Assembly (NCBI GenBank): GCA_023248635.1
Contig: JAHFED010000050.1
Coordinates: forward strand, 1 to 45,904
Reading direction: 5' to 3'
Source of the DNA: Myxococcales bacterium
GTDB lineage: Bacteria > Myxococcota > UBA727 > VGSZ01
Length of the DNA: 45,904 nt
This document shows positions 1 to 45,904 of this stretch, one piece after another. The stretch's first letter is position 1. Every line of letters starts with the position of its first letter. The notes beneath the pieces are model-generated. The model saw only the letters and a list, made by a program, of their open reading frames with translations. It was not told where the DNA came from and ran no database searches. Both the position numbers and the translations under genes were made by a program.

Positions 1-128
1 CGGTGGCGGGGCGGCGGCGAGATCCCAGCTTCCGCTGGGCGGCCGCGATGGTGGGGCCGGTGGCGGGGCGGCGGCGAGATCCCAGCTTCCGCTGGGCGGC
101 CGCGATGGTGGGGCCGGTGGCGGGGCGG
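1..128. repeat. 57-bp perfect tandem repeat inside the Pro-rich gene
   Basis: Positions 1-57 and 58-114 are identical and a third copy starts at 115 before diverging near 128. The period is a multiple of three and encodes a 19-residue repeat (Pro-rich linker plus SGSWDLAAA). More diverged copies of the SGxWDLA motif continue upstream in the gene to about 260. The array may extend beyond the window. Perfect identity of the outer copies suggests recent slippage or unequal exchange. Confidence 0.9.
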
Positions 129-1017
129 GGGCTGCGGCGAGGTCCCAGTCTCCGCTCGGCGGGGGCGGAGGTGCCACCGCGAGGTCCCAGCTTCCACCGG
201 GGGGGCCGGCCGCGAGGTTTCCGCTGGGAAGGGGCGGTGGCGCCGCTTCGAGGTCCCACGTGTGCGACGGGGAGGTTGAGGGTGCGTCAGCGCGGGCGCC
301 CCAGCTTGCGCTCGGTGGTGGCGCCGGCGGCGCGGCGGCGTGGTTCCAGATTCCGCTTCCGCTGGGCGGCGGTGGTGGGGGCGCGGCGGCGGCCTGCCAA
401 TTGGCGCTGGGCGGTCGCGGCGGCGGCGGTGCGGCCGAGTTTTCCCCGCTGGGAGGGCGATTTGCACCCGACGCCGTGGGAAGGGCAAGCGCTGCCGGCG
501 CGTCGGGCACGGCCCAACTGTCGCTGGGAGGTGGTTGGGCGGGAAAGCCCGGACCAAAGGCGGCGGGAAAGCCTTGAAAGGCGGGCGAGGGCTTCGACGG
601 CGTCGACGGAAATGCCGGCGCTCCGACAAAAGGCGGTGCGGCGGCGGCCAAAGCGGGGGAGCTGGGCGGCGGCGAGGTGAACTGGCTGGCGGGGGGCAGG
701 GTGAAGGTGGCCTCGGGCGGCGGGCCGTCTGTGGCAGGGGGGGCGGGTTCGGCAGAGGCCACCGAGGGGCCCAATCCCTCCCCGTCCATCTCGAGGTCGA
801 GGTTCACTTCTTCGTTCGGTGGGGCCGGGGGCGGCAAGCGGGCGGCCGTCGGGAAGGAAGAGGGCACAGAGATCTTGAACGCCGGCGCCGGCGTCGGCGG
901 CTTGGGCTCCGACGCTGCCACCGCCGCGACGTCGCCGGGGCTCCATTCGAAGCCGCACGCGAAACAGATCTTGCCATCAGCGACTCGACCACAATTGGGA
1001 CAACGCACCAGAGCCAT
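1..1017 (-). CDS. zinc-ribbon, proline-rich repeat protein (3' end beyond window)
   Basis: Reading from an ATG at 1017 on the minus strand, the frame stays open to the window edge (339 codons, incomplete at the C terminus). Residues 1-25 form a short zinc ribbon with Cys6, Cys9, Cys18 and Cys21 (CPNC then CFAC). The rest is low-complexity Pro/Ala/Ser with recurring Ser-Gly-Ser-Trp-Asp-Leu-Ala-Ala motifs; the last visible part is a perfect 19-residue tandem repeat. There is no signal peptide, so the protein is probably cytoplasmic or a soluble N-terminal scaffold. Zinc ribbon plus long Pro-rich linker is common in myxobacterial proteins that carry a further domain downstream, which cannot be seen here. 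It is divergent from bamA. A GGAGG lies about 13 bases upstream of the start, farther than ideal. Function unknown. Confidence 0.75.
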   Translation of the reverse strand, partial: MALVRCPNCGRVADGKICFACGFEWSPGDVAAVAASEPKPPTPAPAFKISVPSSFPTAARLPPPAPPNEEVNLDLEMDGEGLGPSVASAEPAPPATDGPPPEATFTLPPASQFTSPPPSSPALAAAAPPFVGAPAFPSTPSKPSPAFQGFPAAFGPGFPAQPPPSDSWAVPDAPAALALPTASGANRPPSGENSAAPPPPRPPSANWQAAAAPPPPPPSGSGIWNHAAAPPAPPPSASWGARADAPSTSPSHTWDLEAAPPPLPSGNLAAGPPGGSWDLAVAPPPPPSGDWDLAAAPAPPPAPPSRPPSGSWDLAAAPPPAPPSRPPSGSWDLAAAPPP

Positions 1018-1387
1018 GAGAGGAAACCGACCTCCGAACCCCGCGGGCGCCAGGGGCGACGACGGCACTACCGGTATCGCACGGGTACCCAGGAAACTGT
1101 ATTCACCGACAGCGCTTCGCGTGTCGGTGAATTCACCGACAGCGCTTCGCGTGTCGGTGAATTGTCTACAGGTTCATCGCCTGGCGGCGATGAATTGTCT
1201 ACAGGTTCATCGCTTGGCGGCGATGAACTCCCGCGTCATCCCGACCGGGCTCCCGGCAGGGTGGGCGGCGACGCTAGCGACGACGTCGACGTCCCCATGG
1301 GCCCCGGGTGAAGCGACCGGTCGGCTTCGCGACCACCGGGACAACAATGCGGTTGGCCTTTGCTGGGATCTTGCTAGCCATAGCGGA
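1018..1387. other. intergenic region upstream of bamA
   Basis: This 370-base gap lies between the divergent zinc-ribbon gene and bamA. Its only clear content is the block of palindromic repeats at 1101-1226, listed separately. Plus-strand frames stay open through it, but they read hairpin repeats and low-complexity Arg/Gly sequence, so I do not extend bamA upstream. No convincing promoter hexamers were recognised, although the divergent arrangement requires promoters here. Confidence 0.6.
1101..1226. repeat. composite palindromic repeat, arrangement A-A-B-B
   Basis: Two tandem A units (1101-1132 and 1131-1162, sharing two bases) have 11-base arms ATTCACCGACA and TGTCGGTGAAT around a CGC-TTC-GCG core. 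They are followed by two 33-base B units (1161-1193 and 1194-1226). Each B starts ATTGTCTACAGG and ends in a hairpin with arms TTCATCGCC and GGCGATGAA around TGGC. The second B unit has CGCT for CGCC, which still allows a G-U pair. The same A and B units recur in the same order and orientation at 33558-33620. This resembles a REP/REPIN-like element. Confidence 0.85.
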
Positions 1388-4339
1388 GTGCGGCTCCTCA
1401 GCGTTTTCCTCGTCCTCGCGGTCACCGTGTTCGCCGCGGGTGCCCTGGCCCAAGCAGATCCCTTCCAAGCGCAACCGGGGCAGCAGCCGCCCAAGGCCGA
1501 GCCAGAGTACGTCCGCCCGAAGGAGGCGACGGAGCCCCTGCCTGAGCCTCTCTCAGCGTCGGAGGAAGCCGCCCGCGAGCGCGCCAAGGAAAAGGGCGTG
1601 CTCTTGTCCGACGATCCGCAGCCGCAGGCCATCTCCGAGGTGCGCATTCAAGGCGTCAAGAAGGTCGAAGCCGACGCCGTCCTCGTGCAGATTCAATCGC
1701 GCATCGATCGCAAACCTGATCGCAAGACCCTCCAGGGCGACGTGCGCCGACTGTGGGCCATGGACATCTTCCAAAACGTCGAGGTGCTGGCCCGCCCCGG
1801 CAAGAACGACTCGATCATCCTCGTCTTCCAGCTGACCGAGAAGCCGTCCATCGACGAGATCCTCTATGAGGGCAATCGCGACATCTCCAAGGACGACATC
1901 GCCGAAGTCGTCGACGTCAAACCCTTCCAGGTGCTCGACGTCGCCCGCATCAAGGCCAACGTTTCGAAGATCCAGAAGCTCTACATCGACAAGGGCTACT
2001 TCCTGGCTCAGGTCTCCTATGAGGTGCGGCCGTCGACGGGCGCTGCCGAGCAGAAAGGCAACAAGGGACTGCTCGACTTCCTCACCGGCGACGAGAAAGA
2101 CCGCGACGAGGTGATGGGAAAGACGGACACCGACGACGGCGCTCCCGCGCGCCCGGAAAAACAAGAAGCCGGACAGTTCGTCGACGTCGTTTTCACCATC
2201 ACCGAGGCCGCCAAGGTCAAAGTCGAGAAGATCACCTTCGTCGGCAACTCTTCGATCTCATCGGACGACCTCGCTCCGGTCTTGCGCACCCGCGAGAACC
2301 ATCCCCTGGGCATCGTCACCGAGTGGGGCACGTACAAAGTCGAGGGCAGCGAAGTCGACGTCCTCGCCGTCGAAGCCGTCTACCAGGACAAGGGCTTCAT
2401 CAATGTGAAGGTCGGCAAGCCCCACGTCGAGCTCTCGGCCGACAAGACGCGGCTCTCGCTGACCATCCCCATCACCGAGGGGAAGCAATACCGGCTGGGC
2501 GACCTCGACGTCGCCGGCGACCTCGTCGTCGAAGAGCTGCCCGCCGACCGCGAAAAGGGAGCACCGCCCTTGTTCTCGCGCCGCGCTCTCATCGAGAAAA
2601 CGCGCATTCGCCGGGGCGATCTCTTCTCGCGCAACCAGGTTGCTCTCGACGTGCAAGCCATCGCCGATCGCTACCGCGACGCTGGTTACGCCTTTGTGAA
2701 CATCGAGCCGCAGATGGTGCCCCACGACGACGACAGCCTCAGCCTGAAGATCCAGATTCAGAGCGGACCGCGCGTCACCATCGAGCGCATCGAGGTCACC
2801 GGCAACACCAAGACCCAGGACTCCGTGATCCGCCGCGAGCTGCGCGTCTACGAAGGCGAGTTCTATTCGGCGTCTTTCCTGCGCTTGAGCGAGCAGCGCG
2901 CGAACGCCCTCGGCTTCTTCGAAAAGGTCACGGTCACGACGCGCCAGGGCTCGCGACCCGACCGCATGATCCTGGTGTTCGACGTCAAGGAGAAGTCCAC
3001 GGGCACCTTCCAGATTGGCGCCGGCTTTAGCAATGCTGAAAACATCATTTTCAACGGCCAAATCTCATACAACAACTTCCTGGGCCTGGGGACGACGGTG
3101 TCGGGGTCGGCGCAGCTTTCGAGCTTCAAGCGCATCTTCGATCTCCGCTACATCGATCCCTACATCGCGCAGATCGCCCAGCAGCCGCTGACGCTGTCGC
3201 TGTCGGCGTACAACACCAGCCGGTTCTTCTTGGATTTCGCCCGCAACTCCGGCGGCGGCGACGTCACCTTCGGCTACCCGGTGGGGTCCTTCCTGGGCCA
3301 GCTTTGGGAGCTGAAAGAGAACCTGCAGAAGGCGCGATCCGAGTCGTCGCCGCAGGTTCAACCCTACATTCCTGATCTTGAGAATCTGCAGGTCTTTCTG
3401 ACCGGTGGCCTCGAGCGCGTCGAAATCGATGAGAGCACCTTCAACGTTCGGCTGCTCGGGCTGCAGACCAACCTGCCGCGCTGGACGTCGTCGCTGCGGC
3501 TCTCCAGCGTCTTCGACATGCGCAACAACCGGCTCTTTCCGTCGTCGGGATGGTTCCTGCAGGGCTCGGTGGAGCTCGCCACGCCCTTCTTCGGTTCGGC
3601 GCTCATGCCCCCCGCCGAAAGCGCCATCAAGGATTTCGTGAAGGGCCTCGGGATTCGCGACCTGCCCCTGTGCCCCGGCATCGGCTGCTTGAAGAACAAC
3701 GGCCTGCCCAACAGCTTCACGCGCTGGACGGGCACCGCTCGCGGCTACCTCAACGCCGGCTTCCTGCTGCCCGAGCTGCAGAGCGTCGTGTTGAAGGGCA
3801 ACTTTGAGCTGGGATTTTTGAACAGTCCAGATCAGCTGATTTTCGAAAATTACTATATGGGTGGATTCAATACCATCCGCGGTTATTTTCTGCGCAGCAT
3901 TTCGCCGGTGGCCCGGGTGGGGTCGTCGACGGATCCTTCCTCTTCCCTTGTGGAATTCCACACGGGTGGGGACAAACAAGTCATGGCGAACATCGAGCTG
4001 GAATTTCCCATCTTCGAGGCCGTTGGCATTCGCGGCGTGCTCTTTTTGGATGCTGGAAACACCTACGCCAAAGACGAAAACCTCTTCTACGTCGGCAACG
4101 GCCCGAATCCGTTCCTGCAGAGCCTGCGCTGTGCGGGTCAGGAGTGTTGGGACCCCCGGACGCAGCTGCCACTGGGGCTGTTTTATTCTGTCGGCGCCGG
4201 CGTGCGTTGGTTCAGTCCCCTGGGTCCTCTGCGCTTCGAGTGGGGTGTGCCGCTCACGCCTCGGCCGCCGGGAACTTTTGGATTTGCGCAGGGTGATCAG
4301 CCCTTTCAGTTCGAGTTCAACGTCGGCAACTCGTTTTGA
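1388..4339 (+). CDS. bamA: outer membrane protein assembly factor BamA
   Basis: This encodes the Omp85-family core of the BAM machine, which folds and inserts beta-barrel proteins into the outer membrane. I start it at GTG 1388, giving a clean signal peptide (MRLLSVFLVLAV...ALA, cleavage before QA) and 983 residues; longer in-frame starts would read through the upstream repeats. From about residue 82 there is a series of POTRA-type repeats (ISEVRIQGVKKV, VEKITFVGNSSI, IERIEVTGNTKT). The 16-strand barrel follows from about residue 530. The diagnostic loop-6 motif IRGY is at 830-833, and the chain ends in Phe (VGNSF), as expected for a barrel. It is longer than E. coli BamA (810 aa), partly through acidic insertions in the POTRA region. 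A Shine-Dalgarno is poor (GCGGAG abuts the start). The next gene overlaps its stop. Confidence 0.95.
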   Translation: MRLLSVFLVLAVTVFAAGALAQADPFQAQPGQQPPKAEPEYVRPKEATEPLPEPLSASEEAARERAKEKGVLLSDDPQPQAISEVRIQGVKKVEADAVLVQIQSRIDRKPDRKTLQGDVRRLWAMDIFQNVEVLARPGKNDSIILVFQLTEKPSIDEILYEGNRDISKDDIAEVVDVKPFQVLDVARIKANVSKIQKLYIDKGYFLAQVSYEVRPSTGAAEQKGNKGLLDFLTGDEKDRDEVMGKTDTDDGAPARPEKQEAGQFVDVVFTITEAAKVKVEKITFVGNSSISSDDLAPVLRTRENHPLGIVTEWGTYKVEGSEVDVLAVEAVYQDKGFINVKVGKPHVELSADKTRLSLTIPITEGKQYRLGDLDVAGDLVVEELPADREKGAPPLFSRRALIEKTRIRRGDLFSRNQVALDVQAIADRYRDAGYAFVNIEPQMVPHDDDSLSLKIQIQSGPRVTIERIEVTGNTKTQDSVIRRELRVYEGEFYSASFLRLSEQRANALGFFEKVTVTTRQGSRPDRMILVFDVKEKSTGTFQIGAGFSNAENIIFNGQISYNNFLGLGTTVSGSAQLSSFKRIFDLRYIDPYIAQIAQQPLTLSLSAYNTSRFFLDFARNSGGGDVTFGYPVGSFLGQLWELKENLQKARSESSPQVQPYIPDLENLQVFLTGGLERVEIDESTFNVRLLGLQTNLPRWTSSLRLSSVFDMRNNRLFPSSGWFLQGSVELATPFFGSALMPPAESAIKDFVKGLGIRDLPLCPGIGCLKNNGLPNSFTRWTGTARGYLNAGFLLPELQSVVLKGNFELGFLNSPDQLIFENYYMGGFNTIRGYFLRSISPVARVGSSTDPSSSLVEFHTGGDKQVMANIELEFPIFEAVGIRGVLFLDAGNTYAKDENLFYVGNGPNPFLQSLRCAGQECWDPRTQLPLGLFYSVGAGVRWFSPLGPLRFEWGVPLTPRPPGTFGFAQGDQPFQFEFNVGNSF

Positions 4340-4935
4340 TCGACGTGGACAGTCCTCTCGCCCTCGCTCTCGTCGTCTTCGGCGCGATGGGCTGCACCCA
4401 CACGGTTCAGCTCAGCAGCAACGTTCCCGAGGCCACGGTGCGCGTCGACGGAGCGCAGCTGGGGAAGGTCAAAGACGGCGCCGTCTTTCAGGAGCCTTGG
4501 GGCTCGGGGCACGTCTATGACATCGAGGGCACCGCTCCACGTCATCGCGTCGCGCGGCTGAAGGTGAGACCCAACGTCGTCGACGGCCTGGGCGCCCTGG
4601 CCATGGTTTCGGCGGTGGGGGGCGGGGCCTTGACGGCGGTGAGCATCCCCTTCGTCGCCGGCGACCTCTATGCCTACGCGGTTCCGCCGCCGGGGCACGC
4701 CACGGCTTCGATCCTGTTGCCCCTGCACAGCGACGGCACGGTGGACCGCGATGCTGCTGGGCTCAGCCTCAGCTATTGGGCCGGTCTGCTCGCCTTGTAC
4801 GGCTGCACAGGCACCTCGTGGTGGGCCGTGGCGGGGTCAGAGCGCCTGCCCGACGAGATCCATCTCGAGCTCGAGCCCGAGGTCGGTCTCGGCGACGAAG
4901 GCTTGCCGCCGCCGCCGTCGCCAGCAGCACCATGA
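4336..4935 (+). CDS. PEGA-like putative lipoprotein
   Basis: This 199-residue protein starts at TTG 4336, overlapping the bamA stop (TTGA), or alternatively at GTG 4345. A short hydrophobic N terminus ends in GAMGC, a marginal lipobox without the usual basic residues. The segment VPEATVRVDGAQLG resembles a PEGA domain, a small surface beta-fold. Residues around 85-125 and 145-165 are hydrophobic and may cross the membrane. The C terminus is acidic and Pro-rich. Tight coupling to bamA suggests an envelope role, but no function is recognised. Its stop overlaps the next start (ATGA). Confidence 0.7.
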   Translation: MIDVDSPLALALVVFGAMGCTHTVQLSSNVPEATVRVDGAQLGKVKDGAVFQEPWGSGHVYDIEGTAPRHRVARLKVRPNVVDGLGALAMVSAVGGGALTAVSIPFVAGDLYAYAVPPPGHATASILLPLHSDGTVDRDAAGLSLSYWAGLLALYGCTGTSWWAVAGSERLPDEIHLELEPEVGLGDEGLPPPPSPAAP

Positions 4936-5789
4936 GTCCGGTGCTGCTCGGGCTCACGGCCGCGCTGTGTTGGGGCGTCAGCGATTGGTGGGCGCGGGGC
5001 CTCGCGCAGGCGCTGGGGTCGTTTCGGGCCCAGCTTTGGTCCCAGCTTGCGGGCTTGTCGCTGCTGACCGTCGCCGCCACCGGATCGGGCGCCCTGGGCG
5101 CGGCTTGCCGGGGTGGCGATGGGCGCGCCTGGGCCTTTGCCTTGCTGTACGCCTTGCTCATCGGTGGAGCCGCGCTTTGTTTCTTCGAGGCCTTCGGCAA
5201 GGGCACCCTCGCCGTCGTTGCGCCCATCGTTGGCGGGTACGGCGCCGTCACCGTCGCTTGGGCACTGCTCTTTGGCGCGCGCCCCGCCGTCTCGACCTTT
5301 GCAGGGTTGGTCGCCGTCGTCGCTGGCGCTGTGTTGGCCTCGGTGCCGGCCGCGGACCAGGCGCCGCGCGAAAACGATCGCCGGGGGATCAAAGCCGCCG
5401 CTGCTGCCGCCTTCCTCTTTGGCACCGCCTTTTTCGTGCTGGGTCGCGAGGTGGCACCGGCTTTGGGCAGCCTGGTGCCGGCCTTCCTCTCGCGCTTGGT
5501 CGGACCCGTGTTGCTCGTGATCATCGCCCGATTGCTGGGGGTGTCGGCAGCGCCGCCGCCGCGCGGAAAACGCTGGCTGGCGATCTGCTCAGGGGCCGTC
5601 GCGTCCGCTGCGACCGTGGCCACCGGGCTTGGATCCGCAGGAGGTGGCGCCGCCGTCGTCGCCGTTCTCGGATCCCTCTCTGTCGTCGTCACCGTGCTCA
5701 TCGGCTTGGTGATGCTGCGGGAGAAGCTGGCCGGGCACCAATGGGCGGGCGTCGTGCTCGCGTTGGTCGGCATTCCGCTGCTGGGGTGA
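4932..5789 (+). CDS. EamA/DMT-family permease
   Basis: This 285-residue integral membrane protein starts at ATG 4932, which overlaps the previous stop by four bases. It has about ten hydrophobic segments in two similar halves, as expected for the EamA (drug/metabolite transporter) fold. The N terminus reads SPVLLGLTAALCWGVSDWWARG, matching the usual LLAALLWGxxxxxxR opening of each half, and the end has VTVLIGLVMLREKLAGHQWAG, matching the conserved ...ExlxxxxxxGxxLi tail. The substrate cannot be inferred. It is translationally coupled to the bamA-linked lipoprotein gene. Confidence 0.88.
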   Translation: MSPVLLGLTAALCWGVSDWWARGLAQALGSFRAQLWSQLAGLSLLTVAATGSGALGAACRGGDGRAWAFALLYALLIGGAALCFFEAFGKGTLAVVAPIVGGYGAVTVAWALLFGARPAVSTFAGLVAVVAGAVLASVPAADQAPRENDRRGIKAAAAAAFLFGTAFFVLGREVAPALGSLVPAFLSRLVGPVLLVIIARLLGVSAAPPPRGKRWLAICSGAVASAATVATGLGSAGGGAAVVAVLGSLSVVVTVLIGLVMLREKLAGHQWAGVVLALVGIPLLG

Positions 5790-5810
5790 GGGAGAACGGG
5801 AGCTGCTACG

Positions 5811-6659
5811 GTGCACGGCGTGAACAGAGCTGCTCTCGTCGCCGTGCTGGTCGTCGCCTCCTTTGCAGGTGGGGCCCGGGCCCGGCACCAGCCCCTGCTG
5901 CTGCGCCTCGACTCGGTCGCCATTCTCGACGCCGTCTCCGTCGTCGCCGCTCTGTCGCCGACCTTGCCCCTCGATCTGCTGGCTGCACGCGCAGCCCCGG
6001 TGCAGCTGCCCGCCGACTACGCCTGGATCGAAAGGGACACCCGCGCGTTTTGGTACAGCGCCGGCGCCGCCGCCGTCACCAGTCTCGGCACCCATGTGCT
6101 CGTCGGGATTCCCTCACTGGTGGTGCTCGGCGCGGGCGTCGCCGGCATCGCCGCCACGGCTCCCATCACCGCTCTGGCTCTCTCGGTCGGCATCTTGGGC
6201 CTCTACGCCTTTGGCGAGTCCTTGCTCTCGTCGTTGGCCGGCTACATCGTCTTCAACGGCATGTCTGAGACCTACCAGGGCAACTACCTCACCTGTCTGC
6301 TCGCGCATTTCGGCGGCAACCTCGCGTCGACGGCTGTGACGACGTTGACCTTCGGGGGCGGCGCGCTGCTCTTTCACGGCATGGGCCTGCTGGCCGAGTT
6401 CACTGGCGGCGCCGGCATCGGCACCGTCTCGATCTTCTCTTTTCTGGGCGCCATGCCCGCCATCGTCATCGCCGGCATCGCCGTCATCGCGGTTCCGGCC
6501 TTGGCGGCATCGTGGGCGCTGGCTGTGTCTGCGACCCCGCGCGCGGGTTACGAGATCGACGATCAGTGGCTCGCCCCGCCGCCGGCGTCGGCGGAGCGCA
6601 CCAAGCACCGCGATCCCGTCGTCGTCGGCCTGTTGACGCTGCCGCTGCCCTTCCCGTGA
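5811..6659 (+). CDS. multi-pass membrane protein with signal peptide, function unknown
   Basis: I start this 282-residue protein at GTG 5811, with GGGAG upstream at suitable spacing; GTG 5820 is an alternative giving a tidier signal peptide (MNRAALVAVLVVASFAGGARA). Residues 80-245 contain at least four long hydrophobic, Gly/Ala-rich segments. The short loop SETYQGNYLTCLLAHFGGN is the most distinctive part. The C terminus is short and Pro-rich. I do not recognise a family. The stop overlaps the start of the aminopeptidase-like gene (GTGA), so the two are probably co-translated. Confidence 0.75.
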   Translation: MHGVNRAALVAVLVVASFAGGARARHQPLLLRLDSVAILDAVSVVAALSPTLPLDLLAARAAPVQLPADYAWIERDTRAFWYSAGAAAVTSLGTHVLVGIPSLVVLGAGVAGIAATAPITALALSVGILGLYAFGESLLSSLAGYIVFNGMSETYQGNYLTCLLAHFGGNLASTAVTTLTFGGGALLFHGMGLLAEFTGGAGIGTVSIFSFLGAMPAIVIAGIAVIAVPALAASWALAVSATPRAGYEIDDQWLAPPPASAERTKHRDPVVVGLLTLPLPFP

Positions 6660-7738
6660 GCTCCCCCATCCGACGCGCGCAGCTCGTCGTCGTCGCCGTC
6701 GTCGGCCTGTCGGGGTGCGCGTGGGATCTGGGCTACCTGCTGCGCCAGGGCCTGGGCCAAGCCGAGCTCCTGGTCGCCGCCCAGCCCGTGGGACGGCTCC
6801 TGCAAGACGATGGCGTCTCCGTCGACGTCCGCCGCCGCCTGGCCCTGGCCACCGCAGCCCGCGTCTTTGCAAGAGATGTCGTCGGTCTCGATGTCAAACA
6901 ACAATACAAGAAAGTTGTGTTCCTCGACGCCCCCGCCGTCGTCTACGTCGTCTCCGCCGCCCTGCCGACGGACCTCACTCCCTATACATGGAGCTATCCA
7001 TTCGTCGGCGACCTGCCCTATCGTGGATCCTTCGATCTCGCTGAGGCTGAGGCCACCGCCGACCAGCTCGAGCAGCGTGGCTTCGACGTCAGCGTACGAC
7101 CGGTCTCGACCTATTCGCTCCTGGGGTTCCTGCCGGACCCGATCCTGTCGTCGATGCTCTACCGACGCGAGGAGCTCGACGTCGTCGAGACCGTCATTCA
7201 CGAGTTGGCCCACGCGACGGTGTTCGCCGCGGGGCAGGGGGCCTTCAACGAGGGCCTGGCCACCTTCGTCGGCCGTCAGGGACGCCGACAATTCGTCGCC
7301 GAACACTTCGGACCAGACTCCGCCGTCGCCCGCCGGGCCACCGCCCTCGACGACGACGACGACGCCTGGGCAGCAGCGGTGCAAGCTCTGGCCTTCGATC
7401 TGCGCGTGCGCTTTGCCCAAGGAGGCGACGATGACGTCGTCATCGAGGACAAAGCGAGCATCTATCTGGCCCACCAGCGCCACTGGCAGCAAGAGGTCGC
7501 GCCCACCCTGTTCAGCATGAGGCTGCGCGCCGCCCGCCTTCCCGAGAACAACGCCGAGCTCAGCGCCGTCGGCATCTACTCCCTCAAGCAGCAGCTCTAC
7601 CAGCAGGCCTTCGACGGCTGCGGTGGCGACTGGGGCTGCTTTCTCGGCCTCTTGCGCGGCGTCGCTGCGGAGTCCGATCCCGAGGTTGCCCTGGCGGAGC
7701 GAGCCCGCACCCGCCTGCCGGAGATCGAGTTGCGGTGA
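6656..7738 (+). CDS. aminopeptidase-like lipoprotein (zinc metalloprotease, HExxH)
   Basis: The 360-residue product starts at GTG 6656, overlapping the preceding stop. A lipoprotein signal ends in LSGC. Immediately after, WDLGYLLRQGLGQAELL matches the opening of the predicted aminopeptidase family (COG4324/PF10023 type: Tyr-Tyr-x-Gln-x-x-x-Gly-Gln). The zinc motif HELAH is at 182-186, with a downstream Glu at 199 in FNEGLATFVG as the likely third ligand. Length fits the family. It probably acts at the periplasmic face of a membrane; its substrate is unknown. The stop overlaps the start of the pseudouridine synthase gene (GTGA). Confidence 0.85.
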   Translation: MSSPIRRAQLVVVAVVGLSGCAWDLGYLLRQGLGQAELLVAAQPVGRLLQDDGVSVDVRRRLALATAARVFARDVVGLDVKQQYKKVVFLDAPAVVYVVSAALPTDLTPYTWSYPFVGDLPYRGSFDLAEAEATADQLEQRGFDVSVRPVSTYSLLGFLPDPILSSMLYRREELDVVETVIHELAHATVFAAGQGAFNEGLATFVGRQGRRQFVAEHFGPDSAVARRATALDDDDDAWAAAVQALAFDLRVRFAQGGDDDVVIEDKASIYLAHQRHWQQEVAPTLFSMRLRAARLPENNAELSAVGIYSLKQQLYQQAFDGCGGDWGCFLGLLRGVAAESDPEVALAERARTRLPEIELR

Positions 7739-8625
7739 GCACGGAGAAGCACGTCCCCCCAGACCTCGACGACAGCCGTGTGGACCGCGCCGTCGCCACG
7801 CTCTTTGCTTTGCCCACCGCCACGGCCCGGCGCTTGTGCGAGCTCGGTCGCGTGCGCATCGATGGCCGCAAAGCCAGCAAAGGGGACCGAACCAAAGCAG
7901 GTGCCGTCGTCGTCGTCGTCGGCGCCGATTGGTTCGTCGCCGGCGCGGCTGCAGCTGTGATCTTGCACAAGGGCCCCGAGCTCATCGTCGTCGACAAACC
8001 CGCGGGCGCCCCCTGCCACCCGCTGGTGCCAGGGGAGGGGAACACAGTGGCCGACGCCCTGGTCGCCCTCTTCCCTGAATTGCGCTGGGCCGCGCTCGAG
8101 GAGCGGGAAGGGGGACTGCTGCACCGCCTCGACACCGGCACCTCGGGTTGCCTCGCCTTCGCCCGCAATCGCCAGGCATGGACGCGGCTGCGCCAGGGCT
8201 TCGACGACGTCGACAAGACCTACTTGGCGCTGGTGCAGGGCGACTGCGGGCCCGCCGTCGTCGAAAAAGCCCTGGCCCCCGATCCCAGCGACGCGCGGCG
8301 CATGCGCGTCGACGTCGCCGGCCGCCCCGCGCGCACCGAGATCAAGCCGCTGGCAACGACGACGACGGCCTCGCTGGTGCAGCTTCAGTTGCACGGTGGA
8401 CGTCGACATCAGCTGCGCGTTCATCTGGCCTGGCTGGGGCATCCCCTCATCGGCGATCGCCTCTACGACCCGGCGTCAGGTCCCGGCGACGTCGCCTTCC
8501 TCCTGCATGCCTGGCGGCTCCAGGTGCCAGGGATGGGTCCAGCTGGGGCAAGGCTCGTCGTCGATGCTCCCTTGCCGCCACTCTTCGTCGGGGCGGTGGA
8601 AGCTCACGGCCTGCGCGGTCCTTGA
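7735..8625 (+). CDS. RluA-family pseudouridine synthase
   Basis: This enzyme isomerises specific uridines in ribosomal or transfer RNA. The 296-residue protein has an N-terminal S4-like RNA-binding region (about 15-60; DRAVATLFALPTATARRLCELGRVRIDG). The catalytic domain carries the signature HRLDTGTSG, with catalytic Asp133, and the later motif GGRRHQLRVHLAWLGHPLIGD. The start is GTG 7735, overlapping the previous stop by four bases. It ends the bamA-led gene chain and faces the tRNA gene; a bidirectional hairpin terminator follows. The exact target site cannot be assigned. Confidence 0.92.
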   Translation: MSTEKHVPPDLDDSRVDRAVATLFALPTATARRLCELGRVRIDGRKASKGDRTKAGAVVVVVGADWFVAGAAAAVILHKGPELIVVDKPAGAPCHPLVPGEGNTVADALVALFPELRWAALEEREGGLLHRLDTGTSGCLAFARNRQAWTRLRQGFDDVDKTYLALVQGDCGPAVVEKALAPDPSDARRMRVDVAGRPARTEIKPLATTTTASLVQLQLHGGRRHQLRVHLAWLGHPLIGDRLYDPASGPGDVAFLLHAWRLQVPGMGPAGARLVVDAPLPPLFVGAVEAHGLRGP

Positions 8626-8636
8626 GCCCAAAACAA

Positions 8637-8660
8637 AACAGAGGTCTCGCGACCTCTGTT
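8637..8660 (-). terminator. intrinsic terminator for tRNA-Met, probably bidirectional
   Basis: There is a perfect 10-bp stem (AACAGAGGTC and GACCTCTGTT) with a 4-base loop. On the minus strand it is followed by TTGTTTTG, a good U-rich tail just downstream of the tRNA. On the plus strand it is followed by CTTCGTTCTT, so it can also end the pseudouridine synthase transcript. Confidence 0.8.
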
Positions 8661-8669
8661 CTTCGTTCT

Positions 8670-8746
8670 TGGTGGTGAGAGAGGGAGTCGAACCCTCGAC
8701 CTCGGGATTATGAGACCCACGCTCTAACCAACTGAGCTACCTCACC
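8670..8746 (-). tRNA. tRNA-Met (CAT), elongator type
   Basis: The 77-base gene folds as a standard tRNA with genomically encoded CCA. The acceptor GGTGAGG pairs with TCTCACC, with one G-U. The D arm is GCTCAGTTGGTTAGAGC, the anticodon loop CTCATAA, and the T arm contains GGTTCGA. The anticodon is CAT. The loop and acceptor pairing fit elongator tRNA-Met rather than the initiator, which lacks a 1-72 pair. The anticodon stem has a U-U opposition at the 31-39 position next to the loop and a U-G at 27-43, which is slightly unusual. A promoter lies upstream and a terminator downstream. Confidence 0.95.
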
Positions 8747-8768
8747 GTCGACGACCCTGCGGGCGGAA

Positions 8769-8797
8769 CTTGTAGGTGCGACGTCGGCAGACGGCAA
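8769..8797 (-). promoter_or_regulatory. candidate sigma-70-type promoter for tRNA-Met
   Basis: On the minus strand TTGCCG (8797-8792) and TACAAG (8774-8769) are separated by exactly 17 bases, each matching four of six consensus positions. The -10 element ends 22 bases before the tRNA 5' end, leaving room for a short leader. Confidence 0.5.
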
Positions 8798-8811
8798 GAG
8801 CGCTGTTGTCC

Positions 8812-8835
8812 TTTGCGCCGTGCCCAACGGCTCAG
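8812..8835. repeat. degenerate member of the TGCCAA-loop hairpin family
   Basis: TTTGCGCCG, a TGCCCAA loop and CGGCTCAG form an imperfect hairpin. It overlaps the pspA stop codon, so the last codon of pspA is part of the right arm. The pattern matches the hairpins at 26018-26110, 32300-32321 and 38302-38412. Confidence 0.6.
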
Positions 8836-9614
8836 CCGCCGAGCTTGGCCTTCAGCTTGGCCAGCTCGTCGTCGATGGCCGCCCCACCCGGGGGAGGAGC
8901 GGTCGTCGTCGCCGGCGGTCCGGACGCCGACGACGCCGACATCTTGGCCTTGAGGGCCGCCAGCGCGTCTTCGCCGGATTGTTTGGCGGCGAGCTTGCGC
9001 AGCTCGTTGTCGACCTCGGGGGCACCGCCGCTCATGCCGCTGAGCTCGGCCCGCGCTTCGACCTCGGCCTCGCTGTTTTCGATCTTGGCGACCATGCGAT
9101 CGAAGGTGTCGAAGGCAGACGAATCAGTGGCCGCGCTGCCGCCGGAGGCGATGGCCGCCTGCTTCTTCATCATGTCGGCGGCGTTCAGGCGCGCGAGCAG
9201 CTCGTCCTTTTTGGACTTGGCCTCGGTGATCTTGCGCTCCAGCCCGACGATTTGGTCTTTCAGCTGCTCGTTGCTGTTCTTTTGGGCCGCGACGCCGGTT
9301 TCGGCCTCCAGAGCCATGGCGTCGACTTTGCCTTTTTCGCCGAGGGCCGAGCGCGCCAGGTCGTCGGACCCCGCCTTCAACGCCGCCATGGCCTTCTGCT
9401 CCCACTCGACGCCTTGCTTGCGGTAGGTCTCGGCCTGCTTCTCGGTCTGCTTCAGCAGCGTCATGGACTCGAGCAGCTTTTGCTTGGCCTTTTTGTATTC
9501 GCCTTCCATGTCGAGGATGGTCTGCTCGAGCACCTTGCGCGGGTCTTCGGCGGAGTCGAGAGCCGAATTCACGTTGCTGCGAACGACGTTGCTGATGCGT
9601 TTGAAGATCGACAT
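8832..9614 (-). CDS. pspA: PspA/IM30-family membrane-stress protein
   Basis: The 260-residue protein is almost entirely charged helix and coiled coil, as in ESCRT-III-like PspA/Vipp1 proteins that coat and stabilise the inner membrane. The N terminus SIFKRISNVVRSNVNSALD is the expected amphipathic helix, and EDPRKVLEQTILDMEGEYKKAK is the conserved helix-1 signature. A Pro/Ala/Thr-rich linker near 230-245 is followed by a short C-terminal helix (IDDELAKLKAKLGG), as in Vipp1-like members. AGGAG precedes the ATG by five bases. No pspF-type regulator or pspBC is adjacent. The gene upstream on the same strand encodes the HEAT/TPR-like protein; tRNA-Met follows. Confidence 0.92.
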   Translation of the reverse strand: MSIFKRISNVVRSNVNSALDSAEDPRKVLEQTILDMEGEYKKAKQKLLESMTLLKQTEKQAETYRKQGVEWEQKAMAALKAGSDDLARSALGEKGKVDAMALEAETGVAAQKNSNEQLKDQIVGLERKITEAKSKKDELLARLNAADMMKKQAAIASGGSAATDSSAFDTFDRMVAKIENSEAEVEARAELSGMSGGAPEVDNELRKLAAKQSGEDALAALKAKMSASSASGPPATTTAPPPGGAAIDDELAKLKAKLGG

Positions 9615-9708
9615 GGCTGCTCCTGCTCAAGGGGACCCGATCATACAGCGTCGACGGCCTCAGCATCACCACCGGAACCGCTCCGGCAAGGCTCGCACGG
9701 GCGATCGC

Positions 9709-11469
9709 TCAGTTCGTGCTCGCGGCGCGGCTGACGCAGCCGACGAGCCCCTCAGCAGCCGGTCGCAGCAGGTAGGAGGCGTGCTTCCCTCGGGCGACGA
9801 CGCCGCCCCACACCGCGAGGGCGGCCACCCGTTCGTCGCGGTCCCAGGCCCAGGTGTCGAAGCGGAGCGCAAAGCGCGGGTCCGCGAGCTCGGCGATCAT
9901 CCAAGCCCGCTCCACCGCCGGAATGCGGTCGTCGGCAACGATGAGCTCCGCCCCCGCACGGTCGGCCTTGGCGATGGCGGCCAGGGCAAGCACCGCGCGT
10001 TCGACCCGCGAAAAAAGCGTGGCCTGCAACGAGGAAAAGGGCTTCGACTTCGGATCCACGGCTGCCGCCGTCAACGTCACCGTCACCGGTTCCCTCAGGA
10101 TCGCGGCCTTCTCGGCACCGCCCGAACCAGCGGCTACGCGCTCGGCAGCAATGAGGCCGGCGACGACGACGCGATCGTCGCTGTGCAACAAGGCCGCCAC
10201 GACGTCGCTGGCCCGGACCTTCTCGGGTGCGATCTCGGCCAAACCCACCAGCGCGTAGGCTTGGTCGACGGTGCCGGGGCCTTTTTGCACCGCGGCAGCC
10301 AGGGCCGCGATGCCGGCCTTGGTCTCGGTGGGCACGAAGCGGCCGGCGCCGTTGCGTCGCTGGGGACGGCGGGCCACCCGCAGCACGCCTTCGTGAAGCT
10401 CCTTGGCCCAGGGGTTTTTGACGGGCTCGCTCGCCGGCGCCGTCACCAGGGCCAAGGCAGCGGCTCGATCCCGCAGGCGCTCGACGAGCTCGGCATCAGG
10501 CTCGCGGACGTCGACGGCGGCCATCAGCTCTCCGTAGGCGCGGCGGATCTCCCCCAGCCAACCGCTGATCAGCGGATCGAGCACCAAGCCGGTGCTGCCG
10601 ATGTCGACGGCGTAGGGCGAGGGCAAGGCCACCGAGCGGAAGGACGGGGCGACGAGGCCGTGACGGGCAACGTCGTCGTACAAGGCCGCGACTTGAAATG
10701 CGGCCCGGCGTCCCCACAGGCGATCGGGACCTTGGGCGATGGGTCCAAAGCGGGCAGCGACGCCTTCGAGCAGCTCGCGCCGGTGGCGTGCTTCGTCGTC
10801 GGCGAGGCGTTTCAACCCCAAGGTCCCTCCGCAGCCCGGCACAAAGAGCTCGCCGCGAACGCGGCCCTCTTGCACGGCGGCAGCCTGGAAGCGCAGCGCG
10901 GCCAACAAGCGGCGCGCTTGGGGCTCTTCGAGGCTGAGCTGGATCGCGTCGAAGGCCGCGCGGGCGTCCTTGAGGGCGGCGTCGGCATCGTCGTAACGAC
11001 CAGCGACCAAATGAGCGCGGGCGCGCACCAGCTTCAGCAGGGGCTTCAAGCGGGGCTCAGCGTTCACGACGCCCTCGGGCACCGACGTCGACGCCAACGT
11101 CTCCAGGCGGCCCATCAGGCCCCTTTTGTCGTCGGAGAGATCGAGCAGGCCCGCCTCGAGATCGGCGCGCAGCTTGTTGGCTTTGCCCTCGTCGGCATCG
11201 GTGCCGACCTTGGGGATTTGGCCGCCCGGCCTGAGGGCAGAGACTTGGCCGCCCGGGCGGAGGGCAGAGAATGTTGCGTCGGGCCCAGACGCAAGCTTGG
11301 CAGTGGGGTGACTCCGTGTGGGGCGGGCCACCGGCACGAGCTCGTCGCTGCCTTCGTCTTGCAGAGCCCCGAGGTCTGCTGCCGAGGGACCGGCCAGCGG
11401 GGCCCCGCCACCGAGGTCGTCGTCGACCTGGGCGACCAGCGCCATCCAGAAAAGCGCACCGACGTTCAC
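9709..11469 (-). CDS. secreted or periplasmic helical-repeat (TPR/HEAT-like) protein
   Basis: The 586-residue protein starts at GTG 11469 with a GGGGA about six bases upstream. The N terminus (MNVGALFWMALVAQ) looks like a short signal peptide. A small internal duplication encodes SALRPGGQ twice near residues 65-85. Residues 110-190 look TPR-like (KLVRARAHLVAGRYDDADAAL), and residues 400-570 are Ala/Leu-rich helices with HEAT-like spacing (AVERAWMIAELADPRFALRF). No catalytic motif is visible. It lies 94 bases upstream of pspA on the same strand, so co-transcription is possible. Function unknown. Confidence 0.78.
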   Translation of the reverse strand: MNVGALFWMALVAQVDDDLGGGAPLAGPSAADLGALQDEGSDELVPVARPTRSHPTAKLASGPDATFSALRPGGQVSALRPGGQIPKVGTDADEGKANKLRADLEAGLLDLSDDKRGLMGRLETLASTSVPEGVVNAEPRLKPLLKLVRARAHLVAGRYDDADAALKDARAAFDAIQLSLEEPQARRLLAALRFQAAAVQEGRVRGELFVPGCGGTLGLKRLADDEARHRRELLEGVAARFGPIAQGPDRLWGRRAAFQVAALYDDVARHGLVAPSFRSVALPSPYAVDIGSTGLVLDPLISGWLGEIRRAYGELMAAVDVREPDAELVERLRDRAAALALVTAPASEPVKNPWAKELHEGVLRVARRPQRRNGAGRFVPTETKAGIAALAAAVQKGPGTVDQAYALVGLAEIAPEKVRASDVVAALLHSDDRVVVAGLIAAERVAAGSGGAEKAAILREPVTVTLTAAAVDPKSKPFSSLQATLFSRVERAVLALAAIAKADRAGAELIVADDRIPAVERAWMIAELADPRFALRFDTWAWDRDERVAALAVWGGVVARGKHASYLLRPAAEGLVGCVSRAASTN

Positions 11470-11493
11470 GGCATCCCCAGTTCTCTGGCCTTA

Positions 11494-11638
11494 GCAGGCT
11501 GCTGAAAAACGAAGTTTTGAGGCAGACGCGTCCTTGGGAGGGAGGCTCGTCGAGGCTTCGCCTCGACGAGGGAGGGTCTGGGACAGACCCTCCGGAAGTA
11601 CAGCAGGGTGCGAAAAACGGAGTTTTTCCGCACCCTGT
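11494..11638. mobile_element. 145-bp MITE-like element with TA flanks
   Basis: The left end (11494-11510) and the reverse complement of the right end (11638-11622) match at 14 of 17 positions: CAGG, TGC and GAAAAAC are shared. Both ends abut a TA (11492-11493 and 11639-11640), as expected for a target duplication of the IS630/Tc1/mariner group. Inside are two perfect hairpins: arms CTCGTCGAGGC/GCCTCGACGAG with loop TTC (11546-11570), and GGAGGGTCTG/CAGACCCTCC with loop GGA (11571-11593). The right end also folds on itself (11604-11637). It contains no gene. It lies between the metallophosphoesterase and HEAT/TPR genes. Confidence 0.6.
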
Positions 11639-11690
11639 TAGGCCGGGCGGCCACTGCGGGACCGGCGCAACCGACCCATCAGCACTGGCG

Positions 11691-12773
11691 CTACCTGTCG
11701 ATCTTGACTTCGCCGCGAGCGATGCGCTTGACCTTGTACATGCCCTGCTTGCCTTTGATGTGCAGCAGGCCCGTCATCCCCACGGATTCGGTGCCGTCGA
11801 GCATGACCCACCGAACGCTGTCCATCGGGCCGGAGTTCAAATAAAGGCTATCGGCGTAGGTCTCGGGGGGGATGCGCGTCTCACCGGTCAGGTTGGTCCC
11901 GTAGCCGCCGGCTTCCTGGATGTTGCCGAACATGCCGAAGGGAAAGAGTGCGCTGGTCTTGAGCACGTAGGTGAGGACGGGGTCGCCGACGTTGGCGCCT
12001 TCGTGGATGCGATCGATGGCGGTGGGGCCCGTCTGCAGCGGCGGCCCGTGGGAGATCAGGATCTTCACCGGCGCCGTCGCCGTCTTGGCCACGTCGGGCA
12101 GGGCCTTGGCATCGTCGGCGGTGTACTCGCAGCCCTCGGCGCAGTGGATGTAGCTCTTGTTGAAGTAGCCCGGCATGGAAACGATGCTGACGTCGTCGGT
12201 GTTGAAGACGCGCACCAAATTCATGTTGATGACGTTCTTGAACTTCTGCTGGGCGGCCTTGACGCCTTGATCGAAGTGGTCGCGGCACTCGCGGTTGCCG
12301 ACGATGGCAAGCACGGGCACGCCGGAGGCCGCGATGTCTTCGACGACGCGCTGGATGCTCTCGGCGCTCTCCCCGAGGTCACCGGTGACGGCGATGGCGT
12401 CGACCTTCTCGGCTTTCAACCAGTCGACCGCGATCTTCAGGTTGGCGGCATTTTCTGGGGTGTGGTCCTTGATGTCGGTGATCTGCCCCAAGACGAATTC
12501 GTCGTCGCCGTCTTGGCCTTCGAGGGAGATGGTGGAGCCCTTGCGTTGGTACTGCTTGCCGCCGATGTCGATGACCTCTTCGGGGGCTTCGGTGGGACGG
12601 CCCACGCACAGGGGGTTGGACTCGGGCTTGGGCGGGCTGGGCTTGACGACGTCGGGGACCTTCACCGGTTCCTTCGGCGGCTCGGGCTTGCTCGGGCACG
12701 CGACGAGGGCCGCTCCGAGAAAGCCAGCGAGGAGGCCGGCGGCGAGAGCGGTTGAAGGTGCAGCAATTCGCAT
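11691..12773 (-). CDS. calcineurin-like metallophosphoesterase lipoprotein, metal site degenerate
   Basis: The 360-residue product starts at ATG 12773 with GGAG five bases upstream. The N terminus is a lipoprotein signal ending in LVAC, followed by a Pro/Lys-rich linker. The fold is recognisable from ordered motifs: D100 in ITDIKDH, TGD (D132) followed by LGES, GNRE (N160, R161) and ISHGPPLQTG. In active enzymes the first motif is D-x-H and the third is GNH(E/D); here the first His is displaced to 104 and the third motif has Arg for His. It may have altered metal binding or be a non-catalytic binding protein. Upstream, 109 bases separate it from the small 111-residue protein. Confidence 0.82.
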   Translation of the reverse strand: MRIAAPSTALAAGLLAGFLGAALVACPSKPEPPKEPVKVPDVVKPSPPKPESNPLCVGRPTEAPEEVIDIGGKQYQRKGSTISLEGQDGDDEFVLGQITDIKDHTPENAANLKIAVDWLKAEKVDAIAVTGDLGESAESIQRVVEDIAASGVPVLAIVGNRECRDHFDQGVKAAQQKFKNVINMNLVRVFNTDDVSIVSMPGYFNKSYIHCAEGCEYTADDAKALPDVAKTATAPVKILISHGPPLQTGPTAIDRIHEGANVGDPVLTYVLKTSALFPFGMFGNIQEAGGYGTNLTGETRIPPETYADSLYLNSGPMDSVRWVMLDGTESVGMTGLLHIKGKQGMYKVKRIARGEVKIDR

Positions 12774-12882
12774 GGGTGCTCCGGTTCGGTCGGTCTGGCG
12801 CAACAGCGGCGCCGGAAGTTCTGTGCCCCAGTTGGGCGGTCGGTGGCGCGACGGCGTCAGGCCGTCGATCTCGAGGTCGCGC

Positions 12883-13218
12883 TCAGTCGTCGGCCTCTTC
12901 CTCGTCGTCGACTTGGTAGACGTCGAAGGCGCCGAGGGCTTCGGTGAGCTCGGCCAAAGTGTCGACGGTTTGGGAGGTTTCTGCGGTGATGGCGATCTTT
13001 GGTCCCCGCACGCGCGCGCGCGGTGCCTCGGGCCAGTCGATGTCGCCTTCGTCGATGACGTAGTCCTCGGTGGTGAGACCGAAGTCGCCGAAGAAGTCGG
13101 GCACCTCGCCTTCGCGATCACCCTCCATCAGCCAGGTGAAGAACGCGTTGAGCGCCTTCGCCACGACCCGGGCGGTTTCTTCACTTTCGAACGTGCCGAT
13201 GATCTCGACCTCTTGCAC
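12883..13218 (-). CDS. small acidic protein, function unknown
   Basis: I choose GTG 13218, which has GGAGG at ideal spacing, giving 111 residues; the frame runs further upstream without another good ribosome site. The N terminus (QEVEIIGTFESEETARVVAKALNAFFTWL) suggests a small alpha-beta ferredoxin-like fold with a helix after the first strand. The C terminus is very acidic (VYQVDDEEEADD). There is no signal peptide or membrane segment. It is divergent from the ASH/vWA gene and upstream of the metallophosphoesterase gene on the same strand. I do not recognise a named family. Confidence 0.75.
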   Translation of the reverse strand: MQEVEIIGTFESEETARVVAKALNAFFTWLMEGDREGEVPDFFGDFGLTTEDYVIDEGDIDWPEAPRARVRGPKIAITAETSQTVDTLAELTEALGAFDVYQVDDEEEADD

Positions 13219-13434
13219 CGCTCCTCCAAGCGTCGACGACGGACCGCACACAAACACGATGCAGCGCAACTTCGCAAGAGACGTTCTGCGTTCTGCCCTC
13301 GCAACCAAGCGCAAGCCGGAGGCCTGCCGCCGAGTTGCCCCCGCCTGGCGTCGACGAAGTGGCCGGCTGGCCGGGCCGATGCCACGGACCGGGCAACCGG
13401 CGCAGGGACGACGACGACGTGGTACTCAAACGAC

Positions 13435-16283
13435 GTGGCCACTCCATTGCGTTGGGTGCTCCTCGGTCTGCTCGGCGCAGCGCTGCCGGCTGCGATTGCG
13501 GTGGGGATCCCGTGGCCGAACGCACGGTGGAGCTCCGCGTCCTCCCAGAGCGCGTTGACTTCGGCGACGTGCCCTTGGGCGCCCGGCGCGAGCGCGTCGT
13601 CGTGGTGCAAAACGATGGCAACGCCCCCTGGATCCCCGAGGCTGCCCCGCTCGTCGTCGGTGCGGGATTCTCGCTGCTCGAGGGCTGCACCCTCGCCGTC
13701 GACCCGGGGGCCACCTGCAGCGCCAGCCTTGCGTTCCAACCCGAGATCGAAGGAGCGGCGGCGGGCCTATTCTCCGTCGATGAACCCGCCAGCGCCGGCG
13801 TCGTCGTCGTCGCCGCTGACCTCGCGGCCGTGGCAACGCCGGCGACGCTCGTGCTCTCGCCACCGCTGTTGGACTTCGGCGCCGTCGATGTCGGCGGCAG
13901 CGGGGTGGCCGCCTTCACGCTGACAAACCGCGGAGCCGAGCCCCTCGATGTGCCCTTGCTGATCACGGGCGCGGGTTTCCTCGTGGCCGGCGCCACCCGC
14001 AGCGAGCAGCACCTCGAGCCCAACGCCAGCGTCGACGTCGACGTCGTCTTCGTGCCTTCGCAGGGCATCACCTTCTCTGGCCTGCTGACGGCGGAGATCT
14101 GCGGACCGGGCTGTGGGCCGGGGGTGGGCTTGCAGGGCATCGGCACGGCGCCGCGCATCGATGTACAGCCGCGCCAGCTCGAGTTGGGAGCCGTGGAGCG
14201 GGGCTCCACCGGCACCGGCACGCTGAGGGTCCAAAACATCGGCCAGGGATCGCTCGCCGTCGAAGGCGTCGACGTCGAAGACGACAGTGGGGCCTTCGTG
14301 CTCACGCTGCCTGTCTTGCCGGTGGTGCTCGGCAGCGGCGAAGGCTTCGACGTCGTGGTGGCCTTTTCACCGCTCGAGGGGCGCACCGCCGCCGACGTCG
14401 CGGTGGTGTTGGTGCGCTCGACGGATCCCGTCAGCGGCAGCGTGGTGGTGCCGGTGGTGTCGTCGTCGCCGGGCGCGGGCCTCGAGGTCATTCCTCGGGT
14501 TGGACAGTTCGGCTTCCTCGACGATGGTGCTGAGCGCTCCCTCTCGGTGGTCTTGCGCTCGACCGGCGACGCCCCCGTCGAATTGATTTCGATACGGCTC
14601 GAGGGCGATCCGGGGTTCACCCTGCAAGGTGAGCCCGCACCCGGGTCCCTGGAGGCCGGCGAAGCGTTGCAATTCCTCGTCGTCGCGCGGGCGGGGGCAA
14701 CGGCGGTGAACGCCGGTGGGGCCGTGGGCACCTTGGTGGTCGGAAGCGACGCGGGCGAGGAACGGGTGCCCCTGGCCTTCGCCGCCGGCCACTCGGGCTG
14801 CGTGCCACGGGCGCTGGTGGCCCACGCCAACCTGGGGGCGGTGCAGGTCGGGCTGTCCAAGAGCGCTGACGTCGTCGTCGACAACGTCGGCAGCGCGCCT
14901 TGCGTGCTCTCGCGCTTGGTGCGCGGGTCCGAGCTGGGCTTTGACTTCGACGACGACTTCGACGCCGTGGCGCGCGGGCTCGACATCCTGGCGCCCGCCG
15001 CCCAAGGGGTGGTGTCCTTCGGCTTTTCGCCAGAGCGCACGGGAGCGCGCACCGCCGTTGCCGCCGTGGAGTTCGTCGGTCTCGACTTGCCGGTGATGGT
15101 CTCGGCGGCGGGCACGGGCGTGCGGGGTGGGCTCATCGGTGCCCCTGGTTCGGTGAGCCTGGGGCCTCTCCCTCAAGGTTGCGGCAACCCCTCCGCCAAC
15201 GTGGTTTTTCTGAACGACGGCGCGAGCCCTGTGCAGGTGACGTCCCTCGCCCTCGCTGCACCGGGGCCCTTCACCTTCACGGGCGCCGCGGCCCCCTTGG
15301 TGTTGCAGCCCGGCGAAAGCGTGCCCCTCGTCGTCGTCGGCGACGTCGGCGCCGCCTTGGTGGGTGACAGCCTCGCGTCGTTGGTGGCCGACAGCAACGA
15401 GGGGCTGAGCGCGCGCATCGATCTCCGCCTCACAGTGACGGCAGCCGCGGTGCCCCTGACCGAGGAGTTTCGCGTGCCCGACGACGTCGCCATCGATGTG
15501 CTTTTCGTCGTCGACAACTCGGGATCGATGCAAGACGACCAGCAGCTGCTCGCCGACAACTTCGCGGACTTCGTGGCCAGCGCCCTCGACGACAGCGACC
15601 TCGATGTGCAGATTGGCGTCACCACCACCGACGTCATCAGCGCAGATGGGGCCGCGGGCCGGCTGGTGGGCAATCCCGCGATCTTGGATGCTCGCGACGG
15701 GGCAGCACTCGAGGCCCGCGTGTTGGTGGGCATCGACGGCACCGGTCTCGAGCTGGGCCTCGAGGCCATGAGGCTTGCGATGGAAGTACCTGAAAATGCG
15801 GGATTTATTCGCAGCAGCGCCGCCCTCGCCGTCATCTTTGTCACCGATGAAGAAGACGCGGGGGCCTTTCCCGAAGCCCTGCCCGATCCCGCGCTGTCGA
15901 GGGCGCCCGAGGACTACATCGCGCTGCTCGAGGCCCGGAAGGCCGGGTCGGTGCTCAACGCGCCCGTGCTGGTGTCGGCGGTGCTGCCGGCGGGGGGAGG
16001 CAACCGCTACCGCGCCGTCGTCGACCACTTCAGCGGCGTCGCCCTCGACATCACCGATCCCGCGTGGGGCGCTCGCTTGTCGGAGATCGGCGTGGAGACC
16101 TTCTCGCTCTCGCGCTCCTTTGCCCTGGGCTCGGCCCCTCGGGCGGGATCGGTCACGGTCACCGTCGACGGCGTCGTGATCAATGCCTTCGCCATCGACG
16201 CTGCCCGCCGCTCCATCGTGCTGGACGAGGCCGCCCCCGGCGGCGCCGACGTCGTCATCACCTACACCCCCGATTGTCAGTGA
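13435..16283 (+). CDS. ASH-repeat / vWA-domain surface lipoprotein with an apparent frameshift near 13488
   Basis: The body of the protein, about 930 residues, is a string of immunoglobulin-like repeats of the choice-of-anchor-D/ASPM-SPD2-Hydin type (for example VDFGDVPLGARRERVVVVQN, LDFGAVDVGGSGVAAFTLTN, LELGAVERGSTGTGTLRVQN). A C-terminal vWA domain follows, with its MIDAS motif DNSGSM at 15513-15530 and a later FVTDEED. The frame carrying this has no plausible signal peptide. A GTG at 13435 in the next frame encodes a good one (MATPLRWVLLGLLGAALP). One extra G in the CCGG at 13486-13489 would join them and create a perfect lipobox, LPGC. I therefore annotate from 13435 and flag a one-base deletion, either a sequencing error or a real mutation. 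The stop overlaps the next start (GTGA). Confidence 0.8.
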
Positions 16284-17422
16284 GCCGGCTGGTCGTCGTC
16301 GTCGTGGTCGTCTTCTTCGCCCTGGGCGGCTCGGCCTGCGCGGAGTGCTCGGAATCCACGGCCTGCTCGCTGGGGCAAGTCTGCAGCGACGGCGTTTGCA
16401 CGCCGGTCGAAGGCGAGGCCGTCTCCATCCTCTCGCCTGCGGAGGTGACGACGACGGCCTTCGATCTCAGGCTGCAGGTGCGCTTCCGAGGTGCCTTCGC
16501 GGTGCTGACCGTCTCGCGCTTGCGGGGCGACGGCTGCGCGCCCTTCGTTCCCGCGCAGGTCACGCTGTTCGGCGACGACGACCAGAACTTGGAGCAGGAG
16601 GTCGTCGTGCGCGCTCTCTCGTCGGTCGGCGACTTCGAGCTGGTCGCCCATCTCGACGTCAATGGCCGCAAGCTGGATGCGCAGCAAGAATTCCACGGTC
16701 CCCCGCCGGGCGCAGACATCGGCGGCGCGGTCTTTCAGGCGCCGGTCGACGGAGAGGTCAACGTCGTCGACGCACCTTGGCAGCCCTTGCAGGCCGAGCT
16801 CGAAGGCGGGCGCGTCAGCGCTTTCGTGGCTCCCAGCGTCGGCGCCCCCACCCCGCGGGTCGTCGTCGCCGAAGGGCAGAACGTCGTCGACGCCTTCGTT
16901 CCGCTGGTGCGCGGGCCGCAGGTGGTGTGGCTCGAGCGCGACGACGGCGTCGGCGGAATTCGGCGCTGCGGCCGCGGACTCTTGGGCGGTCCCCTCGTCG
17001 ACGACGCTGGGGCTTTGGAGATCGCGTTGCTCACGGATGCGCCCGAGCCGGGCTGGTTGGGCCTCTCGGTGCGCGTGCAAGATCCAGCCAGCGACGACGT
17101 CGTTTGCGACTCCGATGTGGCCACGGCGGTGTGCCAGCACGAGCTCTTTCCCCTGGCCCCAGCCGCGCACAATGCCGAGGTGCTGAGGGTCAACGTCGAC
17201 AACGGCGTCGTCGAAGTCGCGGCTGTCCCCTTGGTCGTCTCTGGTCCCGTCGACGCCCGTGTGCGCGTCTCGCGCGCGGGACAGCACGAGGGCTTCTTTG
17301 GTCCCTTCCCGATCTTCCCGGAGCAGGGGCAGGCCTGGTTTGCCGGCCGCGTCATCGTCGAGGCGGGGCAGGTGGTGGGTCTCGTGGCCGTCGACGAGGT
17401 TTCGGTGGGCGCTCCCTGGTGA
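16280..17422 (+). CDS. secreted Cys-rich-headed beta protein, probable lipoprotein
   Basis: The 380-residue protein starts at GTG 16280, overlapping the preceding stop. Its signal peptide is a run of seven Val encoded mainly by GTC repeats, ending GGSAC, a weak lipobox. The mature N terminus is a compact Cys-rich module (CAECSESTACSLGQVCSDGVC), as in many myxobacterial surface lipoproteins. The remainder reads as beta-sandwich-like repeats without catalytic motifs. Coupling to the ASH/vWA gene suggests the two act at the same surface. Function unknown. Confidence 0.75.
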   Translation: MSRLVVVVVVVFFALGGSACAECSESTACSLGQVCSDGVCTPVEGEAVSILSPAEVTTTAFDLRLQVRFRGAFAVLTVSRLRGDGCAPFVPAQVTLFGDDDQNLEQEVVVRALSSVGDFELVAHLDVNGRKLDAQQEFHGPPPGADIGGAVFQAPVDGEVNVVDAPWQPLQAELEGGRVSAFVAPSVGAPTPRVVVAEGQNVVDAFVPLVRGPQVVWLERDDGVGGIRRCGRGLLGGPLVDDAGALEIALLTDAPEPGWLGLSVRVQDPASDDVVCDSDVATAVCQHELFPLAPAAHNAEVLRVNVDNGVVEVAAVPLVVSGPVDARVRVSRAGQHEGFFGPFPIFPEQGQAWFAGRVIVEAGQVVGLVAVDEVSVGAPW

Positions 17423-17453
17423 TCTTTTGGGGCTGTTGGAGCATGCACCCGGC

Positions 17454-17882
17454 ATGACCGACGCTCCTGCTGCTCCCCCGCCGACGAAGTCCAACCCTGT
17501 CGTGCGCACCGCCGTGTTCGTCGTCGTCGTCGGCCTGGTGCTGGGGACCTTCGTCGTGCTCGGGAAGCAGGACAAGCCACCCCTGATGCCAGCGACTGCG
17601 CCGCACAAGCTTCGTTTCAACCTCGCCGGCGACCTCATCGGCGTCATGGGTGAGCCCGGGCTGGGCGACGGGATGGAGGGCGTTGTCGTCGAGAAAAAGG
17701 CGGTCGAGCGCCGTGTGAACACCACCTGTCAGGCTTGTCACGGCGCCCCGGCGATGGATCTGACCGGCCACGCCTGCGCCACCGTCGGAAAGTGCATCCC
17801 CGAGCAGCATCCCCCCAAGATGGAATGCATCAAGTGCCACCGCATGCCGAGCACGCTGCCGACGTCGACGTCGACGCCCTGA
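17454..17882 (+). CDS. membrane-anchored c-type cytochrome with two CxxCH haem sites
   Basis: The 142-residue product starts at ATG 17454. An N-terminal segment (VVRTAVFVVVVGLVLGTFVVLG, about 17-38) anchors it with the C terminus outside the cytoplasm. Two covalent haem-binding motifs are present: C92-QAC-H96 and C125-IKC-H129, plus His and Cys residues between them. This would be a small electron carrier. No oxidoreductase partner is adjacent; upstream genes encode surface proteins. Its TGA at 17880-17882 directly abuts the metG stop on the opposite strand, so there is no intergenic space. Confidence 0.88.
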   Translation: MTDAPAAPPPTKSNPVVRTAVFVVVVGLVLGTFVVLGKQDKPPLMPATAPHKLRFNLAGDLIGVMGEPGLGDGMEGVVVEKKAVERRVNTTCQACHGAPAMDLTGHACATVGKCIPEQHPPKMECIKCHRMPSTLPTSTSTP

Positions 17883-19934
17883 TCAGCTGACCCGGTCTCC
17901 CGGTCGGGCGCCGTCGACGAAGAGGGGACGCGGGGGTTCACCCACGGCGAGCACCATGCCGTGGCTCGTGCCGAACTTGGCCATCTTGCGCGGGGCCAGG
18001 TTGACTACGACGACGACGCACTTGCCCTGCAGCTGCTCTGGTTGCACGTGGGGTCGCAGCCCCGTGAAGATGTCGCGCACCCCAAGGTCGCCGACGTCGG
18101 CCTTCACCAAGATGAGCTTGTCGCTGCCTTCGACTGCTTTGGCTTCGAGGATGGTGGCCGCGCGCAGATCGACCTTCGCGAAATCGTCAAAAACAATTTC
18201 CGCAGGAGGCGTCGACGACGGCGGCGCCTTCTTGTCCTTTTTCTCGGGCTTTTTCTCTGGTGTGGGGGTGGCTTCGGTGGGCTTCACCAAGGTCGCCACC
18301 ACCTTGAGATCGAGGCGCGCGAAGAGGTGCTCGTAGGTGGCCAGCGTCGTGTTGGGCTTGAGGGGATCGGTGGCGTTTTCGAAGGTGAAGGGTCGGACCT
18401 TGAGCAGCGCTTCGAGCTTCTCGACCACGCCGGGGAGGACGGGCTTGAGCAGGGCCAAGCAGCTCTTGCCGACGAACAACGCCGTCGTCAGCGTTTCGTG
18501 GGCTGCTTGGGGATTGGTCTTCACCAGCTCCCAGGGGGCGGTGTCTTGCAGCAGCTTGTTGGCCTTGCTGCCGAGCTCGGTGCAGGTGCGCACGGCGGCG
18601 GCGAAGTCCAAGCTGCGGTAGAGGCCCTCGACGCGGTGCGCGGCCTCCTGCATCTCGGTGACGAGGTGGGTGTGGTCGTCGGGCAGCGTCGTCGGCTTGC
18701 CGTGAAAGAGGCGGTGCAGCAGGGGCACCGTGCGCGACACCAAGTTCACGAGGTTGTTGACGAGGTCGGCGTTCACACGGTTGCAGAAGTCCTCGAGGCT
18801 GAGATCGATGTCTTGCGGCTCGGGGCCGAGCTTGGCGGCGTAGTAGTAGCGCAGCGCCTGGGGCTCGACGACGGCGGCGAAGTCGTCGGCGTTGATGAAG
18901 GTGCCGCGGGACTTCGACATCTTGACGCCGTCGATGGTGAGCATGCCGTGCGCGTGGATGGCGCGCGGCAGGTTGTCGCCCGTCGCCATCAACATCGCCG
19001 GCCAAAAGAGGGTGTGGAAGTAGAGGATGTCCTTGCCGATGAAGTGTTCGACGTCGACGGCTGCATCTCGCCACCAGTCTTGCCACTTGCCTTGGGTGCC
19101 CAGAGCGCGCTCGGTCAAAGAGATGTAGCCGACGGGGGCGTCGAGCCAGACATAGAAATACTTGTTGTCTTCGCCAGGAATTCTAAATCCGAAATAGGGC
19201 CCGTCGCGCGAGATGTCCCAGTCCTTGAGGCCGTCGTTGAACCAGGTGTCGAGGAAGTTCCGCAGACTCTCGTGCAACACGCCGGCGGCAGAGAGATACT
19301 CTTTCAGGCGATCGGCGTAGGCACCCAGTGTCACCATATAGTGCGAGCTTTTGCCCAGCACCGGCCTGGCGCCGCTCACCACAGACACTGGATCGATGAG
19401 CTCGGTGGGCCGATAGGTCGAATTGCAGTTCTCGCAGGCGTCGCCGTACTGGTCTTTGGCGCCGCATTTTGGGCAGGTGCCTTTGACGAAACGGTCGGCG
19501 AGGAAGCGTCCGTCGGTGGGGTCCTGCAGCTGCTCAACTTCTTTGGTGGTGATGTGGCCCGCTGCCTTGAGGGCCTCGAAGAAGCGGATGGCATGCTGGT
19601 GGTTCTCTGGCGTGTGCGTGCTGCCGTAGTGCTCGTGGTCGGGGCCGTCGAAGCGCACCGAAAAACGTTCGAAGCTGGTCTGCTGCGCGAGGCGCACTTC
19701 TTCGACGTAGGCCTCGGGGGCCTTGCCTTGTTTCTTGGCAGCGATCTCGACGGCGGCACCGTGGCTGTCGACGCCGCAGACGTAGACGACGTCGTCGCCG
19801 GCCATGCGCCGGGCCCGCACGTAGGTGTTCACCTGGATGTGCTCGAGCAGGTGCCCGAGGTGGATGTTGCCGTTGGCGTAGGGCAGCGCAGGCGTGATCA
19901 GGGCGCGGCGGCGTGGTTGGTTCGGTGCAGACAT
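17883..19934 (-). CDS. metG: methionyl-tRNA synthetase with C-terminal tRNA-binding domain
   Basis: This enzyme charges tRNA-Met and initiator tRNA. The 683-residue protein has the class I signature H25-LGH, a zinc-knuckle insertion with Cys154, Cys157, Cys167 and Cys170, and KMSKS at 338-342. An anticodon-binding helical domain follows. A Lys/Pro-rich linker leads to a C-terminal Trbp111-like OB fold (DFAKVDLRAATILEAKAVEGSDKLI...) that aids tRNA binding and dimerisation. Length fits the full-length bacterial type with the C-terminal extension. A GGGGG lies just upstream of the ATG. The gene ends base-to-base against the cytochrome gene. Confidence 0.97.
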   Translation of the reverse strand: MSAPNQPRRRALITPALPYANGNIHLGHLLEHIQVNTYVRARRMAGDDVVYVCGVDSHGAAVEIAAKKQGKAPEAYVEEVRLAQQTSFERFSVRFDGPDHEHYGSTHTPENHQHAIRFFEALKAAGHITTKEVEQLQDPTDGRFLADRFVKGTCPKCGAKDQYGDACENCNSTYRPTELIDPVSVVSGARPVLGKSSHYMVTLGAYADRLKEYLSAAGVLHESLRNFLDTWFNDGLKDWDISRDGPYFGFRIPGEDNKYFYVWLDAPVGYISLTERALGTQGKWQDWWRDAAVDVEHFIGKDILYFHTLFWPAMLMATGDNLPRAIHAHGMLTIDGVKMSKSRGTFINADDFAAVVEPQALRYYYAAKLGPEPQDIDLSLEDFCNRVNADLVNNLVNLVSRTVPLLHRLFHGKPTTLPDDHTHLVTEMQEAAHRVEGLYRSLDFAAAVRTCTELGSKANKLLQDTAPWELVKTNPQAAHETLTTALFVGKSCLALLKPVLPGVVEKLEALLKVRPFTFENATDPLKPNTTLATYEHLFARLDLKVVATLVKPTEATPTPEKKPEKKDKKAPPSSTPPAEIVFDDFAKVDLRAATILEAKAVEGSDKLILVKADVGDLGVRDIFTGLRPHVQPEQLQGKCVVVVVNLAPRKMAKFGTSHGMVLAVGEPPRPLFVDGARPGDRVS

Positions 19935-20004
19935 GCGGCCCCCTTAGCAGGCTCGGCACATTTTTTCGGGGGCGCTCGGCCCCCGGGGCTCGCTGCCATC
20001 CTCG

Positions 20005-22965
<2,961 letters not shown>

Positions 22966-23003
22966 GTGCGGACGCTAACGCGGGTGCGGCGTCGAAGATC
23001 TAC

Positions 23004-23840
23004 TCAGCGTTTCGTGAATGCGGCCGTCTGCTTCTTCAAGAAGGCGTCGACGCCGATGGCCCGATCTTCGGTCGCAAAGATGAGGCCGAAGGACGTTTGC
23101 TCGAGGCTGTTGGCCACGCGCAGGTCGGCGCCTTCGCCTTCGCGCAAGAGCCGCTTGACGGCGGCGACGGCGAGGGGTCCCTTCTTCGCGATGGTCTCGG
23201 CGACGGCGTGGGCAGCAGCCATCAGCTCGGCTTGGGGCACCACTTTGTTCACCAGGCCGATGCGCAGGGCTTCGTCGGCTTTCACCTGGCCCGCCGAAAA
23301 CAAGAGCTCTGAAGCCATGGCCTTGCCCAGGCGGCGGGACAAGCGCGCGACGCCGCCGAAGCCAGGGATGATGCCGAGGTTGACCTCGACGAGGCCCAAG
23401 CGGGCGTTGTCGGAGGCGTAGATGAAGTCGCAGGCCAGAGCGAGCTCGAGGCCGCCCCCCAAAGCAAAGCCGTTGACGGCGGCGATGACGGGAATGTCGA
23501 GGGAGCCCAAGCGATCGAAGACCGCGTGGCCCTCTTCGGAATAGGAGCGCGCCTTTTCCGCCGACAGAGCATTGAACTCGCTGACGTCGGCGCCGGCGAC
23601 GAAGGCCTTCTCTCCCGATCCGGTCAAGATCAGCGCGCGCAGCTCGGGGTGGCCAGCGACGTCAGCGACGGCTTGGCCCAGCTCGACGAGGGTCTGGTGG
23701 TTGAGCGCGTTCAGCACCGTCGGTCGGTTGATTGTGATGGTGCGGATCAGCCCTTTGTCGTCGACGAGGAGGTTCTTCAGTGCTGATGTTCCAGCCGCTG
23801 GCGCGTCTTGAAGGGTCATGGCGACGTCGTTAGCAGACAT
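23004..23840 (-). CDS. enoyl-CoA hydratase / crotonase-family protein
   Basis: This enzyme hydrates 2-enoyl-CoA or catalyses a related crotonase reaction. I start it at ATG 23840, with GAGG six to seven bases upstream, giving 278 residues; a second ATG at 23819 is possible. The crotonase core is clear: oxyanion-hole segments KAFVAGADVSEF and GFALGGGLELALACDF, then VEVNLGIIPGFGG, the site of the usual catalytic Glu, and the C-terminal helical region. Only 25 bases separate it from the divergent plus-strand gene. An acyl-CoA dehydrogenase lies 3 kb away, consistent with fatty-acid or amino-acid catabolism. Confidence 0.93.
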   Translation of the reverse strand: MSANDVAMTLQDAPAAGTSALKNLLVDDKGLIRTITINRPTVLNALNHQTLVELGQAVADVAGHPELRALILTGSGEKAFVAGADVSEFNALSAEKARSYSEEGHAVFDRLGSLDIPVIAAVNGFALGGGLELALACDFIYASDNARLGLVEVNLGIIPGFGGVARLSRRLGKAMASELLFSAGQVKADEALRIGLVNKVVPQAELMAAAHAVAETIAKKGPLAVAAVKRLLREGEGADLRVANSLEQTSFGLIFATEDRAIGVDAFLKKQTAAFTKR

Positions 23841-23865
23841 CCCAATCCTCGCGTAGAAGGAAGGC

Positions 23866-24450
23866 ATGCAACGACGCACGCTCTTGAAGGTGGGGCTCCT
23901 GGGTTCAGCGGTGCTCGCGCTGGCCGGGGGTGGGCTCGCGCTCTGGCCCGGCGATGCGTCGGTTCGCCCAGTGCGCCCGCTGCTGTCGATCTCCGCGGGG
24001 CACTTTCCCGTGCTGGTCGCGGTCGCCGCTCGGGTCTGTCGGGGCACCAGCGCTCAGCCCGTGCAAGTGGCCCACGCCGTCGACACCGCCTTGACCTTCA
24101 CTTTTCCCGAGGCCAGGCGCGACATGGATCGGGTCTTGGGCCTGCTCGAAAACGCGCTGCCCGGACTGCTGTTGCGGGGGAGCCCTCGACCCTTCACCCT
24201 CCTCGACGAAGACGCCCAAGACCGGGCCCTGCATGCTTGGCGCGACAGCAGCGTTCCCCTCTTGCGCGGCGCCTATCACGCGCTGCGCAAGCTCTGCCTC
24301 GCCGCCCACTACGCAACGCCCGCATCGTGGGCCGAGGTGGACTACGGCGGCCCCCTCATTCCCAAACCCGACCCGCCCCCCATCACTGCCACCGGTTCTC
24401 TTCTCGTCGTCGTCGACGCCACCGCCAATGCCGAGGGGATGCCCCAATGA
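23866..24450 (+). CDS. twin-arginine small subunit of a GMC-type dehydrogenase
   Basis: The 194-residue protein starts at ATG 23866 with AAGGA just upstream. The N terminus MQRRTLLKVGLLGSAVLALAG carries a twin-arginine motif, suggesting folded export. The rest is helical and Ala/Leu-rich (ARVCRGTSAQPVQVAHAVDTAL...FRxLRKLCLAAHY-like end), resembling gluconate 2-dehydrogenase subunit 3-type proteins that chaperone or partner flavin dehydrogenases. It overlaps the GMC oxidoreductase gene by four bases (ATGA), the usual arrangement for such pairs. Family assignment is by context and general appearance. Confidence 0.75.
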   Translation: MQRRTLLKVGLLGSAVLALAGGGLALWPGDASVRPVRPLLSISAGHFPVLVAVAARVCRGTSAQPVQVAHAVDTALTFTFPEARRDMDRVLGLLENALPGLLLRGSPRPFTLLDEDAQDRALHAWRDSSVPLLRGAYHALRKLCLAAHYATPASWAEVDYGGPLIPKPDPPPITATGSLLVVVDATANAEGMPQ

Positions 24451-26009
24451 AAGCCCTTCCCGCCGGGGTGACCGAGGCCCAGACCCTGGCCGAAGATCTC
24501 GAAGTCGGCTGCGACGTCGTCGTCGTCGGCTCTGGGCCGGGCGGGGCAGTGACGGCGTGGCGGCTGGCCGAAGCCGGCCTGCAGGTCGTCGTTGTCGAAG
24601 AGGGCGGCTACTTCACCAAAGAGCGCTTCCGCGGTCGCGAAGACGAGGCCTATCCCTTCCTCTACCAAGACGGCGGCCAGCGAACGACCGCCGACCTCGC
24701 CGTCACCATCATGCAGGGCAAGGCCGTCGGCGGCGGCTCCGTCGTCAACTGGACCACTTGCTTTCGCACCCCCGAAGACGTCGTCGACCACTGGCACCAA
24801 AAGCACGAGGTCAAAGGCATCGACAACGCGGCCTTGCGCCCCTCCTTCGAGGCCATGGAGAAGCGCCTCAACGTCGAGAAGGTGCCCCTCGAGCTGGTCA
24901 ACAAGAACAACCGCTCACTCTGGGACGGCTGCGAAAAGCTCGGCATCAAGGCCGACACCATCTCTCGAAACGTGCTGGGGTGCGCGCAGTCGGGACACTG
25001 CGGCCACGGCTGTCCCATCGATGCCAAGCAATCGATGTTGATCACCTGCTTGCCCGACGCGATGAGGGCGGGGGCGGCGGTGCTCTCTCGTGCCCGCGTC
25101 GAACGTCTGGAACTCGAAGGATCCCGCGTCGTGCGGGTCGTCGCCGCGGCCCTCGACGGATTCGGCCTCTCCCCCACCGGCAAAAAGATCACCCTCAAGC
25201 CCCGCTTCGTCGTCGTCAGCGGCGGCGCCATCAATTCGCCCGCCTTGCTGCTGCGCTCGGGTGCACCCGATCCCCACGATCGCCTCGGGCGCCGCACCTT
25301 CTTGCATCCCGTCGTCGCCTCCGTCGCGATGTTCGCCGAGAAGATCGAGGGCTGGCGCGGAGCCCCTCAGTCGGTGGCGAGTCACCAATACGCCCACCGC
25401 GGCGACGAGGTCGGCTACTTCCTTGAGGTGGCGCCGGTGCATCCGATGCTGGGCTCGCTCAGCATGGGCGGCTTTGGGCCCACCCACCGCGACAACATGA
25501 AGCGCATCGCCCACATGGCAGGGCACATCGCGATCTCCATCGACGGCTTCCACGACGACGTCGAAGGGGGCACCGTGTCTGTGCAGTCGGGCTCCGGGGC
25601 TCCTATCGTCGACTACCCCATCGCCGAGCGGCAGTGGCGTGGCTTTCGCGATGGTCAAAAGGTGCTCGCGCAGGTCGGCTTCGCGGCGGGTGCGGTGGAG
25701 GTCATGACGGGGCACGATCCGGCCTTGGTGCTCAAGAGCGTCGACGACGTCGGCAAGATCGACGACATGCCCTGGGCCCCTTGCAAGGTCGCGGTGTTCT
25801 CGGCCCACCAGATGGGGGGCTGCGGCATGAGCGACGACGCCAAAAAGGGCGTGGTCCGCAGCGAAGACCTGCGGCACCACCAAGTCGACAACCTCCACGT
25901 CGTCGACGGCAGCACCTTTCCCACCAGCCTGGGCGTGAATCCACAGATGAGCATCTACGGGTTGAGCCACCTGGTGGCGGGGCGGCTCGCGACGATCATG
26001 AAGTCGTGA
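24447..26009 (+). CDS. GMC-family FAD-dependent oxidoreductase
   Basis: The 520-residue flavoprotein oxidises an alcohol or sugar-like substrate. The dinucleotide-binding motif is G28-SGPGG with VVVVGSGPGGAVTAWRLAEAG. The second GMC signature region is GKAVGGGSVVNWTTCFR, and the C terminus has HQMGGC plus TSLGVNPQMSIYG, supplying the active-site His and Asn. A Cys-rich insertion CAQSGHCGHGCPIDAKQS is typical of subgroup members partnered with a small Tat-exported subunit, here encoded immediately upstream with a four-base overlap. No cytochrome subunit follows. The protein lacks its own signal peptide, so it may be exported as a complex with the small subunit. Confidence 0.92.
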   Translation: MKALPAGVTEAQTLAEDLEVGCDVVVVGSGPGGAVTAWRLAEAGLQVVVVEEGGYFTKERFRGREDEAYPFLYQDGGQRTTADLAVTIMQGKAVGGGSVVNWTTCFRTPEDVVDHWHQKHEVKGIDNAALRPSFEAMEKRLNVEKVPLELVNKNNRSLWDGCEKLGIKADTISRNVLGCAQSGHCGHGCPIDAKQSMLITCLPDAMRAGAAVLSRARVERLELEGSRVVRVVAAALDGFGLSPTGKKITLKPRFVVVSGGAINSPALLLRSGAPDPHDRLGRRTFLHPVVASVAMFAEKIEGWRGAPQSVASHQYAHRGDEVGYFLEVAPVHPMLGSLSMGGFGPTHRDNMKRIAHMAGHIAISIDGFHDDVEGGTVSVQSGSGAPIVDYPIAERQWRGFRDGQKVLAQVGFAAGAVEVMTGHDPALVLKSVDDVGKIDDMPWAPCKVAVFSAHQMGGCGMSDDAKKGVVRSEDLRHHQVDNLHVVDGSTFPTSLGVNPQMSIYGLSHLVAGRLATIMKS

Positions 26010-26017
26010 GCGTTGCG

Positions 26018-26110
26018 TTTGCGCCGTGCCAACGGCGCAAAGCAGGAAGTACTTTGCGCCGTGCCAGCGGCGCAAAGCAGGAAGCCCTTCGCGCCGTGCC
26101 AACGGCTCAA
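26018..26110. repeat. three tandem TGCCAA-loop hairpins, 35-bp period
   Basis: Copies at 26018-26041, 26053-26076 and 26088-26110 start exactly 35 bases apart. The first two have arms TTTGCGCCG and CGGCGCAAA with loops TGCCAA and TGCCAG. The third has TTCGCGCCG and CGGCTCAA. The spacer between copies is GCAGGAAGnnC. They fill the gap between the convergent GMC oxidoreductase and receiver genes and could also act as a bidirectional transcription barrier, though no U-tract follows. Confidence 0.88.
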
Positions 26111-26153
26111 GTGCCTAAAGACGCTCTTGAGATCCGGCGCTTGACCACCCTGC

Positions 26154-26510
26154 TCAGGCAGCAGCAGCGCGGAGGGCGTCGAGCAGCTCGTGGGTGCGGC
26201 CTTTTTGCAGCACGCGCACGGGGCCGAAGGCGCCCTGGCTCAGGCCCGAGGCCGTGAAGACGATGACGGGCACCGTGGCCTGCGACGACGTCTGCAGCCA
26301 ATCCCACACCTGCCAGCCGTTCATGATCGGCATGACGAGATCGAGCACGATGGCCCGTGGGCGGACGCCACCTTGAAGGGCTTGGATGGCCTCGGCGCCG
26401 TTGCGCACAGCGATGACTTCGTAGCCGGCGTGGGTCAGCACGCGCGTGAGCATCACCCGGACCTCGTCATCGTCCTCTGCCACCAAGACCGGGCACCGAT
26501 CTTCCAACAT
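26154..26510 (-). CDS. stand-alone response-regulator receiver domain
   Basis: The 118-residue protein is a single CheY-like domain with no output domain. It has the acidic pocket E12-D13-D14, phosphoacceptor D57 in VLDLVMP, T86 in IVFTAS, and K103. All key residues are present, so phosphorylation is likely. It would act as a diffusible phospho-relay or bind a partner. No histidine kinase is encoded nearby. The ATG at 26510 opens with LEDRCPVLVAEDDDEVR. Confidence 0.92.
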   Translation of the reverse strand: MLEDRCPVLVAEDDDEVRVMLTRVLTHAGYEVIAVRNGAEAIQALQGGVRPRAIVLDLVMPIMNGWQVWDWLQTSSQATVPVIVFTASGLSQGAFGPVRVLQKGRTHELLDALRAAAA

Positions 26511-26642
26511 CGACCCAGGCTAACGGCTCGCTCGGGCGCTTTCCAACTTCGGCGACGGATCGCTCACGGGCCTTTGTCGTCGTCGGGCGCCTTGCCCGCC
26601 AGTCGAAAACCGCAGGACAAGGGGTAGGGCCCCGAGAGCGAC

Positions 26643-27794
26643 TCAGGCCTGCAGGACGTCGCGGGCGATGACGACGCGCTGCACCTCGCTGGTGCCTTCG
26701 TAGATGCGGGTCACGCGCGCGTCGCGGTAGAGGCGCTCGATGGGGTAGTCGTCGACGTAGCCGTTGCCGCCGTGCACCTGCAGCATGCGGTCGGCGACGC
26801 GACAGGCGGCCTCGCTCGCCATCAGCTTGGCCATGGAGCTCTCGCGAGCGGTGCGGGCGCTGCCTGCGTCTTTGGCAGCGGCGGCCCGCAGGGTGAGCAG
26901 CTTGGCCATGTCGACGTCGACGGCGGCGTCGGCGACGGCGAATTGGGTGGCTTGCTGCTCGGCGATGGTCTTGCCGAAGGCCCGGCGCGTGTTTGCGTAT
27001 TTCGCTCCTTCGGCGAGGGCGGCGTCGGCGATGCCACAGGCCTGGGCGGCGATGCCGATGCGTCCGCCGTCGAGCTGGGCCAAGGCGATGGCGTAGCCGC
27101 GGTCGAGCTCGCCGATGAGGTTCTTGGCAGGCACGCGGCAGTCCTCGAAGTGGAGCTGCACGGTGTTGCTGCCTTTGAGTCCCATCTTTTTTTCCTCCTT
27201 GCCGACCACGAGCCCAGGGGTTCCGCGCTCGATGACGAAGCAGGAGATGCCGTGGGACTTCTTCTCCGGCGCCGTCTTGACGAAGACCAAGTGCAAGCCC
27301 GCGTAGCCGCCGTTGGTGATCCACTGCTTGCTACCGTTGAGCACCCAGGTGTCGCTGTCGCGCACCGCTGTCGTCGTCAAGGCTGCTGCGTCCGATCCAG
27401 AGTGGGGCTCCGACAAGCAGAAGGTGCCGGCCCCCAGCTTGCCTTCAAGGTAGGGCCAGAGCAGGCGCTTCTTCTGCTCCTCGTTGCCGTAACGCGAGAG
27501 GATGTCGCCGGCGAGATTGCAGACCGCCATGGTCACGCCCACCGACGCGCAGGCGCGCGAGACCTCGTAGACGGCGAGGGCGTAAGAGACGCAGTCGGCC
27601 CCGGCGCCGCCGTCGTCGACGGGGATCTTGATGCCCATCAGACCGAGCGCTGCCATCTCACCGAGCAGCTGGATGGGAAAGCGGCCTGAATGATCCCGAT
27701 CGGCAGCGCCGGGGGCGACACGGTCCTTGGCGAAGGCCGCCGACGTCTTTTGGATCAGCTGTTGTTCGGGTGTGAAGGGGAGTCCAAAGAGCAT
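26643..27794 (-). CDS. acyl-CoA dehydrogenase
   Basis: This FAD enzyme forms the alpha-beta double bond in acyl-CoA. The 383-residue length fits the short/medium-chain type. Motifs are the FAD/substrate segment FCLSEPHSGSDAAAL, the WITNGG flavin loop, AFGKTIAEQQATQF, and the terminal QVHGGNGYVDDYPIERLYRDARVTRIYEGTSEVQR with the catalytic Glu in YEGTSE. AAGGG sits just upstream of the ATG. It is flanked by the receiver gene and the caspase-like gene on the same strand, without obvious functional linkage; the crotonase at 23004 may share a pathway. Confidence 0.95.
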   Translation of the reverse strand: MLFGLPFTPEQQLIQKTSAAFAKDRVAPGAADRDHSGRFPIQLLGEMAALGLMGIKIPVDDGGAGADCVSYALAVYEVSRACASVGVTMAVCNLAGDILSRYGNEEQKKRLLWPYLEGKLGAGTFCLSEPHSGSDAAALTTTAVRDSDTWVLNGSKQWITNGGYAGLHLVFVKTAPEKKSHGISCFVIERGTPGLVVGKEEKKMGLKGSNTVQLHFEDCRVPAKNLIGELDRGYAIALAQLDGGRIGIAAQACGIADAALAEGAKYANTRRAFGKTIAEQQATQFAVADAAVDVDMAKLLTLRAAAAKDAGSARTARESSMAKLMASEAACRVADRMLQVHGGNGYVDDYPIERLYRDARVTRIYEGTSEVQRVVIARDVLQA

Positions 27795-27832
27795 GGGCCC
27801 TTATCGTCGACGACGAAGCCCTGCTCAAGCGC

Positions 27833-28738
27833 TCAGGGCTTCGTCGCGCCAAAGGCGGAGCTGGTGCGGTTCGCGCCGGAGGCTGTGCCGTCGGCATGCG
27901 CCGTCCCGCTCCAGCTGAAGGTGCCGACGCCGTTGTTCACGGTGTAGGTGTCACCGATGGCGACCGGATCCTTGCCCTTGGCGAAGAGCATGAAGACCCC
28001 CCCACCCGCGACGGTGTCGCGGTTCGTCCCCTCGCCGAGGACCGGCTTCGTCGCTGCGATGACATCCTGGTTCATGGTGTCCGCCAGGTGCTGCGGGTAC
28101 GCGGAGTTGCCCGTGTGGCACGACGACAAATAGATCGCCGCGTTGGGGTTCGCGCCGGCGTCGTCGAGGCGCTTTTTCATCATGCCTACGGGGATGCCGG
28201 CGTAGTTGTCGCCGGTGTGGCTCCCGAGGTTTCCGTTCGCCATGGGCTCGGCCATCATGCCGGCGCCGTCGCCTTTGGCGTAGCCGTGGCCGCCAACGAC
28301 GTTCAGGTTGTTCACTGGCTCGAGCAGGGGCTTGCCGTCGCGAAAGAAGGCGGGGTCGTTGGGCAGGGCGAACATCAACACCGCTCCGGGCTTGTCGCTC
28401 GACGGAGGCGTGTAGCCCTTCGCCATCACCGCGGTGGGGGCGGCGTCGGGCACATACTTGCGCACCACCTTGAGGTCTTTCTCGGCGGGGTCTGCACCGG
28501 CAGGCAGCGGGGGGGCGCCAGCGACGGACTTGGTTCCGATCGCTGCCGCGCGGGCGCGCTCGAGCGACATCGCCGCGCCAGGAACCATCTGATCCCCGAT
28601 GGCAGGCGCGGTGACGGCGGCGATCTTGGCGGGGTTGTTGGTGTTGTTGGTGAAGTTGGTGTTGCTGCGGTTTTGGTTCTGGCGCACATCGAAGGAGGGC
28701 GTGGTGCGAGGGGCGAAGTTGGACGAGATGGAGGACAT
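27833..28738 (-). CDS. caspase/CHAT-like putative cysteine peptidase
   Basis: I start at ATG 28738, with AGGAG about eight bases upstream, giving 301 residues. The N-terminal ~55 residues are Asn/Thr/Ser-rich and disordered-looking (NQNRSNTNFTNNTNN), with no signal peptide. The C-terminal half has the two landmarks of clan CD peptidases in the right order: a beta strand ending in His-Gly (NLNVVGGH151-GYA) and another ending in Cys (AAIYLSSC207-HTGNSAYPQ), 56 residues apart. SSCHTG resembles the CHAT and C80-type active-site motif. The neighbours give no clear partner. It could be an effector or self-processing protein; the fold assignment is an inference from motifs. Confidence 0.7.
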   Translation of the reverse strand: MSSISSNFAPRTTPSFDVRQNQNRSNTNFTNNTNNPAKIAAVTAPAIGDQMVPGAAMSLERARAAAIGTKSVAGAPPLPAGADPAEKDLKVVRKYVPDAAPTAVMAKGYTPPSSDKPGAVLMFALPNDPAFFRDGKPLLEPVNNLNVVGGHGYAKGDGAGMMAEPMANGNLGSHTGDNYAGIPVGMMKKRLDDAGANPNAAIYLSSCHTGNSAYPQHLADTMNQDVIAATKPVLGEGTNRDTVAGGGVFMLFAKGKDPVAIGDTYTVNNGVGTFSWSGTAHADGTASGANRTSSAFGATKP

Positions 28739-28798
28739 TGGGCGGCTCCTGGTTGGGATGTGGCTGAGTGAATCCAAGAGCAGTGCCAGCCGTGTCAG

Positions 28799-28857
28799 CG
28801 CATCCGGATGCGTCTTTTTCGTTGCGCAAGCGCTGCGCAGGTCGTGTTGCGCAAGCG
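28799..28857. promoter_or_regulatory. palindromes and 12-base direct repeats upstream of the caspase-like gene
   Basis: CGCATCCGGATGCG (28799-28812) is a perfect 14-base palindrome followed on the plus strand by TCTTTTTC. GTTGCGCAAGCG occurs twice, at 28821-28832 and 28846-28857, 25 bases apart. The block lies in the 222-base gap upstream of the caspase-like start, so operator sites are possible. Nothing else recognisable is in this gap. Confidence 0.35.
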
Positions 28858-28960
28858 GCGGCCAGGGAGCGCAACTGGCGGATGCGCTCGGCGAATGTGG
28901 TTGGGTTGGGCTGGGGCCGGGATGCTCGGTCTCATCGAGAGGAGCACCCGATCGCTGAAT

Positions 28961-29542
28961 TCACTCGAGGCCGGGCAGCACCAGCGAGAGCGGAGACCGA
29001 CCTGCCAGCGCTCCTGCCACCAACACGTCAGGCAGCACGCTGAAACCGATCAGGGCGGCGGCCTGCAGACTGAAGCGCTCGTCAGCGACGACGGGCAGCA
29101 CGAGGCGGGCGTCGAGGGAAGTGGCCTCGCCGAGCGGAAAACGCAGCAGCAAGCCCACCGTGGCGCCAAAGGCAGGGACGACGTCGCCGCCGTCGACGAT
29201 GACGCCGCCGATGCCGCCGATGGAGGCCAGCGCGCGCACGGCAGTGTCGTCGAAGAGGTAGGTCAGCGCCGCGCCGCCGCCGAGCAAGGCCAGGGGATCG
29301 GAGCGGGACGCGGTGCCCGGCCAGGCCAAAGCCAAAGCCTCCCCCCGCAGCCCAAACCCCCAGAGCAAGGGCGCGCTGTCGACGACGACGGCGGCTGCGG
29401 CTCCATGGGCGCGGTCGTCGACGCTGGCATCGGTGACCCTGAAGGCGTAGCCGCCCTGCAGCGCCACCGGCACCTCTGCCAGCACCGGCGCGGCACCAAA
29501 GACGACGACGGCCAGGGCTAGGCCCAAGCTCGGCAGCCGCAC
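28961..29542 (-). CDS. small secreted, probable outer-membrane barrel-like protein
   Basis: I choose GTG 29542, which gives a clear signal peptide (RLPSLGLALAVVVFGAAPVLA) and 193 residues. No ribosome site is visible. The mature part alternates short hydrophobic strands and Gly/Asp turns (VALQGGYAFRVTDAS, GLRGEALALAW, GATVGLLLRFPLGEA, DARLVLPVVADERF), as in small outer-membrane beta-barrels, although it ends in LE rather than Phe. It is divergent from the TPR gene, with 130 bases between. Function unknown. Confidence 0.6.
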   Translation of the reverse strand: MRLPSLGLALAVVVFGAAPVLAEVPVALQGGYAFRVTDASVDDRAHGAAAAVVVDSAPLLWGFGLRGEALALAWPGTASRSDPLALLGGGAALTYLFDDTAVRALASIGGIGGVIVDGGDVVPAFGATVGLLLRFPLGEATSLDARLVLPVVADERFSLQAAALIGFSVLPDVLVAGALAGRSPLSLVLPGLE

Positions 29543-29672
29543 GGCGCGTTGACGGCACGACGACGACGCCCTATGCGCGACGCCGTTGGGCCGCCTGCCC
29601 GGCCAAGAGGCTTTCTTTGCCTTGCAGGCGGCCTTCATCCGGTGGGCGCAGCGCGCGCCTGGAGCGTTGGCC

Positions 29673-30542
29673 ATGACCAAGAAGATCAAGCCCAAGACCG
29701 ACAAGGAAGCCGAAAAGCTCTCCGCTGCCGAAGCCAAGGCCAAAGAAGAACAAGAAGCCGAAGCCAAGAAGGCCGCCGACGCCGAAGCCATGGCTGCCGC
29801 CGTGCAGGACGAGTTCCAAGCCCGCGGTTTCGAGCTCGTGGAGTGGGTGCACCACAACCCCTCGGTGGTGGTCGGCGTCATTGCCATCGTGGTCCTCGGC
29901 GGGTTGGGTTTTGGAGTGTGGACCGTCGTCGACCGCGGCAACAACACCGAAGCCAGCGCCGCCTACGCCAAAGCGCAGAAGCTGTGGGAAGCCCCCATCG
30001 GCGAAGACACCGACAAAGACGACGGCGTCCCCGTTTACAAAGATGTTGCCGAGCGCTCCAAGGCTGCCCGCACGGCGTTCATGGGCGTGGCGGCGCAGCA
30101 CAAGGGCACAGGCGCTGGCACCCTCGCTCAGCTCTCGGTGGGCCACGCCTCCTTGAAGCTGGGCGAGCTCGACGCTGCCATCACCGCCTACAACGCCTTC
30201 CTCGCAGCCACCGACGCCAAAGACGAGCTGCGCTTCGCTGGCTATGCGGGCCTCGCGGCGGCGCTCGACGGCAAAGGGGACACCAAAGGCGCCATCAAGG
30301 CTCTCGAAGACGAGCTGGCGTTGATGAACAAGACCGACAACGACGGCGCCTTGCTGGGCTTGGGTCGGCTCTATGTGCGCGATGGCGATCCTGCCAAGGC
30401 GCGGGCGCGGCTCGAGACCCTGATCGAAGAATTTCCCGAGTCGAGCCTGAAGGCCCGCGCCGACGAGCTGCTGGCCACCCTTGGTGGGCCCACCAAGACG
30501 CCCAAAGAGGGCGCCCCGAAGGACGAGAAGAAGACGCTGTGA
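29673..30542 (+). CDS. YfgM-like single-pass TPR membrane protein
   Basis: The 289-residue protein starts at ATG 29673 with GGAG upstream. A highly charged Lys/Glu/Ala N-terminal helix (about 1-45) precedes one membrane span (NPSVVVGVIAIVVLGGLGFGVW, about 69-90). The rest is TPR-like helical hairpins (GELDAAITAYNAFL, GDTKGAIKALEDELAL, GDPAKARARLETLIEEFPES). This matches YfgM, which links the Sec translocon to periplasmic chaperones. The next gene encodes a BamB-like propeller, the same order as yfgM-bamB in enterobacteria, which strengthens the call. The stop overlaps the next start (GTGA). Confidence 0.8.
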   Translation: MTKKIKPKTDKEAEKLSAAEAKAKEEQEAEAKKAADAEAMAAAVQDEFQARGFELVEWVHHNPSVVVGVIAIVVLGGLGFGVWTVVDRGNNTEASAAYAKAQKLWEAPIGEDTDKDDGVPVYKDVAERSKAARTAFMGVAAQHKGTGAGTLAQLSVGHASLKLGELDAAITAYNAFLAATDAKDELRFAGYAGLAAALDGKGDTKGAIKALEDELALMNKTDNDGALLGLGRLYVRDGDPAKARARLETLIEEFPESSLKARADELLATLGGPTKTPKEGAPKDEKKTL

Positions 30543-31816
30543 GCCGCGTCGTCGTCGTCTTTGGCCTGCTGCTGTCGACCATGCTGTCGACGCCATTGGC
30601 CGCGGCGTCGAGCCCGGAGGCGCGGCAGGTCTACAGCATCGTGTGGACGGTCCCCGTCGTCGAAACCGGGCCTTGCTTGCTCTCGGTGGTGTTGCCGCCC
30701 TCGGAGAAAGAGCGCTGCTCGAGCTGGACGCGCCGCGAAGCCGGTGGGGCGGCCTTTCACGACGGCCTCGGCGTCGTCGTCGTCGGCGGCTCTGATCAAC
30801 TGCTCCACGGGCTCGATGGGCGCGACGGTCACAAGCTGTGGGAGGTGCCGACGCCGGGTGCGGTGGTCGCCGAACCCACCCTCTTCGACGACGGCGCCTA
30901 CGTGGGCACCGACGACGCCCGCGTGCTGCGCTTCGATGTGACCTCAGGACGCAAGCGCTGGGAGACCCCCGTCGACGCCGAAGTCACCGAGCCCGTGGTC
31001 ATCGACGGCGACGTCATCTACGTCGTCACCGGCGCGGACTCGACCTACGCGCTCAACCGCCTCACGGGCGAAGCGCTGTGGGTGCAAAAGCACGCCCTGC
31101 CACGCGCCATCACCTTGCGCGGAGAAGCCAAGCCCCTCGTCGTCGACCTGCCCGCTGGCGAGGGCTTGCGCAGTGCTGACGTCCAGGCCGTTGGCACGGC
31201 CCAAAGGCGCCTCTACGTGGGCCATGCCGACGGCCGACTCTCAGTGCTCGACCGTGAGACCGGTGCGCCCCTGATGGACCTCAACCTCTCCCAGGACGAC
31301 TCCTTCGGCGACCTCGACGCCGACCCCATCCTGCACGTGCTGAAGGGTGGGGTCCGTCGCATCATCGTCGCCTCCCAAACGCGCGGCATCTTCGCCATCG
31401 ACCCGCGCACCAACGCCGAGGCCTGGCACCAAGACGAGCCCGGCATCGTGCGTCTGGCGGGGGGCGGCGAGGCCATGATCGTCGCTGCTGGCGCCGGCAA
31501 GGTGCTCGGCCTCGACGCGCACACCGGCGCCATCCGATGGCGTTTCACCTGGCCCAAGGGCGCTCCGACGCGCATCGTCGTCAAAGGGGGGCGCGTGCAC
31601 TTGGGCTCCGATCGCGGCGCCGTCTATGTGCTCAGCCTCTTTTCCGGGCGCCCCCTGCAGTATGCGGGGAGCGGTACGGGGACGGCGGCGGACCTGGCGC
31701 TGTGGCAAGACATGATGTTCGTGACGTCGACGGCCGGCAGCGTGACCGCCCTGAGCAACGCCTGGGTCGGCAGCATCCACGCCAAAAAGACGCTGCAAGA
31801 TCGCTTGCGCCGCTGA
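30539..31816 (+). CDS. BamB-like PQQ-type beta-propeller protein
   Basis: The 425-residue protein starts at GTG 30539 and has a signal peptide (SRVVVVFGLLLSTMLSTPLAAA) but no lipobox, unlike classical BamB. The body is repeated PQQ/YWTD-like propeller blades: DQLLHGLDGRDGHKLWEVP, ARVLRFDVTSGRKRWETP, STYALNRLTGEALWVQKH, GKVLGLDAHTGAIRWRF. Context (directly after a YfgM-like gene, in a genome segment with bamA) supports a BAM accessory role. A five-base stem with a TTGGCA loop at 31186-31202 inside the gene resembles the core of the intergenic hairpin family. Other PQQ-propeller functions cannot be excluded. Confidence 0.75.
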   Translation: MSRVVVVFGLLLSTMLSTPLAAASSPEARQVYSIVWTVPVVETGPCLLSVVLPPSEKERCSSWTRREAGGAAFHDGLGVVVVGGSDQLLHGLDGRDGHKLWEVPTPGAVVAEPTLFDDGAYVGTDDARVLRFDVTSGRKRWETPVDAEVTEPVVIDGDVIYVVTGADSTYALNRLTGEALWVQKHALPRAITLRGEAKPLVVDLPAGEGLRSADVQAVGTAQRRLYVGHADGRLSVLDRETGAPLMDLNLSQDDSFGDLDADPILHVLKGGVRRIIVASQTRGIFAIDPRTNAEAWHQDEPGIVRLAGGGEAMIVAAGAGKVLGLDAHTGAIRWRFTWPKGAPTRIVVKGGRVHLGSDRGAVYVLSLFSGRPLQYAGSGTGTAADLALWQDMMFVTSTAGSVTALSNAWVGSIHAKKTLQDRLRR

Positions 31817-31820
31817 TCCC

Positions 31821-32234
31821 ATGACCACGAAGCCTAGGAACATCCGCGTGGTCGCCGCTTTGATTCGCCAAGGCGGGAGGGTCTTGCTCACCCAACGCAA
31901 ACCGGGGCGCCACCTCGGGCTCTCGTGGGAATTCCCGGGCGGGAAAGTCGAGCTGGGCGAAAGCGACGAGCAAGCCTTGCAACGGGAGCTGCGCGAAGAG
32001 CTCGGCGTCGCCGTCGTCGTCGGCACCCGTTGCTTCGAGACCCGTCACATCTACGGCGCCCGCGAGATGCACCTGCTGGTCTATCGCTGCCGCCTGACCG
32101 AGGGGGAACCCCGCGCCCTCGACGTCAACGCCGTCGAATGGGTCGAAGAGCTGCGCATCCAAGAGCGTTCCTTCTTGCCGGCGGACCTGCCCCTGGTGCA
32201 CGGCATCGCCCACGGCCTTGTTGCAGACGATTGA
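31821..32234 (+). CDS. Nudix hydrolase, MutT-like
   Basis: The 137-residue protein has a complete Nudix box from G41 (GKVELGE, then seven residues, then RELREELGV; R55, E56, E59, E60). Small size and the sequence LTQRKPGRHLGLSWEFPGGK resemble MutT-type enzymes that remove 8-oxo-dGTP, but the substrate is not certain. ATG 31821 follows the propeller stop by four bases with no separate ribosome site, suggesting coupling. Confidence 0.9.
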   Translation: MTTKPRNIRVVAALIRQGGRVLLTQRKPGRHLGLSWEFPGGKVELGESDEQALQRELREELGVAVVVGTRCFETRHIYGAREMHLLVYRCRLTEGEPRALDVNAVEWVEELRIQERSFLPADLPLVHGIAHGLVADD

Positions 32235-32299
32235 TCACCGATCTCTTCGCCGATTCATGACTGTAGAAATGAGTGGCCACGGCGGAACGCCGCTGCGCG

Positions 32300-32321
32300 T
32301 TGCGCCATGCTAACGGCGCAA
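32300..32321. repeat. single TGCCAA-family hairpin
   Basis: TTGCGCC and GGCGCAA are perfect 7-base arms around ATGCTAAC. The loop corresponds to the family core GTGCCAAC with three changes, so the innermost G-C pair is lost. It lies in the 228-base gap between the Nudix gene and the first lipoprotein gene; nothing else recognisable is in that gap. Confidence 0.7.
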
Positions 32322-32462
32322 GAAACCATCGGCACTTCTCGGGGCCTGTCGGCGACGGCCGCGTGCTGATCCCTGGTGGCCGTTGCGTCGGGCATTTGTG
32401 CTATGAGCGGCACGTCTCTGCCAACCGTGCCTTCTTTCCATCTATCCCAGATCGGTACAGCC

Positions 32463-33002
32463 ATGCACAAACTGCCTCTGATACTCGCCGGCGCCCTCGC
32501 GCTTGCCGCGTGCTCGTCGACCACCCAGGCCATCCGCGTTCCCCGCATCGGCATGGTCGCCCGTGATCTGGAGCGCAACGAATACGTCGTTCTCGGCACG
32601 GCGGAGGGCAAGTCCTGCATCGAACAGACCTGCCTGCTCGGAGCGTTCTGCTCGATGAAGGACGAGGGCGGGAAATCGGTGCAGCGCATCGGGTTGTTCT
32701 CAGCGGGCACCGAGGTCATCGGCGCTGGCGACGTCCTCGCCGCGGCCGAGGAGCAGGCGATCTTGAAGGCGCTGCAGGCCCAGCCCGAATCCGACGCCGT
32801 CTTCGCACCGCGCAAGAGCACCACCCTCGAGGTCGGCAACATGATCATCTCGACCTCGACCAAGGCGTGCGTCCACGTCTTCGGCAAGAGCGTGCGCATC
32901 AAGACCGATGGCGAGATCGGCGGCGCCGCCGCCGCCGCCGCTCCCGCCGTCCCCGCCGTCCCCGCCGTCCCCGCCGCTGTCGTCACCCCGCCCGTCGGCT
33001 GA
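32463..33002 (+). CDS. lipoprotein, first of a tandem paralogous pair
   Basis: The 179-residue protein starts at ATG 32463 with a clear lipoprotein signal ending LALAAC. The mature region has NEYVVLGTAEGKSCIEQTCLLGAFC, closely paralleled in the next gene (DYVVLGTATGQACAEENCFLGSC), and a C-terminal pair of strands with one Cys (TSTKACVHVFGKSVRIKTDGEIG). The end is a low-complexity Ala/Pro/Val tail encoded by a nine-base tandem repeat (CCCGCCGTC). Probably an outer-membrane or periplasmic lipoprotein; no function recognised. Confidence 0.82.
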   Translation: MHKLPLILAGALALAACSSTTQAIRVPRIGMVARDLERNEYVVLGTAEGKSCIEQTCLLGAFCSMKDEGGKSVQRIGLFSAGTEVIGAGDVLAAAEEQAILKALQAQPESDAVFAPRKSTTLEVGNMIISTSTKACVHVFGKSVRIKTDGEIGGAAAAAAPAVPAVPAVPAAVVTPPVG

Positions 33003-33036
33003 GCACTTCCCCTTCAACATTTCAGGAACACACCAC

Positions 33037-33558
33037 ATGAACATCCTCAAGTTGTCGGCCCAGGCCGCGCTCGCTCTCCTCGTCCTCACGGGCTGCACCA
33101 TCACCAGCAAGGTGTCGTCCATTCCGATCATGGACGTGACCACCAAGCTTCGCCGCGCCGATTACGTCGTCCTGGGCACCGCCACGGGCCAGGCCTGCGC
33201 GGAAGAGAACTGCTTCCTCGGAAGCTGCTCCAAGAAGGCTGGTACTCCCGGCGACGAGCTCCTCTCCGTCGACAACGGCGGCGCGGCGAGCTCCCCCGCC
33301 CCCCTCGCCTTCCTCGCCTTCCTCCTGGGCACCCCACCGGCGGCCGGGCCGAGCCGCTCGCAGATCGCCGAGGAGATCGCGATGTTCAAGGCCATCGAGT
33401 CCGTGCCGACGGCCGATGCAATCTTGAGCCCGCGCTACGAGAGCGACACCACCGAAGACGGCTTCCCCTTCCTCACCCACAACGTGAAGTCCTGCGTCAC
33501 GGTGAAGGGCAAGGCCATCCACGTGAACTCCGACGCCGAGATGGGCGCTGCACGGTAA
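33037..33558 (+). CDS. lipoprotein, second of a tandem paralogous pair
   Basis: The 173-residue product starts at ATG 33037 with AGGAA upstream and a lipobox LTGC. It shares with its upstream neighbour the YVVLGTAxG-C-C-LG-C core and the terminal KSCVTVKGKAIHVNSDAEMG segment, so the two arose by tandem duplication and have diverged strongly in the middle. It lacks the Ala/Pro tail of its paralogue. The last base of its TAA stop is the first base of the A-type palindromic repeat that follows. Confidence 0.82.
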   Translation: MNILKLSAQAALALLVLTGCTITSKVSSIPIMDVTTKLRRADYVVLGTATGQACAEENCFLGSCSKKAGTPGDELLSVDNGGAASSPAPLAFLAFLLGTPPAAGPSRSQIAEEIAMFKAIESVPTADAILSPRYESDTTEDGFPFLTHNVKSCVTVKGKAIHVNSDAEMGAAR

Positions 33559-33620
33559 TTCACCGGCAGCGCTTCGCGTGTCGGTGAATTGTCTACAGGT
33601 TCATCGCCTGGCGGCGATGA
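33558..33620. repeat. composite palindromic repeat, arrangement A-B
   Basis: An A unit (33558-33589) differs from those at 1101 by one base in the left arm (ACCGGCA for ACCGACA), leaving a G-U pair. A B unit (33588-33620) is identical to the first B unit at 1161-1193. Two further small inverted repeats follow: GCCC-TGC-GGGC and CGAGG-TTCAG-CCTCG. The element begins on the stop codon of the second lipoprotein gene and sits before the convergent kinase gene. Confidence 0.85.
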
Positions 33621-33747
33621 TTTGCCCTGCGGGCGGCGAGGTTCAGCCTCGTCGCTCGCGATATCGGGGGCCCCACGACGCCGCCGACGGCTCCGGCCTG
33701 CGCTTGCAGCCAGCTCAGCCGGACAAGGAAACTGGCGCGTCGTGAAG

Positions 33748-34380
33748 CTACGCGACGTCGAAGAAGGTCTTGGCTTCGTCGAGGAAGCGCTCGCGCCCTT
33801 CACCCCGGCGGATGTCGAGCTCGCTGACGTCGAGCTTCCACACGTCGACGCTGTATTTGCTCTGCAGGATAGACGGGAAGGCTGTGTAGTAGCCGTTGAG
33901 TCCCTCGAGGAAGCTGTGGGCGATGTCTTTTTCTTCGGCGCGGCCGCGCATCTTGATGCGCTCGAGCAGGGTGCCGGTGCCGGGGACGACGAAGCAGATG
34001 ACTTTGTCGGGTTTGTGTAGGTTTTTGGAGAGCCGGTCGAAGTAGTCGTGGTAGAGATCGAGCTCGTTGTTGGTCAGGTTTCCCAGTCCATGAAGATACT
34101 TGGCGAAGACCTCGGGATCTTCATATAGAGTTCGGTCCTGGATGCAGGATTTCGGCACCTGGTGAATGAGCTCGTGGTGTTGCACGCGCTTGATCAGGAA
34201 CTCGAGCTGCAGCGTGAAGCTCCAGCGCCGCATGTCTTTGTAGTAGTCAGCGAGAAAACGGTTGTCGACGACGGGCTCGTCGAAGAGCTCGAAGCCGAAG
34301 CTCTGGCTCAAGAGCTTGGCTGCGGTGGTTTTCCCGGCGCCGATGTTGCCGGCCATGGCGATGAACAGCTTCTTCTTCAT
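33748..34380 (-). CDS. deoxynucleoside kinase (dAK/dGK type)
   Basis: This enzyme phosphorylates deoxynucleosides with ATP for nucleotide salvage. The 210-residue protein has P-loop G11-NIGAGKTT, the substrate-site motif DRTLYEDPEVFAKYL, and a LID Arg segment (ERIKMRGRAEEKDI). Size and motifs match deoxyadenosine/deoxyguanosine-type kinases. It lies 21 bases downstream of carA on the same strand with its own GAGG, so it is likely the last gene of the pyrimidine operon. A weak hairpin (GGAACA/TGTTCC, 34392-34411) spans the carA stop. Exact base preference cannot be read. Confidence 0.92.
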   Translation of the reverse strand: MKKKLFIAMAGNIGAGKTTAAKLLSQSFGFELFDEPVVDNRFLADYYKDMRRWSFTLQLEFLIKRVQHHELIHQVPKSCIQDRTLYEDPEVFAKYLHGLGNLTNNELDLYHDYFDRLSKNLHKPDKVICFVVPGTGTLLERIKMRGRAEEKDIAHSFLEGLNGYYTAFPSILQSKYSVDVWKLDVSELDIRRGEGRERFLDEAKTFFDVA

Positions 34381-34401
34381 GCGGGCCTCTGGGAACAGTG
34401 T

Positions 34402-35565
34402 TTATTGTTCCAGACGCTGGCGCGCCTGAAAGCGAGTCATCATATCTAAGAAGCGATCGAAATGGATGTCGGCATCGTGTGGACCGGGAGCTGCCTCGGG
34501 GTGATACTGCACAGAGAAGGCCCACTTCGACGTCGCATCCAGGCCTTCGTTGGTCCCGTCACTGACATTGGTCTCATTGGCGCGCGCAAGCGGCGAGAGC
34601 TCGCTGGTCTGCACGCAGAAGCCGTGGTTTTGCGAGGTGATCAGCACGCGGGAGGCGACGCCGGCGACGACGTCGGTGGACACCGGTTGATTGCCGCCGC
34701 GGTGCCCGTACGCCGTCTTGAAGGTCGAAGCGCCCAGGGCCTGCCCGAGGATCTGGTGGCCCATGCAGATGCCGAACACCGGCACGGTGCCGAGCAGAGA
34801 GCGGACGACGTCGACGACGTGGGGCAGGGTGGAGGGATCGCCGGGTCCGTTGCTGAGCAGCACGCCATCGGGGGCGAGGGCACGCACCTGCTGCGCCGTC
34901 GTCGACGCGGGCACCACGGTCACCCTGCAACCGCGGTGCACCAGCATGCGGGCCATGTTCTTCTTCATGCCGAAGTCGAAGGCGACGACATGGTGCTTCT
35001 GCGGCTGGGCGCTCAGGGGCAGGCCGGCGTCGTCGACGAGGCCTTCGCTGAAGGCATAGGGCGCTTGGCAGGTGACCTCAGAGACCAGCTCGCGGCCGGC
35101 CATGGGGGGGGCGTTGGCTGCGCGTCGGCGCAGCTCGTTCAGCGGCGTGCCGTCGGTGGAGAGCAGGCCAGTCTTGGTGCCGCCTTCGCGCAGCCGTCGG
35201 ACCAGCGCGCGGGTGTCGATGCCTTCGATGCCGGGCACGTTCGCGCTCAGCAGCCACGACGACAAATCCCGGTCGCTGCGCCAGTTCGACACCAGCGCCG
35301 CTCGACGGCGAACGATGAGGCCCGCGGCCTGGATGCCGGCGGATTCGAAGTCGCGGTCGCAGACGCCGTAGTTGCCGACTTCGGGCACCGTGAGCGTGAG
35401 CAACTGACAGCGGTAGGACGGGTCGGTGAGCAGCTCGGGATAGCCGCTCATCGAGGTGTTGAAGACCACCTCACCTTCCGTCGTCGTCGTTGCTCCAAAG
35501 GGGGCGCCAGAAAACGCGGTGCCGTCGGCCAAGACCAACCAGGCGCCTGCAGAGCGCTCGTTCAT
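34402..35565 (-). CDS. carA: carbamoyl-phosphate synthase small (glutaminase) subunit
   Basis: This subunit hydrolyses glutamine and passes ammonia to CarB for carbamoyl phosphate, the entry to pyrimidine and arginine synthesis. The 387-residue protein has the CarA N-terminal domain (VFNTSMSGYPELLTDPSY) and a class I glutaminase domain with catalytic C267 in GICMGHQILGQALGA and the terminal HPEAAPGPHD. It overlaps the pyrC-like gene by four bases (ATGA). carB is not in this window. Confidence 0.97.
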   Translation of the reverse strand: MNERSAGAWLVLADGTAFSGAPFGATTTTEGEVVFNTSMSGYPELLTDPSYRCQLLTLTVPEVGNYGVCDRDFESAGIQAAGLIVRRRAALVSNWRSDRDLSSWLLSANVPGIEGIDTRALVRRLREGGTKTGLLSTDGTPLNELRRRAANAPPMAGRELVSEVTCQAPYAFSEGLVDDAGLPLSAQPQKHHVVAFDFGMKKNMARMLVHRGCRVTVVPASTTAQQVRALAPDGVLLSNGPGDPSTLPHVVDVVRSLLGTVPVFGICMGHQILGQALGASTFKTAYGHRGGNQPVSTDVVAGVASRVLITSQNHGFCVQTSELSPLARANETNVSDGTNEGLDATSKWAFSVQYHPEAAPGPHDADIHFDRFLDMMTRFQARQRLEQ

Positions 35566-36578
35566 GTTCCGCCCCCGAAGTCGTTCGCGAGGCGGAACAG
35601 GTCGTCGACGACGGCTGCGCTGCGGCTTGGGTCAGAGCTCAGGTCGGGGGCTGGGATGCCCAGGGCCGCAGCGGGTCCCGACGACAACGCACGGAGCAGG
35701 TCGGCGGGTGAAAACGGCGTCGGTGCGATGGGGAGACCCAAGATCCTTGCCGCCGACGCCAACGACGTCATGCCTGGGGTTGCGCGGTTCATCTCGAGGT
35801 CGCGCTCCCGCTTGGGGATGAAGTGGTGGCCGCTGCTCGCCAAGAGCGCGCCGCGCTTGACGGCAGCCCGCAAGGCGATGCGTGAGGACGACGTCGGCAG
35901 AGGGGGACGGGTGAGCACGCGGGTTTCATAGCGGAAGGTGAGCAGCGCGCTGTCGTCGAAGCACAGGTGCGACGCGAAGACCGACCCGCTCACGTGCGGA
36001 TCGCCAGCGCTCTCGATCAAGGCCGCGCCGCGCTCCGTGAAGACACCGGCAATGTGGAAGCGTGCTCCGGTCAGTTTCGATACTTCCAGGATTCTGGAAA
36101 TCGCGATGTGCTCGCTGGCTTCGGGCACGCCGCTGAGGCCCAAGCGCGTGGCGACGGCACCTTCGACGGCGAGGGCTCCCTTCATCAAGGCCGCATCGTG
36201 AGAGGGGACGATGACCAGCGCGTCGAGGCCGCGGGCGAGGTCGCCGATGCGGCGCAAGAGCAGGGCGTCGTCGATGGCGGCCCGCAGGCGCAGCACGCGC
36301 GGCGTACCCGCGGGCAGGGACTTCACCATCGAAACGACGTCGGCGAGCTCGGTGCCGACCACGGGGGCAAGCGCTGGGATCAAGCGCACGCCGTGGCCTT
36401 CGAGCTCACGCAGCAACGCACTCAGGCTGTCGACGTCGACGGCCTCTTGTCCCCGGGCCGACACCACCACGGTGTGAAAGCCACCGGCCTTGGCTGCAGC
36501 AGCGAGAGCGCGGGCGTCTTCTTCGTCGGGAGCGCGGGGCAGCCGCAGCGTGGCTGTGAGATCGATGAAGGAGCTCAT
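35562..36578 (-). CDS. inactive dihydroorotase homologue (PyrC'-like)
   Basis: The 338-residue protein sits between pyrB and carA and overlaps each by four bases. It can be lined up with dihydroorotase: AAAAKAGGFHTVVV, SGVPEASEHIAISRILEVSKLTGARFHIAG, FASHLCF, and NRATPGMTSLASA, but the metal site is lost. The usual D-x-H-x-H-x-R reads D6-L-T8-A-T10-L-R12, and the later His-His and Asp ligands are mostly replaced. In Pseudomonas-type systems a catalytically dead PyrC' is needed to build active aspartate transcarbamoylase; position and residues fit that role here. An active dihydroorotase must be encoded elsewhere. Confidence 0.85.
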   Translation of the reverse strand: MSSFIDLTATLRLPRAPDEEDARALAAAAKAGGFHTVVVSARGQEAVDVDSLSALLRELEGHGVRLIPALAPVVGTELADVVSMVKSLPAGTPRVLRLRAAIDDALLLRRIGDLARGLDALVIVPSHDAALMKGALAVEGAVATRLGLSGVPEASEHIAISRILEVSKLTGARFHIAGVFTERGAALIESAGDPHVSGSVFASHLCFDDSALLTFRYETRVLTRPPLPTSSSRIALRAAVKRGALLASSGHHFIPKRERDLEMNRATPGMTSLASAARILGLPIAPTPFSPADLLRALSSGPAAALGIPAPDLSSDPSRSAAVVDDLFRLANDFGGGT

Positions 36579-37579
36579 GAGCTGGCTCCTTCGACGGCGG
36601 CGCCACGGTCGCGCTGGGTCATGCCGACGGCGAGCAGGTAGAGCACGGCCATGCGCACCGCGACCCCGTTTTCCGTCTGCTGCAGGATCACGGAGGCGTC
36701 GTCGTCGGCGACGGCGGCGTCGATCTCGACGCCGCGGTTCATGGGACCAGGGTGCAGGACGAGCACCTCATTTCGACGTTCTTTCAACTGTGCAAAGCGC
36801 GCGGCGGTCAGGCCGTAGCCGAAGGCGTAGTCGCGGTCGCTGCCCATGACCGCGGTGCCCGCGCGCTCTTTCTGGATGCGCAGCATCATGACCGCGTCGA
36901 CGGGATCGCCAGAAAAGAGGGCCTCATCGACGTCGTCGTAGACGTCGACGTCGTAGACCTCTTTCAGGCCGGCGGGGATCATGGTCGGCGGTCCGGCCAC
37001 CCGCACCTTGGCGCCCAAAAGAGGCAGGAGCAGCATGTTGCTGCGGGCCACCCGGGAGCGCGAAAGGTCGCCGACGATGGCGACCGTCTTGCCCGCGAGT
37101 CCTTGGGCGGCGCTTCGTTTCCAGCATTCGAGAAGTGTATAAGCATCGAGCAGGGCCTGGGTGGGGTGCTCGTGTTGCCCGTCGCCGGCGTTGGCGATGG
37201 CGCCCCTCATGACCCGCGAGAGCAACCAGGGAGCACCGCTGGCCTCGTGCCGGACGACGACGAGGTCGGGCTTCATGGCTTCGATGTTGCGCGCGGTGTC
37301 TGTAAGGGTCTCGCCCTTCGACGCGCTGCTGGTCGAGGCGGAGAAGCTCAGGGTGTCGGCGGAGAGGCGTTTGGCGGCGAGCTCGAAGCTCAGGCGCGTG
37401 CGGGTGCTGTTTTCGAAAAAGAGCAGCGCCACGGTGCGACCGCGCAGGGCGGGGACCTTCTTCAGCGCCCGCGTGTTCACCTCGGTGAAGGAGCGAGCGG
37501 TGTCGAGGATCAGGCAGGCGTCGTCGCGGGCGAGTCCCTCGATGCCCAACAAATGTGGCTGCGAGAGCGTCGACGTCAT
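36575..37579 (-). CDS. pyrB: aspartate carbamoyltransferase catalytic subunit
   Basis: This enzyme joins carbamoyl phosphate and aspartate in pyrimidine synthesis. The 334-residue protein has the carbamoyl-phosphate loop S58-TRTR, the HPTQALLDAYTLLE motif, and HPGPMNRGVEI near the C terminus. It overlaps pyrR and the pyrC-like gene by four bases each. No pyrI regulatory gene is present, consistent with a PyrB-PyrC' dodecamer type. Confidence 0.97.
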   Translation of the reverse strand: MTSTLSQPHLLGIEGLARDDACLILDTARSFTEVNTRALKKVPALRGRTVALLFFENSTRTRLSFELAAKRLSADTLSFSASTSSASKGETLTDTARNIEAMKPDLVVVRHEASGAPWLLSRVMRGAIANAGDGQHEHPTQALLDAYTLLECWKRSAAQGLAGKTVAIVGDLSRSRVARSNMLLLPLLGAKVRVAGPPTMIPAGLKEVYDVDVYDDVDEALFSGDPVDAVMMLRIQKERAGTAVMGSDRDYAFGYGLTAARFAQLKERRNEVLVLHPGPMNRGVEIDAAVADDDASVILQQTENGVAVRMAVLYLLAVGMTQRDRGAAVEGASS

Positions 37580-38181
37580 CGCTTGCTTCCCCGCCGGTCG
37601 GTCTTGACGGTGACAACGACGGCGTCGCTGTCGTGTCCGGCCTCGATCAACTGCACGCCGACGTGTTCCAGGCGCGTGGTCTCGAGCGAACGGCCCACGA
37701 AGTCGGCGGCGATGGGCAGCTCGCGCAGGCCGCGATCGACGAGGACCGCGAGGCGCACGGACGCCGGCCGACCCAAGTCGAGCAAGGCATCGAGGGCCGC
37801 GCGCACGGTGCGCCCGGTGAAGAGCACGTCGTCGACCAAGACGATGGGGCGTCCGTCGACGTCGAAATCGATCTCGGTGCCGCGCAGTAGGGGCATGGCG
37901 CCGCCAGCGAGGACGTCGTCGCGGTAGAGGGTGATGTCCAGCAGTCCGACCTCAGGTGCACGCCCAGTGACCTTGAGGAGCTCTTCAGCCAAGCGCAGCG
38001 CGAGGTGGGCGCCGCCGGTGCGGATGCCGACCAGGGCCAGGCGCGCGGGATCGAGGGCGAGCGGGCCCTTGCTGTCTTGGCGGAGTCGGTCGTCGACGTC
38101 GTGGGCGAGGCGGGCGATCACCCGGCGAACGTCGTCGTGTTCGAGGACGCGGCGGGCTCCGACGGGGAGGGGGGCAACCAC
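37576..38181 (-). CDS. pyrR: bifunctional PyrR: pyr regulator / uracil phosphoribosyltransferase
   Basis: PyrR binds pyr mRNA in response to UMP and can also make UMP from uracil and PRPP. The PRPP loop reads IVLVDDVLFTGRTVRAALDAL, preceded by LALVGIRTGGAHLA. I choose GTG 38181 (201 residues; the family is usually near 180), which keeps the expected N-terminal helix VLEHDDVRRVIARLAHDVDDRL; no good ribosome site is visible, so the start is uncertain. It leads the operon pyrR-pyrB-pyrC'-carA-kinase. Upstream tandem hairpins (38302-38412) lie between it and the divergent gene. Confidence 0.93.
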   Translation of the reverse strand: MVAPLPVGARRVLEHDDVRRVIARLAHDVDDRLRQDSKGPLALDPARLALVGIRTGGAHLALRLAEELLKVTGRAPEVGLLDITLYRDDVLAGGAMPLLRGTEIDFDVDGRPIVLVDDVLFTGRTVRAALDALLDLGRPASVRLAVLVDRGLRELPIAADFVGRSLETTRLEHVGVQLIEAGHDSDAVVVTVKTDRRGSKR

Positions 38182-38287
38182 GAAGCAGGCGGGTAAACGA
38201 GTGGCGGATGCTTGAATAGCCTTTCTTCTCGGCGCTCCTCGGGGCGAGATCCGATGACACGCGCGGGGCCCTCCGCTAAGGCGACGA

Positions 38288-38412
38288 CCGTGCCGATGGC
38301 ACGGCTCAAAGTGCCGATGGTTTGAGCCGTTGGCACGGCTCAAAAGTGCTGATGGTTCAAGCCGTCGGCACGGCTCTCGTGCCGACGGTTTGTGCCGTTG
38401 GCACGGCACAAA
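38288..38412. repeat. tandem TTGGCA-loop hairpins with alternative pairings
   Basis: Three imperfect units of 34, 35 and 33 bases (38302-38335, 38336-38370, 38371-38403) plus a final half unit contain two perfect 9-bp hairpins. At 38321-38344 the arms are TTTGAGCCG and CGGCTCAAA; at 38389-38412 they are TTTGTGCCG and CGGCACAAA; both have loop TTGGCA. The arm at 38321-38329 can also pair with an upstream CGGCTCAAA at 38302-38310. A 7-bp stem with a GAT loop lies at 38288-38304. The block fills the gap between divergent pyrR and the plus-strand operon. Confidence 0.88.
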
Positions 38413-38424
38413 CGAGGTTGCTGC

Positions 38425-39411
38425 GTGAAGAATCTTCTCGCCTTTGTCCTTGCCCTCCTCGCCATCGTCGGCGGCGCCCTGGTCATGGTCTTTCAACAAA
38501 AAGACCGCGCCGATCAGTACGACCTCGAGCGCGAGCTGGTCACCATCCAACGAGACACCGCCCGGCAGATCGCTCTCATCGCCCACTCGCCGGAGGCCAC
38601 CATCGCCTACGACCGCCAACAGGTGGTGCGCAAACACGTCGAGGCCATCGACGCCCTGCGCAAGCGCTATCCCGAAGCGATGCAAGACGACGCCTTCATC
38701 AATCGCATGGAAGAAAAAGCGAAGGAGGGCGCAAAAGACAAGGCGAAGACGGCGGAGTACCGCGCGCGCTATGACTATGTGAAAGAGATGTGGGCGAACT
38801 ATCTCAAGGATTCCAAGTTCAAGCCCGTGTTCGCCGCCGAGGAGCACGGCGTGCGCTTCGAGGTCGTCTCGATCAAGAAGTCCAACGACGGCGGCAACGA
38901 AGGCTTGCGCTGGGACGTGCTCATCTATGGCGCGCCTCCCAAGGATCAGCTGTCGTTCAACAACTTCCATCTCGACACATGGGTCGAGTTCGCCGACAAA
39001 GAAACGAGTGGCAAAAGGAAGGGCCAACCCAAGCGGGCCGCCTATAAGGCCGATCTGCAACCCTTCTTGCCTTATGTGTTGGTCGATAAGCCCTGGGAGT
39101 GGCTGCCCGAATGGCCCGCCGGCGTCATGGTCGGCTACTACGTCGGCATTCCGCTGTGGGACTCGCGCGCCAAGCGCACCGACATGTCCCTCGAAGGCGG
39201 CATGCGCACCATGGGCGGCACCATCATCCCCATCAGCATGAAGTGGAAACGCACCACCATCGAGGAGAGCTGGAAGGGCACCCCAGGCGGCAAGTGGGAC
39301 GACGCCAACATGGTCCCCCTCTCCGACGACGATCTGAAGGAGCAAGGGGTGACGCTGCCCGAAGAAGAAGACGCCGCCGACGCCGCTGCCGCCGCCAAGA
39401 AGGACAAATAG
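38425..39411 (+). CDS. single-pass membrane protein with coiled coil, function unknown
   Basis: The 328-residue protein starts at GTG 38425 with GAGG eight bases upstream. One membrane span (LLAFVLALLAIVGGALVMVF, about 4-23) is followed by a charged helical region (QYDLERELVTIQRD... to about 125) and a probable globular domain with many Trp and Tyr (PWEWLPEWPAGVMVGYYVGIPLWD). The C terminus is acidic and Ala-rich. It leads a five-gene plus-strand operon with the phosphatidyltransferase. I do not recognise the family. Confidence 0.78.
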   Translation: MKNLLAFVLALLAIVGGALVMVFQQKDRADQYDLERELVTIQRDTARQIALIAHSPEATIAYDRQQVVRKHVEAIDALRKRYPEAMQDDAFINRMEEKAKEGAKDKAKTAEYRARYDYVKEMWANYLKDSKFKPVFAAEEHGVRFEVVSIKKSNDGGNEGLRWDVLIYGAPPKDQLSFNNFHLDTWVEFADKETSGKRKGQPKRAAYKADLQPFLPYVLVDKPWEWLPEWPAGVMVGYYVGIPLWDSRAKRTDMSLEGGMRTMGGTIIPISMKWKRTTIEESWKGTPGGKWDDANMVPLSDDDLKEQGVTLPEEEDAADAAAAAKKDK

Positions 39412-39413
39412 GC

Positions 39414-39698
39414 ATGGGCATCTCGGACAAGATGAAGTCCCAGGGCATGAAGCTCGGGATGAAGGCCGTCGGCAAATTGATGGAGGACCCCGACAGGGCG
39501 ACCCGTCTGATGAAAGCCGTCGAGCACGTGCAAAAAGGCAAAGAAGCCGTCGACGAAACCACCCACCGGCTGTTGAACCTGGGGCAGTTCGCAGCCGCTT
39601 CGGATCTCAAAGAGGTCAACCGGCAGGCCGGCAAGGTGAAGCGCGAGCTCAAGAAGGCGCTCGCCTACCTCGACGACGTCGAAGCCAAGCTGGGATGA
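39414..39698 (+). CDS. small helical protein, function unknown
   Basis: This 94-residue protein starts at ATG 39414, three bases after the previous stop codon, and overlaps the next start by four bases (ATGA). It is entirely charged helix, with KLMEDPDRATRLMKAVEHVQKGKEAVDE and KEVNRQAGKVKRELKKALAYLDDVEAKLG, likely a coiled-coil hairpin. There is no signal peptide. Tight operon position argues that it is real and works with its neighbours, but no family is recognised. Confidence 0.75.
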   Translation: MGISDKMKSQGMKLGMKAVGKLMEDPDRATRLMKAVEHVQKGKEAVDETTHRLLNLGQFAAASDLKEVNRQAGKVKRELKKALAYLDDVEAKLG

Positions 39699-41392
39699 CC
39701 GAATCGCTGCGCCTCGCTCAGCGGGTGGGCCTGGCCTGCGTCGTCGTCGTTGTGTCGAGCTGTCGCTGCAGTCCTGCGGTGGAAAAGGCCGTTGTCGACG
39801 CTGGCGCCGCGGATTTGACGGTGGAGCTCAGCGCCGAGCAAGAGCAGGGCGCGGTCGCTTTGGTGTCGGCCCGCATCCCCCATCACGGCGGCGCCTGTGC
39901 CCAGGTGCGCTCTGTGAAAGACCCGGTGGAAGCGCAGACAGCGGCGGCGGCGATCACGGCGGCCACGCGTCTGCCCGTGGAGCTCTTCGAGAAAGACCTG
40001 GGTACCAAGGGTGTCTGGTGGCGGCTGTGCGTCGGTGACGAAGAATCCGCTGCCAGAGCCACCGCCCGGGCCACGCGCTGGACGGCCCCCGGCGGCCTCC
40101 TCGAGAAGTTCCTCGATCCACCGACGGGCAACGAGCCGCGCTTCTTCGTCCTCGACAAAGCCGGGGTCGAGCACCGAGCACCGACGCTGGTTCAAGCCCA
40201 GGCCTTCCTGCGCCGCAGCGGCACTGGCCCTGCGTTCTTTGCCGGGGCGACTGCCACTCCCCTGGTGGCGGGCACGGGAGCAACCACGGGAGCCGCCGGG
40301 CGCGTCGTCGTCGTCGACGTCGACGGGCGCTTGTTGCCGCTGGATGAAGCCCCGCCGACGGGCTGCGCTTCTTGCGTGGTGGCGCAACAAAAGAGTCCCA
40401 TCACCAGCCGCAGCGTCGTCGGCGTGGGCGATCTCTTGCCCGCACCGGGTGACGAGATCCTGGTCGAAGAAGAGACCGGCGACGGCACCCGCCTGCTGGC
40501 TCTCGTCGTCAACGACCAGGGAACGCTGCGGCGGGCGGGCACCATCTTGTTGGCCAGCGGGTCAGCAGGGGTGATCCTGCGCGGCGAGGCCAGCGTCGTC
40601 GAAGCCGATGGCGACGATGATCGCGAGGTGGCCATCGCGCGCCTCGAGCTGCGCACCTCGGGACCAAACCTCTGCACCCTCGAAGCCCACGCCGAAGCCT
40701 GGACCACGCCCCGGGCCAGCGACGCCGAGGCGTCGAAGCACAGCGCGCGCGGGTTGGTGAAGCTCGACGCTCTGGCCCTCTCCGCGCGTCCCAACGGTGA
40801 CGACGCCGTGGTCGACTTCGTCACCGCCCTCGATGGCGCCGGCGACAAAGATGCTGGGTCACGGGCCTGCGCCAGCGTCTTGGCCGCGCGTCCGGCGACG
40901 CTGGTCAGTCAGCTCTGCCTGCAACGGGTGCGCACGCTGGTCGCCGACGGGCACCTGATCGACGCCGTCAACGCCGCTGGCACCCTCGCCGAAGGCACCC
41001 CGGCCTTGCGCGCCGCCGTCGCTGGCCCCTTGTTCTTGGCCATGAACGCGCTCGATCAGGATCCGCGCTTGTCCGCGGCGCCCTGGGACTGTCAGACCGA
41101 GCCGCTGGTGAAGGACATGCCGTCGAGGTCCGTTGACGAGGTGTTGCGGCTGGCGCGCGCGCGTCAGCACGAACGCCTGGGCCTGGGCGATGTGAGGGAC
41201 GCCGTCTTTGTCACCGCGACGCGCGATTTCGGACCCGACACCCCGGTGGGCCAGATCGCTCAGCGTTGGCTCGAGCGTCTGCGCACCGCCCAACCGGCCC
41301 GCTTCGCTGCCATCGAAGCGCTGCTGCTGCCTCAGGCTCCCGAGCGGGCCGACGCCGGCGACGCTACGCCGGGCTTTGGAGGCTCTCCATGA
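39695..41392 (+). CDS. lipoprotein with possible SPOR-like N-terminal domain
   Basis: The 565-residue product starts at ATG 39695 with a signal ending VVSSC. Residues about 45-125 (VRSVKDPVEAQTAAAAITAATRLPVELFEKDLGTKGVWWRLCVGDEES) weakly resemble a SPOR peptidoglycan-binding fold, with the characteristic WWRxCVG strand. The middle looks beta-rich with Gly/Asp loops. The C-terminal 150 residues are helical and may be TPR-like. It is translationally coupled on both sides, to the small helical protein and to the CDP-alcohol phosphatidyltransferase. Function unknown; an envelope role is likely. Confidence 0.75.
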   Translation: MTESLRLAQRVGLACVVVVVSSCRCSPAVEKAVVDAGAADLTVELSAEQEQGAVALVSARIPHHGGACAQVRSVKDPVEAQTAAAAITAATRLPVELFEKDLGTKGVWWRLCVGDEESAARATARATRWTAPGGLLEKFLDPPTGNEPRFFVLDKAGVEHRAPTLVQAQAFLRRSGTGPAFFAGATATPLVAGTGATTGAAGRVVVVDVDGRLLPLDEAPPTGCASCVVAQQKSPITSRSVVGVGDLLPAPGDEILVEEETGDGTRLLALVVNDQGTLRRAGTILLASGSAGVILRGEASVVEADGDDDREVAIARLELRTSGPNLCTLEAHAEAWTTPRASDAEASKHSARGLVKLDALALSARPNGDDAVVDFVTALDGAGDKDAGSRACASVLAARPATLVSQLCLQRVRTLVADGHLIDAVNAAGTLAEGTPALRAAVAGPLFLAMNALDQDPRLSAAPWDCQTEPLVKDMPSRSVDEVLRLARARQHERLGLGDVRDAVFVTATRDFGPDTPVGQIAQRWLERLRTAQPARFAAIEALLLPQAPERADAGDATPGFGGSP

Positions 41393-42519
41393 GCGACGCC
41401 CCATCCGCGCTGGCCTCCGCACCGCCGACGTCGACGACGCCGAAGAAAAAGAAGCTGCCGATCAGCGCCAATCAGGTGACCGTGCTGCGCATTTTTGCGC
41501 TGCCTTTTCCTTGCTGGGCACTGCTCGCGCGACCCCCCGACGAAGTCATGTGGGTCGCCTTCTTCTTCGGCACCGCCGTCGGGGCCACCGATTTCGTCGA
41601 TGGGTGGATGGCCCGCCGCGATGGTCCGACGACGTTGGGGGCTCTGCTCGATCCGGTCGCCGACAAGCTCTTCATCGCCATGCTGCTCCTGCCTTGCGTG
41701 GCGCGCGGCGAGTGCCCGGGGTGGGCGGCGGGCGGTCTCTTTGTGCGTGAGCTCTTGATCACGTCCCTGCGCAGCTCGATGGCCATGCGCCAGACCAGCC
41801 TCAAGACGTCGTCGTTGGGCAAACTCAAAACCGTCGTACAAATGGGCGGGATTGCGGCGTTCTTTCTAACCATCTTCGTACCCGAAGTCGGCGTGCCGTG
41901 GACCTACCTGGGCTGTGCCATCGCCTTCGCGTTCCTGGCGCTGTGGTGGTTCATTCGTCGTCGGACGATGCCCCTGTGGTTGGCGTCGACGCCGCTGCTC
42001 TTGATCACGCTCTTTGCGGTGTCGTTGCTGCGATCGGCCTTCGACGCCGGCTACCTCGTCTTCGTCTTGATGGTGCTTTTCACTTTGCTCTCTGGGGCCG
42101 ATTATCTGACGGGATCGATGCGCGCGTTCCGCCAAACCGGCGGCATCCACGCCAAAGACGTCGCGCGCGTGCTCTGGTCCTTCGCCCACGGGCTCGCGCT
42201 GGTGCCGCTGCTGTCGAACTCCTTCGACCCCGCCCATCCCCTGCGCGGGTTGACGCTGCCCGTGATCCTGTCGCTGTCGGCGGAACTGGCGCTGGGAGGC
42301 GTCGAAAACATGGTTACCGCCGAGCGCCACCGCTGGGCCCGGGGCAGCGTATGGCCCACCATGATTGCCGCCGTCGTCGTCGGCATCTGCGCCTGGTTCG
42401 ACGTCGCATCGCCTCTGGTGCTCGAGGTGGCCGCCTGGGGGCTGGCCCTCTTCTCGGTCGTCAACCTTGGGGTTGCCTTCTGGCTCGATCGTGACGTGTT
42501 CCTGGCACCCAAGGAGTAG
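41389..42519 (+). CDS. CDP-alcohol phosphatidyltransferase with extra C-terminal membrane domain
   Basis: This family makes phospholipid head groups, for example phosphatidylglycerol phosphate. The 376-residue protein starts at ATG 41389 with a strong GGAGG. The active-site motif is D68-x2-D71-G72-x2-A75-R76 ... G84-x3-D88-x3-D92, and LLDPVADK is PgsA-like. The spacer between Ala-Arg and Gly is seven residues, one fewer than the usual eight. A PgsA-like core (about 20-195) is followed by a further 180 residues with about five membrane spans, roughly doubling the normal length. The added half is not recognised. It overlaps the SPOR-like lipoprotein gene by four bases. Confidence 0.88.
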   Translation: MSDAPSALASAPPTSTTPKKKKLPISANQVTVLRIFALPFPCWALLARPPDEVMWVAFFFGTAVGATDFVDGWMARRDGPTTLGALLDPVADKLFIAMLLLPCVARGECPGWAAGGLFVRELLITSLRSSMAMRQTSLKTSSLGKLKTVVQMGGIAAFFLTIFVPEVGVPWTYLGCAIAFAFLALWWFIRRRTMPLWLASTPLLLITLFAVSLLRSAFDAGYLVFVLMVLFTLLSGADYLTGSMRAFRQTGGIHAKDVARVLWSFAHGLALVPLLSNSFDPAHPLRGLTLPVILSLSAELALGGVENMVTAERHRWARGSVWPTMIAAVVVGICAWFDVASPLVLEVAAWGLALFSVVNLGVAFWLDRDVFLAPKE

Positions 42520-42522
42520 GAC

Positions 42523-43524
42523 ATGCGCTTCGTCGTCGTCGTCGTCGTCGTCGGTGCATTGAGCGCTTGCCCCGCGCCACCGCTCCCCGGCGGTCAAGGC
42601 GAAGGAGAGGAGGGCGAGGGAAACGAAGGCGAGGGAGGGGAAGGCGAGGGAGAAGGGGAAGGTGAGGGAGAGCTCGACGCCTTCGCGGCGGCGGCGGACT
42701 TCATGTCGCGATCCACCGGCGTGTGGTCGGGGCCCGCGACGCAGACCTTGATCGGTGATTTTCCCATCATGACCATGGACCTGCGGCCTGTCGACGCCGC
42801 CGCCACTTTCGCCCGCGCCGATCTCGACGACGACAACGCGGTGCGTTTCTTGTTCGACGTCGAGGAGTCGTCACCCGGAAACCTGGTGTTCATCTTTCGA
42901 AACGGCGGCCGCTTCTCGGGTCTCAACCGCGACACCCGCGCGGTCCTGGTCGAACAAGAGGGGTCCTCCTTTCGTTTCTGTGCTCTCGATCCCCGGGGCT
43001 GCGGCTACGTCGACGCCCGCTTCGACTTCGACGAAGACGACACCCTGGTCATGGACGTGCAGGTCAGCGTGCTCGGCGGCATCCTTTCGCCCCACGTGCA
43101 CTGGGAGGCCGAGCTCATCGAGTCCCGCGACGTCGACGACGGCTTCCCTGCCGATCGCATCCCCCGGGCCATCGACGGCGACTTCCCCGCCATGGCCGAT
43201 CTCGATGTGACAGCGACCTTCGATCCTGCACCCGCCGACGACGCTGTTCTCTTGTATGCCCTGACCACCGAGCCCTGCAGTGGCTTGGATTGCGTCTTCG
43301 TGCGCACCTTCTTCGTCGACGTCGCCGCCGGCCAAGCCTCGGTGACCTTCACCATCGATCAGGTGCACGCCGACAGCTACCGGAGCTTCGCGGTGCTCGA
43401 CACCAACGGCAATGTCGCCACGCAGCCCTTTCCCGACGGCAACGATCTGGTGGGAGTGGCGTTTGGGCCCACCGTGGGCGCCAGCGGGACGGCGTCGTCG
43501 TCGGTGTTGCTCTCGGAACCTTGA
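42523..43524 (+). CDS. lipoprotein with Glu-Gly tract
   Basis: The 333-residue protein starts at ATG 42523, immediately after the phosphatidyltransferase stop. The signal peptide contains seven Val from GTC repeats and ends GALSAC. A low-complexity Gly/Glu stretch (about 25-50), common in myxobacterial surface lipoproteins, spaces the domain from the membrane. The rest is beta-rich and acidic, with two paired Cys (FCALDPRGCG; CSGLDC). No catalytic motif is recognised. Confidence 0.8.
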   Translation: MRFVVVVVVVGALSACPAPPLPGGQGEGEEGEGNEGEGGEGEGEGEGEGELDAFAAAADFMSRSTGVWSGPATQTLIGDFPIMTMDLRPVDAAATFARADLDDDNAVRFLFDVEESSPGNLVFIFRNGGRFSGLNRDTRAVLVEQEGSSFRFCALDPRGCGYVDARFDFDEDDTLVMDVQVSVLGGILSPHVHWEAELIESRDVDDGFPADRIPRAIDGDFPAMADLDVTATFDPAPADDAVLLYALTTEPCSGLDCVFVRTFFVDVAAGQASVTFTIDQVHADSYRSFAVLDTNGNVATQPFPDGNDLVGVAFGPTVGASGTASSSVLLSEP

Positions 43525-43533
43525 CCGGCGAAC

Positions 43534-44424
43534 TCAGCTCATCACGCGGTTGCGGCCGCCTTGCTTGCCTTCATAGAGCTTGCCGTCGGCTCTCTGAATG
43601 AAGGCGTCGACGGTGTCGCCCTTTTGCATTTCTGAAACGCCCATCGAGATGGTAACCGGAATGTTGTTTGTCTCGAACTCGAACTTGGTTTCCTGCACCA
43701 TGACCCGGATTTTTTCGGCGAGGATTGCGCCGTTCTGTTTCGGCGTATCCGGCAGGACAATGGCGAACTCTTCGCCGCCGTAGCGGGAGAAGCACTCTTC
43801 CTTGCGGATGTTCTTCGCGTGGATGCCATTGGCGAGGCGCTTCAGCACGTAGTCGCCGGCGAGGTGGCCGAATTCGTCGTTGATTTTCTTGAAGTGGTCG
43901 AGGTCGAACATGATCAGCGTCAGGGAGCGGTTGTAGCGCTGGCAACGGGCCATCTCTCGATCGATAAACTCCATGAAATAACGCTTGTTATAGATCTGGG
44001 TCAGGCCGTCGATGATGGCCATCCGGTAGATTTCTTCATAGTACAACTGCTCGATGTTGTCGCCGTCGATGTACTTGAAGATGACGCCGCCGACCTTGAT
44101 GAAGTCACCGTTGCAGAGCTTGCGGCGGGCGGTGAGCTCCTCGTCGTTGACGAAGGTCCCGTTGGTGCTGCCCATGTCCTCGATGTAGGAGCCGCCCGCC
44201 CCCGCGTAGATTTTGCAGTGGGTGCGCGAGACGTTGTCCATGTCGCAGACCATGCCGTTGTCGGGTCCGCGCCCGATGGTGGTCTGCACCTTGTCGAGGG
44301 GGTACTTGCGGCCGATGTCCTTGCCGTAAATCTGCACGAAGCAGGGGATGCCGCCAGCGAGTCGCTTGTCGGCGATCTTGCTGATCTGGCTGACGCGGGT
44401 CTTTTCTTCACGTGTCGTCGTCAT
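43534..44424 (-). CDS. FHA-GGDEF protein, probable diguanylate cyclase
   Basis: This protein would make cyclic di-GMP under control of a phosphothreonine-binding FHA domain. I start at ATG 44424 (296 residues; an upstream ATG exists but lies in the rlmN leader). The FHA domain (about 25-115) has GRGPDN, SRTHCKI and GSTNGT. The GGDEF domain (about 135-295) has the catalytic GGEEF at 216-220 and FDLDHFKKINDEFGH. The I-site Arg-x-x-Asp expected five residues before GGEEF is not present, so product inhibition may be absent. No kinase is encoded nearby. Confidence 0.93.
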   Translation of the reverse strand: MTTTREEKTRVSQISKIADKRLAGGIPCFVQIYGKDIGRKYPLDKVQTTIGRGPDNGMVCDMDNVSRTHCKIYAGAGGSYIEDMGSTNGTFVNDEELTARRKLCNGDFIKVGGVIFKYIDGDNIEQLYYEEIYRMAIIDGLTQIYNKRYFMEFIDREMARCQRYNRSLTLIMFDLDHFKKINDEFGHLAGDYVLKRLANGIHAKNIRKEECFSRYGGEEFAIVLPDTPKQNGAILAEKIRVMVQETKFEFETNNIPVTISMGVSEMQKGDTVDAFIQRADGKLYEGKQGGRNRVMS

Positions 44425-44534
44425 GGCTGAGACGGACCATACCCCCGGCGCGAGGACCGGTGCGCAACGAGACAAGCCCTGTCCGCCCGTGCGCCCTCCC
44501 TTCCCGTTTCCGGCGGCGGCGTCACCATGCCGCC

Positions 44535-45788
44535 ATGTCCGACACCTTCGTTTTTGATCTGCCAGCGACCAGCACCGCGGCAGCAACGGCTGCGTCCGCC
44601 CAGCTCGATTTGCTCTCCCTCGACGACGCCGGCCTGGGGGGCTTTCTCAAGGACATCGGCGAGCAGCCCTTTCGCGCGCGCCAGCTCTTTGCCTGGCTGC
44701 ACGACAAGAGGGTGAGCTCGTTTGCCGCCATGACCGACCTGTCGGCGGCGCTGCGCACCAAGCTGGCCGAGCGCGCCGTCCTTTTGCGGCCCCTCGTCGA
44801 GGATGTGCGGGTGGCCGCCGACGGCACTCGCAAGTATCAACTTAAGACCCACGATGGACACGTCATTGAGAGTGTGTGGATTCCGCATGCCTCCGGACCG
44901 AGCCATCACGCCTTGTGCATTTCATCGCAGGTTGGCTGCGCGATGGGCTGCACTTTTTGTGCGACAGCCTCGCTGAAGCTGACCCGCCACCTGAGCGCCG
45001 GCGAGATCATCGGGCAGGTCTACGCCGTGCTCGATGACCTTGCTGCCAACCTCCCGGTCGATCCACCGCTGCCGCCATCGAAGATGCGCTTCCGCTACGA
45101 TCCCGAGCCCGATGCCGCCGCCGACGTCGACGCCGACGACGTCAAAATGGGTCGGCCCAAGCGCCGGATTCAAAATATTGTATATATGGGAATGGGTGAA
45201 CCGCTGCACAATATTGTCAATGTGATTGCCAGCATCAACCTCCTGACCCACGACAAAGGACTCGGCCTCTCCCCCCGGCGCATCACCGTGTCGACGTCGG
45301 GCGTGGTGTCGGCGCTGGGGCGGCTGGGCCAGGAGACGGGCGTGCACCTCGCCATCAGCCTGAACGCCACCACCAACGAGGTGCGCAAGGAAATCATGCC
45401 GGTGACGCGGCGCTGGAGCCTCGAGCAGCTGCTCGAAGCCTGTCGGGCCTTTCCAGCGGAGCGACGACGACGGCTCACCTTCGAGTACGTGTTGCTCAAG
45501 GACATCAACGACACCGACATCGACGCTCGCCGACTCGTGCAGCTGCTGAAGCCCTTTCGCAAAGAGGAGGACGGCAAGGTGAACCTCATCCCCTTCAACG
45601 CCCACCCGCTCTCGCCCTTTGGCCGTCCCGACGACGAGCGGGTCGAGGCCTTTCGCCGCATCCTCGACAAGGCAGGGGTCGCCTGCTTCGTGCGCACCAC
45701 CCGCGGGCTCGACATCGACGCCGCCTGCGGGATGTTGGGCGCGCGCAAGCTCGAGGACGCTCGCAAGAACGCGCTGCCGATCATCTAG
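44535..45788 (+). CDS. rlmN: dual-specificity rRNA/tRNA methyltransferase RlmN
   Basis: This radical SAM enzyme methylates C2 of A2503 in 23S rRNA and A37 in some tRNAs. The 417-residue protein has the N-terminal RlmN helical domain, the iron-sulfur cluster triad C135-x3-C139-x2-C142, resolving Cys128 (CISSQVGC) and the methyl-carrying Cys398 in DIDAACG. An insertion of roughly 40 residues rich in Pro and Asp (about 175-215; PPLPPSKMRFRYDPEPDAAADVD) precedes YMGMGEP, longer than in E. coli RlmN. I use ATG 44535; the frame extends upstream but overlaps the divergent promoter region. Confidence 0.95.
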   Translation: MSDTFVFDLPATSTAAATAASAQLDLLSLDDAGLGGFLKDIGEQPFRARQLFAWLHDKRVSSFAAMTDLSAALRTKLAERAVLLRPLVEDVRVAADGTRKYQLKTHDGHVIESVWIPHASGPSHHALCISSQVGCAMGCTFCATASLKLTRHLSAGEIIGQVYAVLDDLAANLPVDPPLPPSKMRFRYDPEPDAAADVDADDVKMGRPKRRIQNIVYMGMGEPLHNIVNVIASINLLTHDKGLGLSPRRITVSTSGVVSALGRLGQETGVHLAISLNATTNEVRKEIMPVTRRWSLEQLLEACRAFPAERRRRLTFEYVLLKDINDTDIDARRLVQLLKPFRKEEDGKVNLIPFNAHPLSPFGRPDDERVEAFRRILDKAGVACFVRTTRGLDIDAACGMLGARKLEDARKNALPII

Positions 45789-45815
45789 TGCTCGACGGCG
45801 GATTTGACGATCCAT

Positions 45816-45904
45816 TCACACCAGCCCCCTTCCCGCGAACGTCCATTTGAACGGCTTCGCAAAGAGCCGGTTGAAGTAATCGATGAACGCGAAGAGCCCC
45901 GCGT
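45816..45904 (-). CDS. C-terminal fragment of an IS630-like transposase (runs off window)
   Basis: The minus strand from the window edge reads 28 codons, ending at a TGA at 45818-45816: FIDYFNRLFAKPFKWTFAGRGLV. This strongly resembles the tail of IS630/Tc1-type transposases (FIxxFNxxxAKPFxWTYxGxxL). The rest of the gene lies outside the window, so intactness is unknown. It may be the source of activity for the TA-flanked MITE at 11494-11638. Confidence 0.65.
   Translation of the reverse strand, partial: AGLFAFIDYFNRLFAKPFKWTFAGRGLV

Follow-up and report, generated by a model that had tools for sequence, protein, structure and literature searches.

Hairpin units in the window

The window, by which we mean the whole stretch of 45,904 nucleotides analysed here (contig C86 of a myxobacterial genome of 6.53 Mb in 135 contigs, 96.7% complete), carries short hairpin units among genes called with a home-made codon model. 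The unit consists of a linker of 9-11 nt, usually with GATG or CCTGC at its 5' foot, and a 10-bp hairpin with a TGGC loop, 33-35 nt in total. The TGGC loop is common to three stem families, F1 (TTTG(C/A)GCCGT), F2 (GTTCATCGCC) and F3 (TTCAAGACGC), the borders between which were set by us, and the usual partner of F2 is F4, a bulged hairpin (CACCGACAGCGCTTCGCGTGTCGGTGAATT).

The first-pass annotation had described arms of the form TTTGNGCCG/CGGCNCAAA around a loop TTGGCA. Indeed, these arms are present at 26018-26041, 38321-38344 and 38389-38412, with C-G, A-T and T-A, respectively, at the variable stem position, and the 33-35 base spacing was found in both tandem places. While the copies at 26018, 38321 and 38389 stand as described, degeneration is seen in those at 8812 and 32300 and in parts of both arrays, and the statement that the arms are always complementary is wrong, as mismatched arms occur at 26088-26111, 38356-38376 and 8812 and the copy near 32300 is degenerate. 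Moreover, the loop is the tetraloop TGGC rather than TTGGCA, on a stem of 10 bp, closed by T-A in F1 and by C-G in F2 and F3. Taken alone, the word TTGGCA shows no enrichment in the window (19 vs 17.3) and was rejected as a repeat, the unit being the whole hairpin; GCCGTTGGCACGGC at up to three mismatches was found 46 times in the window vs 17.4 +/- 4.5 in shuffles. Members beyond the earlier list are also present, namely F2/F4, F3 and an in-gene F1-like copy (CM, covariance model score):

1104..1163, + strand: two F4 units, CACCGACAGCGCTTCGCGTGTCGGTGAATT, hairpin with a one-base bulge (fold computed)
1164..1229, + strand: two F2 units, GTCTACAG + GTTCATCGCC-TGGC-GGCGATGAA(TT); in the second the closing base is changed and the end is GAAC
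8812: copy with mismatched arms TTTGCGCCG/CGGCTCAGC, loop TGCCCAA
23780..23812, + strand: single F3 unit, GTGCTGATG + TTCCAGCCGC-TGGC-GCGTCTTGAA (CM 45.2 bits), at the 5' end of a predicted enoyl-CoA hydratase gene (minus strand; start maybe misplaced)
26018..26041, - strand: F1 hairpin TTTGCGCCGT-TGGC-ACGGCGCAAA, last of a three-unit array, linker GTACTTCCTGC at 26042-26052
26053..26076, - strand: F1 hairpin, middle unit, closing pair mismatched, linker GGGCTTCCTGC at 26077-26087
26088..26111, - strand: F1 hairpin, first unit, mismatched arms TTGAGCCG/CGGCGCGAA (TTCGCGCCG/CGGCTCAAG)
31173..31205, + strand: degenerate F1-like unit, 33 nt, in frame (CM 27.5 bits), inside a BamB-like beta-propeller gene (peptide SADVQAVGTAQ region)
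32299..32335, - strand: degenerate F1 unit, previously noted as the 32300 copy (CM 11.5 bits, E 0.11)
33557..33623, + strand: F4+F2 composite with AATT at its bounds
about 34406..34431, + strand: degenerate F3 unit (CM 24.2 bits), at the stop-codon end of the predicted gene 34402-35565 (minus strand)
38290..38310, + strand: F1 unit A, truncated, linker GTGCCGATGG then directly the right-arm remnant CACGGCTCAAA (from sequence)
38311..38344, + strand: F1 unit B, linker GTGCCGATGG + perfect hairpin TTTGAGCCGT-TGGC-ACGGCTCAAA at 38321-38344 (CM 40.2 bits)
38346..38376, + strand: F1 unit C, degenerate, linker GTGCTGATGG + TTCAAGCCGTCGGCACGGCTC, basal arm complementarity lost (from sequence and CM)
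38379..38412, + strand: F1 unit D, linker GTGCCGACGG + perfect hairpin TTTGTGCCGT-TGGC-ACGGCACAAA at 38389-38412

The array at 26018 lies directly after the stop codon of a GMC oxidoreductase gene, between convergent genes, and unit D ends 12 bp before a predicted gene start at 38425. As DNA, unit B (38311..38344) folds with -10.6 kcal/mol (z -5.3). In an Rfam scan of the window only a tRNA reaches the gathering threshold, and the hairpins match no curated family. At the AATT edge of the F4/F2 element (33556-33560) the predicted gene 33037-33558 owes the end of its TAA stop to the leading AA. The contig start (window 1-430) is an imperfect 57-bp tandem repeat, with two identical copies at 1-114.

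Copy number, arrays and relatives

The hairpins are real and far from chance. Where the first-pass annotation had set mobility against the alternative of few genomic copies, 280 exact cores (GCCGTTGGCACGGC) were found genome-wide and none of the reversed-pattern control; with up to two mismatches, F3 has 398 and F2 246 genome-wide matches, with 0 for the controls. When hairpins with a 4-nt loop and a perfect stem of 8 bp or longer were counted in 838 kb of this genome, TGGC (or GCCA) was the loop in 132 of them and the next most frequent loop occurred in 6; no TGGC peak was seen in samples of G002 (160 kb) or G003 (120 kb). A covariance model of 33 positions recovered at least 153 units here and 28 in G001; G002 and G003 gave none, and each of the other genomes gave 0-2 weak matches.

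Neighbouring units are predominantly direct (112 vs 8 inverted), congruent with an inserted unit whose end recreates the target and hence with head-to-tail arrays. The arrays may be homogeneous with an exact period (L089 17387-17693), and mixed F1/F3 arrays occur; as arrays in this metagenome-assembled genome (MAG) include assembly gaps, the unit counts of long ones are approximate. Unique spacers of the CRISPR type were not found, the linkers being constant within a family. Tabulation of array location, as the first-pass annotation had proposed, gave a mostly intergenic placement (76 of 93 arrays; 12 lie on the edge of a predicted gene and 5 well inside genes) and no strong bias to convergent gaps (17 of the 76 intergenic arrays vs 56 of 383 gaps). 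The orientation of flanking genes is near background, and at the array level no terminator-like location bias was seen.

This genome's F1 and F3 sequences were found in neither G001 nor G002, both congeners, nor in G003 of the same family; despite this, G001 has homologous units. Thus the relatives, which had likewise been proposed for checking, gave homologous units in G001 and none in G002 and G003. The nearest named relative is a congeneric MAG, 'uncultured Myxococcales bacterium isolate Loc090402-4m_bin-0916', which places the host among the uncultured myxobacteria. The F1 pattern had 0 matches in genome_contigs, and the G001-type pattern matched only the G001 MAG plus two singletons in Halothiobacillus and Dokdonella, which we judged to be chance since their stems are imperfect and form no array. 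A looser tandem pattern gave, in 58 genomes, few scattered matches per genome outside this one, without arrays, and viral spread found no support in IMG/VR, where F1 and F3 did not occur.

Insertion sites and stem variation

The joined-flank BLAST of all arrays was swamped by self-matches, and it was a recurrent flank that revealed a dispersed repeat of ~165 bp (..CCCAAGTCCAGTTGAAGTTCGCTCAGGCGCG..), the 12 scored copies of which form an occupancy ladder at one TTGAA. Seven of the 12 are empty (CCAGTTGAA joined to GTTCGCTC), three hold exactly one 33-bp F3 unit between CCAGTTGAA and GTTCGCTC, one holds five units (165 bp), and one has a linker scar (CCAGTTGAA, then GTTTGGATG, then TTCGCTC); an additional filled copy, with several units, is cut off by the end of its contig. 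The ladder shows a discrete insertion whose end recreates its target. The 33-bp step could equally well be a 28-bp element flanked by a 5-bp duplication of TTGAA, and the filled copies may share descent from one filled copy rather than stem from independent insertions. The repeat itself (R6; L066, L071, L081, L093, L283, L285, L287, L288) has hairpins of its own, e.g. GGAGGGTCTGCATCAGACCCTCC, and some of its copies host F3 units.

Other insertions are found beyond this repeat. Six F1 units sit cleanly within an F2/F4 junction (GGCGATGAA, then ..CAAA, then TTCACCGACAG). The gap before a ribosomal-protein gene starting MLNKQTYGVIVRP (L23-like by eye) measures ~180 bp and holds an F1 unit here, vs 55-58 bp and no F1 unit in G001 and G002, and a nearby gap holds an F3' array in G001 and none in this genome. 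A short AATT-bounded repeat, GGCCGCCCGGCCTGAGGGCAGAGAATT, adjoins F2/F4 units (L092, L065, L075, others) and ends in GAATT too.

The boundaries are sharp. In 26 F3 first units TTGAA precedes the linker at 1.15-1.38 bits per position, with mostly 0.05-0.45 bits upstream (up to 0.43 beside the motif) and a TTGAA background of 0.0012 per position and strand. The right arm of F3 also terminates in TTGAA, beyond which the sequence is variable. A second, separately fetched set of 28 F3 first units had TGAA at -4 to -1 in 24, 25, 24 and 19 of 28, T at -5 in 15 of 28, and at most 0.23 bits upstream. A fixed short target in the style of IS200/IS605 was thus found as WTGAA for F3 in two samples, and in weaker form (AA) for F1; F1 and the F3' of G001 show an AA preference only, while F2 is bounded by TGAATT on both sides and F4 by AATT. 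A left ATGAA with a right TTGAA in the F3 sample makes a full 5-bp duplication less likely. In a few copies the final bases of the right end and of the left flank co-vary (3/5 vs 1/49, Fisher p 0.0016, from hand-picked counts), a coupling that is not explained by simple fixed-end insertion. At L055 8362, L089 11211 and L274 the right end is TTGAT rather than TTGAA, and the left flank tends to end in T.

Comparison with G001 reveals that the stems are replaced yet complementary, with loop and linkers (TTCTGATG and TTGTCTACA, common to both genomes) unchanged. The F3-like unit of G001 is CTTCTTCGGC-TGGC-GCCGAAGAAG with linker TTCTGATG, likewise tandem, and its F2 forms are TTCATCGGC/GCCGATGAA, which sits behind the same F4-like leader and TTGTCTACA linker, and TTCATCACC/GGTGATGAA. 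When 23 F1/F3 variants from the two species are aligned, pairing holds in 93.9% of cells, both sides have changed in 58 cells (17 in shuffles), and the covariation score is 0.696 vs 0.217 shuffled and 0.08-0.25 for slid structures (maximum 0.254). Both-sided change affects 8 of 10 stem pairs, while pair 2 (T-A), pair 9 (G-C), the GATG foot and the loop are invariant, the latter two being fixed by the selection criteria of the variant set.

Thus, the covariation claimed by the first-pass annotation holds between families and species and fails within families, where one-sided changes far outnumber compensated ones: F3 has 28 left-only and 57 right-only changes vs 4 compensated, where independence would give 1.2. 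As single copies for the most part decay uncompensated, pairing matters for propagation and not for a local function of resident copies, and there is no sign of the proposed selection on each folded copy (85 vs 4 in F3). Covariation between families together with decay within them is what a mobile population with successive masters would show.

Mobility, known systems and candidate enzymes

REP-like repeats are common, and their movement is rarely seen directly. The hairpins described here are probably miniature non-autonomous mobile elements of the REP kind, which insert 3' of a target matching their own last bases. The mobility suggested in the first-pass annotation is supported by ~900+ units genome-wide, by presence and absence between congeners, and by empty and filled copies of one host sequence. 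A unit would insert 3' of a short target equal to its own last bases, WTGAA for F3, AA for F1 and GAATT for F2/F4, and as the inserted unit would end in the target, the next could insert behind it, yielding a head-to-tail array with an exact period that recombination and slippage may then lengthen, shorten and homogenise. The enzyme, we infer, would fold a single strand and recognise it by its 5' linker, its loop and the fixed pairs 2 (T-A) and 9 (G-C), while the remaining stem pairs would drift as complementary pairs in copies still propagating, and copies no longer moving would decay. Single-strand chemistry of the HUH/Y1-like kind and mobilisation in trans are presumed.

Array growth could also proceed by slippage between TTGAA repeats without a transposase. 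Extended to the whole population, such an account has duplication building the arrays, quasi-palindrome correction keeping the arms and ectopic recombination spreading them, and it would fit the homogeneous exact-period array at L089, the mixed F1/F3 arrays, the scar at L287, which resembles hairpin loss between TTC repeats, and the failure to find a transposase. We nevertheless regard it as unlikely, for some additional process would have to deliver single 33-bp units 3' of WTGAA to tens of unrelated sites, where the sequence is random right up to the boundary, and most single-arm changes stay uncorrected. Hairpins that act in the transcript of each copy (termination, 3'-end stabilisation or regulation), with selection keeping the fold, would be congruent with the mostly intergenic placement, the stable folds, and window arrays that directly follow a stop codon (26018) or closely precede a gene start (38412); the copies however decay without compensation, lack a T-tract and a strong enrichment in convergent gaps, include an F1 unit in a ribosomal-protein gap that is empty in two congeners, and have sharp insertion boundaries and empty sites that are unexpected of conserved regulators, rendering this improbable. 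BIMEs bind gyrase, IHF or Pol I, and protein-binding sites for chromosome organisation under host selection would suit the high copy number, dispersed intergenic placement and conserved loop, linker and two pairs, but the lack of such units in G002 and G003 and the wholesale stem turnover between congeners leave very little likelihood for it, though a later-acquired protein-binding role could exist alongside mobility.

Among known systems, the mobile elements proposed here resemble the GTAG REPs and REPINs mobilised by RAYT, which are also palindromes of 20-40 nt with hundreds of mostly intergenic copies, in several families per genome and confined to one or few species; the hairpins indeed are high-copy extragenic palindromes within that size range. 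GTAG REP stems drift while the palindromes persist (PMC2817692), and TnpAREP reads a 5' tag and the loop rather than the whole stem (PMC8266576). Unlike GTAG REPs, F1 and F3 have GATG(G) or CCTGC and no GTAG at the foot, no RAYT was found here and hence none flanked by hairpins, and the WTGAA target/end identity is sharp. The F2/F4 linker GTCTACAG reads CTGTAGAC on the other strand, with GTAG two bases before the AATT-extended stem of F4, also in G001. BIMEs and REPINs are inverted palindrome pairs, whereas the arrays here are direct. The SMAG repeats of Stenotrophomonas maltophilia are GC-rich palindromes, tandem at some loci (PMC2613905), but their arrays have 50-103 bp units with variable flanking DNA and carry GTAG, whereas the unit here is exactly linker plus hairpin.

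The CGTC REPs, including Neisseria dRS3 and Rickettsia RPE-4/6, have stems of 8-9 bp, loops of 4-5 nt and high copy numbers, with no dedicated transposase known (PMC3733652). They differ in being mainly HH dimers rather than direct tandem arrays, and the linkers inspected here had no CGTC (TGTC/CCTC) terminus and the loop is mostly TGGC. ISDra2 (IS200/IS605) inserts 3' of TTGAT via single-strand DNA (PMC2806898), and the likeness to ISDra2 and IS608 extends to insertion 3' of a 4-5 nt target, an end-adjacent hairpin and perhaps the lack of a target duplication; unlike these, the units have one hairpin rather than left- and right-end hairpins, measure 33 nt, and no TnpA/TnpB was found. The hairpins are thus probably a variant of REP-like mobile DNA, REP/IS200-IS605-like in style, whose mobiliser was not found. 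That they form a class outside both GTAG/RAYT and CGTC, moved by an enzyme unrelated to HUH/Y1, with the target encoded in the hairpin base and a stem freely swappable between species, is a tentative and rather doubtful proposal; if true, every insertion would regenerate its own target.

In this genome, sites that are empty, singly filled and multiply filled form a natural ladder with base-pair precision, and a simple rule, that the end of the unit is its target, predicts array growth. A congener with kept linker and loop but replaced stem tells the features that the moving enzyme reads apart from those it disregards, and the apparent lack of a RAYT makes that enzyme a searchable question. The RAYT-type transposase that the first-pass annotation had suggested looking for did not emerge: neither Y1_Tnp (PF01797) nor TnpB (PF07282) has a match in the 96.7%-complete genome, and the only PF01797-like protein, at C9:359471-360406, carries a Bac_DnaA_C domain and has ELRL/EVRL/EIRL in place of HUH and no tyrosine, as in all aligned orthologs. 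As mobiliser, this DnaA-C-containing RAYT relative was rejected, lacking HUH and Tyr and being present in hairpin-free genomes. One F2 unit lies just 3' of its gene, a neighbour that a substantial fraction of genes have. TnpAREP proteins of subclass 2.1 with DnaA-C-like C-termini have been described (PMC6006769). The protein of ~312 aa (L204; orthologs L203, L205-L214), with a RAYT/Y1-like N-terminal part devoid of HUH/Tyr and a DnaA domain-IV-like C-terminus, is found in most searched genomes of the order, usually as a single copy, and is apparently an exapted transposase.

A reverse transcriptase (RT) as copier was likewise rejected, a retron-like RT being present here, none found in hairpin-bearing G001, and RTs present in hairpin-free G002 and G003. 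The RT ORF in this genome (C11:75544-76155, L253; ~490 aa, with YADDL and VTG motifs, retron-like by eye) lies ~6 kb from an 18-unit F1 array.
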